From positions 62,001 through 126,000 of the forward strand of contig NZ_JAINVZ010000018.1 in the NCBI RefSeq assembly GCF_019890615.1: 64,000 nt of DNA, read 5' to 3'. Origin of the DNA: Streptantibioticus parmotrematis (GTDB lineage: Bacteria > Actinomycetota > Actinomycetes > Streptomycetales > Streptomycetaceae). A program made the translations under genes and the position numbers. Of this stretch, positions 1-64,000 are shown piece by piece (the first letter of the stretch is position 1; each line of letters starts with the position of its first letter). Below the pieces are notes generated by a model. The model did not search any database and was not told the origin of the DNA. It worked only from the letters and a program-made list of their open reading frames with translations.

Positions 1-1857
<1,857 letters not shown>

Positions 1858-2010
1858 GCGGGCGCCCGCGCGCGGCGGCACGCGGGCGGGCGACACCTCG
1901 GGGCGGGGGATCTCGTTGCGCGCGGTAGTGGATATCACTCGCCGCCAGTCCCTATTCTCGATCAGCGCCAGGTCGTGCACCGCCGCTCGATCAACCCGCC
2001 GGGAGGCACC

Positions 2011-2667
2011 ATGGTCCGCCGCCGTAACGCCACGCTCTCCTTGACCGCCGCCGCGCTGCTCGCCGCCACACCACTGATCACCTCCTGCGGCGCGCAGCAC
2101 CCCGGCGCCGCGGCCGTGGTCGGCGGCCGCACGATCTCCGTCGCCGCGCTCCAGACGCAGGTCAAGCAGGTGCGGGCGGCGCAGAACGCCACCGACCAGG
2201 CCGACCAGATGATCGACGCCACCAGCGACCTGAGCCGCTCCCAGCTCAACAGCATGGTCTTCGACCAGGTGCTGGACCGGGCGGCGCACGACGCCGGGGT
2301 GAGCGTCACCACGACCGACGTGCAGCGGCTGGAGGCGTCCGCCGCGCAGCAGGTCGGCGGCGCCCAGGCGCTGCGTTCGGCCCTGCTCCAGCAGTACGCG
2401 GTCGCGCCCGGCCAGATCGACGAGTTCTACCGGGTGCAGGCCGAGGCGCAGGGGCTGGCCCGCCACCTGGGCGTCGACCTGACCACGCAGTCCGGGCAGG
2501 CCGCGGTGACGAAGGTGCTGTCCTCCGCCTCGCAGGAACTGCGCGTCGACGTCAACCCGCGCTACGGCAAGTGGAACACCCAGACCCTGACGCTGGGCTC
2601 GGCGAGCCAGCCGTGGCTGCGGCAGTCCGCCGCCACGAGCGCGCCGCCCCAGCAGATCACGGGCTGA
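2011..2667 (+). CDS. SurA-N-like secreted lipoprotein
   Basis: A 218-residue protein with an Arg-rich start, hydrophobic stretch (about 9-22) and lipobox ITSC with Cys26, so it is probably lipidated and anchored outside the membrane. The mature part is alpha-helical and Gln/Ala-rich, resembling SurA/PrsA N-terminal chaperone domains; no PPIase domain is visible. I chose ATG 2011 because GGGAGG lies 7-10 nt upstream and the lipoprotein signal then begins correctly; a GTG at 1975 would add 12 residues before it. It sits between mfd and mazG, 37 nt before mazG. Family assignment is moderate, lipoprotein nature strong. Confidence 0.8.
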   Translation: MVRRRNATLSLTAAALLAATPLITSCGAQHPGAAAVVGGRTISVAALQTQVKQVRAAQNATDQADQMIDATSDLSRSQLNSMVFDQVLDRAAHDAGVSVTTTDVQRLEASAAQQVGGAQALRSALLQQYAVAPGQIDEFYRVQAEAQGLARHLGVDLTTQSGQAAVTKVLSSASQELRVDVNPRYGKWNTQTLTLGSASQPWLRQSAATSAPPQQITG

Positions 2668-2692
2668 TCAGGGGCCTTGCGGCGCGGCGGGG

Positions 2693-2698
2693 TACGTT
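2693..2698 (+). promoter_or_regulatory. TANNNT -10 hexamer 6 nt before mazG start (leaderless candidate)
   Basis: TACGTT ends exactly 6 nt before the GTG at 2705. With the usual 6-7 nt between -10 and transcription start, the mRNA would begin at or within a base of the start codon. No -35 is convincing. Confidence 0.5.
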
Positions 2699-2704
2699 CG
2701 AGGG

Positions 2705-3694
2705 GTGAGCACTCGTACCGATGACGCCGCCGCGCCGGACGCCGTACCCGGGCGCCTGATCCTCCTGACCACCAGCCACCGGGTCGCCCCCGGACTGCTG
2801 TCCTGGCCGGCCTGGCAGGTGCTGCGCTCGGCCGACCTGGTCGTCTGCCCGGACCCCGCGCACCCTCAGCTGCCGTACCTGAGGGAGGCGGGCGTGAGCG
2901 TCGAGCACGCGGCGCCCTCGGGCCGCGACCTGGTCGGCCTGACCGGCGGCGGCCGTACCGTCGTCGTCATCCCGCCCGGCGACGGCGACCCGGCGCTCAC
3001 CGACGAACTCGCCCGGCTCGCCGGTTCCGGCCGGGTGCGGATGCCCGAACTGGAGCTGCTGCCCGCCTCCTACGACCTGCCGGGCGGGCGGCTGCTCGAC
3101 CTCGTGCAGGTGATGGACCGCATCCGCCGCGAGTGCCCGTGGACCAGCACCCGGGACGCCGAGGGGCTGGTGAAGTACCTCATCGAGGAGGCGTACGAAC
3201 TCGTCGAGGCGATCGAGGAGGGCGACCGGGAGGCGTACCGGGAGGAGCTGGGGGACGTCCTGCTCCAGGTCGTGCTGCACGCGCGGATCGCGCAGGACGA
3301 CGCGGACGAGCCGTTCTCGATCGACGACGTGGCCGGCGGCCTGGTCGACAAGCTCATCCACCGCCACCCGCACGTCTTCGGCACGGAGACCGCCGCCACG
3401 CCGGAAGAGGTCCACGAGCACTGGCAGCGGACGAAGGCGCAGGAGAAGCGGCGCGAGTCGGTGACGGAGGGCGTCCCGCTGAACCAGCCCGCGCTGGCGC
3501 TCGCCGCGAAGCTCGCCTCCCGCGCCCGGGGCGCGGGCCTGCCCCTGCCGCGGGAGGACGGCGACGCCGTCGGCGACCGCCTGCTGGCGCTGGCGGCCCG
3601 GGCGCAGGGCGAGGGCGTCGACCCGGAGGCGGCGTTGCGGGCGGCGGCCCGCGCGTACCGGGGCGTGCTGCGGGAGGCGGAGGAGCGGGCGTAG
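2705..3694 (+). CDS. mazG: Nucleoside triphosphate pyrophosphohydrolase MazG
   Basis: A 329-residue protein. Residues about 115-240 carry the all-alpha MazG fold with the metal-binding pattern EEAYE followed by EELGDVLLQ, which hydrolyses (d)NTPs to NMP and pyrophosphate, cleaning damaged or signalling nucleotides. The first ~100 residues resemble the tetrapyrrole-methylase-like N-terminal domain found on actinobacterial MazG, apparently without a full SAM site. The GTG start at 2705 has no Shine-Dalgarno but follows a -10-like TACGTT by 6 nt, pointing to leaderless expression. It is followed by nfi 45 nt downstream; both suit nucleic-acid quality control. Confidence 0.93.
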   Translation: MSTRTDDAAAPDAVPGRLILLTTSHRVAPGLLSWPAWQVLRSADLVVCPDPAHPQLPYLREAGVSVEHAAPSGRDLVGLTGGGRTVVVIPPGDGDPALTDELARLAGSGRVRMPELELLPASYDLPGGRLLDLVQVMDRIRRECPWTSTRDAEGLVKYLIEEAYELVEAIEEGDREAYREELGDVLLQVVLHARIAQDDADEPFSIDDVAGGLVDKLIHRHPHVFGTETAATPEEVHEHWQRTKAQEKRRESVTEGVPLNQPALALAAKLASRARGAGLPLPREDGDAVGDRLLALAARAQGEGVDPEAALRAAARAYRGVLREAEERA

Positions 3695-3726
3695 GCCCGT
3701 CCGGTCACCGGCGTCCGGTCGCTCGA

Positions 3727-3732
3727 TAGGCT
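3727..3732 (+). promoter_or_regulatory. TANNNT -10 hexamer 7 nt before nfi start (leaderless candidate)
   Basis: TAGGCT ends 7 nt before ATG 3740 and there is no Shine-Dalgarno sequence between, so nfi is probably transcribed from its own leaderless promoter. Confidence 0.5.
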
Positions 3733-3739
3733 CGCCCGC

Positions 3740-4435
3740 ATGCAGATCACGATCCCGCACGCCTGGCCGGCGGACGCCGAGCAGGCGGTCGCGATCCAGG
3801 ACCTGCTGGCCGAACGCGTCGACCGCACCGGACCCGGACCGCGCGCGCCGCGGCTGGTCGCCGGGCTGGACGTGGCCTACGCGGGCGACGGCACGGGTAC
3901 CGACGGCCTGGTCGCCGGCGCGGTCGTCGTGCTGGAGGCCGCCACCGCGCGGGTGGTGGACCGCGCGACCGCCGTCGAGCCGGTGACGTTCCCCTATGTC
4001 CGCGGGCTCTTCGCCTTCCGTGAACTGCCCGCGCTCGTCGCGGCGTTGGAGCGGCTGACCGTCACACCGGACCTCCTGCTGTGCGACGGGCACGGGCTCG
4101 CGCACCCGCGGCGGTTCGGGCTCGCCTGCCACCTCGGGGTGCTCACCGGGCTGCCGACCGCGGGCGTGGCCAAGACGCCGTTCGTCGGCACCCACGGCGA
4201 CCTCGGGCCCGAGCGCGGCGACGGCGCCGACCTGATCGACGGCGGCGAGGTCGTCGGCCGCGCGCTGCGCACCCAGGACGGCGTCAAGCCGGTCTACGTC
4301 TCGACCGGCCACGCCATCGACCTCGACACCGCGTGCCGTCACGTCCTCGCGCTCGCCCCCGACTTCCGGCTGCCGCAGACCACCCGTCTCGCCGACCGCC
4401 TGAGCCGGGACGCGCTGAAAGGCGCGGCGGGCTAA
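3740..4435 (+). CDS. nfi: Endonuclease V (deoxyinosine 3' endonuclease)
   Basis: A 231-residue protein of normal family length. It shows the metal-binding LDVAYAGDG segment, the PYVRGLFAFRE motif that forms the wedge region, and LLCDGHGLAHPRRFGLACHLG, the hallmark of EndoV. The enzyme nicks DNA (or RNA) one base 3' of inosine, starting repair of deaminated adenine. ATG 3740 was chosen as the first in-frame start, consistent with the leaderless promoter just upstream. The P450 gene begins 9 nt after its stop but has its own -10-like motif. Confidence 0.95.
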   Translation: MQITIPHAWPADAEQAVAIQDLLAERVDRTGPGPRAPRLVAGLDVAYAGDGTGTDGLVAGAVVVLEAATARVVDRATAVEPVTFPYVRGLFAFRELPALVAALERLTVTPDLLLCDGHGLAHPRRFGLACHLGVLTGLPTAGVAKTPFVGTHGDLGPERGDGADLIDGGEVVGRALRTQDGVKPVYVSTGHAIDLDTACRHVLALAPDFRLPQTTRLADRLSRDALKGAAG

Positions 4436-4438
4436 CGT
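4433..4438 (+). promoter_or_regulatory. TANNNT -10 hexamer 6 nt before P450 start (overlaps nfi stop)
   Basis: TAACGT ends 6 nt before the GTG at 4445 and overlaps the nfi stop codon TAA. It could make a leaderless P450 transcript independent of nfi. Confidence 0.45.
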
Positions 4439-4444
4439 CGAGGC

Positions 4445-5698
4445 GTGACCGACGCCACCGCCCCGACCCTGTTCACCTGGGAGTTCGCCTCCGACCCCTA
4501 CCCGGCGTACGCCTGGCTGCGCGAGCATGCGCCGGTGCGCAGGACCACGTTGCCCAGCGGCGTGGACGCCTGGCTGGTCACCCGGTACGCGGACGCCCGG
4601 CAGGCGCTGGCCGACGCGCGGCTGAGCAAGAACCCGGTGCACCACAGCGAGCAGGCCGCGCACGCCAAGGGGAAGGTCGGCATCCCCGGCGAACGCGGCG
4701 CGGAGCTGATGACGCACCTGCTCAACATCGACCCGCCGGACCACACCCGGCTGCGCCGCCTGGTCTCCAAGGCGTTCACTCCGCGCAGGACCGCCGCGTT
4801 CGAACCGCGCGTCCAGGAGCTGACGCGCGGCCTGATCGACGCCTTCGCCGCGCGCGGCAGCGCCGACCTCATCCACGAGTTCGCCTTCCCGCTGCCCATC
4901 TACGCCATCTGCGACCTGCTGGGCGTGCCCGCCGAGGACCAGGACGACTTCCGCGACTGGGCAGGGGCCATGATCCGGCACGGCGGCGGCCCGCGCGGTG
5001 GCGTCGCGCGGGCCGTCAAACGGATGCGGTCGTACCTCCTCGAACTCATCCACCGCAAGCGCGCCGACCTCGGTGACGACCTCATCTCCGGCCTGATCCG
5101 CGCGAGCGACCACGGGGAGCACCTGACCGAGAACGAGGCCGCCGCGATGGCGTTCATCCTCCTGTTCGCCGGTTTCGAGACCACCGTCAACCTCATCGGC
5201 AACGGGACGTACGCGCTGTTGCGCCATCCCGTTCAACGCGCCCTGCTCCAGGACGCGTTGGCGGCCGGGGACAGCGCGCTGCTGGACACCGCGATCGAGG
5301 AACTGCTGCGCTGGGACGGGCCGGTGGAGATCGCCACCTGGCGGTTCGCCACCGAGCCGCTGACCCTCGGCGGGCAGCGGATCGGCGAGGGCGAACCGGT
5401 GCTCGTGGTGCTCGCGGCGGCCGACCGCGACCCGGGGCGCTTCGCCGGTCCCGACACCCTCGACCTCGCCCGGCGCGACAATCCGCACCTGGGCTTCGGT
5501 CACGGCATCCACTACTGCCTGGGCGCGCCGCTGGCCCGGCTGGAGGGACGCACCGCGCTCGCCCAGCTGCTCACCCGCCTCCCCGACCTGCAACTCGCCC
5601 AGAATCCGGAGGATTTGCGGTGGCGTGGCGGGCTCATCATGCGGGGGCTGCGCACGTTGCCGGTGACGTTCAGTGCTGACACGCCGTCAAGTGCGTGA
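4445..5698 (+). CDS. Cytochrome P450
   Basis: A 417-residue soluble class I bacterial P450. The I-helix has FAGFETT, the K-helix has EELLR, and the haem loop reads FGHGIHYCLGAPLAR with the axial Cys at residue 358. Sequence style is that of Streptomyces CYP105/CYP107-like enzymes, but substrate and subfamily cannot be told from sequence alone. No ferredoxin or reductase gene is adjacent, so redox partners must come from elsewhere. GTG 4445 is the natural start. Confidence 0.93.
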   Translation: MTDATAPTLFTWEFASDPYPAYAWLREHAPVRRTTLPSGVDAWLVTRYADARQALADARLSKNPVHHSEQAAHAKGKVGIPGERGAELMTHLLNIDPPDHTRLRRLVSKAFTPRRTAAFEPRVQELTRGLIDAFAARGSADLIHEFAFPLPIYAICDLLGVPAEDQDDFRDWAGAMIRHGGGPRGGVARAVKRMRSYLLELIHRKRADLGDDLISGLIRASDHGEHLTENEAAAMAFILLFAGFETTVNLIGNGTYALLRHPVQRALLQDALAAGDSALLDTAIEELLRWDGPVEIATWRFATEPLTLGGQRIGEGEPVLVVLAAADRDPGRFAGPDTLDLARRDNPHLGFGHGIHYCLGAPLARLEGRTALAQLLTRLPDLQLAQNPEDLRWRGGLIMRGLRTLPVTFSADTPSSA

Positions 5699-5791
5699 TC
5701 TCCACGTGATCTCCGCTACACCCGGCTGTGATCCTCCACCGAACACGCGCTACGCTCTGCGCTCATCCCAGCCGTCGGAGAAAGGCAACGC

Positions 5792-6868
5792 GTGCCGAAG
5801 CACAGGAAGCCACGTCAGGCCCCCAAGTTCGTCGTGACGGTGGGCGCCACCGGTGCCGGGCTCGCCCTGCCGCTGTTCGCCTCGGGCTCCGCGCACGCCG
5901 CGTCGGACTCGACCTGGGACTCCGTGGCCCAGTGCGAGACCGGCGGGATGTGGAGCGCGAACAACGGTGACGGCTTCTACGGCGGCCTCCAGCTCGACCA
6001 GTCCACCTGGGACCGCTTCGGCGGCACGGCGTACGCGTCCAGACCCGATCTGGCCAGCCGTCAGGAGCAGATAGCCGTGGCGCAGACCGCGCTGGACAGC
6101 CAGGGCCCGGACTACTGGGCCGAGTGCGGCGCCGACGTCGGGCTCGTCCAGGGCGGCCCCGCGCCGCAGCCGGTCACCGGCGACCCGAGCGACTCCGCCC
6201 CGTCCTCCAGCCTCGACACCGGCCCGTCGGGGTCGTCGGGGTCCACGTCCACCACGACGCCCACGACCGGCTCGGGCGGCACGGGCGGCACGGCGGCGCC
6301 CACCGGATCGTCCACGCCGTCCGGCGCGGCCTCGTCGTCCACGAGCGCCACGCCCGGCCCGTCCGGTTCCTCCTCCTCGCCGTCTTCGTCGTCTTCCTCC
6401 TCTTCGTCTTCGGCCCCGACGACCTCCGTGTCGCCCTCACCCTCGACGTCCGGGAAACACGCGGCGCCGCCTTCACCCGGTTCGTCCGCTTCGTCCGGTG
6501 CGCCCAACCCCTCGGGTGCGGCGAGCGGTTCGGCGTCCGGTACGCCCGGCCTGTCCGGTTCGTCCTCCGCGACGACGGCCTCCGGCTCCACCGGGACCTC
6601 CGGCTCGTCGACCACGGAGGGTGATCGCGGCGACGGCGGCACCTCGCGCGACAGCGGCGACGGCCGGTCCCAACTCCCGGGTGACGGAGGCCAGGCCACG
6701 GGTCAAGGCAACACCTCGTACACCGTCCAGCCGGGCGACAATCTCTCTGAAATCGCCTCAGACCACTCCGTCCCCGGGGGCTGGTCCTCGCTCTACGACG
6801 CCAACAAGTCCGTCGTGGGCGGCGATCCGGACCTGATCCTGCCCGGGCAGCAGCTCACGCTGGGTTGA
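5792..6868 (+). CDS. rpfC: Resuscitation-promoting factor with long Ser/Thr/Pro/Gly linker and LysM (RpfC-like)
   Basis: A 358-residue secreted cell-wall lytic enzyme. Signal peptide with AHA cleavage near residue 36; Rpf transglycosylase-like domain about 38-115 with catalytic Glu49 in the AQCETGG motif; a low-complexity Ser/Thr/Gly/Pro linker about 125-305; and a C-terminal LysM domain 309-358 for peptidoglycan binding. GTG 5792 is preceded by GGAGAAAGG. It is the first of two adjacent rpf genes, matching the S. coelicolor rpfC-rpfA pair. The linker is far longer than in the next gene and contains runs of Ser codons. Rpf enzymes cleave glycan strands during spore germination and outgrowth. 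Confidence 0.9.
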   Translation: MPKHRKPRQAPKFVVTVGATGAGLALPLFASGSAHAASDSTWDSVAQCETGGMWSANNGDGFYGGLQLDQSTWDRFGGTAYASRPDLASRQEQIAVAQTALDSQGPDYWAECGADVGLVQGGPAPQPVTGDPSDSAPSSSLDTGPSGSSGSTSTTTPTTGSGGTGGTAAPTGSSTPSGAASSSTSATPGPSGSSSSPSSSSSSSSSSAPTTSVSPSPSTSGKHAAPPSPGSSASSGAPNPSGAASGSASGTPGLSGSSSATTASGSTGTSGSSTTEGDRGDGGTSRDSGDGRSQLPGDGGQATGQGNTSYTVQPGDNLSEIASDHSVPGGWSSLYDANKSVVGGDPDLILPGQQLTLG

Positions 6869-6873
6869 CCGGT

Positions 6874-6913
6874 GGCGCTCCGGCCGGCCGGCGGGAACGG
6901 CCGCCGGAGCGCC
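6874..6913 (+). terminator. Hairpin after rpfC
   Basis: Inverted repeat GGCGCTCCGGC / GCCGGAGCGCC (11 bp) starting 5 nt after the stop codon. No T-run, as is common in this GC-rich genome. Confidence 0.6.
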
Positions 6914-7157
6914 TGACGACCCGTCGGCCTGTGACAAAGCTCTCGCGCCCGGTCCCGGCGGGAAGGTCCGGTTCGGCCCCTTCCTCCCGCCGCGACCTGC
7001 GCGTTAGCCCGTCAACTCGGTCGTGAACGGCTCCTAGGCCCGGGACGGTTGATGTTTGTCCCGCGGCCGGGGGCTGTGCTTATGGTCGTGACCGCTCACC
7101 ACCGTGAGCCCTGCCGGTCGGGAACGCCGAGTCCTGCCGCCGACCGACGGGAACAGT

Positions 7158-8054
<897 letters not shown>

Positions 8055-8070
8055 ACCCGGTGACGTAACT

Positions 8071-8117
8071 CCCCGGCCGGACACGCCTTCCCCCGAGCGT
8101 GCCCGGCCGGGGCTGTT
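8071..8117 (+). terminator. Strong hairpin terminator after rpfA
   Basis: CCCCGGCCGG at 8071-8080 pairs with CCGGCCGGGG at 8103-8112, with an inner CACGC/GCGTG helix, followed by CTGTTT. It lies 17 nt after the rpfA stop and insulates eno. Confidence 0.8.
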
Positions 8118-9681
<1,564 letters not shown>

Positions 9682-9813
9682 GGCTCGGCCCTCCCGCTGA
9701 TCGCGGTGTGATCCTCACGCCGTGAAGCCGACGCGGCCGTCCCCGCACCCGGTCCCGGTACCGTGTGCGGGGACAGCCGTATGCGATGACGTACGCGACG
9801 AGGGGTGACAGAC

Positions 9814-10281
9814 GTGGGCGCGGACCGCTTCCCGACCGCGGTGAGGCTGAAGGCCCTCGGCCAGCAGGCGCAGGCCCGCGTCTACCGCGCCACCGGCCGG
9901 GCCCCCAGACGCGGCAGGCTCACCGGCCGCGCCGCCCTGCTCGCCCTCACCGTCTGCGCGCTGGTCGTGGCGCTGGCCTACCCGACCCGGCAGTACATCG
10001 CGCAACGCTCGCAGATCGCCCAGCAGCGCAAACAGGCCCAGCAGGCGAAGCTGCGGGTCGAACAGCTCAAGGAACAGCAGGCCCGCTGGTCCGACCCGGA
10101 GTACGTCAAGGTGCAGGCCCGGCAGCAACTGCACTACGTCATGCCTGGCGAGACCGGATACGTCATGCCCGGCGGCCAGGGCTCCGGCGCCTCGGGGGCC
10201 GCGTCCGGCTCCGCCGCGGGCAACCGCCCCTGGTACGAGAACCTCTGGGACGGCGTGGACTCCGCGGACTCCGGCCACTGA
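9814..10281 (+). CDS. DivIC/FtsB-family septum formation initiator
   Basis: A 155-residue bitopic membrane protein: basic cytoplasmic N-terminus, one transmembrane helix (about 39-57), a Gln/Lys-rich coiled coil (about 60-95), and the family's C-terminal motif QLHYVMPGE. DivIC/FtsB proteins form a complex with FtsL/FtsQ at the division septum. GTG 9814 is preferred because GAGGGG lies 8 nt upstream; a GTG at 9805 would lie inside that site. Position between eno and DUF501 - ppx is the usual actinobacterial order. The tail is Gly/Ser-rich. Confidence 0.88.
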   Translation: MGADRFPTAVRLKALGQQAQARVYRATGRAPRRGRLTGRAALLALTVCALVVALAYPTRQYIAQRSQIAQQRKQAQQAKLRVEQLKEQQARWSDPEYVKVQARQQLHYVMPGETGYVMPGGQGSGASGAASGSAAGNRPWYENLWDGVDSADSGH

Positions 10282-10363
10282 GCGCCGGGCCGCCGCCGCC
10301 CGCCCGCCACCGCGACGTGGACCCGCCCCACCACCCACCGCAGGAACGAAGAGAAAGCCCACC

Positions 10364-10942
10364 GTGGACAACCCCCCGCCCCGCACCGAACCGACCCCAC
10401 CCACCGAGGCCGACATCGCCGCCATCGGCGAGCAGCTCGGCCGTGTGCCGCGGGGCTTGCGGGCCGTCGCGCACCGCTGCCCGTGCGGGCTGCCGGACGT
10501 CGTGGAGACCGCGCCGCGCCTGGAGGACGGCTCACCGTTCCCCACGCTGTACTACCTGACCTGTCCGCGCGCCGCGTCCGCCATCGGCACGCTGGAGGCG
10601 GACGGCGTGATGAAGGAGATGACGGCGCGCCTCGCCGAGGACGCCGAGCTGGCCGACGCCTACCGCGGCGCCCACGAGGACTACCTCGCCCGCCGCGACG
10701 CCATCGAGGTGCTGGAGGGCTTCCCCAGCGCGGGCGGCATGCCCGACCGGGTCAAGTGCCTGCACGTCCTGGTCGGCCACTCGCTCGCCGCCGGCCCCGG
10801 GGTCAACCCGCTGGGCGACGAGGCGATCGCGATGCTGCCCGAGTGGTGGCGCAAGGGCCCGTGCGCCTGCGCGGACACGGCGGCCCCGGCCGACGGCCCG
10901 CAGGGCACCGACGCCCCCGACAGCGCGGAGGACACACGATGA
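10364..10942 (+). CDS. DUF501 domain protein
   Basis: A 192-residue cytoplasmic protein with the DUF501 layout: HRCPCGLPDVVETAPRLEDG.PFPTLYYLTCPRA in the first third, a helical middle, and DRVKCLHVLVGHSLAAGPGVNPLGDEA in the last third. The conserved Cys and His residues suggest a metal site, but no function is established that I know. It overlaps the following phosphatase gene by 4 nt (ATGA), so the two are translationally coupled; eno - divIC - DUF501 - ppx is conserved across actinobacteria. Confidence 0.9.
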   Translation: MDNPPPRTEPTPPTEADIAAIGEQLGRVPRGLRAVAHRCPCGLPDVVETAPRLEDGSPFPTLYYLTCPRAASAIGTLEADGVMKEMTARLAEDAELADAYRGAHEDYLARRDAIEVLEGFPSAGGMPDRVKCLHVLVGHSLAAGPGVNPLGDEAIAMLPEWWRKGPCACADTAAPADGPQGTDAPDSAEDTR

Positions 10943-11883
10943 CCAGGGTCGCCGCGATCGACTGCGGCACGAACTCCATCCGCCTGCTGATCGCCGACGT
11001 CGACCCGGCGACCGGATCGCTGAAGGACGTCGACCGCCGGATGCGCATCGTCCGCCTCGGGCAGGACGTCGACCGCACCGGCCGGTTCCACCCGCAGGCC
11101 CTGGAGCGCACCCTGCGCGCCTGCCGGGAGTACGGCGAGGTGATCCGCGAGCAGGGCGTCGAACGCCTGCGGTTCGTGGCCACCTCGGCGACCCGGGACG
11201 CGGAGAACCGCGAGGAGTTCATCGACGGCGTGGTCGACGCCCTGGGCGTGCGGCCCGAGGTGATCTCCGGCGCGCAGGAGGCCCGTTTCTCCTTCGACGG
11301 CGCCACCAAGGAACTGACCGCCATGCCCAGCCTGGAACGACCGTTCCTGGTGGTCGACATCGGCGGCGGCTCCACGGAGTTCGTCCTCGGCGACGACGCG
11401 GTGCGCGCGGCGGTCTCGGTGGACGTCGGGTGCGTGCGGATGACGGAACGCCACCTGACCGACGCCGACGGCCGGATCACCGACCCGCCCACCCGACGGC
11501 AGATCGACGCCATAAGGGCCGACGTGGAGGCCGCGCTCGACCTGGCCGCCGAGAGCGTGCCGCTGCGCGAGGCCCGCACGATGGTGGGCCTGGCCGGCTC
11601 CGTCACCACGGTCGCCGGGCTCGCGATGGGCCTGGACGTCTACGAGTCGGCGGCCATCCACCACTCCCGCGTCACCCGCGGCCACGTCCAGCTGATCAGC
11701 GAACGGCTGCTGGCCTCCACCCACGAGGAACGCGCGAAGATGCGGGTCATCCACCCCGGCCGGGTCGACGTCATCGCCGCGGGCGCGCTCATCCTGCACA
11801 CGATCATGGAGCGCACCGGGGCGCTGGAGGTCCTCGTCAGCGAACACGACATTCTGGACGGAATCGGCTGGTCGTGCGCGTGA
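10939..11883 (+). CDS. Ppx/GppA-family exopolyphosphatase
   Basis: A 314-residue ASKHA-fold phosphatase with the N-terminal AAIDCGTNSIRLLIAD phosphate loop and the second loop VVDIGGGSTEFVLGD. Members remove phosphate from polyphosphate ends or from pppGpp; the short actinobacterial type (about 310 residues) corresponds to Ppx1/Ppx2-like proteins. ATG 10939 overlaps the DUF501 stop, so it is expressed from that operon. The specific substrate cannot be assigned from sequence. Confidence 0.93.
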   Translation: MTRVAAIDCGTNSIRLLIADVDPATGSLKDVDRRMRIVRLGQDVDRTGRFHPQALERTLRACREYGEVIREQGVERLRFVATSATRDAENREEFIDGVVDALGVRPEVISGAQEARFSFDGATKELTAMPSLERPFLVVDIGGGSTEFVLGDDAVRAAVSVDVGCVRMTERHLTDADGRITDPPTRRQIDAIRADVEAALDLAAESVPLREARTMVGLAGSVTTVAGLAMGLDVYESAAIHHSRVTRGHVQLISERLLASTHEERAKMRVIHPGRVDVIAAGALILHTIMERTGALEVLVSEHDILDGIGWSCA

Positions 11884-12006
11884 CCGTCCCTCGGTGAATG
11901 ACGCGTCCGTAGGGCCCGGAACGGCGCGTTCGTGCGACGTCTGAGCAGGAATTCGTTCGGCTGAGCGCCCTCACCGGCCTCTTCCCGGCCGGTCCCGGAA
12001 GAGTCT

Positions 12007-12024
12007 TCGTGAATTTCTTCACAT
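12007..12024. promoter_or_regulatory. Rex-operator-like palindrome, distal site upstream of ndh
   Basis: TCGTGAATTTCTTCACAT matches the Rex operator pattern TTGTGAANNNNTTCACAA at 12 of 14 defined positions. It lies about 300 nt before the ndh start. Rex releases DNA when NADH is high, so respiratory genes are induced when the quinone pool cannot take electrons. Confidence 0.65.
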
Positions 12025-12267
12025 GAAGTTCCCGCCCATCGGCGCACTTTCCGAGGCCGCACGAGGCCGTTCGGGGTCCAAAACAGGGTTACGCGGCCCC
12101 AACACCCGTGTTTCGACAGGGTTGCACGGCACCCGCGGGTCTCCCCGGAGCCCGGATCGTGGCTGCTCACGGAGGTGGTTCAACGCCCGCGCGGCCCTGG
12201 GGGTTCCTGTGCCGGGCTGTGGCCTCGATCACGAAATCGCGCAGTGTAGCAGAGGGTCTGTCGAACC

Positions 12268-12285
12268 TTGTGAAGGGGCTCACGA
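12268..12285. promoter_or_regulatory. Rex-operator-like palindrome, proximal site upstream of ndh
   Basis: TTGTGAAGGGGCTCACGA matches TTGTGAANNNNTTCACAA at 12 of 14 defined positions, with a perfect left arm. It abuts the expected -35 position of the start-proximal promoter (-10 GATACT 12307-12312), an ideal place for repression. Confidence 0.75.
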
Positions 12286-12306
12286 GGGTGGCCCTAGCGC
12301 GTGCTG

Positions 12307-12312
12307 GATACT
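12307..12312 (+). promoter_or_regulatory. -10 element of ndh, 7 nt before start (leaderless candidate)
   Basis: GATACT ends 7 nt before ATG 12320 and no Shine-Dalgarno is present. The expected -35 position touches the proximal Rex-like operator. Confidence 0.5.
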
Positions 12313-12319
12313 CGAAGCC

Positions 12320-13720
12320 ATGAGCACCACGGAGCGTCCACGGATCCTCGTAGTAGGCGGCGGTTACGTCGGCCTGTACGCGGCGCGCCGCATCCTGAAG
12401 AAGATGCGGTTCGGCGAGGCGACCGTCACGGTTGTCGACCCGCGCTCGTACATGACGTACCAGCCCTTCCTTCCCGAAGCTGCGGCCGGCAGCATCTCCC
12501 CGCGCCACGTCGTGGTCCCGCTGCGACGCGTGCTGCCCAAGGCGGAGGTCCTCACCGGCCGCGTCACCTCGGTCGACCAGGACCGCAAGGTGGCCGTGAT
12601 CGAGCCGATCGTCGGCGAGACGTACGAGCTGCCCTTCGACTACCTGGTCGTCGCCCTCGGCGCCGTCTCCCGCACCTTCCCGATCCCCGGCCTGGCCGAG
12701 AACGGCATCGGCATGAAGGGCGTCGAGGAGGCCGTCGACCTGCGCAACCACGTGCTGGAGCAGCTCGACCTGGCCGACTCCACGACCGATGAGGAGGTCC
12801 GCCGCAAGGCGCTGACCTTCGTCTTCGTCGGCGGCGGCTTCGCCGGCGCGGAGACCATCGGCGAGGTCGAGGACATGGCCCGCGACGCGTGCAAGTACTA
12901 CACGAACGTCAAGCGCGAGGACATGCGGTTCATCCTCGTCGAGGCCGCCAACCGCATCCTCCCCGAGGTCGGCCCGGAGCTCGGCAAGTGGGGCCTTGAG
13001 CACCTGCGCGAGCGCGGCATCGAGATCTACCTCGAGACCTCCATGACGTCGGCCGTCGACAAGCACGTGGTGCTCGCCAACGGACTTGAGGTCGACGCCT
13101 CCACCATCGTGTGGACCGCGGGCGTGAAGCCCAACCCGGCGCTGGGCAACTTCGGCCTGCCGCTCGGCCCGCGCGGTCACGTGGACACCGCGCCGACCCT
13201 CCAGGTCCAGGGCATGGACTACGTGTGGGCGGCCGGCGACAACGCCCAGGTGCCGGACCTGGCCTCCGGCGAGGGCGCCTGGTGCCCGCCGAACGCCCAG
13301 CACGCGCTGCGTCAGGCGAAGGTCCTCGGCGACAACGTGGTGTCCGGCATGCGCGGCTTCCCGCAGCACGAGTACCGCCACAAGAACATGGGCGCGGTCG
13401 CGGGCCTCGGCCTGCACAAGGGCGTCGCCCTGCTCTTCGGCAAGATCAAGCTGCGCGGCCGGCTGGCCTGGTACTGCCACCGTGGCTACCACGGCATGGC
13501 GGTGCCGACCTTCAACCGCAAGTTCCGGGTGCTCGCCGACTGGACGCTGGCGATGTTCCTCAAGCGCGACGTGGTCGCGCTGGGCGCGCTGGAGAACCCC
13601 CGCGAGGAGTTCTACGGTGCCGCCGCCCCGGTGACCGCCGCCGCGGCCGCCAAGTCCAAGGCGCTGGCCGAGCAGGCCGCCAAGGAGAAGTCCGGCGAGG
13701 CGGAGAAGGCCAAGGCCTGA
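12320..13720 (+). CDS. ndh: Type II NADH dehydrogenase (NDH-2)
   Basis: A 466-residue flavoprotein that passes electrons from NADH to menaquinone without pumping protons. The FAD-binding VVGGGYVGLYAAR is at the N-terminus, the NADH-binding FVFVGGGFAGAETIGE in the middle, then VWTAGVKPNP and VWAAGDNAQVPD; the C-terminal amphipathic region attaches to the membrane. The tail is Lys/Ala/Glu-rich. ATG 12320 fits homologues; the frame is open further upstream but that DNA holds the operators. Two Rex-like sites in the 436-nt upstream gap fit the known Rex control of ndh in S. coelicolor. Confidence 0.95.
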   Translation: MSTTERPRILVVGGGYVGLYAARRILKKMRFGEATVTVVDPRSYMTYQPFLPEAAAGSISPRHVVVPLRRVLPKAEVLTGRVTSVDQDRKVAVIEPIVGETYELPFDYLVVALGAVSRTFPIPGLAENGIGMKGVEEAVDLRNHVLEQLDLADSTTDEEVRRKALTFVFVGGGFAGAETIGEVEDMARDACKYYTNVKREDMRFILVEAANRILPEVGPELGKWGLEHLRERGIEIYLETSMTSAVDKHVVLANGLEVDASTIVWTAGVKPNPALGNFGLPLGPRGHVDTAPTLQVQGMDYVWAAGDNAQVPDLASGEGAWCPPNAQHALRQAKVLGDNVVSGMRGFPQHEYRHKNMGAVAGLGLHKGVALLFGKIKLRGRLAWYCHRGYHGMAVPTFNRKFRVLADWTLAMFLKRDVVALGALENPREEFYGAAAPVTAAAAAKSKALAEQAAKEKSGEAEKAKA

Positions 13721-13763
13721 CCGCAGCCGGGGTCCGCTGAACGCGGCGGGCCCGCAGTACCGA

Positions 13764-13808
13764 CGCCGAGGGCGTCCGCCATCCGTGGGGCGGGCGCCCT
13801 CGGCGTTT
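13764..13808 (+). terminator. Rho-independent terminator after ndh
   Basis: GCCGAGGGCG and CGCCCTCGGC form the stem, followed directly by GTTTTC; an unusually canonical T-tract for this genome. Confidence 0.85.
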
Positions 13809-13852
13809 TCGCGGTTCCGCCGTGGTGGTATGCGCTTGCCGGTCCGGGACTA

Positions 13853-13881
13853 TTGACACGCCCGAATCGGTTCACGATACA
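13853..13881 (+). promoter_or_regulatory. Consensus-like sigma-70 (HrdB type) promoter for the Cfa-type gene
   Basis: TTGACA at 13853-13858, a 17-bp spacer, then GATACA at 13876-13881. The predicted leader is about 70 nt and ends with the Shine-Dalgarno CAGGAGG before ATG 13959. Confidence 0.8.
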
Positions 13882-13958
13882 AGGAGTTGTTCCGCTTCAG
13901 GAGTCGCACAGGACCAGCCCATCCGCTCGGATGACGTGCCCCTCAGGAGGTTCGCACC

Positions 13959-15284
13959 ATGGCCGACACCGCCGGACGGCTTGCCGCCCTCGCCGAAGGA
14001 GCCCTGGGGGCTCCGCCGCCTGTCCGCATCCGGGCCTGGGACGGCAGCGAGGCGGGCCCGCCGGACGCCCCGGCCCTGGTGGTGCGCAACCGCCGCGCGC
14101 TGCGCCGAGTGCTGTGGAAGCCGGGCGAGTTGGGGATGGTGCGGGCCTGGGTCGCCGGCGACCTGGACGTCGAGGGTGACCTCTACGAGGTGCTGGCCCG
14201 GCTTGCGGGTCTGGTGTGGGAACGCGGCGAGGGCGCCGGGGAGGGCCGGGTCGCCGCCGCGCTGTCCGCCGTACGGGCGCTGCGCGAGCCGCAGGCCCGC
14301 GGACTCGCCCGCGAGGCGCTGACGCTCGCGGGACCCGGACTGCCACCCGCGCCACCGCCCGAGGAGGCCCCGCGCCGCACCGGTGTCCGGCACAGCCTCA
14401 GCCGTGACCGGGACGCGATCCACCACCACTACGACGTCGGCAACCCCTTCTACGAGCACGTGCTCGGGCCCTCGATGGTCTACTCGTGCGCGTACTGGAA
14501 CGCCTCGGCCGGGACGCTGGAGCAGGCGCAGGAAGCCAAACTCGACCTGGTCTGCCGCAAGTTGGCGCTCCGCGAAGGGCAGCGGCTGCTGGACGTCGGC
14601 TGCGGCTGGGGCTCGATGGTGCTGCACGCCGCGCGGCACTACGGGGTGCGGGCGGTCGGCATCACCCTGTCCGCCGAGCAGGCGGCGTACGCCCGCAAGC
14701 GGGTCGCGGAGGAAGGGCTGACGGACCGGATCGAGATCCGCGTCCAGGACTACCGCAGGGTCGCGGACGGCCCCTACGACGCGATCTCGTCCATCGGGAT
14801 GGCCGAACACGTCGGCTCCGCACGGTACTTGGAGTACGCGCGCACGCTGTACGGGCTGCTGCTGCCGGGCGGCAGGCTGCTCAACCACCAGATCGCGCGG
14901 CGGCCGCTGGCGCGCGAGGAGGCGTACCGCGTCGACGAGTTCATCGACCGCTACGTCTTCCCCGACGGGGAGCTGGCGCCGGTCGGCACGACGGTGTCGC
15001 TGTTGGAGGAGGCGGGGTTCGAGGTGCGCGACCTCGAATCGCTGCGGGAGCACTACGCGTTGACGCTGCGGCGGTGGGTGGCGAACCTGGAGGGCCACTG
15101 GGACGAGGCGGTCCGCCTCACGTCCCCCGGTCGCGCCCGCGTCTGGCGCCTGTACATGGCCGCGTCGGCCCTCGCCTTCGAACGCAACCGCATCGGAGTC
15201 AACCAACTCCTCGCCATCCGCCCGGGCCCCGAGGGGTCGTCGGGAATGGGCCGAACGCGGGGGGAGTGGACGGAGCGCGGCTGA
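13959..15284 (+). CDS. Cyclopropane-fatty-acyl-phospholipid synthase-type SAM methyltransferase
   Basis: A 441-residue protein with the CFA/mycolic-acid-synthase layout: N-terminal lipid-binding domain, then a Rossmann methyltransferase with SAM loop LLDVGCGWGSMVLHAA and the active-site region SIGMAEHVG, and a YVFPDGELAP segment. These enzymes methylenate double bonds of membrane phospholipid acyl chains using SAM. ATG 13959 follows CAGGAGG by 9 nt. It has its own strong promoter and is separated from ndh by a terminator. The exact reaction (cyclopropanation or simple methylation) is not certain. Confidence 0.88.
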   Translation: MADTAGRLAALAEGALGAPPPVRIRAWDGSEAGPPDAPALVVRNRRALRRVLWKPGELGMVRAWVAGDLDVEGDLYEVLARLAGLVWERGEGAGEGRVAAALSAVRALREPQARGLAREALTLAGPGLPPAPPPEEAPRRTGVRHSLSRDRDAIHHHYDVGNPFYEHVLGPSMVYSCAYWNASAGTLEQAQEAKLDLVCRKLALREGQRLLDVGCGWGSMVLHAARHYGVRAVGITLSAEQAAYARKRVAEEGLTDRIEIRVQDYRRVADGPYDAISSIGMAEHVGSARYLEYARTLYGLLLPGGRLLNHQIARRPLAREEAYRVDEFIDRYVFPDGELAPVGTTVSLLEEAGFEVRDLESLREHYALTLRRWVANLEGHWDEAVRLTSPGRARVWRLYMAASALAFERNRIGVNQLLAIRPGPEGSSGMGRTRGEWTERG

Positions 15285-15313
15285 CGGCGGGCGGGGCCCG
15301 CCGGTCCGGGGCC

Positions 15314-15458
15314 CGCTGGTTCGGGGTGCGGGGCTCGTTCGTCTGCGGACCGTTTTCCCACCCATCCGCCCATGGGGTGCGGGCGGGGGGCGGGTCCGCT
15401 GGTTCGGGGTGCGCGGCTCGTTCGTGTGCGGACCGCTTCCCCACCCACCCGCCCCTGG
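15314..15458. repeat. Imperfect direct repeat, about 62 bp, offset 83 bp
   Basis: Two copies (15314-15376 and 15397-15458) share CGCTGGTTCGGGGTGCG, GGCTCGTTCGT, TGCGGACCG and CCACCCA.CCGCCC blocks. A decayed third fragment follows near 15530. No ORF or transposase is associated; it looks like a local intergenic duplication. Confidence 0.7.
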
Positions 15459-15592
15459 GAAGGGCTGGGGTGGTCAGAGGGTGCGGGGGCGATCGAGGAG
15501 GGCTGAGGGGGAGCGGGTAAGCGGGCCGGGCCTGCCGGTTCGGGTGCGGGTGCTGACGTCGGGGGCTTGGGCCGTACCCCCACCGGCGGAAA

Positions 15593-15640
15593 GGGCGGGT
15601 GGGTGGGGAGAAACGAGCTCAGCCCCCACCCACCCCGCCC
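15593..15640. terminator. Bidirectional terminator between convergent genes
   Basis: GGGCGGGTGGGTGGGG pairs with CCCCACCCACCCCGCCC with a single bulged C. It ends 15 nt before the stop codon of the minus-strand permease gene. Confidence 0.75.
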
Positions 15641-15655
15641 CCAACCCCCGTCCCC

Positions 15656-18208
15656 CTACTCCGTCTTGATCGACTCCAGGATGTCCATCCGCCCCGCCCG
15701 CCGCGCGGGCCAGGCCGCCGCCAGGAGGCCTACCAGCGCGGCCAGGGCCAGGAAGACCGCGATGCGGGTCCAGGGGAGGACCATCGCGTAGCCGGGGAGG
15801 CTGCCCGAGATGGACTCGCCCGTCGCCCAGGCCACGAACAGACCCAGCACGATGCCCGTCGCCGCGCCGAACAGCGAGATCACGACCGCCTCCAGGCGGA
15901 TCATGCCCTTCACCTTGCGCCGGTCCAGGCCGACCGCCCGCAGCATGCCGATCTCCCGCCTGCGTTCGAAGACCGACATCGCGAGGGTGTTGACGACCCC
16001 GAGGACCGCGATGACCAGCGACATGCCCAGCAGCCCGTACAGGATCGAGAGCATGTCGTTGATCATGCCGCCGAACTTGTCGCGGATGCCCTGCTGGTCC
16101 ATGACGGAGATCGCCGGGTTGTCGCCGAGCGCGTCGGTGATGGCCTGGCTGGTCGCCGCGCTCGCGCCGTTCGCCGTCTTCACCAGGACGACCTGGATCT
16201 CCGGCTTCGTGACGTGCGGCGCGAGCATCGACTGCGGCATGACGACGTCGGACAGCGCGAGGTTGTCGCCGTACGTGCCGCCGACCGTGACCTCGGCGTG
16301 CGTGCCGTCCGGGTAGTCGGCCTGCACGGTGTCGCCGACCTTCCAGCCGTGCTCCTTGGCCACCTTGTCCGCGACCAGCACCTTCCCCTGGGACAGCGCC
16401 GAACGGGAGCCGGTCACCGTGTCGATCCGCACGGTGCGGGTCAGACCGGCCGGGTCGGCGGCCGTCACGGCGCTGTAGTGGCCGTCGAGCGTGAAGTCCG
16501 CGTGCTGCATGGCCGTCGCGTCGGTCACGCCGGGAACCTTGGCGATCTCCTTGGCCACCGAGCCGTCCAGCGGCATCCCGTTGGCCATCTGGACCATGTA
16601 GTCCGCGGAAACGTTGTCCACCGTGGTCTTGTCGATCGTGCGGCCGAGCGACAGCCCGAGCACCGTCATCCCGGTGACCAGGGACAGCCCGATGGCCAGG
16701 GCGGACGCGGTGGCCGCGGTGCGGCGCGGGTTGCGGCGGGCGTTGCGGGCGGCGAGGTTGCCGGAGACCCCGAACACCCGCGCCAGCAGCGGCCGTACGC
16801 CCGCGATCACCGGCTGCGACAGCAGCGGCGTCAGCACGATCACGCCGGTCAGCAGCACGGCCGCGCCGCCGCCGACCGTCCAGCGGCCGTTGGTGCCGCC
16901 CTTGGCGCCGCCGATCAGGACCAGCGCGACACCGACGGCGGTCAGCAGGCCGCCGAAGCTGTTGCGCAGCACCAGGGACTTGGTGGGCGCGGGCAGGTCC
17001 GCGCTGCTCATCGCGGCGACCGGCGGGATCTTCGCGGCCCGGCGGGCGGGCAGCCACGCGGCGAGGACGGTGATCAGCACGCCCACCGCGAACGCCACGA
17101 CCACCGTGGACGGCGCGACGACCAGCGGTCCGCCCGGCACCTTGGCGCCGAACGAGGTCATCGCCGAGCGCAGCGCCACCGCGATGCCGACGCCGGCCAC
17201 GAAGCCGCCCGCCGACGCGGCGACGCCGACGACCAGCGCCTCGGTCAGCACCGAGCGGGTGATCTGGCGGCGGCTGGCGCCGAGCGCCCGCATCAGGGCG
17301 AGTTCCCGGCTGCGCTGGGCGACCAGCATGGTGAAGGTGTTGGCGATCAGGAAGACGCCGACGAACAGCGCGATGCCGGCGAACGCGAGCAGCATGGTGC
17401 TCAGCGAGCTGAACTGCTGCTCGATGTCGCGCGACTGCTGGTCGGCGAGCTGCTGACCGGTCTGGGCGACGGCGCTGGAGTTCTTGGGCAGCAGCGGCGC
17501 GATCTCGTTCAGCAACGTGGTCTGGGAGGCGCCCGGCTTCGCGGTGACGGTGACGTCCTTGAAGTGGCCGGGTGCCAGGTAGAGGGACTGCGCGCTCGCG
17601 GTGTCGAAGAGCACCAGCGAGCCGCCCGCGCTCACCGAGCCGTCGTCGGTGGTGAACACGCCGGTGACGGTGTAGGTGCGCACGGGGCCGTTGGTGGCGA
17701 CGCGGGCCGTGCCGCCGACGTGGAAGCCGCCCTTGCGCGCGGTGTCCTGGTCGACCGCGATCTGCCCGGCGCGGGTCGGCCCGGTGCCGGAGACGAAGGC
17801 GTAGCGCGGGTCCTTGCCGTCCTTGCCGGGGGCGAAGTTGGCGCCCTCGTTGGACCAGCCGTTGCCGATCAGCTTGCCCTTGGCGTCGGCGACGCCCGCG
17901 AAGCCGTCCACCCGTCCGGTGGCCGTCGCGACGCCGGGCAGCGCGGCGATGTGCTGGACGGTGGCCGCGCTGACGCCCAGGTCGCGCTGGTTGCCGTCGC
18001 TGCGGCTGCCGTCCGGGTCGGGGTAGCTGGTGATGCCGACGGCCGTGCCGGCGTAGCTGGTGGTGGCCTGGTTCTTGTAGGCGGTGCCGATGGTGTCGGT
18101 GAAGACCAGGGTGCCGGAGACGAAGGCCACGCCGAGCAGTACGGCGAGCAGGGTCATCAGCAGCCTGGCCTTGTGCGCGAAGACGTTGCGCACGGCGGTA
18201 CGGAACAT
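15656..18208 (-). CDS. ABC transporter permease, FtsX/MacB type (two FtsX domains)
   Basis: An 850-residue membrane protein: N-terminal helix followed by a large extracellular MacB-like domain (about 50-250), three helices of a first FtsX domain (about 260-400), two further helices, a second extracellular domain (about 500-690) and a second FtsX domain near the C-terminus. The start FRTAVRNVFAHKARLLMTLLAVLLGVAF is typical. ATG 18208 has AGGA upstream. It pairs with the ATPase encoded 83 nt upstream; together they form a MacB-like exporter or mechanotransmission system. Substrate unknown. Confidence 0.92.
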   Translation of the reverse strand: MFRTAVRNVFAHKARLLMTLLAVLLGVAFVSGTLVFTDTIGTAYKNQATTSYAGTAVGITSYPDPDGSRSDGNQRDLGVSAATVQHIAALPGVATATGRVDGFAGVADAKGKLIGNGWSNEGANFAPGKDGKDPRYAFVSGTGPTRAGQIAVDQDTARKGGFHVGGTARVATNGPVRTYTVTGVFTTDDGSVSAGGSLVLFDTASAQSLYLAPGHFKDVTVTAKPGASQTTLLNEIAPLLPKNSSAVAQTGQQLADQQSRDIEQQFSSLSTMLLAFAGIALFVGVFLIANTFTMLVAQRSRELALMRALGASRRQITRSVLTEALVVGVAASAGGFVAGVGIAVALRSAMTSFGAKVPGGPLVVAPSTVVVAFAVGVLITVLAAWLPARRAAKIPPVAAMSSADLPAPTKSLVLRNSFGGLLTAVGVALVLIGGAKGGTNGRWTVGGGAAVLLTGVIVLTPLLSQPVIAGVRPLLARVFGVSGNLAARNARRNPRRTAATASALAIGLSLVTGMTVLGLSLGRTIDKTTVDNVSADYMVQMANGMPLDGSVAKEIAKVPGVTDATAMQHADFTLDGHYSAVTAADPAGLTRTVRIDTVTGSRSALSQGKVLVADKVAKEHGWKVGDTVQADYPDGTHAEVTVGGTYGDNLALSDVVMPQSMLAPHVTKPEIQVVLVKTANGASAATSQAITDALGDNPAISVMDQQGIRDKFGGMINDMLSILYGLLGMSLVIAVLGVVNTLAMSVFERRREIGMLRAVGLDRRKVKGMIRLEAVVISLFGAATGIVLGLFVAWATGESISGSLPGYAMVLPWTRIAVFLALAALVGLLAAAWPARRAGRMDILESIKTE

Positions 18209-18291
18209 GTGGCGGGTCCTGGGGGCTGGAAGCGGGACGGTTCGGCGTGGAGCCGGTGGGGGCGGGCGGCGCGCGGGGTGCGCGCCGGGCG

Positions 18292-19077
18292 TCAGCTGGT
18301 GCGCCCCTTGGCGTCGAAGCGCTTCATCAGGTCCAGGACGGCGTCCGCGGTGGGGGAGCGCAGCTCGTCGACGATGCGTCCGTCGGCGAGGAAGACGACG
18401 CGGTCGGCGTACGAGGCGGCCACCGCGTCGTGGGTGACCATCACGACGGTCTGGCCCAGCTCGCGTACCGAGTTGCGCAGGAAGCCCAGCACCTCGGCGC
18501 CGGAACGGGAGTCGAGGTTGCCGGTCGGTTCGTCGGCGAAGATGATCTCCGGCTGGGCGGCGAGCGCGCGGGCGACCGCGACGCGCTGCTGCTGGCCGCC
18601 GGACAGCTGGGCCGGGCGGTGCTTGAGACGGCCGGACAGCCCGACCGTCTCGATGACGTTGTCCAGCCAGGCCTTGTCCGGCTTGCGGCCCGCGATGTCC
18701 ATCGGGAGGGTGATGTTCTCCAGGGCGGTCAGCGTCGGCAGCAGGTTGAACGCCTGGAAGACGAAGCCGACCTTGTCCCTGCGCAGCCGGGTGAGCTGCT
18801 TGTCCTTGAGCGACGACAGCTCGGTGTCGCCTATCCGGGCCGAGCCGGAGGAGACCGAGTCCAGACCGGCCATGCAGTGCATCAGCGTGGACTTGCCGGA
18901 GCCGGACGGGCCCATGATCGCGGTGAACTCGCCCCGGTGGAACTGGGTGGATACCTGGTCCAGGGCGACCACGCGGGTCTCGCCCTGCCCGTAGACCTTG
19001 CTCAGGTCCGTCGCGCTCGCCGCCACCGCGGCGGCACGCTGGCCGGTACGGGTGCCGGAGGGGGTGGAGGTGGTCAC
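18292..19077 (-). CDS. ABC transporter ATP-binding protein (LolD/MacB type)
   Basis: A 261-residue ATPase with Walker A GPSGSGKST, signature LSGGQQQRVAVARAL, Walker B IIFADEPTGNLDSRSG and the H-loop VMVTHD. GTG 19077 was chosen because AGGAG lies 8 nt upstream and the preceding in-frame sequence looks non-coding. It is the first gene of the operon with the FtsX-type permease. An 18-bp palindrome about 130 nt upstream may be its operator. Confidence 0.94.
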   Translation of the reverse strand: MTTSTPSGTRTGQRAAAVAASATDLSKVYGQGETRVVALDQVSTQFHRGEFTAIMGPSGSGKSTLMHCMAGLDSVSSGSARIGDTELSSLKDKQLTRLRRDKVGFVFQAFNLLPTLTALENITLPMDIAGRKPDKAWLDNVIETVGLSGRLKHRPAQLSGGQQQRVAVARALAAQPEIIFADEPTGNLDSRSGAEVLGFLRNSVRELGQTVVMVTHDAVAASYADRVVFLADGRIVDELRSPTADAVLDLMKRFDAKGRTS

Positions 19078-19201
19078 GGGAGGCTCTCCTGCCTGTCGGG
19101 CCGGTGGACGGTGGGATCCATCCTCCCGGCCGGACGGGGCCGCCGGATCAGCCCGTGTCCTGGTTCCGGCGACAGTCTTCGGAGGTACGCGTTCGCGTCG
19201 G

Positions 19202-19219
19202 GTCATCCTCAGGTATGAC
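19202..19219. promoter_or_regulatory. Imperfect palindrome upstream of the ABC operon
   Basis: GTCATCCTCAGGTATGAC has perfect GTCAT/ATGAC outer arms. Sites with such TCAT...ATGA arms are typical of NarL-type response regulators controlling membrane-stress ABC exporters; no such regulator is in this window, so this is a candidate only. Confidence 0.4.
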
Positions 19220-19562
19220 GCGGGTGCGGAGGCGTAGGAAGGTGTGCGGGGGCGCGGGCGAACGTGGTGTTTCCCGCGCGTTCTCGCGGTGTACGCGGTC
19301 GGGCCGGCGGGGCCGGCCGGGGTGGTCGGCGAATTCTCGTCATTCGCCCCGGGCATGACCCCCGGCGCCGATGGCGCGCGAAACGGGAATGCGCGCCGGT
19401 CCGGATAAGTACCAGGGCAATCGCCCGGTTCTGACGGTGTGTCAGCTGACCCTAAAATCAGACAACATGGGGTCGACTTTCACCTGTTCGGAGGCTGAAT
19501 CCGGGCTAGGATTCCGCTGCCCCCTGTGGCCTCCCGCTGCTTTCCTGCGGGTCGCGTGGTCT

Positions 19563-19644
19563 GCCCGGATGGTGGAATGCAGACACGGTGAGCTTAAACC
19601 TCACTGGCCTTCGGGTCGTGCCGGTTCAAGTCCGGCTCCGGGCA
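19563..19644 (+). tRNA. bldA: tRNA-Leu(UAA), bldA
   Basis: The 82-nt sequence folds as a class II tRNA: acceptor GCCCGGA pairs with TCCGGGC (19637-19643), discriminator A19644, anticodon stem GTGAG/CTCAC with loop CTTAAAC giving anticodon UAA, a variable arm and the T-loop GGTTCAAGTCC. CCA is not encoded. This is the only tRNA that reads UUA in Streptomyces, and bldA controls antibiotic production and aerial growth through rare UUA codons. By eye I found no in-frame TTA in the genes called here. Confidence 0.97.
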
Positions 19645-19649
19645 CTTCC

Positions 19650-19679
19650 CCTTCGACTGCGGATGACCGCAGGAGAAGG
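19650..19679 (+). terminator. Hairpin immediately after bldA
   Basis: CTGCGG/CCGCAG closed by a GATGA-type loop, then a GA/GA internal loop, then CCTTC/GAAGG. It begins 6 nt after the tRNA and probably ends or trims the precursor. Confidence 0.6.
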
Positions 19680-19864
19680 CCGGCCGGTTTCTTGTCCATT
19701 ATTCAATTAGCGGCCGCAGCGCTTTTACGCGTTCCTTGCGATCGCCCCGCGGGCCACCTTCGTCCTCCTTCTCCGCCGGCCGCCCGCGAAACGGCGACGG
19801 GCCCCCGGGGCGGCGGCGGTGTGCCGCTCCCGGGGGCCCGTCGATGCGGCCCAGGAGGTCGGGG

Positions 19865-20101
19865 TCACAGCAGTTTGCGGGCGGCTCGGCGCAGGTCGTA
19901 CTCGTGGACGATCGCCTTGGCGTGACCGTAGGAGAGCCCTTCGTGCTCCCTGCGGAGCCAGTTCACCTTCTCGTCGAAGCGGAGGAGTGCGGGGCCCTCG
20001 TCGAGGGCGTGGAGCCAGTCGCCCACCTCGCGGCCGGTGCACTGGGGGATTCGGGAGAGCAGGTTCCGGTGGGTTTCCTCGGAGAAGGTCATTTGGGACA
20101 T
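19865..20101 (-). CDS. Small DUF4287-like protein
   Basis: A 78-residue cytoplasmic protein, MSQMTFSEETHRNLL then helical, ending HAKAIVHEYDLRRAARKLL. This pattern (TGKSxxEW-like N-part replaced here by TGREVGDWL, and GLSYGHAKAIVHEY) resembles DUF4287. I chose ATG 20101 because GGAGG lies 5-6 nt upstream; an in-frame GTG at 20128 lacks this. Function unknown. It faces the bldA hairpin region on the other strand. Confidence 0.65.
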   Translation of the reverse strand: MSQMTFSEETHRNLLSRIPQCTGREVGDWLHALDEGPALLRFDEKVNWLRREHEGLSYGHAKAIVHEYDLRRAARKLL

Positions 20102-20196
20102 CGGCGCCTCCGGTGTGCGTTCCGTCACCCCACCGTGCCCTAGTGGTTGGGCGTTGGCAACCGTCCCAGGCGCGCGGCGGCCACCACGCGCCCGTA

Positions 20197-20202
20197 TAGG
20201 GT
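20197..20202 (+). promoter_or_regulatory. -10 hexamer 6 nt before start of the 105-aa gene (leaderless candidate)
   Basis: TAGGGT (within TATAGGGT) ends 6 nt before ATG 20209 with no Shine-Dalgarno between. Confidence 0.5.
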
Positions 20203-20208
20203 CGCCCC

Positions 20209-20526
20209 ATGTCCGACCGCACGCCCCTGGACGCCGCCGTGGAGCGGCTGGCCGACCGCTTCCGCGCCCTGCCGGGCAGCCGCCTGACCCGGGTCGCGGC
20301 CGACGGCCTCGGGCTGGCCCGGGAGCTGTCGAGTGCCGCGCAACGGCTCGAACGGCCCGGCGTGCGACCGCTGTTGCCGCCGGACGACGGGATGTACGTG
20401 ATCGGCGACCAGCTCGCGGTCGCGGGCCACGACCTGGCCGAAGCGCTGGCCGGGGCGGGCGGCGAGGGCGACGAGGTGCTCGACTGGGCGCTGCGGAAGG
20501 TGGCCGAGCTCGACCGCCGGTTGTGA
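20209..20526 (+). CDS. Conserved hypothetical protein, 105 aa
   Basis: A 105-residue acidic, fully helical cytoplasmic protein without membrane segment or recognised motif. Codon usage is normal for the window (third-position GC). ATG 20209 fits a leaderless promoter. It stands alone between a DUF4287-like gene on the other strand and a 25-bp tandem repeat. I do not recognise the family. Confidence 0.7.
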   Translation: MSDRTPLDAAVERLADRFRALPGSRLTRVAADGLGLARELSSAAQRLERPGVRPLLPPDDGMYVIGDQLAVAGHDLAEALAGAGGEGDEVLDWALRKVAELDRRL

Positions 20527-20555
20527 GCCGGAGCGCGCGCGGGCGCGGCGCGCGC

Positions 20556-20679
20556 CGCTGTCGGATCAGGGCAAGGCGACCGCTGTCGGATCAGAGCGAG
20601 GCGACGGCTACTGCCTCAGAGCGAGATGACCGCTACTGCCTCAGAGCGAGACGACCCCGCTGGATCAGAGCGAGGCGAC
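20556..20679. repeat. Five 25-bp tandem units derived from the 3' end of the minus-strand gene
   Basis: Units at 20556, 20581, 20606, 20631 and 20656 (last one 24 bp) share TCAGAGCGAGGCGAC with few changes. The last unit contains the TCA (minus-strand TGA) stop and final codons VASL of the gene ending at 20665, so the array is a repeated copy of that gene's end, stop codon included. Confidence 0.9.
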
Positions 20680-21477
20680 CACGCGGTCGGCGAGGATGAA
20701 GACGCTCTCCTCGCCGTAGGTGAAGGTCAGCGCGTAGCCGCCGGAGACGCCGGAGCCGCCCAGCAGCACCGGGGCCTCGCCGCGCTCCAGCGCGTCGACG
20801 AGCCGTTCCGCGGTCTCGCGATGGCCGGGGGTGAGGCACAGCGTGGTGCCGTCGGTGAAGACGTACAGGTCCAGGGTGCCCAGGGGGCCGGGCCTGACGT
20901 CGGCGAGCGGCGTGGCGGCGTCCGCCAGCTCCGCGAGCCTGGCCACGGTCTGCTCGGGGTCGGCGACCGCCGGAACGGGCACGAAGTCCGGGTCGGAGGG
21001 GTGGCGGCGGGCACGCGGGGCCGCGTCGGGGGCGTCCGGCAGGTCGGGCAGGTCCGGCAGGCTCAGCGGGAAGTCCACCGGGCGCGGCAGGAAGGGCATC
21101 GCCTCGTACTCGGCGAAGTCGGTGAACTCCGGGCCCACCCCGTCCAGCACCGGCGCGTCGGCGGCCTCCCTGGCCTCCTGGGCGGCCCAGAAGGCGCGGG
21201 CCTCGGCGAGCTCGCGTTCCCGCTCGTCGGCCAGCGCCTCGGCGACCGCCATGCGTATCTCCTCGCCCTGCGGCGCGGGCCGGGCGCCCGGCACCAGGCC
21301 GGCCGACGCGGCGGTCACCACGTCGGCGACGTCAGCGCGGTGCTCGGCCAGCTCGCGGCGCAGGGCGACGACCTGACGCAGCAGGCCGCGGACGGCGAGC
21401 AGGGCGATCGACCCCACGGCCACGGCCGCGGCCGCGACGAGCAGCGTGACGATGGTGACAGAGCTGATGGCGCTCAC
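20665..21477 (-). CDS. Conserved hypothetical membrane-anchored protein with coiled coil
   Basis: A 270-residue protein: an N-terminal transmembrane helix (about 7-29), a charged coiled coil (about 32-95, Arg/Glu/Ala-rich), an acidic Pro/Asp linker, and a C-terminal globular part ending GVSGGYALTFTYGEESVFILADRVVASL. GTG 21477 has GGGAG about 8 nt upstream. Function unknown; I do not recognise a named domain. Its 3' end is the source of the adjacent 25-bp tandem array. Confidence 0.75.
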   Translation of the reverse strand: MSAISSVTIVTLLVAAAAVAVGSIALLAVRGLLRQVVALRRELAEHRADVADVVTAASAGLVPGARPAPQGEEIRMAVAEALADERERELAEARAFWAAQEAREAADAPVLDGVGPEFTDFAEYEAMPFLPRPVDFPLSLPDLPDLPDAPDAAPRARRHPSDPDFVPVPAVADPEQTVARLAELADAATPLADVRPGPLGTLDLYVFTDGTTLCLTPGHRETAERLVDALERGEAPVLLGGSGVSGGYALTFTYGEESVFILADRVVASL

Positions 21478-21645
21478 TGAGGCACTCCCGGGCGGTGTGG
21501 AGGGCGGCTGCTTTTCTCCCCACCACACACTCTGCCTTGAAACCCTTGGCCTTCGCAGTGCGGAATGTCACGAAAAGTACAGGTCCGGGCGGCTGGTCTG
21601 TTCCTGGGCTGACCCGGTGCTGTGGCTGTGACCTGCGCAAACAGC

Positions 21646-21678
21646 GATCCCCCAGGCCGGGTCACAGCCTGGGGGATC
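21646..21678 (-). terminator. Hairpin terminator after the thiolase gene
   Basis: Perfect 12-bp stem GATCCCCCAGGC / GCCTGGGGGATC with a 9-nt loop; on the minus strand it is followed by GCTGTTTG. The rest of 21478-21782 shows nothing beyond the probable promoter of the minus-strand hypothetical gene. Confidence 0.75.
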
Positions 21679-21782
21679 TTAGGTTTCGATTCAGATCTCA
21701 CTCTGTGTTCGATTTTCGCGGCGGGGCGACGGGGGTTGACGAACCCGCGCGGCGGCCGCCGTGGCGCCCGGAAGGCGCCGGG

Positions 21783-23003
21783 TCAGCTCAGGCGCTCGAT
21801 GACCATGGCCATGCCCTGGCCGCCGCCGACGCACATGGTCTCCAGGCCGAACTGCTTGTCGTGCCACTGGAGGGAGTTGATCAGCGTGGTGGTGATGCGG
21901 GCGCCGGTCATGCCGAAGGGGTGGCCGACGGCGATCGCGCCGCCGTTGACGTTGAGCTTGTCCAGGTCGATGCCGAGGTCCTGGTAGGACGGGATGACCT
22001 GGGCGGCGAACGCCTCGTTGATCTCGACCAGGTCGATGTCGCCGATGCTCAGGCCGGCCCGCTTCAGCGCCTGCTTGCTCGCCTCGACCGGGCCGTAGCC
22101 CATGATCTCGGGGGACAGACCGGAGACGCCGGTGGAGACGACGCGGGCCAGCGGGGTCAGGCCCAGCTCGCGCGCCTTGGTGTCGGACATGACGACCAGG
22201 GCGGCGGCGCCGTCGTTGAGCGGGCAGCAGTTGCCCGCGGTGACCCGGCCGTCGGGGCGGAAGACCGGCTTGAGGCCCTGGACGCCCTCCAGCGTCACGC
22301 CCGCGCGGGGGCCGTCGTCCTGGGAGACCACGGTGCCGTCGGGCAGCGTGACCGGAATGATCTCGCGCTGCCAGAAGCCGTCGGCGATCGCCTTCTCCGC
22401 GAGGTTCTGCGAACGGACGCCGAACTCGTCCATCTCCGCGCGGGTGACGCCCTTGTGGCGGGCCAGGTTCTCCGCGGTCTGGCCCATCGCGATGTAGGCG
22501 TCCGGCACCAGGCCGTCCTCGCGCGGGTCGTGCCAGTCCTCGCCGCCCTGCTCGGCGCGGGCCGCGGTACGGGCCTCCGCGTCGGCGAACAGCGGGTTGT
22601 GGGTCTCGGGCATGCCGTCCGAGGTGCCCTTGACGCTGCGCGAGACGGTCTCGACACCGGCCGAGATGAAGACGTCGCCCTCGCCCGCCTTGATCGCGTG
22701 CAGCGCCATGCGGGTGGTCTGGAGCGAGGAGGAACAGTAACGGGTGACGGTGCAGCCCGGCAGGTGGTCCATGCCCATCTGCACGGCGACGATCCGGCCC
22801 AGGTTGTGTCCCTGCTCGCCGCCCGGCAGGCCGCAGCCCAGCATCAGGTCGTCGATCTCGCGCGGGTCGAGGTCGGGCACCTTGGCCAGCGCGGCCTGGA
22901 TGATCGTGGCCGTCAGGTCGTCCGGACGCAGGTCCTTCAGCGATCCCTTGAAGGCGCGACCGATCGGCGACCGGGCGGCAGAGACGATTACGGCTTCGGG
23001 CAT
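21783..23003 (-). CDS. Acetyl-CoA C-acyltransferase (thiolase)
   Basis: A 406-residue thiolase. The nucleophile is Cys90 in [11 protein letters not shown]; the C-terminal part has [19 protein letters not shown] (active His) and CVGGGQG (acid/base Cys). It condenses or cleaves acyl-CoAs, in beta-oxidation or acetoacetyl-CoA formation; which direction cannot be told. ATG 23003 has GGAG 7 nt upstream. No hydratase/dehydrogenase gene is adjacent, so it is probably a stand-alone gene. Confidence 0.94.
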
Positions 23004-23182
23004 CGCGTTCTCCGTTGTCCGTTGGAGCGGGTGGAATGGGTGCCGGTGGAGCGTTGGAACGGGGGTGCCGGGCGGGCCCAGAGTGAAGCTACCTGCGCGT
23101 ATCGCACGCGTCACGGCCTGAACACTGTGACACCGGCCTCTTTTCTAAGCGTACGCTTAGCCCTGCGGCATCGGGTAGGGCG

Positions 23183-23914
23183 TCACTCCGCCTGCTTCGG
23201 CGTCGCCGTCGCGCGCAGCGGCTCCAGGCCGTCCAGCAGCCGGGCCAGGCCGAACTCGAAGCGGGTGTCCATGTCCGGCCCCGCGATGTCGCCCGCCAGC
23301 GCGACCACGTTGGGGTAGCGCTCGCCCGACAGCTCCTCCAGCTCCCGCCGGGCCAGCGCGGTGGCCTCGGAGGGGGACGCGCCACGCTGCTCGGCGGCGG
23401 ACATCGGCACCGACTCGTGCAGCACGAAGCCCTGCACCCAGGTGCCCAGCAGATACGTGGCATCGGCCGCGTCCCGGCCGTCGAACCCGGCGGTGCGCAG
23501 CGTGGCGATCAGCGACTCCATCCGATCCAGCCAGCGAGGACCGGGCGCGAAGCGGCCGACGAGTACGCGGGCGGCGTTCGTGCGGGTCAGCAGGTGGGTG
23601 CGCAGCCGTCGCGCGAGTACGGCGACCTGTGGGCGCCAGTCGTCCGTGCCGCCCGGGCTGTGCGGGCCCGCGGGGTCGGTGGTGTGGGGTGGCGGCGCGT
23701 CGAAGTCCGCCCACAGAGCGTCGCAGGCGAGGTCGAGCAGCTCTTCCTTGTCGCGGACGTGCCAGTAGAGCGAGGCGGCCTGCACGCCCACCTCGGCGGC
23801 CACCTTGCGCATGGACAGCCCCTTGGCGCCGTCCCGTTCCAACAGCCGCAGCGCCGCGTCGGCCAGATCCTCCCTGGTCACCCCGGCGTGCGCGGTCTTG
23901 TGTCGCGTCCCCAT
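23183..23914 (-). CDS. TetR-family repressor with TetR_C domain
   Basis: A 243-residue regulator. The N-terminal HTH reads LADAALRLLERDGAKGLSMRKVAAEVGVQAASLYWHVRDKEELLDLACD, the classical TetR type rather than the AcrR type, with a TetR_C-like ligand domain after it. It is divergent from a drug-exporter gene 84 nt away, with two matching palindromes between. The obvious inference is that it represses both genes and is released by an export substrate. Confidence 0.93.
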   Translation of the reverse strand: MGTRHKTAHAGVTREDLADAALRLLERDGAKGLSMRKVAAEVGVQAASLYWHVRDKEELLDLACDALWADFDAPPPHTTDPAGPHSPGGTDDWRPQVAVLARRLRTHLLTRTNAARVLVGRFAPGPRWLDRMESLIATLRTAGFDGRDAADATYLLGTWVQGFVLHESVPMSAAEQRGASPSEATALARRELEELSGERYPNVVALAGDIAGPDMDTRFEFGLARLLDGLEPLRATATPKQAE

Positions 23915-23934
23915 CCGTCACCGCCACTTGCGCT

Positions 23935-23947
23935 CTAACGACGTTAG
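23935..23947. promoter_or_regulatory. TetR operator O1
   Basis: CTAACGACGTTAG, followed by GGG. Perfect 5-bp arms around a 3-bp centre, 21 bp from the repressor start codon. Confidence 0.75.
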
Positions 23948-23975
23948 GGGCAACTCTAGCAGCGAGAAAAGGCAT

Positions 23976-23988
23976 CTAACATCGTTAG
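23976..23988. promoter_or_regulatory. TetR operator O2
   Basis: CTAACATCGTTAG followed by GGGG, the same arms as O1 with a different centre, 41 bp centre to centre (about four helical turns). It overlaps the Shine-Dalgarno region of the exporter gene. Confidence 0.75.
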
Positions 23989-23997
23989 GGGGATCGG

Positions 23998-25509
23998 GTG
24001 TCATCGATGGATGCGGGCCTGGGAGGGGCGTGCACGGCGCCGCGCAAGGGGCTGGTGCTGGGCTGCCTGTGCGTGGGGCTCTTCATGGCGATGCTGGACA
24101 ACCTCGTGGTGACCACCGCGCTGCCGGCCATCGGGCGGGGGCTGAACGCGGGCACGGCCGGGCTGCAGTGGGTGGTGGAGACCTACAGCCTGGTCTACGC
24201 GTCGCTGCTGCTCACCGGGGGCACGCTGGGCGACCGCTGGGGCAGGCGCCGGGTCTACCTGCTGGCGCTCGCGCTGTTCACCGCGGGCTCGGCGGGGTGC
24301 GCCCTCGCGGGGAGCCTGCCTGCGCTCGTCGCCGGACGGGCCTGCCAGGCGGTGGGCGCGGCACTGCTCACCCCCGGCACGCTGTCGATTCTGCGCCACG
24401 TCTTCACCGGCGAGCGGGAACGGGCGCAGGCGATCGGCGTGTGGAGTGGCGTCTCGGGCGCCGGGCTCACCCTCGGCCCTGCGGTCGGCGGACCGCTCGT
24501 GGACCACTTCGGCTGGGCCGCCGCGTTCTGGATCAACGTGCCGATCGGCGTCGGCGGGTTGCTGTTCGCGGTGCGAGTGCTGCCCGTGCTGCCCAGGACC
24601 CCCGTGCGGATGGACCCGGCGGGGCAGGCGACGGTGGTCATGGGACTGGCCGCGCTGGTCTACGTCCTGGTGGAAGGCCCGGTACGAGGGTGGGGCGATC
24701 CGCTGGTGCTGGGCGCGACGGCGGGGGCAGTCGTGCTGCTGACCGTGTTCGTGGTGCTGGAACTACGAGTCGCGGAGCCGATGGTGGACGTCAGGCTGCT
24801 GGCCGGGCGGACGGCGGGGGTGCCCGCGTTCGCGGGGTTCGCGGTGAGCTTCGGGTTCTTCGGCCTCGGGGTGTTCCTGAGCATGTACCTGCAGTACGTG
24901 TTGGGCTGGTCGCCGACCGCCGCCGGGCTGGCGATGCTGCCGGCCACGGCCTTCACCGGTGCCGCCGCGGTGGTGGCGGGCCGGATCTGCGGTCGCGTGG
25001 GCTCCCGGCTGCCGCTGGCTGCTGGTCTGGTGCTGGTCGCCGTCGGCCTCGCGGGCTTCACCCGGTACGGAACGGGCGCTCGCTTCGTGGAGTTCGGCTG
25101 GCTGCTGCCCGTGATCGGCACCGGGCTGGGGCTGACGTTCACGCCGATCTCCGTAGCCGTGTTGGGAGCGGTGCCCGCGGCGCGGGCCGGGATGGCGTCG
25201 GCCACGGTGAACATGGTCCGGGAAGTGGGCGGTGTGGCGGGCGTCGCCGTCCTGGGCGCGGTACTGACCTCCCGGTTCACGGCGTCCGTGCACGTGGCAC
25301 TGCCTCCGTCGCAGGCGGCCGCTGTCAGCCACGCCGTCACGTCGGGCGCCGCACTGGCCACCGCGCCGGGGCCGGTCCGGGCGGTGACCGATCGGGCCTT
25401 CATGACCGGCATGCACGCCGCGATGTGGACCGGAGCGGCACTGCTGGCAGCGACGGCGGCCTTGGTGCTGAGCACGATGCGCGGCGGGCGTGACGGGGCG
25501 GCGGGGTGA
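23998..25509 (+). CDS. MFS drug exporter, DHA2 (14-TMS) family
   Basis: A 503-residue membrane protein with about 14 hydrophobic segments. DHA2 motifs: LDNLVVTTALPAIGRGL in helix 1, TGGTLGDRWGRRRVYLLAL after helix 2, and GPAVGGPLVDHFGWAAAFWINVPIG (antiporter motif C and following). Such proteins export drugs in exchange for protons. GTG 23998 follows GGGGGAT by 5 nt; ATG 24007 is an alternative. Operator O2 lies directly at its 5' end, so the divergent TetR protein probably controls it. Confidence 0.93.
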   Translation: MSSMDAGLGGACTAPRKGLVLGCLCVGLFMAMLDNLVVTTALPAIGRGLNAGTAGLQWVVETYSLVYASLLLTGGTLGDRWGRRRVYLLALALFTAGSAGCALAGSLPALVAGRACQAVGAALLTPGTLSILRHVFTGERERAQAIGVWSGVSGAGLTLGPAVGGPLVDHFGWAAAFWINVPIGVGGLLFAVRVLPVLPRTPVRMDPAGQATVVMGLAALVYVLVEGPVRGWGDPLVLGATAGAVVLLTVFVVLELRVAEPMVDVRLLAGRTAGVPAFAGFAVSFGFFGLGVFLSMYLQYVLGWSPTAAGLAMLPATAFTGAAAVVAGRICGRVGSRLPLAAGLVLVAVGLAGFTRYGTGARFVEFGWLLPVIGTGLGLTFTPISVAVLGAVPAARAGMASATVNMVREVGGVAGVAVLGAVLTSRFTASVHVALPPSQAAAVSHAVTSGAALATAPGPVRAVTDRAFMTGMHAAMWTGAALLAATAALVLSTMRGGRDGAAG

Positions 25510-25554
25510 GCCGAAGGCACGCAGGCGTGGCGGGAGGTGCGGTGAGCCGGAGGC
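25505..25554. repeat. Short repeat spanning the MFS stop codon
   Basis: GGTGAGCCGAAGGC at 25505-25518 (containing the TGA stop 25507-25509) recurs as GGTGAGCCGGAGGC at 25541-25554, offset 36 bp. Weaker than the other stop-spanning duplications. Confidence 0.5.
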
Positions 25555-25555
25555 C

Positions 25556-26575
25556 TCAGCTCCGCCGTCCCCCCGTGCTCACCGTCCGCGCCGGGTTCGG
25601 GGTCGGGGGCTGGGTGGTCGCGCCTCGGCGGAGGACGGCCCACCTGGGCCTGCGGCCGGGCAGGGCCGTGGCGCCGCCCGCGGTGACCTCCGTGCCGCCC
25701 TGGGCCGCCGCCTCGGCCGCCGCCACCGCGACCGGCAGGGCCGTCGGGGTCTGGCCCTCCTCCGGCCACAGACCGAGGGCCGAGCAGAGGGTGGGCAGGA
25801 CCGCCATCGCCGCCGTCGCGTAGCCGGCCGCCGACGGGTGGTAGTTGTCGGGGCCGAACATCTCGCGCGGGCTCGCCTCGAACTCCGGACCCAGCAGCTG
25901 CCCCAGCGACACCGTGCGCCCGCCCAGCTCGATCACGCCTATCGTCTGCGCCGCCGCCAGCTGCCTGCTCAGCCGCCGCGCGACCCAGCGCAGCGGCTGG
26001 TAGACCGGCTCGATCGTGCCCAGGTCGGGACAGGTGCCGACGACCACCCGGGCGCCCGCGTCGTGCAGCCGTCCCACCGCCGACGCCAGATACCGCACCG
26101 AGAGCGTCAGCGGCATCCGGTGCGTGACGTCGTTGGCGCCGATCATGATCACGCACACGTCCGGCGCCGGAGCCGAGCCGTCCAGCAGCAGGGAGACCTG
26201 CCGTTCCAGGTCGTCGGACTGCGCGCCCGACAGCGCCACGTTCACCAGGTCCACCGGCCGCTCGGCGACCGCCGCGAGTCCCGCCGCCAGCAGCGCCCCC
26301 GGCGTCTCCCGGGCCCGCCGCACGCCCTGCCCGGCCGCCGTCGAATCCCCCAGGAAAGCCAGCCGCACCGGTGGCTCGTCCGCGCCGAACTCCGTCCCGT
26401 ACCGCCCGTCGGCGACCGGAGGAAGATCCTCGCAGCCGCCGACGACCCGCCGGGCCAGCCGTACCTCCGTCAGCAGCAGCCCGACCGCCGCGCCGCCCAG
26501 CAGCCCGATCCCGCCGCCGCCGTAGGCCGCCGCGGTCGCGATCCGCCGTGCCACCCTCGCCCTCGACATCGACAT
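25556..26575 (-). CDS. SGNH/GDSL hydrolase with N-terminal membrane anchor
   Basis: A 339-residue protein. An N-terminal hydrophobic segment (about 15-35) suggests a membrane anchor or export signal. The SGNH blocks are present: LAFLGDSTAAGQG (Ser78), an Asn-containing IMIGANDV block, and DNYHPSAAGY (Asp/His). The family hydrolyses esters of lipids or cell-wall sugars. ATG 26575 follows GGGGAG by 6 nt. The C-terminal tail is basic and Pro/Thr-rich. Convergent with the MFS gene and divergent from the cystathionine beta-synthase gene. Confidence 0.88.
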   Translation of the reverse strand: MSMSRARVARRIATAAAYGGGGIGLLGGAAVGLLLTEVRLARRVVGGCEDLPPVADGRYGTEFGADEPPVRLAFLGDSTAAGQGVRRARETPGALLAAGLAAVAERPVDLVNVALSGAQSDDLERQVSLLLDGSAPAPDVCVIMIGANDVTHRMPLTLSVRYLASAVGRLHDAGARVVVGTCPDLGTIEPVYQPLRWVARRLSRQLAAAQTIGVIELGGRTVSLGQLLGPEFEASPREMFGPDNYHPSAAGYATAAMAVLPTLCSALGLWPEEGQTPTALPVAVAAAEAAAQGGTEVTAGGATALPGRRPRWAVLRRGATTQPPTPNPARTVSTGGRRS

Positions 26576-26744
26576 GGCTCCCCGTCCTTCCGGCCCTCGC
26601 GACGTTGCGCATCTACGCGCGTTCCCGCTCGGCGCGAGGTCCTAACAAGCTGTTGCCCGCTACGGGCCACGGTGCAACGCGTCCCTCGAGCCGCGCTTGC
26701 GCATAGGCTTTCGACCACACACTGGGAAACATCCGGAGGACGTC

Positions 26745-28127
26745 GTGCAGTTCCACGACTCGATGATCAGTCTCGTCGGCAACACCCCGCTGGTGAGGCT
26801 CAACAGCGTCACGGCCGGCATCCGGGCCACGGTGCTGGTCAAGGTCGAGTACTTCAACCCCGGCGGATCGGTCAAGGACCGCATCGCGCTGCGCATGATC
26901 GAGGCCGCCGAGCAGTCCGGCGAGCTCGAGCCGGGCGGCACCATCGTGGAGCCCACCTCGGGCAACACCGGCGTCGGCCTGGCGATCGTGGCCCAGCAGA
27001 AGGGCTACCGCTGCATCTTCGTCTGCCCGGACAAGGTCTCCACCGACAAGATCAACGTGCTGCGGGCCTACGGCGCCGAGGTCGTGGTCTGCCCCACGGC
27101 CGTCGACCCCGACCACCCCGACTCGTACTACAACGTCTCCGACCGCCTCGTGCGCGAGACGCCGGGCGCCTGGAAGCCCGACCAGTACAGCAACCCCAAC
27201 AACCCGCGCTCCCATTACGAGACCACCGGTCCCGAGCTGTGGCAGCAGACGGAGGGGAAGATCACCCACTTCGTGGCGGGCATCGGCACCGGCGGCACCA
27301 TCTCCGGCACCGGCAACTACCTCAAGGACGTCTCCGAGGGCCGGGTGAGGATCGTCGGCGCCGACCCGGAGGGCTCGGTCTACTCCGGCGGCTCCGGGCG
27401 CCCGTACCTGGTCGAGGGCGTCGGCGAGGACTTCTGGCCGACCGCGTACGACCGGAACGTCACGGACGAGATCGTCGCCGTCTCCGACAAGGACTCGTTC
27501 CAGATGACCCGGCGCCTCGCCAAGGAGGAGGGCCTGCTGGTGGGCGGCTCCTGCGGCATGGCGGTCGTGGCGGGCCTGCGGGTCGCCGAGCGCCTCGGCG
27601 AGGACGACGTGGTGGTCGTCCTGCTGCCGGACAGCGGCCGCGGCTACCTGAGCAAGATCTTCAACGACGAGTGGATGGCCGACTACGGCTTCCTCGCCGA
27701 CGAGAACCAGCGCGAGACCGTCGCCGACGTGCTGCTGGAGCGCAGCGGGGGCATCCCCGAGCTGGTCCACATGCACCCGGAGGAGACCGTCGGCGAGGCG
27801 ATCGAGGTGCTGCGGGAGTACGGCGTCTCGCAGATGCCGATCGTCAAGCCCGGCGCGGGCCACCCCGACGTGATGGCCGCCGAGGTCGTCGGGTCGGTGG
27901 TGGAACGCGAGCTGCTGGACGCCCTGTTCACCCAGCGCGCCCAGCTCACCGACCCGCTGGAGAAGCACATGAGCCCGTCCCTGCCGCTGGTCGGCTCGGG
28001 CGAGCCGGTCGCCGACCTGATGGCGGTCCTGAAGTCCGCCGACGCGGCGATCGTCCTGGTCGAGGGCAAGCCCAAGGGCGTCGTCAGCCGCCAGGACCTG
28101 CTGACGTTCCTGGCGAAGGGCAAGTAG
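26745..28127 (+). CDS. Cystathionine beta-synthase with C-terminal CBS pair
   Basis: A 460-residue protein that joins serine and homocysteine to form cystathionine in transsulfuration. PLP-binding Lys44 lies in GGSVKDRIALRM, the substrate loop is PTSGNTGVG, the phosphate loop GIGTGGTISGTGNYLK. Two CBS domains fill about 335-455, ending LLTFLAKGK. The GTG at 26745 follows GGAGG by 6-7 nt and gives the homologous start MQFHDSMISLVGNTPLVRL. No cystathionine gamma-lyase gene is adjacent. Confidence 0.95.
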   Translation: MQFHDSMISLVGNTPLVRLNSVTAGIRATVLVKVEYFNPGGSVKDRIALRMIEAAEQSGELEPGGTIVEPTSGNTGVGLAIVAQQKGYRCIFVCPDKVSTDKINVLRAYGAEVVVCPTAVDPDHPDSYYNVSDRLVRETPGAWKPDQYSNPNNPRSHYETTGPELWQQTEGKITHFVAGIGTGGTISGTGNYLKDVSEGRVRIVGADPEGSVYSGGSGRPYLVEGVGEDFWPTAYDRNVTDEIVAVSDKDSFQMTRRLAKEEGLLVGGSCGMAVVAGLRVAERLGEDDVVVVLLPDSGRGYLSKIFNDEWMADYGFLADENQRETVADVLLERSGGIPELVHMHPEETVGEAIEVLREYGVSQMPIVKPGAGHPDVMAAEVVGSVVERELLDALFTQRAQLTDPLEKHMSPSLPLVGSGEPVADLMAVLKSADAAIVLVEGKPKGVVSRQDLLTFLAKGK

Positions 28128-28143
28128 GGCACGCACGCGGAAC

Positions 28144-28175
28144 GCGCGGCCTCCGGTTCACGCCGGGGGCCGCGC
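28144..28175 (+). terminator. Hairpin after cystathionine beta-synthase gene
   Basis: GCGCGGCC-CCGG pairs with CCGG-GGCCGCGC around a T.G wobble, beginning 16 nt after the stop codon. The stretch to 28433 has no gene I can see. Confidence 0.7.
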
Positions 28176-28433
28176 GCCGGGGCGTGTGCGGCGCGGAGAC
28201 GGTACGTTCGCGTCACACTCGCGCAGCACGGGGTTAACACGGGTCCGGCACAGTGGGACGCGTCGGCGAGGGCCGACTGCTGGCAGCGGGGACGGACGGA
28301 GCGGCTCCCGGACCTCCCGCGACTGCCTTGGGCATGCGCCGGAACCCTGACGTCCGGCCGGCGTGCCCCGGTGGGGACCGCCGTCGTCCCGCCCCTGGCG
28401 CTGCCGGGGTGCGGCGGTCCCCGCCCACAACCT

Positions 28434-28883
28434 TCAGAAGTCCTCGCGCCGCCGTTCGTCCGCCGCCTGCGCCCGGCGCTCCTGGAGTGAACTGCCCAGC
28501 GAATGCGCCACGTTGACGCCCACGATGCCTGCCCACGTCACCAGCAGCCCGGGCAGGTGCGCGTTGACCGCGCCGATCGCGGACAGCGGGATCGCGAAGG
28601 CCATCGAGACCACCGCGAGGCCCAGCCTGCGGCGGCTCGGGTCGAGGATGCCGTCGGGGGTCGGACGCCGGGCCGGGCCGCCGTGGGTGGCGACGCGGGC
28701 GCCGGCCGTCTGCTGCTGGGCCAGTTCACGGCGGACCCGGCGCTCGACCTCGTTGTCGAGCCGCTGGGCCGCCTTTTCCAGGAACGAGTCGATCAGTTCG
28801 GACTCGTACTCCGGACCGAGGTCCTTGCGGGCCTGGAGCGTGGCGTTGAGCTCCTTGGTGAGCTCCGGATCTGACGCGGTCAT
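28434..28883 (-). CDS. Conserved hypothetical integral membrane protein
   Basis: A 149-residue protein: helical acidic/basic N-terminal half (TKELNATLQARKDLGPEYESELIDSF...), then two hydrophobic segments (about 90-135), then a charged tail. The start was set at ATG 28883 by its resemblance to other streptomycete proteins starting MT(A/S)SDPEL; no clear Shine-Dalgarno is present. Function unknown. Divergent from the acyl-CoA synthetase gene. Confidence 0.72.
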   Translation of the reverse strand: MTASDPELTKELNATLQARKDLGPEYESELIDSFLEKAAQRLDNEVERRVRRELAQQQTAGARVATHGGPARRPTPDGILDPSRRRLGLAVVSMAFAIPLSAIGAVNAHLPGLLVTWAGIVGVNVAHSLGSSLQERRAQAADERRREDF

Positions 28884-29083
28884 GATGGTCACGGTAGGCG
28901 CGCGCCGGGCGCCCCCGCATTGGGGCTAACCCCCGGATCGCCCGGGGGCGGGCTCCTCCCCGAGGAGGATCGCGCCGGTTTCGCACGAGCCGGGACGGGC
29001 GGGGTGTGTACGGTCGCGGTGGGCCCGCCACCACAAGCACAAGCACGACCACGAGCACGACCCGCACCGCGAGGGGGAGACCG

Positions 29084-30493
29084 ATGGAACTGCTGACCGC
29101 CCTGTCCGCGCCCGAACGGGACCGCGAGGACGCCGTGACGGTCGACGGGCGTTCGCTGTCGTACGAGGAACTGGCGGGCGCCGCGTCCGCCGTCGCCTCG
29201 CGCGTCGCCGGCGCCCCGGCGGTCGCGGTGCACGCCACTCCCACCCTGGAGACGGTGATCGCGGTCGTGGGCGGGCTGCTGGCGGGCGTGCGGGTGGTCC
29301 CGGTGCCGCCCGACGCGGGCACGGCCGAACGCGCGCACATCCTGCGCGACTCCGGCGCCACGCTGGTCCTGCGGGAGGCGGAGGACGCCGGCACAGACAC
29401 GTACGACGGGATCGAGACCGTTCCCGTACGCCCGGGCGAACGGGGGCGGTTCCGCGCGCCGCTGCCCGATCCCGAGGCGATCGCGCTCACGCTCTACACC
29501 TCCGGCACCACCGGCGCCCCCAAGGGCGTGCAGGTCTCCCGCCGTGCCGTCGCCGCCGACCTGGACGCGCTGGCCGACGCCTGGGCGTGGACCGCGGACG
29601 ACACGCTGGCGCACGGCCTGCCGCTGTTCCACGTGCACGGCCTCGTGCTGGGCGTGCTGGGCGCGTTGCGCACCGGCAGCCGCCTGGTGCACACCGGACG
29701 CCCGACCCCGCAGGCCTACGCGGCCGCGGGCGGGACGCTGTACTTCGGCGTGCCCACCGTCTGGTCGCGCGTGGCGCGCGAGCCGGAGGCGGCCAGGGCG
29801 CTGGCGTCGGCGCGGCTGCTGGTCTCCGGCAGCGCGCCGCTGCCCGAGCCGGTCTTCCGGGACCTGGCGGCCCTCACCGGCCAGTCCCCGGTGGAGCGTT
29901 ACGGCATGACCGAGACCCTGATCACGGTCTCCGCCCGGGCCGACGGCGAGCGGCGTCCCGCGTGCGTGGGGCGCCCGGTGGCGGGGGTGGCCACCCGGCT
30001 GGTCGCCGAGGACGGTTCGCCGGTGCCGTACGACGGGGCGACGGTGGGCGAGCTGCTGGTCGGCGGGCCCACGCTCTTCGACGGCTACCTCGGGCGGCCG
30101 GAGGCGACGCGGGCGGCGCTCACCGACGACGGCTTCTTCCGCACCGGCGACATGGCGGTCGTCGAGCCGGACGGCACCCACCGCATCGTCGGCCGCGCCT
30201 CGACCGACCTGATCAAGTCCGGCGGCTACCGCATCGGCGCGGGCGAGGTGGAGAGCGCGCTGCTCGACCACCCGGCGGTCGCCGAGGCCGCGGTGGTCGG
30301 CGCCCCGCACCCGGACCTCGGCCAGCAGATCGTGGCGTACGTGGTCGCCGACGGGGTGAGCGAGGGCGAGCTGGTCGCCTTCGTCGCTGACAGGCTCTCG
30401 GCGCACAAGCGGCCCCGGGCGGTCCGCTTCCTCGACGCCCTGCCGCGCAACGCGATGGGCAAGCCGGTCAAGAAGCTGCTGCCGCCGCTCTGA
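29084..30493 (+). CDS. MatB-like acyl-CoA (malonyl-CoA type) synthetase
   Basis: A 469-residue ANL-superfamily ligase. It shows the AMP-binding loop LYTSGTTGAPKG, the LPLFHVHGLVLGVLG region, YGMTET, FRTGDMAVVEPDG and the C-terminal hinge/lysine region ending PRNAMGKPVKKLLPPL. Length and the HGLPLFHVHGLVLG and YGMTETL stretches are those of MatB, which makes malonyl- and methylmalonyl-CoA from free diacids. ATG 29084 follows GAGGGGGAGA. Acid specificity is inferred from family likeness only. The gene's end is tandemly duplicated downstream. Confidence 0.85.
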   Translation: MELLTALSAPERDREDAVTVDGRSLSYEELAGAASAVASRVAGAPAVAVHATPTLETVIAVVGGLLAGVRVVPVPPDAGTAERAHILRDSGATLVLREAEDAGTDTYDGIETVPVRPGERGRFRAPLPDPEAIALTLYTSGTTGAPKGVQVSRRAVAADLDALADAWAWTADDTLAHGLPLFHVHGLVLGVLGALRTGSRLVHTGRPTPQAYAAAGGTLYFGVPTVWSRVAREPEAARALASARLLVSGSAPLPEPVFRDLAALTGQSPVERYGMTETLITVSARADGERRPACVGRPVAGVATRLVAEDGSPVPYDGATVGELLVGGPTLFDGYLGRPEATRAALTDDGFFRTGDMAVVEPDGTHRIVGRASTDLIKSGGYRIGAGEVESALLDHPAVAEAAVVGAPHPDLGQQIVAYVVADGVSEGELVAFVADRLSAHKRPRAVRFLDALPRNAMGKPVKKLLPPL

Positions 30494-30575
30494 TCCGCGA
30501 GTAGGCCTGGAGCTGCTGCCGCCGCTCTGATCCGCGAGTAGGCCTGGAGCTGCTGCCGCCACTCTGATCCGCGAG
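30474..30575 (+). repeat. 37-bp tandem duplication spanning the synthetase stop codon
   Basis: Units 30474-30510 and 30511-30547 are identical over 37 bp; a third, partial unit 30548-30575 has one change. Each contains the codons for LLPPL and the TGA stop. Downstream to about 30725 the sequence continues with decayed CTGCCGCCGCT-type copies. Confidence 0.92.
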
Positions 30576-31031
30576 CCCGGCCAGGGCTGCCGCCGCAGCT
30601 CCACGCCCCAGGCCGGACCGCTGCCGCCGCCGCTCCACGACCCGGGCCGGACCTCCGCCCCTACCGCCGCTACCGCCGCTCCACGACGCAGGCCGTCAAG
30701 ATCCGCTGCCGCCGCTCTGGTCCCCCTGCTGCCCTCGTGGTAGACGCCGGGCCCGGATCTCGTCCCCGAGGCGGATGCCGTACGACGGCTGAATCCCGTA
30801 GAACATAAGCGGCGAAATCCGGCGAACAGTCGATCTCGTCAGGTGACGCAGGCGGAGGAATCCGGACGAACGGGGGTCCATGGAATCAACTTGCCGGTCG
30901 GCAATTAAGCTTTCTACGATGCACGCGCAAGCCCATTAGTCGGCCGGTAGCTGATCCGGTCGGCGTCGCCGATGCCCGGGTTCCCGCTCCAAGGGTGGCG
31001 GTGATTTGTCCTGCCTGGAGGCAGCACCGGA
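30576..31031 (+). other. Non-coding stretch with decayed repeats and MMPL promoter
   Basis: No gene is supported. The first 150 bases are degenerate CTGCCGCC/CTCCACGA repeats. A promoter and palindrome lie at 30891-30920, and GGAGG at 31016-31020 serves the transporter gene. Confidence 0.6.
30891..30920 (+). promoter_or_regulatory. Promoter and overlapping palindrome for the MMPL transporter
   Basis: TTGCCG (30891-30896), 18-bp spacer, TACGAT (30915-30920). The -35 is the left arm of a perfect palindrome TTGCCGGTCGGCAA (30891-30904), a likely operator that would block sigma binding. The predicted leader is about 105 nt. Confidence 0.6.
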
Positions 31032-33185
31032 ATGTTCCACCGCATAGGACGCACCGTCGTCCGCCATCCCATATGGACCATCGTGGCGTGGGTGATAGCC
31101 GCCGTCGCGATCGTCGCCACCGCACCGAGCCTGCCGTCCAACAGTGACGAGTCGAGCTTCCTGCCCAAGAGCTACGAGTCGATCCAGGCGGCCGACCTCC
31201 AGCAGAAGGCGTTCCCCAGCGCCTTCACGCCGTCCGCCATCGTCCTGTACCAGCGCACCGACGGCCAGAAGCTGACGCCCGCTGACCTCAAGGACGCGGC
31301 GCGGGTCACCGCGCAGCTCGGCGGCGCGCACATCGACCAGGTCCAGAAGGTCGTCCCCGGCCCGCCGTCCAAGGACGGCAAGTACGACATGGGCCTGGTC
31401 CAGATGGACAGCAAGAACGCGGGCCAGCCGGTGCAGAACACCGCGGCCCAGAAGCTGCGCGACGACGTCAAGAAGTTCACCGCCGGGACCCATCTGAACG
31501 CCAAGGTCGGCGGGTCCGCCGCGCAGGCGCTCGACCAGCAGGACTCCTCCAAGCGCGGCCAGGCGCTCATCGGCGTCGGCACCTTCGTGATCATCCTGGT
31601 CACGCTGCTGATCATCTTCCGGGCGCCACTCCTCGCGATCCTGCCACTGATCCTCATCGGCGTGGTCGCGGGCGTCGCCAACGGACTGATCGCCTACGCC
31701 ACCAAGCTGTTCGGCCTCCAGGCCAACAGTTCGGTCTCCTCGATCCTGATCGTGGTGCTCTTCGGCGTCGGAACGGACTACTTCCTGTTCCTGATGTTCC
31801 GATATCGCGAACGGCTGCGGGCCGGTGACGAGCCCAAGGAGGCGATGGTCAACGCGGTCGGCCGGGTCGGCGAGGCGATCGCCTCGGCCGCGGGCGCCGT
31901 CGTCATCGCCTTCCTCGCGCTGACCCTGTCCACCCTGGGCTTCCTCAAGCAGATGGGCCCGGCGCTCGCCATCGCGGTGGCCGCGACGCTCATCGCGGGC
32001 CTGACGCTGATCCCCGCGGTCGTCTCGCTGATCGGCCCACGGATCTTCTGGCCGTCGAAGTCCTGGCAGAACGAGCCGGACAACGCGCGGTTCGCCGCGC
32101 TCGGCCGCACCGTCAAGCGCCGTCCGGCGCTGGCCGCCGCGGTCTCCGGCGTGATCATGGTCGCGCTGGCGATGGGCACCCTCGGCTTCAAGGCCACCTT
32201 CGACCTGGCCGCGGGCTCGATGCCCAAGACCAAGGAGTCGATGGTCGTCCAGACCGAGATGCAGAACGCCTACTCGGCGGGCGCCGCCGAGCCGACTTCC
32301 GTCTACCTCACCAGCACCGACGGCAAGCCGCTCGACAAGGCCGAGCTGCCCTCGTACGCCACCAGGCTCAGCGGTGTCGACGGGGTGGCCAGTGCCAAGC
32401 TCGCCGCGCTCAACCCGCAGGGCACGACCGCCGACTTCACGGTCACGCTCAAGTACGACGCGGCCAGCGACAAGGCGCTCAGCACGGTCGGCGACGTGCG
32501 CACCGTCGCCCACGCCGACGCGCCCACCGGGACCAAGGCGCTGGTCGGCGGCATGTCCGCGATCTACTCGGACATCAACAAGGCGGTCGACCACGACTAC
32601 AAGACGGTCTTCCCGGTCGCCGCACTGCTGATCATGGTGATCCTGGGACTGCTGCTGCGCAGCGTGGTCGCGCCCTGGTACCTGATGGCGTCCGTGGGCC
32701 TCGGCTTCGGCGCCACCCTCGGCTCGACGGTGCTCCTCTTCCAGAAGGCGCAGGGGCATTCGGGCCTGATGTTCATGCTGCCGGTGATCATGTACCTCTT
32801 CGTGGTCGCCATCGGCACGGACTACAACATCCTGATGATCGCCCGGCTGCGCGAGGAGGCCCGCGAGGGCCGCGAGCCGCGCGAGGCCGCCAGCATGGCG
32901 CTGCGGCACGCCGGTCCGACGGTGGCGGCGGCCGGGTTCATCCTGGCGGCGACCTTCGCCACCATGATGCTCGCCGGCAACTCGATGCTGACCGAGATGG
33001 GCTTCGCGGTCTCCTTCGGCATCATCGTGGCCGCGTTCGTGATGGCGATGTTCTTCACGCCGTCGCTGACCGCGCTCATCGGGCACGCCGCCTGGTGGCC
33101 GGGCCACGCCGACCGCGGCGAGTCCTCCCACGAGGTCTCCGGCGGCCGGTCGCCGGAGCGGGAGCTGAACCGGTCGAGCAGGTGA
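31032..33185 (+). CDS. MMPL/RND-family membrane transporter
   Basis: A 717-residue protein with two halves, each a single helix, an extracytoplasmic domain and five to six clustered helices. Features: VVRHPIWTIVAWVIAAVAIVATAPS at the start; the proton-relay region GVGTDYFLFLMFRYRERLRAG in the first half and IGTDYNILMIARLREEAREG in the second, as in MmpL proteins. These export lipids, siderophores or drugs. ATG 31032 follows GGAGG. Likely controlled by a repressor binding the palindrome in its promoter; no adjacent TetR gene is seen. Substrate unknown. Confidence 0.93.
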   Translation: MFHRIGRTVVRHPIWTIVAWVIAAVAIVATAPSLPSNSDESSFLPKSYESIQAADLQQKAFPSAFTPSAIVLYQRTDGQKLTPADLKDAARVTAQLGGAHIDQVQKVVPGPPSKDGKYDMGLVQMDSKNAGQPVQNTAAQKLRDDVKKFTAGTHLNAKVGGSAAQALDQQDSSKRGQALIGVGTFVIILVTLLIIFRAPLLAILPLILIGVVAGVANGLIAYATKLFGLQANSSVSSILIVVLFGVGTDYFLFLMFRYRERLRAGDEPKEAMVNAVGRVGEAIASAAGAVVIAFLALTLSTLGFLKQMGPALAIAVAATLIAGLTLIPAVVSLIGPRIFWPSKSWQNEPDNARFAALGRTVKRRPALAAAVSGVIMVALAMGTLGFKATFDLAAGSMPKTKESMVVQTEMQNAYSAGAAEPTSVYLTSTDGKPLDKAELPSYATRLSGVDGVASAKLAALNPQGTTADFTVTLKYDAASDKALSTVGDVRTVAHADAPTGTKALVGGMSAIYSDINKAVDHDYKTVFPVAALLIMVILGLLLRSVVAPWYLMASVGLGFGATLGSTVLLFQKAQGHSGLMFMLPVIMYLFVVAIGTDYNILMIARLREEAREGREPREAASMALRHAGPTVAAAGFILAATFATMMLAGNSMLTEMGFAVSFGIIVAAFVMAMFFTPSLTALIGHAAWWPGHADRGESSHEVSGGRSPERELNRSSR

Positions 33186-33331
33186 CGGCCGGCTAGCGGG
33201 CGGGAAATAACCCTCCGCGTCCGGCAGTTGGCCGGAAGGACAACGGAGGACGAGCGGTGGCCAGGGGCCGACCGCGCGGTGCGAACCGTGCGGCCGGCCC
33301 CTCGTCGTACCGCCCGACGGGAGGAACACCG

Positions 33332-34342
33332 ATGACGGAACGCACCGGCCGGATCACGGTGGGCGTGGTGGGCGTGGGCAACTGCGTCGCGTCGCTCGTG
33401 CAGGGCGTGGAGTTCTACGCGGACGCGCCCGACGACGCCCCGGGGCTGACCCGCCCGGTGTGCGCCGGGTACGCGGTCGCGGACGTCGCCTTCACCGCCG
33501 CGTTCGACGTGGACGCGGGCAAGATCGGCAAGGACCTGTCCGAGGCCGTCTGGGCGGAGCCGAACAACGCCTCGCGCTTCGCCGACGTGCCGCACCTCGG
33601 TGTGCCGGTCGACGACGGGGTGCTGGCGGACGGCGTGGGAGCGGGCACCGCGCCGCACATCGAGACCTCCGGCCACGCCTCGGTGGAGGACGTGGCGCGG
33701 CGGCTGACCGAGACGGGCACCCGGGTGCTGGTCAACTTCCTTCCCACCGGCAGCCAGTCGGCGACCGAGGCGTACGCGCAGGCCGCGCTGCGCGCCGGGT
33801 GCGCCTTCGTCAACTGCATGCCCGCACGCGTCGCCCGCGAGCCGCGGTGGGCGCGGGCCTTCGCGGACGCGGGGCTGCCGCTGATCGGGGACGACCTGAA
33901 GAGCCAGTTCGGTTCGACGCTGGTGCACCACGCGCTGCTGGACGCGCTCGCCGCGGGCGGCGTACGGCTGCGCGACACCTACCAGTTGAACAACGGCGGC
34001 AACATGGACTTCCTCAACCTGCGCGACCCGGAGCGGATGCGGAGCAAGAAGGAGACCAAGGCGCGGGGGATGGGCGCGGGCGCCGGGGCGCCGCGGGTGC
34101 ACGTGGGCGCCGAGTACGTGCCGTTCCTCGCGGACCGCAAGGTGGCCTACATCCGGGTCGAGGCCGAGGCGTTCGGCGGGACGCCGGTCGAGATCGACCT
34201 GCGGATGTGCGTCGAGGACTCGCCCAGCGCCGCGGGCAACGTCCTGGACGCCGTGCGGTACGCGCAGGCCGCGCTGGACGCCGGGCACGGCGGGGTGCTG
34301 GCGGAGGCGTCGGCGGCGCTGATGAAGGCGCCGACGGACTGA
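33332..34342 (+). CDS. Inositol-3-phosphate synthase family protein
   Basis: A 336-residue NAD-dependent enzyme with VGVVGVGNCVASLVQGVEFY at the N-terminus, NFLPTGSQSATEAYAQAAL, KSQFGSTLVHHALLDAL and NNGGNMDFLNL, the core blocks of actinobacterial myo-inositol-1-phosphate synthase. It converts glucose-6-phosphate to inositol phosphate, feeding mycothiol and phosphatidylinositol. ATG 33332 has GGGAGGA 7 nt before; a GTG at 33257 with GGAGGA also looks usable and would add 25 basic residues. The region around 100-130 (VGAGTAPHIETSGHAS) differs from the main-copy enzyme as I know it, so it may be a paralogue. Confidence 0.83.
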   Translation: MTERTGRITVGVVGVGNCVASLVQGVEFYADAPDDAPGLTRPVCAGYAVADVAFTAAFDVDAGKIGKDLSEAVWAEPNNASRFADVPHLGVPVDDGVLADGVGAGTAPHIETSGHASVEDVARRLTETGTRVLVNFLPTGSQSATEAYAQAALRAGCAFVNCMPARVAREPRWARAFADAGLPLIGDDLKSQFGSTLVHHALLDALAAGGVRLRDTYQLNNGGNMDFLNLRDPERMRSKKETKARGMGAGAGAPRVHVGAEYVPFLADRKVAYIRVEAEAFGGTPVEIDLRMCVEDSPSAAGNVLDAVRYAQAALDAGHGGVLAEASAALMKAPTD

Positions 34343-34374
34343 GGCGTCGCGTCGATGGGCTGAGGCGTGCGCGA
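34333..34374 (+). repeat. 21-bp duplication spanning the stop codon of the inositol-phosphate synthase gene
   Basis: GACGGACTGAGGCGTCGCGTC (34333-34353, containing TGA 34340-34342) is followed directly by GATGGGCTGAGGCGTGCGCGA (34354-34374); 15 or so of 21 positions match, with CTGAGGCGT identical. Confidence 0.65.
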
Positions 34375-34529
34375 ACGCGCGCGGGCGGCCTGACGCGTCG
34401 TGGGTCCGCGGCCGTCGCGTACGCGAGGTGCCCGTAGGCCGCCCGCCCTTTCTCCCCCGTGGACAGGGCAGGCGACCCGGGGATCCCATCGTCGCCGGGG
34501 GGTGAGACGTGATCAAGTGCGATCCTCTG

Positions 34530-34535
34530 TACGAT
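34530..34535 (+). promoter_or_regulatory. -10 hexamer 6 nt before the LysR gene (leaderless candidate) beside a palindrome
   Basis: TACGAT ends 6 nt before GTG 34542. GTAAG 34538-34542 and CTTAC 34548-34552 form an inverted repeat over the start codon that could serve autoregulation. Confidence 0.45.
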
Positions 34536-34541
34536 CGGTAA

Positions 34542-35417
34542 GTGCCGCTTACCGAACTCGGGGAGCTGGAGGCGTTCCTCGCCCTGTCGGAGGAACTCCA
34601 CTTCGCCCGCGCCGCCGAACGGCTCGGGCTCTCCCGGCCCCGGGTCAGCCAGCTCATCCAGTCGCTGGAACGCCGCGTCGGCGGGCGGCTGTTCGACCGC
34701 ACCAGCCGCCGGGTCGCGCTCACCCCCTCCGGACGGTTCCTGCTGGACCGGGTCAAGCCGAGCTTCGAGGGCGTACGCCGGGCGATCGAGGAGACCCGGG
34801 CGTACGCGCGGGAGCTGCGCATCGGGTTCCTCGGGCCGTTCCTCGGCGCGGTGGACGCGGCGGTCACCGCCTTCCGCGCGACCCATCCGGGGTGGCCGGT
34901 CAGCATGACCGAGACCCGCTGGGGCGACTACTTCGGTCCGCTGCGCCGCGCCGAGGTGGACCTGCTGGTGAGCATCTGGCCGGTGCGCGAGCTGGACCTG
35001 ACGACCGGGCCGGTGATCGCCGAGTACCCCCGGGTGCTGGCCGTCGCCGCCGACCACCCGCTGGCGCGGCGGGAGTCGGTGGACGCCGACGAGCTGTCCG
35101 CGTACACGATGGTCGAGCTGCCCCGGGCGACGCCGTCCGAGGTGCGGGAGGGCTTCCTGCCGCCGAGCACGCCGGACGGGCGGCCCATCGCGCGCGGCGG
35201 GGAGGTCAAGACGCAGCACGAGATGCTCAGCCGGGTCGCCACCAGCCGCGAGGTGTGCCCCACGTCCACCGCGCTGATGGAGGCCTACCGGCACCCGGGC
35301 GTGCGGTTCCTGCCGCTCACCGGTCTGCCGCCCGCCCGGGCCGTGGTGAGCTGGCGCACGGCCGGGGAGAGCGCCGGGATCCTGGAATTCGTCGCGTCGC
35401 TGCCGTCCCTGCCCTAG
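34542..35417 (+). CDS. LysR-family transcriptional regulator
   Basis: A 291-residue regulator. The winged HTH (LTELGELEAFLALSEELHFARAAERLGLSRPRVSQLIQSLERRVGGRLFDRTSRRVALTP) is canonical, followed by a two-lobed substrate-binding domain starting near residue 90 (LRIGFLG). It is transcribed away from the inositol gene in the same direction and is followed by an RpiR-family regulator. Ligand and targets unknown. GTG 34542 lacks a Shine-Dalgarno, in keeping with a leaderless transcript. Confidence 0.92.
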   Translation: MPLTELGELEAFLALSEELHFARAAERLGLSRPRVSQLIQSLERRVGGRLFDRTSRRVALTPSGRFLLDRVKPSFEGVRRAIEETRAYARELRIGFLGPFLGAVDAAVTAFRATHPGWPVSMTETRWGDYFGPLRRAEVDLLVSIWPVRELDLTTGPVIAEYPRVLAVAADHPLARRESVDADELSAYTMVELPRATPSEVREGFLPPSTPDGRPIARGGEVKTQHEMLSRVATSREVCPTSTALMEAYRHPGVRFLPLTGLPPARAVVSWRTAGESAGILEFVASLPSLP

Positions 35418-35585
35418 TCTCGTCAGCCCGCGGTGGCACCGTCGCCCCGCGCGAGGCGGTCGCGGAATCCGCGGCCGGGCCGACGTCCGCCATGCGGAAG
35501 GCGTCTGGCCTGTATGTATGGCGTCATGCACAATCGTGGGACGCTGAATGGGAACCCAGCAGCGGGGCCAGGCCAGGAGGGCGCG

Positions 35586-36428
35586 ATGGCGACACAGGAC
35601 GGTGGAGCCGCCCGCTTGATGCAGCTCTTCGACGGGCACCGGCTGACCCCGACCCAGCGCCGTATCGCGCACTGCCTGGTGCGCCGGGCGGCCGACGCGC
35701 CGTTCCTGTCCAGCGTGGAGGTCGCGGAGCTGGCCGGGGTCAGCCAGCCGTCGGTGACCCGGTTCGCGGTGGCGCTGGGCTTCGACGGCTATCCGGCGCT
35801 CCGCCGCCACCTGCGCGAGGTCGCCCCGGCACCGCAGGCGCCGCGCGAGGAGACCTACAACGAGTACCAGCAGGCGGTGCACGCGGAGATCGACAACCTC
35901 CAGCAGCTCGCCGTGCTCCTCGCCGACCCCGAGCCGGTGGTGCGCGCCGGGCGGCTGATGGCCGCCTCCCGGCCGCTGCCGGTGCTGGGACTGCGGGCCG
36001 CCGGGCCGCAGGCGGGCGGCTTCGCGTACTTCGCCGCCAAGGTCCACCCCGACGTGCGGCTGCTGGACGAGAGCGGCTCGATGCTCGCCGACCGGCTGGA
36101 CGCCGCCGCCCGGGCCGGGGCGAGCGCGCTGCTGTGCTTCGCGCTGCCCCGGCACCCGCGCGAGGTGGTCGAGGCGCTGGAGTACGCCAAGGGCCTCGGG
36201 CTCACCGTCGTCACCGTCGCCGACAGCTCGTTCGCGCCGGTCGCGAAGTTCTCCGACGTGCTGATCCCGGCCGCGGTCGGCGCCGGGCTGATGTTCGACA
36301 CGGCGTGCGCGCCGATGATGCTGGGCCGGGTGCTGCTGGAGTCGATGTGCGACGACCTGCCCGACGCCCAGGCGCGTCTGGAGGAGTTCGACGCGCGGGC
36401 GACGGCGCGGGGACTGTTCGTCGACTAG
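35586..36428 (+). CDS. MurR/RpiR-family transcriptional regulator
   Basis: A 280-residue regulator with an N-terminal HTH_6 domain (LTPTQRRIAHCLVRRAADAPFLSSVEVAELAGVSQPSVTRFAVALGFDGYPALRRHL) and a C-terminal SIS sugar-phosphate-binding-like domain (about 125-260). ATG 35586 follows CCAGGAGGG by 5 nt. RpiR proteins usually sense a metabolite of the operon they control; the hut operon 2.3 kb downstream is a plausible target because RpiR-type HutR proteins exist elsewhere, but the link here is inference. Alternative: it serves a sugar or cell-wall operon outside the window. Confidence 0.9.
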   Translation: MATQDGGAARLMQLFDGHRLTPTQRRIAHCLVRRAADAPFLSSVEVAELAGVSQPSVTRFAVALGFDGYPALRRHLREVAPAPQAPREETYNEYQQAVHAEIDNLQQLAVLLADPEPVVRAGRLMAASRPLPVLGLRAAGPQAGGFAYFAAKVHPDVRLLDESGSMLADRLDAAARAGASALLCFALPRHPREVVEALEYAKGLGLTVVTVADSSFAPVAKFSDVLIPAAVGAGLMFDTACAPMMLGRVLLESMCDDLPDAQARLEEFDARATARGLFVD

Positions 36429-36589
36429 GGCCTCGGCCCGCCGAGCAACGGGCGGTTCCTCTACGGCCGGCCGGCCCGGGGCAGCCGTCGGACCGAACCG
36501 TTTCCCCATGTACGTCTAACAGAATTTTGAGGTTCGCTGAGTAGCCTCCGAGGCGTCATCTTGTCGAAGCGTGGCGGAGGAGGACGGTC

Positions 36590-37165
36590 GTGGTGGGGCG
36601 CGGGGCGTATGCGCTGGCTCGGGTCGCGGTGATGGTACGGACGGCCGCGCGGTGGCTGTGGTGGACCGGAGTGCTCGCCGCGGTCGGCGGCGTCTTCGTG
36701 CCGGGGTTCACCGGGCGGCGGATCGGACTGCTCGCCGGGGCGGCCGCCTTCCTGATCGCCGCCGTCGTCACGTTCGCCGTCCGCGCCGGGCGCTACACCG
36801 CGCTGGCCGACGCCTCCACCAAGGCCGCGAAGGCGGTCGTCCTCCAGGACCGCGGGGTCACCGCGCGGCTGTGGATCCGGCGGTGGCGCTGGTGGCTGCT
36901 GCTCGCCCTGCTGGTGGCGGTCGGCTCCTCGGTGGCGCTGCCCGCCGCGGGCGGCCTGCTGATGGCCGGGGCCGGTGCCGGGCTGTGGGCGAAGTCGGTA
37001 CGGATCGGCCGCTGGGAGCGAGCGCACGAGGCGCTGCTGTGGGTGCGCCCGGAGTGGACGCGCCGCGGGCCCGCGGGCAAGGCCGTGAAGTCGTACCTGC
37101 GGACCGGACCGGTCGCGGGGGACGCCCGCCCCGGCGGCGCCCGCCGCAGGCTCGCGCCCGCCTGA
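36590..37165 (+). CDS. Conserved hypothetical membrane protein, four TM segments
   Basis: A 191-residue protein with hydrophobic segments near 18-35, 43-62, 100-118 and 120-140, a basic loop rich in Trp/Arg (LWIRRWRWWLLLA), and a charged basic tail. GTG 36590 has GGAGGACGG upstream; a second GTG follows immediately. I do not recognise the family. It is convergent with the decarboxylase gene 22 nt away. Confidence 0.75.
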   Translation: MVGRGAYALARVAVMVRTAARWLWWTGVLAAVGGVFVPGFTGRRIGLLAGAAAFLIAAVVTFAVRAGRYTALADASTKAAKAVVLQDRGVTARLWIRRWRWWLLLALLVAVGSSVALPAAGGLLMAGAGAGLWAKSVRIGRWERAHEALLWVRPEWTRRGPAGKAVKSYLRTGPVAGDARPGGARRRLAPA

Positions 37166-37187
37166 GCCGCGCCGACCCGGCGGCGGT

Positions 37188-38642
37188 TCACCGCAGTCCG
37201 GCCAGCCCCTCGGCGTGGGCGGCGCCGCTCTCCGCCGCGACCTCGGCGGCCGTCTGCCGTTCCCTTACGGTGACGAACCGCACCGAGCCGTCGTCCGCCA
37301 CCAGGTAGCCGTGGACGGCCGGGCGGGGCAGCGCGTTGTAGTGGAAGTGCGTGGAGAAGTAGTACGCGCCGGTGTCGGGCAGCGCGATCAGGTCGCCCTC
37401 GTCCAGCGGTGGCAACTCCCGCGCCCGGGCCAGCACGTCACCCGCGAAGCAGCACGGCCCGGCCACGTCCTGCGGCACCGGGTCGCCCCGCTTGGGCCGC
37501 CCTTCGGGGCCGAGCGCCAGCACCCGCAGCGGCCAGGCGTCCGGCGCGAAGACGGTACGGGTCGCCACCTGCGCGCCCGCGTGCGTGACCGCGATCCGGC
37601 GGCCGCCCGCGCTCTTCGCGTACTCGACGCGGGCCAGGATCGTGCCGTGCTTGGCCAGCAGCGAGCGGCCGAACTCGGTGACGATGCCGTAGCGGCCGTC
37701 GAACAGCCCCGGGACCTCGCCGCGCAGCAGGTCCGCGTACTCCTGATAGGTGGGCGTGACCTCGTCGGACGCGAAGTTGACCGGCAGGCCGCCGCCGATG
37801 TCGAGGGTGCCGACCTGACGGCGGCCGACGGTGTCGTTGATCCGCTCCGCCAGCTCGTACGCCACCCGCACGCCTTCCGCCATCAGCTTCAGCGGGCAGC
37901 CCTGCGAGCCGACGTGGGCGTGCAGCCGGGTCAGCCACGGCCGGGCGGCGAACGCGGCCACCACGCGCTCCTCGGCACCCGGATCCCGCAGCGCCACGCC
38001 GAACTTGGAGGTGGCGGTCGCCGTGCTCATCGCGTCGATCGCGCCGCCGCCCACCTGTGGGTTGACGCGCAGTCCGACCGGTGACGCGGACGGGCGCTCG
38101 GCCAGGAGCGCGTCCAGCCGGGTCAGCTCCTCCTCGTTGTCGGCGTTGACCGCGATGCCCAGGTCGAGCGCCTCGCGCAGTTCGGCGCGGGTCTTGGCGG
38201 GGGAGTCCAGCACGGTGCGTTCCGCGGGCACCCCGGCGGCGCGGGCCAGCGCGAGTTCGCCGGGGCTGGCGACCTCGCAGCCGATCCCCTCGTCGTCCAG
38301 CAGCCGCAGCACCGGCACCAGCGAGGCGGCCTTGACCGCGAAGGTGTGGGTCACCGGCACGTCGGGGGTGGCGAAGGCGTCGCGCAGCGCGCGGGCGCTG
38401 TCGCGGACACCGGTGACGTCGATCAGTCCGGCCACCGGCTGCTCGTCGTCCAGCAGCCCCGCCGCGACCGCGGCCCGCAGCGCGAGCGCCCGGCGCCCGG
38501 CGGCGTCGAGGCCGGTGACGTCGAGGCCGTCGGCGTCGAGTCCGTCGGTGTCGAGGCCGGTCGCGTCGCGGCCGGAGCCGGAAGGCGGGGCGGCGTGGTC
38601 GTGCGGGTGCCCGATGGCGTCGCCCGAGGCGTCGTGACCCAT
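37188..38642 (-). CDS. PLP-dependent decarboxylase, ornithine/DAP/arginine class (fold III)
   Basis: A 484-residue protein of the diaminopimelate decarboxylase family. PLP Lys103 is in HTFAVKAAS; LHAHVGSQG, DIGGGLPVNF, the glycine-rich/Arg segment EFGRSLLAKHG (usually EPGR), and catalytic Cys in GPCCFAGD follow. EFGR in place of EPGR and the C-terminal FRYNA-like STHFHYNALPRPA depart from true LysA, so it may act on another amino acid. The first 50 residues are an extra, low-complexity extension containing four xGLDx repeats. It is divergent from hutU. Confidence 0.85.
   Translation of the reverse strand: MGHDASGDAIGHPHDHAAPPSGSGRDATGLDTDGLDADGLDVTGLDAAGRRALALRAAVAAGLLDDEQPVAGLIDVTGVRDSARALRDAFATPDVPVTHTFAVKAASLVPVLRLLDDEGIGCEVASPGELALARAAGVPAERTVLDSPAKTRAELREALDLGIAVNADNEEELTRLDALLAERPSASPVGLRVNPQVGGGAIDAMSTATATSKFGVALRDPGAEERVVAAFAARPWLTRLHAHVGSQGCPLKLMAEGVRVAYELAERINDTVGRRQVGTLDIGGGLPVNFASDEVTPTYQEYADLLRGEVPGLFDGRYGIVTEFGRSLLAKHGTILARVEYAKSAGGRRIAVTHAGAQVATRTVFAPDAWPLRVLALGPEGRPKRGDPVPQDVAGPCCFAGDVLARARELPPLDEGDLIALPDTGAYYFSTHFHYNALPRPAVHGYLVADDGSVRFVTVRERQTAAEVAAESGAAHAEGLAGLR
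38502..38561 (-). repeat. Four 15-bp units encoding xGLDx repeats in the decarboxylase N-terminus
   Basis: Residues 28-47 read TGLDT DGLDA DGLDV TGLDA. The DNA repeats in register every 15 bp, so unit number can change without frameshift. Confidence 0.85.
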
Positions 38643-38825
38643 ACATCCACTTCACCACGCGCCCGCGCGCCCGCGCACGCCGTGGCGGGTGACCCGCGCC
38701 CCCGCCCGCACCTGCGGCACCCTGGAAAGACGGGACGCAACGCGCCGAAAACCCCGCGCCGACGCGACGGAACCCGCCACGCGATCCGCGCGCCCGCGCG
38801 GCGGAAACTCGGCGCACACAACCTG

Positions 38826-38854
38826 TTGACTAACTCTATTCAGCCGGACAGTAT
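38826..38854 (+). promoter_or_regulatory. hut operon promoter
   Basis: TTGACT (38826-38831), 17-bp spacer, CAGTAT (38849-38854). Predicted start near 38861, leader about 50 nt to the hutU ATG at 38910. GTTGACTAAC, an imperfect palindrome over the -35, is a possible operator. Confidence 0.6.
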
Positions 38855-38909
38855 GTGAATGGCTCGATCCAAGCAGGGTCGGGCGACGACCCGCGAGGAG
38901 GCGACCCGC

Positions 38910-40603
<1,694 letters not shown>

Positions 40604-40607
<4 letters not shown>

Positions 40608-41875
40608 CCCACGACGCGGCCGGACGGACGGCGGCGCGCACCGCGCCGCCGTCCTCCGGGACCTTCCACAGCCTGTGGAACGACCTGCTCCCGATAGGCC
40701 GGGACGCCGGCTCGCACGGCTACCGGCGCTACGCCTGGACCGGCGCCGACGCCGACTGCCGCGAGTGGTTCAAGGCGCAGGCCACCACGCGCGGCCTGGC
40801 CTACGAGGTCGACCGCAACGGCAACCAGTGGGCCTGGCTGGGCGACCCGGCCGCCGGTGACGCCGTGGTCACCGGCTCCCACCTCGACTCGGTCCCCGAC
40901 GGCGGCGCCTTCGACGGGCCGCTGGGCGTGGTGTCCTCGCTCGCCGCGCTCGACGAACTGCGCGCCCGCGGCGCCGAGTTCACCCGGCCGCTCGCGATCA
41001 CCAACTTCGGCGACGAGGAAGGCGCCCGCTTCGGCCTGGCCTGCGTCGGCTCGCGGCTGACGGCGGGGCAGCTGACCGCCGCCAAGGCCCGCGAACTGCG
41101 CGATGCCGACGGCATCACCCTCGCGCACGCCATGGAACGCGCCGGGTACGACCCGGAGGCGATCGGCGCCGACCCCGAACGCCTCGCCCGCATCGGCGCG
41201 TTCGTCGAACTCCACGTCGAGCAGGGCCGCGCCCTGGACATCAGCGGCGACCCGGTCGGCGTCGCCTCCGCGATCTGGCCGCACGGCCGCTGGCGCTTCG
41301 ACTTCCGCGGCGAGGCCAACCACGCGGGCACCACCCGCCTGGAGGACCGCCGCGACCCCATGCTCACCTACGCCGACACCGTGCTCGCCGCCCGCGAACA
41401 GGCCCGACTGGCAGGCGCGTTGGCCACCTTCGGCAAGGTCGCCGTCGAGCCCAACGGCGTCAACGCCATCCCGTCGCTGGTACGCGGCTGGCTGGACTCC
41501 CGCGCCGCCGACGAGGCCACCCTCGCCCGGGTCGTCGCAGGCGTGGAGCGCGCCGCCCGCGACAGCGGCGAGCGCTCCGGCATCGGCGTCGACGTCACCC
41601 GTGAGTCCTTCACCCCCGTCGTGGAGTTCGAACACGGGCTGCGCGACCGGCTCGCCGGGCTCCTCGCCGACGACGACGGCCGCCCCGCGCCCGTCCTGCC
41701 GACCGGCGCGGGACACGACGCGGGCATCCTGTCCGCCGCCATCCCGACCGCCATGCTGTTCGTGCGCAACCCCACCGGCATCTCGCACTCCCCGGCGGAG
41801 GCCGCCGACGAGGACGACTGCCTCGCCGGGGTCACCGCGCTCGCCGACGTACTGGAGGGCCTGGCGTGTCGCTGA
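40604..41875 (+). CDS. M20-family amidohydrolase (annotated type: allantoate amidohydrolase), probable N-formylglutamate-handling enzyme
   Basis: A 423-residue metallohydrolase with M20/AllC features: [19 protein letters not shown] (His/Asp ligands), [11 protein letters not shown] (Glu pair), ELHVEQG, and the terminal [11 protein letters not shown] and GISHSPAE. Its GTG overlaps the hutU stop (GTGA), and its own end overlaps hutF by 10 nt, so it is translated as part of hut. By sequence it is an allantoate/N-carbamoyl-amino-acid hydrolase. By position it fits the step N-formylglutamate to glutamate and formate, for which no HutG is present. That role is inference. Confidence 0.88.
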
Positions 41876-43221
41876 CGGCACCGACCTACTGGGCGCAACA
41901 CGCCTGGCTCGGCGACCGCGCCGAGCCGGGCACGCTGATCGAGACCGCCGCGGACGGCACGATCGCCGCCGTCCGCACCGGCGTCACCGCCCCGCCGCCC
42001 GGCGCCGTCACCCTGCGCGGCCTGACCCTGCCGGGCCTGGCCAACGCCCACAGCCACGCCTTCCACCGCGCCCTTCGCGGCACCGTGCAGCGCGACCGCG
42101 GCACCTTCTGGACCTGGCGCGAGACGATGTACGAGGTGGCCGGCCGGCTCACCCCGGACAGCTACTTCGCCCTGGCCCGCGCCGTCTACGCCGAGATGGC
42201 GCTCGCCGGGATCACCTGCGTCGGCGAGTTCCACTACCTGCACCACCAGAGCGGCGGCACGCCCTACGCCGACCCCAACGCCATGGGGGAGGCGCTGATC
42301 GCCGCCGCGGCCGAAGCCGGCATCCGCATCACCCTCCTCGACACCGCCTACCTGCACGGCGGCCTGACCTCCGACGGCCACCGCCCGCTGGAGGGGCCGC
42401 AACTGCGCTTCGGCGACGGCTCGGCCGACGCCTGGTACGAACGCTGGCGCGCGCTCAAGGGCGGCGGGCACGCCAGGATCGGCGCGGCGCTGCACTCGGT
42501 GCGCGCCTTCTCCGAGGCCGACGGCTACGGGGAGTTCGCCCGCTGGACCGAGGGCGTGCCCACCCACATCCACCTGTCCGAGCAGCCCGCCGAGAACGAG
42601 GCGTGCCTCGCCGTCCACGGGCGCACCCCGACCCGGCTGCTGGCCGACCACGGCTTCTGGCGGCCCACCACCTCCGCCGTGCACGCCACCCACCTCACCG
42701 ACGAGGACATCGCGCTGCTGGGCGCGGCGTCCACGACCGTGTGCATGTGCCCCACCACCGAACGGGACCTGGCCGACGGCATCGGCCCGGCCGTCCGACT
42801 CGCCGAGGCGGGCTGCCCGTTGAGCCTGGGCAGCGACAGCCACGCGGTCATCGACCTGCTGGAGGAGGCCCGCGCGATGGAGCTGGACGAGCGGCTGCGC
42901 ACCCAGGTGCGCGGGCACTGGAGCGCCGCGCGGCTGCTCGACGCCGCGACCGGCGACGGCCACGCCTCGCTCGGCTGGCCCGAGGCGGGACGTCTCGCCC
43001 CCGGTGCGCTCGCCGACTTCAGCACCGTGGCGCTGGACACGGTGCGCACGGCGGGACCGCCCGCGCGGCTGGCGGGCGAGACCGCGGTATTCGCGGCGAC
43101 CGGGGCCGACATCCGGCACACCGTGGTGGGCGGCCGCCACGTGGTCCGCGACGGGCGGCACCTGCTGGTGCCGGACGTGCCCGCGGCCCTGGCGGACGCC
43201 ATCGGCGCGCTGCACGGCTGA
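41866..43221 (+). CDS. hutF: Formimidoylglutamate deiminase
   Basis: A 451-residue amidohydrolase-superfamily enzyme that converts N-formimino-L-glutamate to N-formyl-L-glutamate and ammonia. Metal ligands appear in [33 protein letters not shown] and [20 protein letters not shown] and TTERDLADG are typical of HutF. GTG 41866 overlaps the preceding gene. Its presence selects the formylglutamate branch of histidine degradation rather than direct HutG formiminoglutamase. Confidence 0.94.
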
Positions 43222-43232
43222 TGCCCAGCAGA

Positions 43233-43304
43233 GACGGCAAGCTGACGCCCGCCGGGAACGGCAAGCTGACGGTCATCAGGAACGGCAAGGAGAGCAGGAC
43301 GATG
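43233..43304 (+). repeat. 24-bp tandem array between hutF and hutI, ending in the hutI ribosome-binding site
   Basis: Units at 43233, 43257 and 43281 share (A/G)ACGGCAAGCTGACG-type sequence; the third has drifted to AACGGCAAGGAGAGCAGG and supplies the Shine-Dalgarno AAGGAG of hutI. The period is a multiple of three, but the frame is untranslated if hutI begins at 43302. Confidence 0.8.
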
Positions 43305-44510
43305 ACGCCCACGCCGAGGAGCGCGCCCACCGGCGCCACGACGACGGCCATCACCCACATCGGAAGCCTGGTCACCAACGATCCCTCCCTCGGTCAGGGG
43401 CCTCTCGGCCTGATCCAGGACGCGGCCGTCGTGATCGAGGGCGACCGCGTCGTCTGGGTCGGTACGTCCAGTAGAGCACCGGCCACTGACAGTCACGTCG
43501 ACGCCGAGGGCCGGGCGGTGATCCCCGGCTTCGTCGACTCCCACTCGCACCTGGTCTTCGCGGGCGACCGCACCGCCGAGTTCAACGCCCGCATGGAGGG
43601 CCGGGCGTACAGCGCGGGCGGCATCCGTACGACGGTCGCCGCGACCCGCGAGGCCTCCGACGCCGAACTCGACGGCAACGTCGCCCGCTACGTCGCCGAG
43701 GCGCTGCGCCAGGGCACCACGACCATCGAGACCAAGTCCGGCTACGGGCTCACCACGGACGACGAGGAGCGCGCGCTGCGCATCGCCGCCCGCCACACCG
43801 AGGAGGTCACCTTCCTCGGGGCGCACATCGTCGCGCCGGAGTACGCGGACGACCCCGCGAAGTACGTCGAGCTGGTGACCGGTCCCATGCTGGACGCGTG
43901 CGCGCCGCACGCCCGCTGGGTCGACGTGTTCTGCGAGCGCGGGGCGTTCGACGGCGACCAGGCCCGCGCGATCCTGACCGCCGGCGCGCGGCGCGGCCTG
44001 ACCCCGCGCGTCCACGCCAACCAGCTGGGCACGGGACCCGGCGTCCAGCTCGCCGTGGAACTCCAGGCGGCCTCCGCCGACCACTGCACCCACCTGACCG
44101 ACGCCGACGTGGACGCCCTCGCGGCGAGCGGCGGCCGGACGGTGGCGACGCTGCTGCCCGGCGCGGAGTTCTCCACCCGGGCGACCTGGCCGGACGCCCG
44201 CCGCCTGCTGGACGCGGGCGTGGTCGTGGCGCTGTCCACCGACTGCAACCCGGGGTCGTCGTTCACCAGCTCCATGCCGTTCTGCGTGGCGCTGGCCGTG
44301 CGGGACATGGGCATGACACCCAACGAGGCGCTGTGGGCCGCCACGGCGGGCGGCGCGCGGGCGCTGCGCAGGTCGGACGTCGGCGGGATCGCGGTCGGCA
44401 TGCGGGCGGACCTGGTCCTGCTGGACGCGCCCTCGCACGTGCACCTGGCGTACCGCCCGGGCGTCCCGCTGGTCAGGGCGGTCTGGCGCAAGGGCGCCCG
44501 AGCCCTCTAG
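43302..44510 (+). CDS. hutI: Imidazolonepropionase
   Basis: A 402-residue amidohydrolase opening the imidazolone ring to give N-formiminoglutamate. It shows [15 protein letters not shown] (zinc His-x-His), [29 protein letters not shown] and [18 protein letters not shown] 43302 follows AAGGAG by 9-10 nt and matches homologous starts; the frame is open far upstream across hutF, but that is not coding. It is the last gene of the hut operon, 80 nt after hutF. Confidence 0.95.
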
Positions 44511-44544
44511 CGTCCCTGGGGACCGCCAAGCCACGACGGAGGGG

Positions 44545-44574
44545 GGCCGGGCGCGCTCACGGGAGCGCCCGGCC
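44545..44574 (+). terminator. Hairpin after hutI
   Basis: GGCCGGGCGC pairs with GCGCCCGGCC, 35 nt after the stop. The rest of 44511-44881 shows no gene; a second hairpin at 44803-44848 serves the convergent sigma-factor gene. Confidence 0.7.
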
Positions 44575-44802
44575 AGGGGCAGGAACGCGGGACCGCCGCG
44601 GACGCGCGGACCCGGCTTCGGGCTCGCTCTCGGCGTGCTGGGCCGACCGCCCGGCCCCGCCTTCGGCGGCATTTCCCCGGGCAGATCCTTGTCGGAGACA
44701 ACGAGCTGACAAGTATTCGCCGGACCAAGGACCCCGGGCCGACAGGCGAGCCCGCTCGCCGGGACCCCCTGACATGAACGCGCGGGCGCGTGCTCACGCA
44801 GA

Positions 44803-44848
44803 GGCGGAGGGCGTCAGGGCCGCATCACCACCCCTGGCGTCCTCCGCC
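44803..44848. terminator. Long hairpin between hutI and sigI
   Basis: GGCGGAGGGCGTCAGGG pairs with CCCTGGCGTCCTCCGCC over 17 bp with two G.T wobbles. It lies 34 nt beyond the sigI stop on the minus strand. Confidence 0.7.
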
Positions 44849-44881
44849 GTCACCACGGCGCGCCCCGCGCGGGGGCGGGCC

Positions 44882-45736
44882 TCAGCTCTCCGTGAGCAGC
44901 CCCCTGCGCAGCCGCGTCAGCGTCCGCGACAGCAGACGGGAGACGTGCATCTGGGAGATGCCCAGTTCCTCGCCGATCTCCGACTGGGTCAGGTTGCCCA
45001 CGAACCGCAGCGACAGGATCTGGCGGTCCCGCGCCGGAAGGCTCGCGATCAGCGGCTTGAGGGACTCGACGTACTCGATGCCCTCGAGACCGTGGTCCTC
45101 GTAGCCGATCCGGTCGGCGAGCGCGCCCTCGGAGTCGTCCTCCTCCGGCTGCGCGTCCAGCGAGCTGGCGGTGTACGCGTTGCTGGCGGCCATGCCCTCG
45201 ACGACCTCTTCGCGGGTCAGGTCGAGGCGGTCGGCGAGCTCCGCGACGGTCGGCGAGCGGTCCAGCTTCTGCGCCAGCTCGTCACCGGCCTTGGCCAGGT
45301 CCAGCCGCAGTTCCTGCAGGCGGCGCGGCACCCGCACCGACCAGGAGGTGTCACGGAAGAAGCGCTTGATCTCGCCGATGATCGTCGGCATGGCGAACGT
45401 GGGGAACTCCACCCCACGGCTCAGCTCGAACCGGTCGATCGCCTTGATCAGGCCGATCGTGCCGACCTGGATGATGTCCTCCATGGGTTCGCTGCGCGAG
45501 CGGAAGCGCGCGGCCGCGAACTTCACCAGGGCGAGGTTCAGCTCGACCAGGGTGTTGCGTACGTAGGAGTACTCGGGCGTGCCCTCTTCGAGGGTCTCCA
45601 GGCGGCTGAAGAGCGTCTTGGACAGGGCCCTGGCGTCCACCGGTCCCACCTCGTCGAACGGTGGGATGTCCGGCAGGTCCGCCAGGCCCTCCAGATCCGC
45701 GGGGTCTTCCGTTTGCGCGTCGAGCCGGGGTGTCAT
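44882..45736 (-). CDS. sigI: SigB/SigF-family RNA polymerase sigma factor (SigI-like)
   Basis: A 284-residue group 3 sigma factor. Region 2 (ALVKFAAARFRSRSEPMEDIIQVGTIGLIKAIDRFELSRGVEFPTFAMPTIIGEIKRFFRD), region 3 (RVPRRLQELRLDLAKA) and region 4 (SLPARDRQILSLRFVGNLTQSEIGEELGISQMHVSRLLSRTLTRLR) are complete. ATG 45736 follows GGAGG. It is divergent from an anti-anti-sigma and an anti-sigma kinase gene and next to hutI, as sigI is in S. coelicolor, where this stress sigma factor is held by partner switching. The symbol rests on that context. Confidence 0.85.
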   Translation of the reverse strand: MTPRLDAQTEDPADLEGLADLPDIPPFDEVGPVDARALSKTLFSRLETLEEGTPEYSYVRNTLVELNLALVKFAAARFRSRSEPMEDIIQVGTIGLIKAIDRFELSRGVEFPTFAMPTIIGEIKRFFRDTSWSVRVPRRLQELRLDLAKAGDELAQKLDRSPTVAELADRLDLTREEVVEGMAASNAYTASSLDAQPEEDDSEGALADRIGYEDHGLEGIEYVESLKPLIASLPARDRQILSLRFVGNLTQSEIGEELGISQMHVSRLLSRTLTRLRRGLLTES

Positions 45737-45926
45737 GATCTCCTCCCTCGGGCTGACGTCGGGCACCACTGCCATCGTCCCACCATGGCAGTCGCCATCG
45801 CCGAACACATGATCACGCACTCTGCTGCGCGGCGCCTCCGGGCCAGCCGTTCACGGACATCTCGTTACCAGGCCTACCCGTTTTCCCCCGCGGGCCGCAA
45901 GTTCGGCGTGAAGGAGTTGCGGAGGT

Positions 45927-45942
45927 CGTGACCGGTGTCACG
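45927..45942. promoter_or_regulatory. Palindrome in the sigI-arsI divergent region
   Basis: CGTGACCGGTGTCACG has perfect 6-bp arms around CGGT. It lies between the two divergent genes and is a candidate operator. A GGGTAG on the minus strand (45874-45879) could be a SigB-type -10 for sigI, but its -35 is unclear. Nothing else is seen in 45737-46045. Confidence 0.4.
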
Positions 45943-46004
45943 TGCCGCCGAGGCCCGGAAGAGGCCTTGTCGGACCGCGACTACCGCCCGGTCCGACGAC
46001 GGCG

Positions 46005-46010
46005 TAGGGT
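46005..46010 (+). promoter_or_regulatory. arsI -10 element
   Basis: TAGGGT about 35 nt before ATG 46046, leaving a short leader with the CAGGAGG ribosome-binding site. Confidence 0.4.
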
Positions 46011-46045
46011 TCAGTGGCGCAACCGAGCAACCAGGAGGAACGCGC

Positions 46046-46414
46046 ATGGACCGCGGGATGGTCGGCACGACCGGCCGGGACCGTCTGACGGTGGCCGTGC
46101 GGCGGGAAGGCCGGTCCGCGATCTTCACGCCTGTCGGTGAGCTTGATCACCACACGGCGGAGCTGTTGCGGGAGCCGATGGAGAGCAGCGTGGAGGACGG
46201 GTACGCCAAGCTCGTCGTCGACTGCTCCCAGCTGGAGTTCTGCGACTCGACCGGACTGAACGTGCTGCTCGGGGCCCGCCTGAAGGCGGAGGCCGAGGGG
46301 GGCGGGGTGCACCTTGCCGGGCTGCTGCCCACGGTCGCCCGTGTGTTCGAGATCACGGGGGCCGAAGCCGTCTTCACCCTGCACGAGACTCTGGCCGACG
46401 CGTTGAACGAGTGA
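46046..46414 (+). CDS. arsI: STAS-domain anti-sigma factor antagonist (ArsI-like)
   Basis: A 122-residue SpoIIAA-type protein. The phospho-acceptor is Ser68 in the motif CDSTGLNVLL. In its unphosphorylated form it should bind the anti-sigma kinase and free the sigma factor. ATG 46046 was chosen over upstream in-frame starts because CCAGGAGG lies 8 nt before it and the family fold begins soon after. Gene order sigma (divergent) - STAS - HATPase makes a complete partner-switching set. Confidence 0.86.
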   Translation: MDRGMVGTTGRDRLTVAVRREGRSAIFTPVGELDHHTAELLREPMESSVEDGYAKLVVDCSQLEFCDSTGLNVLLGARLKAEAEGGGVHLAGLLPTVARVFEITGAEAVFTLHETLADALNE

Positions 46415-46563
46415 CGACGACCCGCCGGGGGGCGGGCCGCCGCGGGGCTGACGACCGCCGCCCCGGCTCCCCTGATCGGCTCGCAGGAATCCATGGGTGT
46501 CGCCCGTGTTCCCTCGGGCAGGAGACTCCTCGAACTGTCGGACATCGGTGAGGTGAAGCGCTG

Positions 46564-47058
46564 ATGAGCACCACTCGGCCTGTCATGCCGGGCGACCGTG
46601 GGCCGGACCACGGCGACCCCGGCGAACCGGCTGAGCCCGCGACCGGGCACCAGACGCGTCATCTCACGCTCACCGACGCCAGCGGCGTCGTACCGCTGGC
46701 TCGTGACTTCACCCGGCAGGCGCTGTACGACTGGGGCTGGCTTCCGGCCTCCTCCGCCGACCGCAAGGCGTCCGCGGAGGACATCCTGCTGGTCGTCTCC
46801 GAGCTGGTCACCAACGCCTGCCTGCACGGCGGCGGCCCCGACGAGCTGCGGCTGCACCAGGCGCCCCGGCTGCTGCGCCTGGAGGTGCGCGACGGCAGCG
46901 AGGGCGATCCCGCGCCGCGTACCCCGCATCAGGCCGGACGGCCCGGGGGGCACGGCATGTTCATCGTGCAGCGGCTCTGCCTGGACTGGGGGGTCGTACG
47001 GGCCTCCGACGGCCGCGAGGGCAAGACGGTGTGGGCCGAGCTGGCCTGGCCGGGCTGA
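46564..47058 (+). CDS. prsI: HATPase_c anti-sigma factor / serine kinase (PrsI-like)
   Basis: A 164-residue GHKL-fold protein of the RsbW/SpoIIAB class. N-box ELVTNACLHGGG, G1 VRDGS and G2 GGHGMFIVQRL are visible. The first ~35 residues are an acidic, Pro/Gly-rich tail. It should bind the SigI-like factor and phosphorylate the STAS protein. ATG 46564 follows GAGGTGAAGCG. The gap of 149 nt from arsI could hold a separate promoter. Assignment as the partner of this particular sigma factor is by context. Its stop codon region is duplicated. Confidence 0.82.
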   Translation: MSTTRPVMPGDRGPDHGDPGEPAEPATGHQTRHLTLTDASGVVPLARDFTRQALYDWGWLPASSADRKASAEDILLVVSELVTNACLHGGGPDELRLHQAPRLLRLEVRDGSEGDPAPRTPHQAGRPGGHGMFIVQRLCLDWGVVRASDGREGKTVWAELAWPG

Positions 47059-47102
47059 GCCTGTTCTCCGTACACGCCGGGCTGAGCCCGTTCTCCGTAC
47101 AT
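47049..47102 (+). repeat. 27-bp duplication spanning the prsI stop codon
   Basis: GCCGGGCTGAGCCTGTTCTC (start of unit 47049-47075, containing the TGA 47056-47058) is repeated at 47076-47102 with one change in the shared 26 bases. A further fragment CGCTGAG follows. Confidence 0.9.
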
Positions 47103-47247
47103 CGCTGAGTCGCTTCCCGGCAGGGAGCGCAGCCGCGTGAGGCCGATCCGGGCCTGACGCGGCTTTTCGCCGTGCGGGGCCGCCCACTTTTCGCCGTCCG
47201 GGCCGCCCACGGCGACGCGAAGGGCCCGGTGCCGCCCACGGCAAGGC

Positions 47248-47287
47248 GAAAGGGCCCGGTGCCGCCGAAGCGGCACCGGGCCCTTTC
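47248..47287. terminator. Perfect 18-bp hairpin between prsI and the POT transporter
   Basis: GAAAGGGCCCGGTGCCGC and GCGGCACCGGGCCCTTTC are exact complements around a CGAA loop. It ends 22 nt before the transporter stop on the minus strand. Partial copies of the left arm lie just upstream (around 47217-47235). Confidence 0.88.
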
Positions 47288-47309
47288 CCGCGTTGTCCAC
47301 GCGGGTCCG

Positions 47310-48815
47310 TCAGTGGACGTCACCCATGAGGCTGATGACGCGCTTGCGGTAGAAGAGGAACGCGATACCGGCCAGCGCCACCACGGCGCCCTGGATCGCG
47401 AAGCTCGCCTCCGACAGGAACGCGTTGCCCGCGACCAGCTGGATGATCGCCGCGGTGCAGTCGCCCGCGGTGACCGCGAGGAACCACAGACCCATCATCT
47501 GGCCCGCGTACTTCTCCGGCGCCAGCTTGGTGGTGACCGACAGGCCGACCGGCGACAGGCTCAGCTCGGCGACGGTCTGGATCAGGTAGACCACGGCCAG
47601 CCACAGCGGGGTGACCTTGGTGTCGCCGGTCGCCGCGGCCTGCGCCAGCATCATCACGCCGAAGGACAGGCCGATGCCGATCAGGCCGTAGGCGAACTTC
47701 ACCGTGGTGCTCGGGTTGCGGTCCTTCAGCTTCACCCACAGCATCGCGACGAACGGGGCGAGCGCCATGATGTAGAGCGGGTTGAGCGACTGGAACCAGC
47801 TGCTCGGGAAGCCGAAGCCCCACAGCGTGCCCGCGGTGTTGTTCTGCGCGAAGACCGTCAGGGTCGAACCGGACTGGTCGTAGATCATCCAGAACACCGC
47901 GGCCGCGATGAAGAACCAGATGTAGCCGGTGACCTTGGACTTCTCGTCCGCGGTGATGTCCCGGTCGCGGCGGATCTTCACGAAGTAGTACGCGGGCAGG
48001 GCCAGGCCGGCCAGCGACAGCGGCCACAGCGCCCAGTTGATCGTGAAGTGGCCGGTGGCGGTCACGACGCCGTAGAAGGCGACCGCGAGGACCAGCCAGA
48101 ACATGGCCTTCTTCATCAGCTTGGCGCGCTCGGCGGCACCCAGCGGGGTCGGGACCTCGTTGCTCTTGGGCGCCAGGTGACGGGTGCCCAGCAGGTACTG
48201 GGCGAGGCCCAGCGCCATGCCGACGCCCGCGAGGGCGAAGCCGAGGTGCCAGTTGACCTTCTGGCCGACCGTGCCGATGACCAGCGGGGCGGCGAAGGCA
48301 CCGAGGTTGATGCCCATGTAGAAGATCGTGAACGCGCCGTCCCGGCGCGAGTCGTTGCGGTCCGGGTAGAGGTGGCCGACCATCGTGGAGATGTTGGCCT
48401 TCAGCAGACCCGAGCCGACCGCGATGAAGACCAGGCCGACGAAGAACGAGGCCTCGAACGGCACGGCCAGCAGGAAGTGGCCGGTCATGATGATCGCGCC
48501 GGCCACGGCCACCGTCTTGCGGGGACCCCACAGCCGGTCGGCGATCCAGCCGCCGGGCATGGCCAGCAGGTAGACCGTCGCGTTGTAGACCGAGTAGATC
48601 GCCGCGCCGGTGGCCGCCTTGAAGGCGAGACCACCCTGGGCGGTCGGGGCGACCAGGTAGAGCACGAGCAGGGCGCGCATGCCGTAGAAGCTGAAGCGCT
48701 CCCACATCTCGGTCATGAAGAGGGTGGCCAGTCCGCGGGGGTGGCCGAAGAAGGTCTTGCCGCCGGAAACAGGGGTCACCTGCTGGGCGGCGTCCTTCGT
48801 CAGGCTGGACGCCAT
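47310..48815 (-). CDS. POT/PTR-family proton-dependent oligopeptide transporter
   Basis: A 501-residue membrane protein with 12-14 helices. It has the POT signatures: LFMTEMWERFSFYGMRALLVLYL (ExxERFxYYG), GGWIADRLWGPRK, FTIFYMGINLGAFAAPLVIGTVGQ (PTR2 motif FYxxINxG) and a SLNPLYIMALAPFVAMLW segment. It imports di/tripeptides with protons. ATG 48815 has AAGGA upstream. The 366-nt gap to the next gene (48816-49181) contains both divergent promoters; I see no further gene there. Confidence 0.95.
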   Translation of the reverse strand: MASSLTKDAAQQVTPVSGGKTFFGHPRGLATLFMTEMWERFSFYGMRALLVLYLVAPTAQGGLAFKAATGAAIYSVYNATVYLLAMPGGWIADRLWGPRKTVAVAGAIIMTGHFLLAVPFEASFFVGLVFIAVGSGLLKANISTMVGHLYPDRNDSRRDGAFTIFYMGINLGAFAAPLVIGTVGQKVNWHLGFALAGVGMALGLAQYLLGTRHLAPKSNEVPTPLGAAERAKLMKKAMFWLVLAVAFYGVVTATGHFTINWALWPLSLAGLALPAYYFVKIRRDRDITADEKSKVTGYIWFFIAAAVFWMIYDQSGSTLTVFAQNNTAGTLWGFGFPSSWFQSLNPLYIMALAPFVAMLWVKLKDRNPSTTVKFAYGLIGIGLSFGVMMLAQAAATGDTKVTPLWLAVVYLIQTVAELSLSPVGLSVTTKLAPEKYAGQMMGLWFLAVTAGDCTAAIIQLVAGNAFLSEASFAIQGAVVALAGIAFLFYRKRVISLMGDVH

Positions 48816-49169
48816 GGTCGATCCTTGCGTTCCTGGGACGCGCGAAGAGCGGCGCGCGCCCGGGTGAGGGGTCGGCCCCCGCGCGTCGTCACGCGGTGGG
48901 CTCGGCCGGCAGCACTCCCCGCGCCGGACTGGTCGCGCCAGTTTCCGGCTACAGAAAGACCCTCGGCACCTCGTGTTCGGCCAAGGGTCACTTTGGTCGT
49001 GCTGCGGACGTCTCCTCACGGTAGGGCACAACTCGCGAAGATCGCACCGATTTGAGATGCACGTCACAGGGAGTGTTCGTAGGCCTATGGTGCCACCTCT
49101 GGCGACACACTCTGTCACCGTGATCCTTTGAGCCCCTGCCCGCGGCCCCCCGGGCCATGCCGTGCGGAC

Positions 49170-49175
49170 TACCAT
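49170..49175 (+). promoter_or_regulatory. -10 hexamer 6 nt before the response regulator (leaderless candidate)
   Basis: TACCAT ends 6 nt before ATG 49182 and no Shine-Dalgarno is present. Confidence 0.5.
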
Positions 49176-49181
49176 CAGCCC

Positions 49182-49853
49182 ATGACCCGAGTACTGCTCG
49201 CCGAGGACGACGCGTCCATCTCGGAACCGCTGGCCCGCGCGCTGCGCCGCGAAGGCTACGAGGTCGAGGTGCGCGAGGACGGTCCCACGGCGCTGGAGGC
49301 CGGCCTGCAGGGCGCGGTGGATCTGCTCGTGCTCGATCTCGGACTGCCCGGCATGGACGGTCTCGAGGTGTGCCGCAGGCTGCGCACGGAGGGCCACGGC
49401 TTCCCGGTGCTCGTGCTCACCGCCCGCGCCGACGAGGTGGACACGGTGGTCGGCCTGGACGCCGGAGCCGACGACTACGTGACCAAGCCGTTCCGGCTCG
49501 CCGAGCTGCTGGCCCGGGTGCGGGCCCTGCTGCGGCGCGGCACCACCGAGGCGCAGCCCGCCACCCAGGGCGTGCGGATCGACGTGGAGTCGCACCGGGC
49601 CTGGATCGGCGACGACGAACTCTCCCTCACCGCCAAGGAGTTCGACCTGCTGCGGGTGCTGGTGCGGGACGCGGGGCGGGTCGTCACGCGTGACCAGTTG
49701 ATGCGCGAGGTGTGGGACACCACGTGGTGGTCGTCCACCAAGACGCTCGACATGCACATCTCCTGGCTGCGCAAGAAGCTCGGCGACGACGCCGGCAACC
49801 CCCGCTACATCTCCACCGTCCGCGGCGTGGGTTTCCGCTTCGAGAAGAACTGA
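49182..49853 (+). CDS. OmpR-family response regulator
   Basis: A 223-residue two-domain regulator. The receiver has acidic pocket EDD (residues 8-10), phospho-acceptor Asp52 in VLDLGLPGMDG, and Lys103 in VTKPF; the C-terminal winged helix (about 128-222) ends with TVRGVGFRFEKN. It is 14 nt before the histidine kinase gene, so the two form a system. The stimulus is unknown. ATG 49182 is supported by homology to other receivers (MTRVLLAEDD). Confidence 0.95.
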   Translation: MTRVLLAEDDASISEPLARALRREGYEVEVREDGPTALEAGLQGAVDLLVLDLGLPGMDGLEVCRRLRTEGHGFPVLVLTARADEVDTVVGLDAGADDYVTKPFRLAELLARVRALLRRGTTEAQPATQGVRIDVESHRAWIGDDELSLTAKEFDLLRVLVRDAGRVVTRDQLMREVWDTTWWSSTKTLDMHISWLRKKLGDDAGNPRYISTVRGVGFRFEKN

Positions 49854-49867
49854 GCCGCTGACCCGCG

Positions 49868-51160
49868 ATGCGCCGCCGACTGATCAACTCCACGCTCGCC
49901 GTGGTGCTCGTGGTGATCGCCGTCTTCGGTATCTCCCTGGTCATCGTGGAGAGCCGGACGATCGAGAGCAGTGCCAGGGAGTCGGTCCAGTCGGACGCCG
50001 TCCAGCTGGTCGGTGTGGTGGAGAACCGCATCGCGGCGGGCGAGAAGGTCTCTCCCGCGGCCCTGGCCCGGCAGATCGACTCCGACCGGTACGCGGTCGT
50101 CCGGGTGCCGGGGCAGGCGCCGATCACCCTGGGCAGTCCGCCCAAGGGCGAGGTCATCCAGGCCCACGACACGGGGGCGCACGGCGAGAGCGCCGCCGTC
50201 GAGGAGTCACGCTCCGTGGTCAGTCGCGCGGTGGGCCGGACACTCCTGGTGATCCTGGCCGTGGCGCTGCTGGCCGTCGCCGCCGCCGTGGTGCTCGCGG
50301 TGCAGCAGGCGAGGCGGCTGGTGGCGCCGCTGGTCGACCTCGCGGAGACCGCCGAGCGGCTGGGCTCCGGTGACCCCAGGCCCCGGCACCGCCGCTACGG
50401 GGTGCCCGAGCTGGACCGGGTCGCGGACGTGCTGGACTCCAGCGCCGAGCGGATCGCCAAGATGCTCACGGCCGAACGCAGGCTGGCCGCCGACGCCTCC
50501 CACCAGCTGCGCACGCCGCTGACGGCGCTGTCGATGCGGCTGGAGGAGATCATCGCCACCGACGACCACCGCACGGTCAAGGACGAGGCGACGATCGCGC
50601 TGGGCCAGGTCGAGCGGCTCACGGACGTGGTGCAGCGGCTGCTGACCAACTCGCGCGACCCGCGGTCCGGCTCGGCGGTCGCCTTCGACCTGGACGAGGT
50701 CATCAAGCAGCAGATGCAGGAGTGGCGGCCCGCCTACCGGGGCGAGGGGCGGCTGCTGTCGCGCTCGGGCACCCGCGGGCTGCGCGCGGTCGGCACCCCG
50801 GGCGCGGTCGCCCAGGTCCTTGCCACCCTCATCGAGAACGCGTTGATGCACGGCTCGGGCGCGGTCAGCATCCACACGCGGGTCACCGGCAACCAGGCGG
50901 TCGCCGAGGTGACCGACGAGGGCCAGGGCGTCCCGCCCGACCTGGGCTCCCGGGTCTTCGAGCGCACCGTCAGCGGGCGCAACTCCACCGGCCTCGGCCT
51001 CGCGGTCGCCCGCGACCTGGCGGAGGCGGACGGCGGCCGTCTGGAGCTGCTCCAGCAGCGCCCCCCGGTCTTCGCCCTGTTCCTGGCCCGGGAGGGCGCC
51101 GAGCGGACCCAGGACGGCCGAAGGGGCCCCGATGACGACGGGACCCCTTCGGTGCGCTGA
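49868..51160 (+). CDS. Sensor histidine kinase
   Basis: A 430-residue kinase: TM1 about 8-27, extracytoplasmic sensor about 28-122, TM2 about 123-147, HAMP, then HisKA with His212 in ADASHQLRTPLTAL, and HATPase_c with a VAQVLATLIENALMHG N-box, VTDEGQG and GLGLAVARDLAEADGG. The extracytoplasmic domain has no named fold I recognise. ATG 49868. The last 14 codons overlap a transcription-terminator hairpin (51118-51152), giving an acidic tail GPDDDGTPSVR. Confidence 0.94.
   Translation: MRRRLINSTLAVVLVVIAVFGISLVIVESRTIESSARESVQSDAVQLVGVVENRIAAGEKVSPAALARQIDSDRYAVVRVPGQAPITLGSPPKGEVIQAHDTGAHGESAAVEESRSVVSRAVGRTLLVILAVALLAVAAAVVLAVQQARRLVAPLVDLAETAERLGSGDPRPRHRRYGVPELDRVADVLDSSAERIAKMLTAERRLAADASHQLRTPLTALSMRLEEIIATDDHRTVKDEATIALGQVERLTDVVQRLLTNSRDPRSGSAVAFDLDEVIKQQMQEWRPAYRGEGRLLSRSGTRGLRAVGTPGAVAQVLATLIENALMHGSGAVSIHTRVTGNQAVAEVTDEGQGVPPDLGSRVFERTVSGRNSTGLGLAVARDLAEADGGRLELLQQRPPVFALFLAREGAERTQDGRRGPDDDGTPSVR
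51118..51152 (+). terminator. Terminator hairpin inside the 3' end of the kinase gene
   Basis: CCGAAGGGG (51118-51126) pairs with CCCCTTCGG (51144-51152), all before the TGA at 51158-51160. Confidence 0.7.
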
Positions 51161-51186
51161 CGGCGGCGGCCCGTACAGGCGGCCGG

Positions 51187-51227
51187 CGGAACGCGGTCAG
51201 TACTGCCGCCGGAACGCGGTCAGTACT
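51187..51227 (-). repeat. 23-bp duplication spanning the gtrA-family stop codon
   Basis: CGGAACGCGGTCAGTACT occurs at 51187-51204 and 51210-51227. The second copy holds the TCA (minus TGA stop) at 51220-51222 and the last codons RKY. Confidence 0.88.
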
Positions 51228-51735
51228 TGCGGGTGGCGTTGGCCCGGGCCGCGTGCTCCGCGTCGGTCAGGAGGATCGCCTCGGCCTGCTCGACCGCCTT
51301 GGCGGGCAGCGAGCGGAAGACCCAGGTGCGGTAGGACCAGAAGCGGAAGAGCGTCGCGACGCCGATGCCGAGGAACTTGAAGAAGTTGTTGGCGAGCGGG
51401 CCGTCCCAGCCCATGCCGTAGGTGGCCAGGAACAGCACGCCGTTCTCGATCAGCGCGCCGATGGCACTGAAGAAGACGAACAGCCCGATCTCACGGCCCC
51501 GGCCGGAGCGCTCGGCGTCCCGGTAGGTGAAGTACCGGAAGCCGACGTAGTTGAAGGCGATGGAGACCGTGGTCGCGATGATGCTCGCGCGGACGGTCTG
51601 CAGGTGTGTCGTTTCGCGCAGCAGGTTGAACACGACGAGGTTGACGCCGATGCCGGCGATGCCCACGACACCGAACTTGGCGATCTCGCGGTAGAGGAGC
51701 CTCAGTCGAGTGTTCAGCGCGCTCAGTCGACTCAT
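51220..51735 (-). CDS. GtrA-family membrane protein
   Basis: A 171-residue protein with four transmembrane helices (about 18-40, 47-65, 85-108, 115-135). FGVVGIAGIGVNLVVFNLL and FNYVGFRYFTYR, FKFLGIGVATLFRFWSYRTWVF match GtrA, thought to flip undecaprenyl-phosphate-sugar or assist cell-surface glycosylation. No glycosyltransferase is adjacent. Convergent with the kinase gene; the region upstream (51736-52199) holds several palindromes. Confidence 0.9.
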   Translation of the reverse strand: MSRLSALNTRLRLLYREIAKFGVVGIAGIGVNLVVFNLLRETTHLQTVRASIIATTVSIAFNYVGFRYFTYRDAERSGRGREIGLFVFFSAIGALIENGVLFLATYGMGWDGPLANNFFKFLGIGVATLFRFWSYRTWVFRSLPAKAVEQAEAILLTDAEHAARANATRKY

Positions 51736-51776
51736 GATGTCGCTAGACCCTGTCTGTCGGTGGTCCGTGTCGGTGT

Positions 51777-51853
51777 CCGATCGCGTGCGATCGGCTCGAT
51801 GTCTGATCGGTTCGGTGCCGACCGGTCGATCCGTCGACCGGTACGCGACCGGT
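51777..51853. repeat. Cluster of palindromes and CGACCGGT repeats upstream of gtrA and purK
   Basis: CCGATCGC-GT-GCGATCGG (51777-51794) is a perfect palindrome; ACCGGTCGA-TCCG-TCGACCGGT (51821-51842) is another. CGACCGGT occurs at 51819, 51835 and 51846. No ORF. Could be operators or cruciform-forming DNA. Elsewhere in 51736-52199 I see only the purK promoter and a TTCGTACGAA palindrome at 52148-52157. Confidence 0.7.
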
Positions 51854-52187
51854 GGCTTCCGACCGCTGCGCCGACGACTCGGCGCTCATGTCCCGCCTGC
51901 CCACTGCGGGCTGTTCGACCGCATCCCCGATCCTCATGCTAACTGTCGGTGGTGAACGGCCGCCTGCCGAAGGGTGGCGAACCGGCCGGGCAGGCACCGG
52001 GCGGGGACGGCAGTCCCCTCCACCACATAGGACGATCCCGCCCCGGATGCGGTTCTGCGCCCCAACCTTAAATTCCGCTTACATTTCTGTGGGCGTTTTC
52101 GCGACTTCCGTGTCTTCCGCCAAGACGCCGAGGGCCCGTTTCGTACTTTCGTACGAAGATCATCTGGGTGGGGTGTCGATCGGCCGA

Positions 52188-52193
52188 TACCCT
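52188..52193 (+). promoter_or_regulatory. -10 hexamer 6 nt before purK (leaderless candidate)
   Basis: TACCCT ends 6 nt before GTG 52200. The GGGAGG in between would be too close to act as a normal Shine-Dalgarno. The palindrome TTCGTACGAA at 52148-52157, near -50, is a candidate operator. Confidence 0.5.
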
Positions 52194-52199
52194 GGGAGG

Positions 52200-53339
52200 G
52201 TGACATTCCCCGTAGTCGGCATGGTCGGGGGCGGCCAGCTCGCCCGTATGACGCATGAAGCGGGCATCCCGCTCGGCGTCCGTTTCAAACTGCTCAGCGA
52301 CGGTCCGCAGGACTCCGCGGCCCAGGTCGTCGGGGACGTCGTGGTGGGCGACTACCGCGACCTGGAGACGCTGCGCGCCTTCGCTCGCGGCTGCGACGTG
52401 GTCACCTTCGACCACGAGCACGTCCCCACCGAGCACTTGCGCGCGCTCCAGGCCGAGGGCGTCGTCGTGCGCCCCGGGCCCGACGCGCTGGTGCACGCCC
52501 AGGACAAGGGCGTCATGCGCGAGCGGCTGACGGCGATCGGGGTGCCCTGCCCGCGCCACCGCATCGTCGAGGACCCGCGGGACGTCGAGGCGTTCGCGGC
52601 CGAGGGCTCGGGATTCCCCGTTGTCCTGAAGACCGTGCGCGGCGGTTACGACGGCAAGGGCGTGTGGGTGGTGCGGGACGTCGAGGGCGCCGCCGAACCG
52701 TTCCGCGCGGGGGTGCCCGTACTGGCCGAGGAGAAGGTCGACTTCGTCCGCGAGCTGGCAGCCAACGTCGTGCGTTCCCCGCACGGCCAGGCCGTCGCGT
52801 ACCCGGTGGTGGAGTCCGTCCAGGTGGACGGCGTGTGCGACACGGTGATCGCGCCCGCGCCCGAGCTGTCGGACGAACTCGCCGCGCACGCCCAGCAGTT
52901 GGCGCTCACCATCGCCAAGGAACTCGACGTCGTCGGCCATCTCGCCGTCGAGCTGTTCGAGACCGCCGACGGCCGGGTGCTGGTCAACGAACTCGCGATG
53001 CGCCCGCACAACAGCGGCCACTGGACCCAGGACGGCGCCGCCACCTCGCAGTTCGAGAACCACCTGCGCGCCGTGCTCGACCTGCCGCTCGGCGACCCGC
53101 GTCCGCGCTCCCGCTGGACGGTGATGTCCAACGTCCTGGGCGGCGACTACCCCGACATGTACTTCGCGTACCTGCACTGCATGGCACGCGACCCCGCCCT
53201 GCGCATCCACATGTACGGGAAGGACGTGAAGCCGGGCCGTAAGGTCGGACACGTCAACACCTACGGCGACGACCTGGCCGACGTGCGCGAGCGGGCCCGG
53301 CACGCCGCCGACTACCTGCGAGGGACGATCCAAGAGTGA
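52200..53339 (+). CDS. purK: N5-carboxyaminoimidazole ribonucleotide synthase
   Basis: A 379-residue ATP-grasp enzyme converting AIR, bicarbonate and ATP to N5-CAIR in purine synthesis. [18 protein letters not shown] begins the first domain; [36 protein letters not shown], and [11 protein letters not shown]-like [17 protein letters not shown] follow. GTG 52200 gives the usual family start; upstream in-frame sequence is not conserved. purE overlaps its stop codon by GTGA. Confidence 0.95.
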
Positions 53340-53887
53340 CCGAAGCACACCGCGACGGGCGGTCCGCGCCGCTCGTCGGCATCGTCATGGGCTCCGACTC
53401 CGACTGGCCGGTCATGGAGGCCGCCGCGAAGGCGCTGGAGGAGTTCGAGGTCCCCTACGAGGTCGACGTCGTCTCGGCGCACCGCATGCCGCGCGAGATG
53501 ATCGCGTACGGCGAGCAGGCCGCCGGGCGCGGGCTGAAGGCGGTCATCGCGGGCGCGGGCGGGGCGGCCCACCTGCCCGGCATGCTGGCCTCGGTCACCA
53601 CGCTGCCGGTCATCGGGGTGCCGGTGCCGCTGAAGTACCTCGACGGGATGGACTCGTTGCTGTCCATCGTGCAGATGCCCGCCGGGGTGCCGGTCGCCAC
53701 CGTCTCGGTCGCCGGGGCGCGCAACGCGGGGCTGCTCGCGGTGCGGATGCTCGGCGCGTACGAGCCCGAACTCGCCACGCGCATGCGGCACTTCCAGGAG
53801 GCCCTGAACGCGCAGGCCACCGAGAAGGGGCGGCGGCTGCGGGCCAAGGCGGGCGGCGAGGGAGAAGGGTTCGGTTTCGGTGGCTGA
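53336..53887 (+). CDS. purE: N5-carboxyaminoimidazole ribonucleotide mutase
   Basis: A 183-residue class I PurE with [32 protein letters not shown] and [26 protein letters not shown], converting N5-CAIR to CAIR. The GTG at 53336 overlaps the purK stop and the gene's end overlaps the dipeptidase start by 8 nt, so all three are co-translated. The Lys/Arg/Gly-rich tail (residues 160-183) is longer than in enteric PurE. Confidence 0.96.
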
Positions 53888-55094
53888 GACGACGGCGTCG
53901 GCGACGTGGGACGAGCGGGTGGCGCGGGCGCGTGAGCTGCTCGCCGCGCACCCGGTGGTGGACGGGCACAACGACCTGCCGTGGGCGCTGCGCGAGCAGG
54001 TGCGCTACGACCTCGACCGGCTCGACGTGGGCCGCGACCAGAGCGCGTCGCTGCACACCGACATCCCCAGGATGCGGGCCGGCGGGCTCGGCGCGCAGTT
54101 CTGGTCGGTGTACGTGCGCACCGACCTCGCCGGGGACGACGCGGTCAGCGCGACCCTCGAACAGATCGACGTCGTACGGCAGTTGACCGAGCGCTACCCG
54201 CGGGACCTGCGTCTCGCGCTGACCGCGGACGACATGGAGACCGCGCGGGCCGAGGGGCGGATCGCCTCCCTGATGGGCGCCGAGGGCGGGCACTCCATCA
54301 ACTGCTCGCTCGCCACGCTGCGCGCCTTCCACGCGCTGGGCGTGCGCTACATGACGCTCACGCACAACGACAACACCCCGTGGGCGGACTCCGCGACCGA
54401 CGAGCCGAAGGCGAACGGGCTGACCCGCTTCGGCGAGGAGGTCGTGCGCGAGATGAACCGGCTGGGCATGCTGGTGGACCTCAGCCACGTCTCGGCCGAC
54501 ACCATGCGCGACGCGCTGCGGGTCACCGAGGCGCCGGTGCTCTTCTCGCACTCCTCCTCGCGGGCCGTCTGCGACCACCCGCGCAACATCCCGGACGACG
54601 TGCTGGAGACGCTGCCGGGCAACGGCGGTGTGGCGATGGCGACGTTCGTGCCGAAGTTCATCCTGCCCGCGGCCATCGCGTGGACGAAGGCGGCCGACGA
54701 GAACATGCGGGGACACGGCCTGCACCCGCTGGACACCACGGCGGCGGGGATGGCGGTGCAGCGGGAGTTCGAACGGACCAGGCCCCGGCCGGTCGCCACC
54801 GCGGCGACGGTCGCCGACCACCTCGACCACATGCGCGAGGCCGCCGGGATCGACCACATCGGCATCGGCGGCGACTTCGACGGCACGGCGTTCACCCCGG
54901 CCGGGCTGGACGACGTCTCGGGCTACCCGAACCTGATCGCGGAACTGCTGGGCCGCGGCTGGTCGGACGCGGACCTGGCGAAGCTGACGTGGCGCAACGC
55001 GGTGCGGGTGCTTCGGGGGGCGGAGGACGCCGCGTCGGGGATTCGGGCTTCCCGGGGGGCGTCCAACGCGACCCTGGAGTCTCTGGACGCGTAA
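53880..55094 (+). CDS. Membrane dipeptidase family (M19) peptidase
   Basis: A 404-residue metallopeptidase of the renal-dipeptidase family. Zinc ligands and signature: [13 protein letters not shown] (HxD), [43 protein letters not shown] and GIGGDFDG. It splits dipeptides, possibly with D-residues at the C-terminus. There is no signal peptide, so it is cytoplasmic. The GTG at 53880 overlaps the end of purE, an arrangement seen in other streptomycetes; the metabolic reason is unclear. Confidence 0.93.
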
Positions 55095-55100
55095 GTCTTT

Positions 55101-55157
55101 TCCCCCGCCCACCCACCCGTTTACCGTCCAACGGACCATCCCGACGGGTGGGCGGGG
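55101..55157. terminator. Bidirectional terminator between dipeptidase and UDP-glucose dehydrogenase genes
   Basis: CCCCCGCCCACCC (55101-55113) pairs with GGGTGGGCGGGGG (55145-55157). It lies 6 nt after one stop and 7 nt before the other. Confidence 0.75.
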
Positions 55158-55164
55158 GCTCCCC

Positions 55165-56505
55165 TCACGCGTTCGGGCGGCCCATCGCCCTGAACGTCCA
55201 GCCCGCCTCGCGCCACAGCTGCGGGTCCAGCGTGTTGCGGCCGTCCAGGACGACCCGTTCCGCCGCGACCCCCGCCAGCTCCGCGGGATCCAGCTCGCGG
55301 AACTGCTTCCACTCCGTCAGGTGCAGCACCGCGTGCGCGCCGCGGACCGCCTCCAGCGCGGTGGGGGCGTAGGCCAGCGTCGGGAAGAGCCGGGCCGCGT
55401 TCTCCATGCCCTTCGGGTCGAAGACGGTGACCTGCGCGCCCTGGAGGTGTATCTGGCCCGCGACGTTCAGCGCGGGCGAGTCCCGTACGTCGTCGGAGTC
55501 GGGCTTGAACGTCGCGCCCAGCACCGCGACCCGCTTGCCGAGGAACGCCCCGCCGCACGCCTCCCGGGTCAGCTCGACCATGTGCGACCTGCGGCGCATG
55601 TTGATCGAGTCGACCTCGCGCAGGAAGGTCAGCGCCTGGTCGGCGCCCAGCTCGCCCGCGCGGGCCATGAAGGCGCGGATGTCCTTGGGCAGGCAGCCGC
55701 CGCCGAAGCCGATCCCGGCGCGCAGGAACTTGCGGCCGATGCGGTCGTCGTGGCCGATCGCCTCGGCGAGCTTCACCACGTCGCCGCCGGCCGCCTCGCA
55801 GACCTCGGCCATCGCGTTGATGAACGAGATCTTGGTGGACAGGAAGGAGTTCGCCGCGTTCTTCACCAGTTCTGCGGTGGCGTAGTCGGCGACGACGAAC
55901 GGCGTGCCGTCGGCCACCGGCTTGGCGTAGACCTCGCGCAGCAGCTTCTCCGCCGTCCCGCCGCGTACGCCCACCACGATGCGGTCCGGGCGCAGGGTGT
56001 CCTGCACGGCGAAGCCCTCGCGCAGGAACTCCGGGTTCCACGCCAGGTCGACCGCGTCACCGGCCGGGGCCAGTTCCGCGACGCGCGCCGCGAGCCGGGC
56101 CGCCGAGCCGACCGGGACGGTGGACTTGCCGACGACCAGCGCGGGGCGGGTCAGCAGCGGCGCCAGCGCGTCGATCGCGCTGTCCACGTAGCTCATGTCG
56201 CAGGCGTACTCGCCGTGCTTCTGGGGGGTGTTGACGCAGACGAAGTGCACGTCGCCGAAGTCGGCGACCTCCTGCCAGGAGGTGGTGAAGCGCAGCCGCC
56301 CGGTCGAGCCGTCGATGCCCTCGACGTGGCGGGCCAGCAGCTCGTCGAGCCCCGGCTCGTACATCGGCACGCGTCCGGCCCGCAGGGTCTCGATCTTGGC
56401 GGGGTCGATGTCGAGCCCCAGCACCTCGAAGCCCAGCTCCGCCATCGCGGCGGCGTGCGTCGCGCCGAGGTAGCCGGTGCCGATCACGGTGAGCTTCAGC
56501 GTCAC
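55165..56505 (-). CDS. UDP-glucose 6-dehydrogenase family protein
   Basis: A 446-residue NAD-dependent sugar-nucleotide dehydrogenase oxidising UDP-glucose to UDP-glucuronate. VIGTGYLGATHAAAMAELGFEVLGLDID starts the first Rossmann domain; KSTVPVGSA, EFLREGFAVQD (WNPEFLREG), ENAANSFLSTKISF-like KNAANSFLSTK, and catalytic Cys271 in GIGFGGGCLPKD are present; the UDP-binding C-terminal domain has VAVLGATFKPDSDDVRDSPAL. GTG 56505 follows GGCGAGAA. Single gene, with a TATGCT -10 about 45 nt upstream. Confidence 0.94.
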   Translation of the reverse strand: MTLKLTVIGTGYLGATHAAAMAELGFEVLGLDIDPAKIETLRAGRVPMYEPGLDELLARHVEGIDGSTGRLRFTTSWQEVADFGDVHFVCVNTPQKHGEYACDMSYVDSAIDALAPLLTRPALVVGKSTVPVGSAARLAARVAELAPAGDAVDLAWNPEFLREGFAVQDTLRPDRIVVGVRGGTAEKLLREVYAKPVADGTPFVVADYATAELVKNAANSFLSTKISFINAMAEVCEAAGGDVVKLAEAIGHDDRIGRKFLRAGIGFGGGCLPKDIRAFMARAGELGADQALTFLREVDSINMRRRSHMVELTREACGGAFLGKRVAVLGATFKPDSDDVRDSPALNVAGQIHLQGAQVTVFDPKGMENAARLFPTLAYAPTALEAVRGAHAVLHLTEWKQFRELDPAELAGVAAERVVLDGRNTLDPQLWREAGWTFRAMGRPNA

Positions 56506-56548
56506 GGAGTTCTCGCCCTTCGCAGTGCGCCGTCGAATGCGTCAGCCG

Positions 56549-56554
56549 AGCATA
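56549..56554 (-). promoter_or_regulatory. -10 element of the UDP-glucose dehydrogenase gene
   Basis: TATGCT on the minus strand about 44 nt before the start codon. No clear -35. Confidence 0.35.
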
Positions 56555-56667
56555 GTCGGGGTGAATGAGGGGTGCCGAGCGCGCCGGGGCGGCGGCTGGG
56601 GCAGGCCCGGCCCGCGGTGGTGGCCGCTGTCGGCAAACTCACGTATCGCGGCCCGGTACGGCGGCCG

Positions 56668-56694
56668 TAGAATTAGGTTACTTAACGGTAGTTA
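56668..56694 (+). promoter_or_regulatory. -10 and palindrome upstream of acyl-CoA dehydrogenase
   Basis: TAGAAT (56668-56673) is a good -10. Just downstream, TAAC-GGTA-GTTA (56683-56694) is a perfect short palindrome within TTACTTAACGGTAGTTAG, placed to block transcription; it resembles operators of TetR-type fatty-acid-degradation repressors. Confidence 0.5.
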
Positions 56695-56717
56695 GCTGAG
56701 CTTGGGAGTGAGAGACC

Positions 56718-57896
56718 TTGGCGGGTTCGACTGATTTCGACCTCTACCGGCCGTCCGAGGAGCACGACATGCTCCGTGAGACGGTGCGCTCCCTCGCCGA
56801 GGCGAAGATCGCGCCGTTCGCCGCCGAGGTGGACGAGCAGGGCCGCTTCCCGCAGGAGGCCCTCGACGCGCTGGTCGCCGCCGACCTCCAGGCCGTCCAC
56901 GTCCCCGAGTCCTACGGCGGCGCCGGCGCCGACGCGCTCGCCACCGTGATCGTCATCGAGGAGGTGGCCCGCGTCTGCGCGTCCTCCTCGCTGATCCCGG
57001 CCGTCAACAAGCTGGGCTCGCTGCCGGTGATCCTCTCCGGCTCCGAGGAGCTGAAGAAGAAGTACCTGGGCCCGCTCGCCAAGGGCGACGCGATGTTCTC
57101 GTACTGCCTGTCGGAGCCGGACGCCGGTTCCGACGCCGCGGGCATGAAGACCCGCGCGGTGCGCGACGGCGACTCCTACGTCCTCAACGGCGTCAAGCGC
57201 TGGATCACCAACGCGGGCGTCTCCGAGTACTACACGGTGATGGCCGTGACCGACCCGGAGAAGCGCTCCAAGGGCATCAGCGCGTTCGTGGTCGAGAAGT
57301 CGGACGAGGGCGTGTCGTTCGGCGCGCCGGAGAAGAAGCTCGGCATCAAGGGCTCGCCGACCCGCGAGGTCTACCTCGACAACGTGCGCATCCCCGCCGA
57401 CCGCATGATCGGCGCCGAGGGCACCGGCTTCGCCACCGCGATGAAGACCCTCGACCACACCCGCATCACCATCGCCGCCCAGGCGCTCGGCATCGCGCAG
57501 GGCGCGCTGGACTACGCCAAGGGCTACGTGCAGGAGCGCAAGCAGTTCGGCAAGCCGATCGGCGACTTCCAGGGCGTGCAGTTCATGCTGGCCGACATGG
57601 CGATGAAGCTGGAGGCGGCCCGCCAGCTGACCTACTCCGCCGCCGCCCGCTCCGAGCGCGTCTCGCTGGGCGCCGACGGCCGCGGCGAGGACCTCACGTT
57701 CCACGGCGCCGCCGCCAAGTGCTTCGCCTCCGACGCCGCGATGGAGATCACCACCGACGCGGTGCAGCTCCTCGGCGGCTACGGCTACACCCGTGACTAC
57801 CCGCTGGAGCGCATGATGCGCGACGCGAAGATCACCCAGATCTACGAGGGCACCAACCAGGTCCAGCGCATCGTGATGGCGCGTAACCTGCCCTAG
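56718..57896 (+). CDS. Acyl-CoA dehydrogenase
   Basis: A 392-residue flavoenzyme of the acyl-CoA dehydrogenase family. FAD/substrate segments CLSEPDAGSDAAGMKTRA and WITNAGVSEYYTVMAVT, the QLLGGYGYTRDYPLERMMRDAKI signature and catalytic Glu377 in QIYEGTNQ are present. It introduces a trans-2 double bond in acyl-CoA and passes electrons to ETF. The start is TTG at 56718, with GGGAGTGAGAG upstream. Chain length preference is not evident. Confidence 0.95.
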   Translation: MAGSTDFDLYRPSEEHDMLRETVRSLAEAKIAPFAAEVDEQGRFPQEALDALVAADLQAVHVPESYGGAGADALATVIVIEEVARVCASSSLIPAVNKLGSLPVILSGSEELKKKYLGPLAKGDAMFSYCLSEPDAGSDAAGMKTRAVRDGDSYVLNGVKRWITNAGVSEYYTVMAVTDPEKRSKGISAFVVEKSDEGVSFGAPEKKLGIKGSPTREVYLDNVRIPADRMIGAEGTGFATAMKTLDHTRITIAAQALGIAQGALDYAKGYVQERKQFGKPIGDFQGVQFMLADMAMKLEAARQLTYSAAARSERVSLGADGRGEDLTFHGAAAKCFASDAAMEITTDAVQLLGGYGYTRDYPLERMMRDAKITQIYEGTNQVQRIVMARNLP

Positions 57897-57920
57897 TCCT
57901 CCGGCAGTTCGACCGTTTTC

Positions 57921-57953
57921 GACGGCCCCCGGCGCACCGCGCCGGGGGCCGTC
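57921..57953 (+). terminator. Perfect 15-bp terminator hairpin after acyl-CoA dehydrogenase
   Basis: GACGGCCCCCGGCGC and GCGCCGGGGGCCGTC around an ACC loop, 24 nt after the stop codon. Confidence 0.88.
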
Positions 57954-58217
57954 GTCTGTGTGCCCGCGAGCAGCTTGCTGTGTGAAGTGGCTCGTCAGAT
58001 GTGTTGGTGACAACGTTCGCGCGGGTTTCTTGGTTCTTCCTTTGCCGTTCACTCCTTGTTGACGCATGAACATCAACAGTAGTTTTCCAGCCAGCCACCA
58101 CTGCCTGTGGTGGCAGTCGCGGGAACGGTCGGTGTCCCTGCACCTTCCGCCGTACCGCGACGCACCCGCACCGCAGTTCTGTAACTCCCGGTTCATTCAG
58201 CCTCAGGAGGCAGTACG
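57954..58217 (+). other. S53 peptidase upstream region with inverted repeat
   Basis: No gene seen. TGTTGA (58057-58062) and TCAACA (58073-58078) form an inverted repeat whose left arm contains TTGACG, a possible -35. The ribosome-binding site CAGGAGG lies at 58204-58210. Confidence 0.45.
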
Positions 58218-59474
58218 TTGCGCACCCCCATATCGGCGTCCCCCCTCGCCACGCCCTCGCGCCGCATCGCCTGGTCCGTGGTCGCGTCCGCCGCGCTCGC
58301 CGTGTCCGGCCTGGCCGCCGCCGCGCCCGCCGGAGCCGCCGCCGCGACGCACGCGGGCCCGTCGTGGACCCGGTCCTGCGCCACCCCCACGAGAGCGGGC
58401 GTCATGGCCTGCAACGCCCTGCGCGTCACCAGCGTCAAGGAGCACGTCAGCGCCGACGGCGTCAGCAAGGACGCCACCCCCTCCGGCTTCGGCCCGAGCG
58501 ACCTGCGCAGCGCCTACAACCTCCCGGCGAACGGCGGCGCCGGCCAGACCGTCGCGATCGTCGACGCCTACGACGACCCCAACGCGGCCTCGGACCTGGC
58601 GACCTACCGCAGCCAGTACGGCCTGCCCGCCTGCACCACGTCCAACGGCTGCTTCGAGAAGGTCAGCCAGACCGGCAGCACCACCAGCCTGCCGAGCGCG
58701 GACAGCGGCTGGGCCGGTGAGATCTCCCTCGACCTCGACATGGTCTCGGCGGTCGCCCCGAACGCCCACATCATCCTGGTCGAGGCCAAGTCGGCGACCA
58801 CCGCCAACCTCGGCACCGCCGTCAACGAGGCCGTGAAGCTGGGCGCGAAGTTCGTCTCCAACAGCTACGGCGGCTCCGAGTCCTCCTCGGACTCCTCGTA
58901 CGACACCAAGTACTACGACCACCCGGGCGTCGCCGTCACCGCCTCCTCCGGCGACGACGGCTACGGCGTGGAGTACCCGGCCGCCTCCAAGTACGTCACC
59001 GCGGTCGGCGGCACCTCGCTGGCGAAGGCCTCCAACTCCCGCGGCTGGAGCGAGAGCGTGTGGTCGACCTCGTCCACCGAGGGCGCGGGCTCCGGCTGCT
59101 CCAAGGACGACGCCAAGCCGACCTGGCAGAAGGACACCGGCTGCTCCAAGCGCACCGTCGCCGACGTCTCGGCGGTCGCCGACCCGGCCACCGGTGTCGC
59201 GGTCTACCAGACCTACGGCGCGTCCGGCTGGTCGGTCTACGGCGGCACCTCGGTCGCCTCGCCGATCATCGCCGCGGTCTACGCGGACGCCGGCACCCCG
59301 TCCTCCGGCTCGACCCCGGCCTCCTTCCCGTACGCGCACACCTCGTCGCTCAACGACGTGACCAGCGGCAAGACCGCGTCGTGCTCGCCGGCGTACCTGT
59401 GCACCGCGGAGACCGGCTACGACGGCCCGACCGGCCTCGGCACCCCGAACGGCCTGACCGCCTTCACCGGCTGA
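58218..59474 (+). CDS. Secreted S53-type (sedolisin-like) serine peptidase
   Basis: A 418-residue exported protein. Signal sequence about 1-44 with Ala-rich cleavage region; catalytic domain from about 85. The sedolisin residues can be placed: Glu168 and Asp172 in GWAGEISLDLDMV, the oxyanion Asp in SSGDDGYG (246/247), and nucleophile Ser345 in YGGTSVASP. Family members usually carry a pro-kumamolisin domain of about 180 residues; here only about 40 residues precede the catalytic part. TTG 58218 follows AGGAGG by 7 nt. Small streptomycete proteins of this type are abundant extracellular peptidases. Confidence 0.86.
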   Translation: MRTPISASPLATPSRRIAWSVVASAALAVSGLAAAAPAGAAAATHAGPSWTRSCATPTRAGVMACNALRVTSVKEHVSADGVSKDATPSGFGPSDLRSAYNLPANGGAGQTVAIVDAYDDPNAASDLATYRSQYGLPACTTSNGCFEKVSQTGSTTSLPSADSGWAGEISLDLDMVSAVAPNAHIILVEAKSATTANLGTAVNEAVKLGAKFVSNSYGGSESSSDSSYDTKYYDHPGVAVTASSGDDGYGVEYPAASKYVTAVGGTSLAKASNSRGWSESVWSTSSTEGAGSGCSKDDAKPTWQKDTGCSKRTVADVSAVADPATGVAVYQTYGASGWSVYGGTSVASPIIAAVYADAGTPSSGSTPASFPYAHTSSLNDVTSGKTASCSPAYLCTAETGYDGPTGLGTPNGLTAFTG

Positions 59475-59569
59475 CGACAGCGGTGAGGCCGAAGGCCATC
59501 ATGGCGGCGCCCGGCCCACGCCCGGCCCGGCACCGCCCACCGACCGGCTGACCCCCGGTCACGACACGG

Positions 59570-59613
59570 CGTACGGCGTGAGCCCACCCCTCGCGGGCGG
59601 CTCACGCCGTACG
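59570..59613. terminator. Bidirectional terminator between S53 peptidase and LCP genes
   Basis: CGTACGGCGTGAGCC pairs exactly with GGCTCACGCCGTACG around a 14-nt loop. Confidence 0.85.
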
Positions 59614-59638
59614 CGTGTGTCACCGGACGTGGTGCGGG

Positions 59639-60913
59639 TCAGCCCGCCGAGCCGGAGGCCGTGGCGCCCGCCGTGACCGGTTCGTCGTTCTGGATCTGGC
59701 TGAAGAGCTGCTTCGCCTTCGTCATGTCCCACTGGACCGCGTCGCCGTCGCTCGGGGTCGACAGGTTCGCGTTGCCGATCGGGACGGTGATCGACTTGCC
59801 CTTGCCGCTGGAGACGTCCTTCATGTCGAAGAACATCTCGCCCAGGTCGAACAGGCTCATGCCCTTGTCGACGTTGAGGGTCTCCAGGCCCGCGCCGAGC
59901 ACCGGGTAGAGCTTGAACGGGTTGAGCACGGTCGAGGGGGACGCGGCCTGGTGGGCCAGGGTCGAGAGGAACTTCTGCTGGTTGCGCATGCGGCCCAGGT
60001 CCTCGTCGGCCTCCGCGTGCCGCTCGCGCACGAACTCCAGCGACTGCGCGCCGTTGAACTTCTGGCAGCCCGCCTTGAAGTCGGCGCCCGAGTCCTTGTC
60101 CACGACCGCGTGGTCGAGGCACATGTTGACGCCGCCGAGCGCGTTGACCAGGTTGACGAAGCCGGTGAAGCCGATCTCCGCGTAGTGGTCGATGTGGATG
60201 CCGGTGTTGTACTCGACGGTCTGGATCAGCAGGGCCGGGCCGCCCCAGGAGTACGAGGTGTTCAGCTTGTGCGTGGTCGCCGGGTACTTCTTGCCGGAGG
60301 TGCCGGTGAACGCCGGGATCGTGACGTAGGAGTCACGCGGCAGGCTCATCAGGGTGTCGCCGTTGCTGCCGGTGTGCAGGATCATCATCGAGTCCGTGCG
60401 TCCGCCGTCGGCGGCACCGGTGTGCAGCTGCTCCTCCTCCTGCTTGCTCATGCCCTCGCGGCTGTCCGAGCCGACGATCAGGTAGTTGGTGCCCTTGCCG
60501 GACGCCGGCTGGTTCGGGACCGCGCTCAGGTTCACCGTGCGCGACAGCTTGCCGTCCGCCCAGAAGTACGTGCCGACGCTCGCCGCGATCAGCACGACGA
60601 CCAGCGTGAGCACGCCGTACGTGATGCGCTTGCGCCAGTTCTTCGGGCGCCCGGTGCCACCGCCCCCGGCCCGGTAGACGCGGCCCGAGCCGCCGCCCCC
60701 GTCCGGCTGCCGCGGCACCCGCCCCCCGGCGGCGCCGCCCCTGCGCGGGGACAGCTCCGGGGGCAGCGGCGGCTCGGCGTACGAACCGTGCCCACCGCGC
60801 GCCTGCGGCGGCGGGCCGTACTGCTGATGCTGTACGTGTCCGTCACGCCGCTGTACGTGCGGCATCACGCGAGCGCCGTCCTGCTCGCCGTCGTCCTCGG
60901 GCCATCCGTTCAT
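59639..60913 (-). CDS. LytR-CpsA-Psr (LCP) family cell-wall glycopolymer ligase
   Basis: A 424-residue membrane protein: a long disordered Pro/Gly/Gln-rich cytoplasmic tail (1-92), one transmembrane helix (98-117), and an extracytoplasmic LCP domain. LCP features: NYLIVGSDSREGM, ADGGRTDSMMILHTG (Arg/Asp pair), LMSLPRDSYVTIP, and YAEIGFTGFVNLVNALGGVNMCL. It transfers teichoic-acid-like or other polymers from lipid carrier to peptidoglycan. ATG 60913. Confidence 0.94.
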   Translation of the reverse strand: MNGWPEDDGEQDGARVMPHVQRRDGHVQHQQYGPPPQARGGHGSYAEPPLPPELSPRRGGAAGGRVPRQPDGGGGSGRVYRAGGGGTGRPKNWRKRITYGVLTLVVVLIAASVGTYFWADGKLSRTVNLSAVPNQPASGKGTNYLIVGSDSREGMSKQEEEQLHTGAADGGRTDSMMILHTGSNGDTLMSLPRDSYVTIPAFTGTSGKKYPATTHKLNTSYSWGGPALLIQTVEYNTGIHIDHYAEIGFTGFVNLVNALGGVNMCLDHAVVDKDSGADFKAGCQKFNGAQSLEFVRERHAEADEDLGRMRNQQKFLSTLAHQAASPSTVLNPFKLYPVLGAGLETLNVDKGMSLFDLGEMFFDMKDVSSGKGKSITVPIGNANLSTPSDGDAVQWDMTKAKQLFSQIQNDEPVTAGATASGSAG

Positions 60914-61059
60914 GCAGAGCAGTGTGCCCGCTGAACCTGGGGGTCAGGGCGCCGGAGACGGTTCTGTAGCAGAGCTGATGGATTGGTCACACGACTTTCA
61001 TGATCATCGGGTGATGCGGGGCGTGGGAGGGGGCGGTGTGGCGGGTGGGGTGACGCGTC

Positions 61060-61065
61060 TAAGGT
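61060..61065 (+). promoter_or_regulatory. -10 hexamer 7 nt before the ACT-protein gene (leaderless candidate)
   Basis: TAAGGT ends 7 nt before ATG 61073; its AAGG could also serve as a weak Shine-Dalgarno. Confidence 0.4.
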
Positions 61066-61072
61066 GCGGAAC

Positions 61073-61474
61073 ATGTCTGGTGAGAGCGATCTGCGGAAAC
61101 TGCTGACCGGGATGCGGCCCGAGCTGAACGCGGGCTGTTACGTGTTCACCACGGTCGATGACGGTGTCGTGCCGGTGGGCGTGACCCCGGTCGTCACCGT
61201 CGCCGAACGGGAAGGGCTGACGCTGGTCGTGCCGCAGAGGGAGGCGGACGCGGCGGGCCTGGCGTACGCGTACGTGGCGGGCTGGATCACCCTGCGGGTC
61301 CACTCGGCGCTGGAGGCCGTCGGACTCACCGCCGCCGTAGCGCGGGAACTCGCCGACGCGGGTCTGAGCTGCAACGTGATCGCCGGATTCCACCACGACC
61401 ACCTCTTCGTGCCGTACGAGCGGGCCGCTGAGGCGGTCGCGCTGCTGGAGGACCTAGCGCGAGGCTCCGCCTGA
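61073..61474 (+). CDS. ACT-domain protein
   Basis: A 133-residue cytoplasmic protein with two ACT-like halves; the second, WITLRVHSALEAVGLTAAVARELADAGLSCNVIAGFHHDHLFVPYERAAEAVALLEDL, is typical of stand-alone ACT_7-type proteins that bind amino acids. The N-terminal half YVFTTVDD..PVVTVAEREGLTLVVP matches the companion domain. No partner enzyme is adjacent. ATG 61073 is preferred over GTG 61064. Confidence 0.85.
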   Translation: MSGESDLRKLLTGMRPELNAGCYVFTTVDDGVVPVGVTPVVTVAEREGLTLVVPQREADAAGLAYAYVAGWITLRVHSALEAVGLTAAVARELADAGLSCNVIAGFHHDHLFVPYERAAEAVALLEDLARGSA

Positions 61475-61551
61475 GACGGCGATGGACCCGGACCGGGGGC
61501 GCCAACCTGCCCGTCCACGGCGGAAGTTCGCCCCAGCGGCGGCCCATCGGC

Positions 61552-61968
61552 TCACGTTTTCCGCGTGCCGCCACCCCGTATCGCCGTCGTGCCCATCCTC
61601 ATGTCGCACTTGAGCAGGTACGCGGCGACCTCCTCCGGCTGCGCGCAGCGGGGGAGCGGGTCGAGACCGACCAGGACCGCTACCGGCCCGCCGTCCGCCA
61701 CGAAACGCGACCACTGCTCGCCCACGGTCAGCCGCACGTCGTGCGACCAGCCGTCCACCCGCAGCCGCGCACCCCGCGCGTCCAGCGTCACCCGCTCCCC
61801 GATGTACGGGATGCTGCGCGACGGCTCCGCCAGCCCCAGCGCGTCCGCGAAGTCCATCGCCTCGTACGCGCCCTCCGGATGCGCCGCCAGCAGGAACGCG
61901 ACCTGCCCGATCGCGGTCCTCTCCAGCCACGACCACGTCGCCAGCGCGTGGATGTCCTCCGGCGTCAC
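61552..61968 (-). CDS. Hypothetical protein coupled to an ATP-binding regulator
   Basis: A 138-residue protein beginning MTPEDIHALATWSWLERTAIGQVAFLLAAHPEGAYEAMDFADALGL. The GTG at 61968 overlaps the stop of the upstream ATP-binding gene (GTGA), so the two are translated together. I do not recognise the family; the middle is beta-rich (YIGERVTLDARGARLRVDGWSHDVRLTVGE) and the end is acidic then basic. It belongs to the whiJ-like module by position. Confidence 0.72.
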   Translation of the reverse strand: MTPEDIHALATWSWLERTAIGQVAFLLAAHPEGAYEAMDFADALGLAEPSRSIPYIGERVTLDARGARLRVDGWSHDVRLTVGEQWSRFVADGGPVAVLVGLDPLPRCAQPEEVAAYLLKCDMRMGTTAIRGGGTRKT

Positions 61969-62402
61969 CCGTCCACCTCGGACTTCAGCACGAACCACAC
62001 CTCTTTGCCCGGCGCGCCCTCCGGTGCGGGAATCGCACCCCAGGCGTGCGCCGTCTTGCTCAGCAGAAACATCCCCCGCCCACTCTCCGAGAGGAAGTCC
62101 GGCTCGCGCACGACCGGAAGCTCCGGCTCCTTGTCGCTCACCGAAACCCGGATCCCATCCGCGATCCTACGCAGCGTCAGCACGCATTCCGGTGACTTCG
62201 CGTGTTTGTGGACATTGCTGAGGAGTTCCGTCACGCCCATCGCGGCGGGGCGTGCGAGGTCCTCGACCTCCCAGGCCCGCAACTGCGCGCGGACGATACG
62301 GCGGACGACGGCAAGGGCGTGCGGGGCGGCGTCCAGGGACAACCGGCAGTGTGAGGCGCTCAGTTGGACGGGAGCGTCGATCGGGGGAACTTCGGCGTTC
62401 AT
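61965..62402 (-). CDS. HATPase_c (RsbW-like) ATP-binding regulatory protein
   Basis: A 145-residue GHKL ATPase: N-box VTELLSNVHKHA, G1 VSDKEPE-like and G2 SGRGMFLLSKTA. Such small ATPases accompany XRE/DUF397 genes in many streptomycete copies of the whiJ/abaA locus, but no sigma factor partner is known. Start set at ATG 62402; a GTG at 62420 is possible. Divergent from the XRE gene, 123 nt apart. Confidence 0.83.
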   Translation of the reverse strand: MNAEVPPIDAPVQLSASHCRLSLDAAPHALAVVRRIVRAQLRAWEVEDLARPAAMGVTELLSNVHKHAKSPECVLTLRRIADGIRVSVSDKEPELPVVREPDFLSESGRGMFLLSKTAHAWGAIPAPEGAPGKEVWFVLKSEVDG

Positions 62403-62525
62403 GTACTCAAGTAACCTCACGGCGCGTTACGGTCGCCAGACGCTGAGGTGGTACGGCGCGGATCGTGCGGTTGGCACCGCTGCCCGTGCTGCCGTGTGCG
62501 GGGCGGTCGTGGTGAGGAGTACGAG

Positions 62526-63341
62526 ATGGGCGGCAGGCATGACCCGGTGTCGATCGGCCTGGTCATCTTCGGAAGTCAGCAGCGTGCGTTGCGTGAGCTC
62601 GCCGGGTTGACGCAGGCGGAGCTCGGCAAACGGATCATTTGTTCCGAGTCCCTGGTCCGCATGGTCGAGCGCGGCGAGCGGCGCCCCAAGCCCGCTTACC
62701 TGAAGGCGGCGGACCGAGCACTGGAGGCACGTGGTCTGCTTCTGGTGGCTGCGAAGCACCTGGACGACGAACGCTACCCGACGTGGTTCGTGCCGTACCG
62801 GCAAACGGAGGCCGAGGCCGTCGCCTTCAACGCCTATGACTCGAACGTCGTGAACGGACTGTTGCAGACCGAGGAATACGCGCGCGCTGTCCTCATGGCA
62901 GCCTGCCCGTCCTTCGGAGACGCCGAGCTGGAACAGCGCCTGGCCGCTCGGATGGATCGGCAGAGCTTGCTGGCGCGGGCGGAGCCGCCGATGATGGCGT
63001 TCGCGATGGAGGAATGGGTGCTGCGGCGCCCTATCGGAGGCCCGGCGGTGCTCAAGCGCCAACTGCACCGGCTTTTGGAGGTGGGCGAGGCACGTCATGT
63101 CACGCTGCAAGTCATGCCCATGGACAGCGAGACACATGCCGGGCTGGACGGGCCCCTGCACCTGATCACCCTTCCGGACGGGCGTCGACTGGGCTACGTG
63201 GAAGGGCAGGCGGGCAGTTCGTATGTCACGGATCCGGGCGAACTGAGCGCCCTGGAGCAGCGGTTCGGCAATATTCGCGCACAGGCCCTCAACGCGGAGG
63301 CATCCCTGTGTCTCATCGATCGTCTCGCGGGAGAACTATGA
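62526..63341 (+). CDS. XRE-family regulator with DUF5753 domain (WhiJ/AbaA-like)
   Basis: A 271-residue DNA-binding protein: HTH_31/XRE domain (about 15-70; LRELAGLTQAELGKRIICSESLVRMVERGERRPK) and a DUF5753 domain (about 95-265; TWFVPYRQTEAEAVAFNAYDSNVVNGLLQTEEYARAVL, and EWVLRRPIGG). Proteins of this kind pair with a DUF397 protein and act in development and antibiotic control in Streptomyces. ATG 62526 follows GAGGAG. It overlaps the first DUF397 gene by ATGA. Confidence 0.93.
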   Translation: MGGRHDPVSIGLVIFGSQQRALRELAGLTQAELGKRIICSESLVRMVERGERRPKPAYLKAADRALEARGLLLVAAKHLDDERYPTWFVPYRQTEAEAVAFNAYDSNVVNGLLQTEEYARAVLMAACPSFGDAELEQRLAARMDRQSLLARAEPPMMAFAMEEWVLRRPIGGPAVLKRQLHRLLEVGEARHVTLQVMPMDSETHAGLDGPLHLITLPDGRRLGYVEGQAGSSYVTDPGELSALEQRFGNIRAQALNAEASLCLIDRLAGEL

Positions 63342-63601
63342 CCAGGCATTCCGGTGAAGAGACCGCCTCCAGGCGGTCGCAGCCTGACCTCAGGGGTACC
63401 GCGGAATACCGTTCCGCCGAAGTCGCCCTGAAGTGGCGGAAGTCGACTCACAGCGGTACCCAGGGCGGTGCGTGCGTCGAGGTGGCCGCCTGCCCCTCGG
63501 TTGTCCATGTTCGGGACAGCAAGGACCCTGACGGCCCCGCCCTTACGTTCGGGGCGGAGCAGTGGTCTGCGTTCGTGCGCTTCGCCGTACAACAAGGCTG
63601 A
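63338..63601 (+). CDS. DUF397 protein, copy 1 (with unusual N-terminal extension)
   Basis: An 87-residue protein; the ATG overlaps the XRE stop. The DUF397 core WRKSTHSGTQGGACVEVAACPSVVHVRDSKDPDG.ALTFGAEQWSAFVRFAV is complete. It is preceded by 32 extra residues ending EVALKW, a stretch that in copy 2 is the end of a first repeat (CVEVALEW), so copy 1 looks like a duplication product that lost the first repeat. DUF397 proteins bind or antagonise their XRE partner. Confidence 0.88.
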   Translation: MTRHSGEETASRRSQPDLRGTAEYRSAEVALKWRKSTHSGTQGGACVEVAACPSVVHVRDSKDPDGPALTFGAEQWSAFVRFAVQQG

Positions 63602-63625
63602 GCGTCCCCTCAGCGAGAGGTGACC

Positions 63626-63868
63626 ATGAGCGAACTCGTGTGGTTCAAGTCCAGCTACAGCGGTAACGAGGGCGGCCAGTGCGTTGAAGTCGCCCTGGAA
63701 TGGCGGAAGTCCACGTACAGCGGCAACCAGGGTGGCGACTGTGTCGAGGTCGCCGCCTGCCCCTCTGTCATCCACATTCGGGACAGCAAAGATCCTGACG
63801 GTCCGGCCCTGGCGTTCGATCCCGCGCAATGGTCCGCCTTCGTGGGGTTCGCCGTGCGGCACGGCTGA
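63626..63868 (+). CDS. DUF397 protein, copy 2 (with duplicated 20-residue motif)
   Basis: An 80-residue protein. The family motif occurs twice in a row: WFKSSYSGNEGGQCVEVALE then WRKSTYSGNQGGDCVEVAAC, an exact 60-bp offset (63641 and 63701). The rest, CPSVIHIRDSKDPDGPALAFDPAQWSAFVGFAVRHG, is the usual ending. ATG 63626 follows GAGAGG; a GTG at 63620 is in frame. It is 24 nt after copy 1. Confidence 0.88.
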   Translation: MSELVWFKSSYSGNEGGQCVEVALEWRKSTYSGNQGGDCVEVAACPSVIHIRDSKDPDGPALAFDPAQWSAFVGFAVRHG

Positions 63869-63891
63869 GCGGCCTCCATCACGGAACTCAT

Positions 63892-63920
63892 CGGGGGAGC
63901 GGTCCTTGACCGCTCCCCCG
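63892..63920 (+). terminator. Terminator after the DUF397 pair
   Basis: CGGGGGAGCGGTC pairs with GACCGCTCCCCCG around a CTT loop. Nothing further is seen to the end of the window. Confidence 0.85.
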
Positions 63921-64000
63921 ACCCCGCCCGCTCAGGCCAACCGGAGGGCCCCCACCGGTCCGCCGGGAAAACCCGTTGCGAGCGACCCGCCTCGGATGGC

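Follow-up and report, generated by a model that had tools for sequence, protein, structure and literature searches.

One XRE regulator gene in the genome of Streptantibioticus parmotrematis is followed by two BldB-like DUF397 genes that differ in the number of a 20-residue motif: the downstream gene (copy 2) encodes the motif twice in tandem, whereas the upstream gene (copy 1) encodes it once and, judging from a remnant in front of the intact motif, very probably descends from a two-motif gene. Comparison of DUF397 sequences from many actinobacterial loci indicates that family members carry between one and four motifs and that this number has changed repeatedly. Our overall reading, to which we assign a probability of about 0.55, is that this is a WhiJ/BldB/AbaA-type locus in which copy 1 is an eroded two-motif form, and that motif number may tune oligomer size or the DUF397-to-XRE ratio. 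Coordinates given without a label refer to the window, that is, the whole 64,000-nucleotide stretch analyzed (contig NZ_JAINVZ010000018.1, positions 62,001 to 126,000).

The features of the locus are collected in Table 1. By gene content and order it is of the WhiJ/BldB/AbaA type, with two DUF397 genes after one XRE-DUF5753 regulator; whiJ/bldB/abaA paralogue loci with the same anatomy have been described (PMC10294661, PMC4255298; this and all later citations refer to parts of the papers). The regulator combines the N-terminal XRE HTH with the C-terminal DUF5753 domain of a WhiJ/Hpb-type partner, adjoins a DUF397 gene, and also matches PF01381 in Pfam. Both DUF397 proteins belong to PF04149, copy 1 scoring 82.6 bits and copy 2 116.9 bits against a curated cut-off of 24 bits, and both resemble BldB in their C-x-E and RDSK signatures and in the neighboring WhiJ-like gene. 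The ATG of copy 1 overlaps the XRE stop codon (ATGA). Copy 2 starts 24 nt past the copy 1 stop codon, and a sequence just upstream of it, GAGAGGTG, resembles a ribosome-binding site by eye. The 14-bp inverted repeat behind copy 2 is not followed by a T run; the segment 63866-63940 folds at -43.2 kcal/mol (z -5.57), and a matching palindrome lies at the same place 3' of the copy 2 counterpart in G001, the one further genome that was available from the genus (here called the sister species).

On the other side of the regulator, the adjoining HATPase_c-type gene corresponds to the AbaA-like third gene of WhiJ clusters. It may start at ATG 62402 or at GTG 62420, and its ATG form matches PF13581 with 30.1 bits against a Pfam cut-off of 27.4. 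With the GTG start, codon 3 would be TTA (62403-62420, minus strand), in a stretch that is identical in the sister species. TTA is a rare codon and is bldA-dependent in Streptomyces. TTA codons have been reported in AbaA-like genes (PMC4255298). Elsewhere in the S. parmotrematis genome (G000), runs of five and four single-motif DUF397 genes were observed at C12:314338-315293 and C12:435403-436160, respectively.

Table 1. Features of the XRE-DUF397-DUF397 locus (window coordinates)
Feature	Position	Strand	Remarks
AbaA-like HATPase_c_2 gene	61965..62420	-	divergent from the XRE gene
WhiJ-like regulator gene, HTH_31 + DUF5753	62526..63341	+	PF19054 7.6e-49, PF13560 1.3e-10
Copy 1, DUF397 (BldB-like) gene with one intact motif	63338..63601	+	PF04149 2.2e-23, one stretch
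Scar left by motif 1 of copy 1 (RSQPDLRGTAEYRSAEVALK)	63374..63433	+	36/60 nt identical with motif 1 of copy 2
Intact motif of copy 1 (WRKSTHSGTQGGACVEVAAC)	63434..63493	+	49/60 nt to copy 2 motif 2
Copy 2, DUF397 gene with two motifs	63626..63868	+	PF04149 4.4e-34, two stretches
Motif 1 of copy 2 (WFKSSYSGNEGGQCVEVALE)	63641..63700	+	53/60 nt identical with sister-species motif 1
Motif 2 of copy 2 (WRKSTYSGNQGGDCVEVAAC)	63701..63760	+	41/60 nt, 14/20 aa to motif 1
14-bp perfect inverted repeat 3' of copy 2	63891..63921	+	terminator-like end of the XRE-DUF397-DUF397 unit

A preliminary description of this DNA had reported an exact 60-bp duplication in copy 2. The W-KSSYSG-GG-CVEVA motif is indeed present twice, in frame and at an offset of exactly 60 bp, but the exactness is confined to spacing and frame: the two units agree at only 41/60 nt and 14/20 residues, so the repeat must be old. 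Tandem Repeats Finder returned no array between 63300 and 64000 even at score 30, and the near-identical head-to-tail DNA units of a recent variable-number tandem repeat are absent from the locus. The low identity of the units and the lack of an array rule out an exact DNA duplication. The sister species has a two-motif gene at the position of copy 2 (dS 0.35 and dN 0.126 for copy 2 between the species), and its motif 1 agrees at 53/60 nt, so the doubling predates the species split. Motifs 1 and 2 of copy 2 differ at dN 0.29 and dS 1.17, and the conserved residues W, K, S, G, C and E are retained in motif 1. Between the species, motif 1 shows six nonsynonymous changes and one synonymous change, too few to decide on purifying selection.

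Copy 1 had been described as carrying a single motif with a scar before it, and the scar proved to be real. It matches copy 2 motif 1 at 36/60 nt in register, compared with 12-19 matches when the two are shifted by -6 to +6 codons. Among 60-mers of the window outside the locus, none reached 36 matches to copy 2 motif 1 (0/63,250 on the plus strand and 0/63,100 on the minus strand, 0/126,350 in total), the best having 35 and 33, respectively, and 36 was not reached in any of 50,000 codon shuffles. When the conserved EVALx end is left out, the signal is weaker: agreement over the first 45 nt is 23/45, a value reached by 42/63,250 45-mers on the plus strand, 43/63,100 on the minus strand and 17/50,000 shuffles. 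Between copy 1 and copy 2, dN is 0.63 and dS 0.41 in the scar, as against 0.112 and 1.09 in the core (Fisher p 5e-6, with nonsynonymous counts rounded by hand). These sequence comparisons indicate that the outer motif of copy 1 was eroded in place by point changes and that the core stayed under selection. The remnant lies in register without a gap, which rules out a clean deletion of the motif. Because the reading frame from 63338 to the copy 1 core offers no further start-like codon except a CTG at 63428, the scar is presumably translated in frame.

The history first proposed for the two genes was duplication of a two-motif gene followed by loss of the first motif in copy 1. Descent from a two-motif gene is very probable, but duplication in place is not the whole story. 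In a protein tree of the cores (79 rows, 56 columns; according to the program's warnings, columns were few and the bootstrap had not settled), copies 1 and 2 are sister genes (99/82), as that history supposes, and they adjoin copies 1 and 2 of the sister species (91/87). Support for the sister relationship is weak, however, in a DNA tree of 29 rows (92/36), where trees holding together copy 2 of both species (p-AU 0.41) or copy 1 of both species (p-AU 0.40) are not rejected. Over the core, copy 1 is identical to its own copy 2 at 133/171 positions, to copy 2 of the sister species at 131/171 and to copy 1 of the sister species at 115/171, and copy 2 is identical between the species at 143/171. 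Synonymous divergence is about 1.09 between the two copies within S. parmotrematis and 0.35 for copy 2 between the species, so the split of the copies looks older than that of the species; for copy 1 between the species it is saturated.

When window positions 62456-63600 are compared with L075:2727-3784 of the sister species, the XRE gene and the first DUF397 gene are strongly diverged, with outer flanks of 91-93% identity. The upstream conserved block, which includes the HATPase gene, extends over 2475 bp at 93% identity and the downstream block over 858 bp at 91%; from the middle of copy 1 through copy 2 and beyond, identity is 84%. The XRE protein is 44% identical to its positional counterpart. 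It forms a clade (100/98) with its three best-scoring XREs, each directly followed by a two-motif DUF397 gene, which adds to the case for a two-motif ancestor of copy 1; the fourth and fifth best (56% and 55%), outside the clade, have a one-motif DUF397 gene directly behind them. The XRE of the sister species is closest, among the 136 loci searched, to one from G008 (61%), where the DUF397 gene is of the two-motif form (L071), and its next four matches (52-53%; L191, L167, L168 and L166) stand before one-motif genes. The XRE-proximal DUF397 gene is now one-motif in both species. Given the low identity of the XREs relative to the flanks and their differing relatives, the XRE and the proximal DUF397 gene have in one lineage or more been exchanged, or have diverged, together as a single block. 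This pattern suggests allelic replacement of a regulator module, and module exchange or gene conversion was probably part of the history of the locus. Divergence, lateral transfer and possible gene conversion have been noted in the DUF397 family (PMC4239341).

Copy 1 itself may then have a different source: it could have arrived with its XRE as a foreign module, the core being homogenized later by gene conversion from copy 2. The 44% identity of the XREs between conserved outer flanks, the two-motif DUF397 genes that accompany the members of the XRE clade, and the frequent clustering of tandem DUF397 cores by locus in the tree all fit such an arrival. The scar does not fit it as well, being nearer to the first motif of its own copy 2 (36/60) than to those of the three XRE-clade genes (31, 28 and 27); the first motif of the sister species ranks between them (33). 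Forcing copy 1 to group with the XRE-clade DUF397s in the DNA tree costs 18 log units, although at p-AU 0.088 an origin from the XRE donor alone is disfavored and not rejected. We consider the foreign-module scenario a real possibility, but not the probable course of events, and prefer descent of copy 1 from a two-motif gene with erosion of its outer motif.

A clean change by one unit was found at another locus. A whiJ-type locus of S. parmotrematis (L192; C30:23000-28500) is collinear with one of the sister species (L076; C22:606500-611500), the XRE and the downstream DNA being 90-91% identical, and its first DUF397 gene has one motif in the former and two in the latter, a clean 60-bp in-frame difference. 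The single unit agrees with the first motif of the sister species at the left diagnostic sites and mostly with the second motif at the right ones. The two units of the sister species (cut one codon downstream of W for the dN/dS comparison) agree at 42/60 positions and have diverged further from each other than the species have. The comparison favors loss of a motif in S. parmotrematis by recombination between units, with gain in the sister species as the alternative. Truncated or frame-broken DUF397 genes were also observed in the sister species, at about 2822-3022 of L076 and at L195 (C11:2012806-2013129); the counterpart of the former in L192 is intact.

A genome-wide check for doubled motifs, as proposed in the preliminary description, revealed extra motifs in 6/37 DUF397 genes of S. 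parmotrematis. In 16 Streptomycetaceae genomes, inspection of PF04149 rows by eye gave 43 genes with extra motifs among about 393 DUF397 genes or remnants, a tally that counts remnants as genes and misses weak motifs. By the same inspection, 12/16 genomes have at least one multi-motif gene, and none was seen in the other four (G009, G010, G016 and G017). The sample is non-random, as G006, G013, G014 and G025 were picked after matches to this locus; together with G000 and G001 they contribute 21 of about 154, and the remaining genomes (G007-G010, G016, G017, G022-G024 and G026) contribute 22 of about 239. In a set of 80 loci, biased by the two-motif query, 43/90 DUF397 genes were multi-motif by pattern and 69/105 by profile, and multi-motif genes were present beyond Streptomycetaceae, in Actinomadura, Nonomuraea, Saccharopolyspora and Glycomyces. 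A DUF397 gene of Glycomyces buryatensis (L142:4857-5123) contains 3.9 copies of a 69-bp unit with a 98% match, near-identical head-to-tail units that mark it, on sequence grounds, as a recent tandem expansion of the variable-number type. The 79-row tree, for which only the last motif and the tail were used and whose rows were chosen largely by similarity to this locus, comprises 51 multi-motif and 28 single-motif rows; it needs at least 13 changes between the two states on the best topology, compared with 23 on average for shuffled labels, and 4 are forced by well-supported branches. Gain and loss of the extra motif, as one unit, appear to have happened time and again in these bacteria. In a plasmid search a single record came up, its match covering 55 bp of a DUF397 gene.

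Where DUF397 genes stand in pairs, the extra motifs may sit in the downstream gene, which we regard as a lead only. In 21 of 39 adjacent pairs the downstream gene carries more motifs than its upstream neighbor, in 17 the two are equal, and in 1 the downstream gene carries fewer. The set is biased (loci largely found by a two-motif query) and non-independent (related species recur); two of the 21 (L113 and L157) are doubtful calls. Whole-genome tables inspected by eye yielded unequal pairs at 6 vs 1 for the downstream-richer arrangement in six genomes, four of them picked after matches to this locus, and no unequal pairs in ten further genomes.

According to a published description, the DUF397 fold consists of four strands plus a helix, C-x-E lying in strand 2; the authors also proposed multimers (PMC7159879). 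The repeated N-terminal unit probably corresponds to the first two strands, including C-x-E. In two-hybrid assays of S. venezuelae proteins, BldB hetero-oligomerizes with most of its paralogs; WhiJ9 binds DNA (PMC10294661), and WhiJ is the presumed target of SCO4542 (PMC6262351, PMC4255298). Most likely, the two DUF397 proteins of the present locus would associate with one another as well as with the WhiJ-like XRE, and would switch XRE DNA binding at the divergent promoter region that the XRE gene shares with the HATPase gene. An extra motif would add contacts per DUF397 chain, and motif number would tune oligomer size or the DUF397-to-XRE ratio. The preliminary description had suggested that a doubled motif may offer two binding surfaces to the XRE partner; a putative increase in oligomer or XRE valency is the role that we favor for the extra motif, with moderate confidence. 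A more far-reaching version, which we hold to be speculative and rather improbable, casts the 20-residue unit as a modular valency dial: recombination would add or remove it in frame, giving WhiJ-like regulators partners with one to four contact units, and at loci with two DUF397 genes the XRE-proximal copy would be kept low and the distal copy would accumulate units.

AlphaFold models (mean pLDDT 66 for the two-motif protein and 60 for a three-motif protein) are too weak to show a contact role. The two-motif model averages above 70 over residues 41-80 alone; all preceding residues, among them the first half of the intact motif, are at 46-55. The extra units of the three-motif model are at about 30-42, and over both models the extra motif spans about 30-50. 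As the first half of the intact motif is equally low in the two-motif model, low confidence does not single out the extra motif there. A PDB sequence search gave no match at E up to 10, and Foldseek on the weak models gave 157 matches at E up to 10, the best at E 0.77 and none at 0.001. No natural XRE-DUF397 fusion was found among 90 DUF397 frames in 70/80 loci, the longest open frame being 285 aa.

The frequent changes in motif number would also be expected if the extra motif were selectively near-neutral and arose incidentally, when 60-bp repeats slip or recombine in a regulatory family that evolves fast, to be carried along with no effect on function. The outer motif of copy 1 decayed freely, motif 1 of copy 2 changed between the species mostly at nonsynonymous sites (6 vs 1), and its loss from copy 1, together with a probable loss at the C30 locus, means that the motif can be dispensable. 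A near-neutral unit is harder to reconcile with a doubling that predates the species split (41/60 between motifs 1 and 2, 53/60 for motif 1 between species), with the retained W, K, S, G, C and E of motif 1, and with dN 0.29 against dS 1.17 between the motifs, and we regard near-neutrality as unlikely. XRE-DUF397 pairs have furthermore been proposed, from gene order, mobility and co-evolution, to be type II toxin-antitoxin systems (PMC2701414, PMC4239341), which would make copies 1 and 2 toxins. Fourteen such pairs overexpressed in S. coelicolor displayed no type II toxin-antitoxin behavior (PMC10364602), nor did Scr1/Scr2 behave in this way (PMC6262351), and we consider a toxin role very improbable. 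We retain the reading in which motif number may tune oligomer size or the DUF397-to-XRE ratio.

The locus type and tandem DUF397 genes are already known. Most members of the family consist of just the DUF397 domain, in 100 residues or less (PMC10294661); relative to such a protein, copy 2 is similar in size with an extra N-terminal motif, and copy 1 has an eroded one. WhiJ-SCO4542 and Scr1-Scr2 of S. coelicolor likewise comprise an XRE gene and then a DUF397 gene, with control of the XRE by the small protein proposed; unlike them, the present locus has two DUF397 genes of unequal motif number after one XRE. XRE-(n)DUF397 units of S. clavuligerus also have tandem DUF397 genes after one XRE, but within-protein repeats like those of copy 2 were not found in the part of the source consulted (PMC8269248). 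VMAP-ternary-linked DUF397 proteins share with our case the multiple DUF397 copies, the idea of multimers and the four-strand and helix description, whereas the corresponding part of that source describes repeated genes, not a repeated 20-residue unit (PMC7159879). In mainly open-access literature, represented by parts of PMC13097080, PMC10294661, PMC2701414, PMC10364602, PMC6262351, PMC4239341, PMC4255298, PMC8269248 and PMC7159879, we found no description of variation in motif number inside DUF397 proteins.

Some BldB-like DUF397 proteins govern sporulation and antibiotic production, and their action on WhiJ-like regulators is the question at stake. Natural proteins with one to four units, a one-unit difference between species and an eroded copy beside an intact one provide material for mapping the contacts of these proteins part by part.
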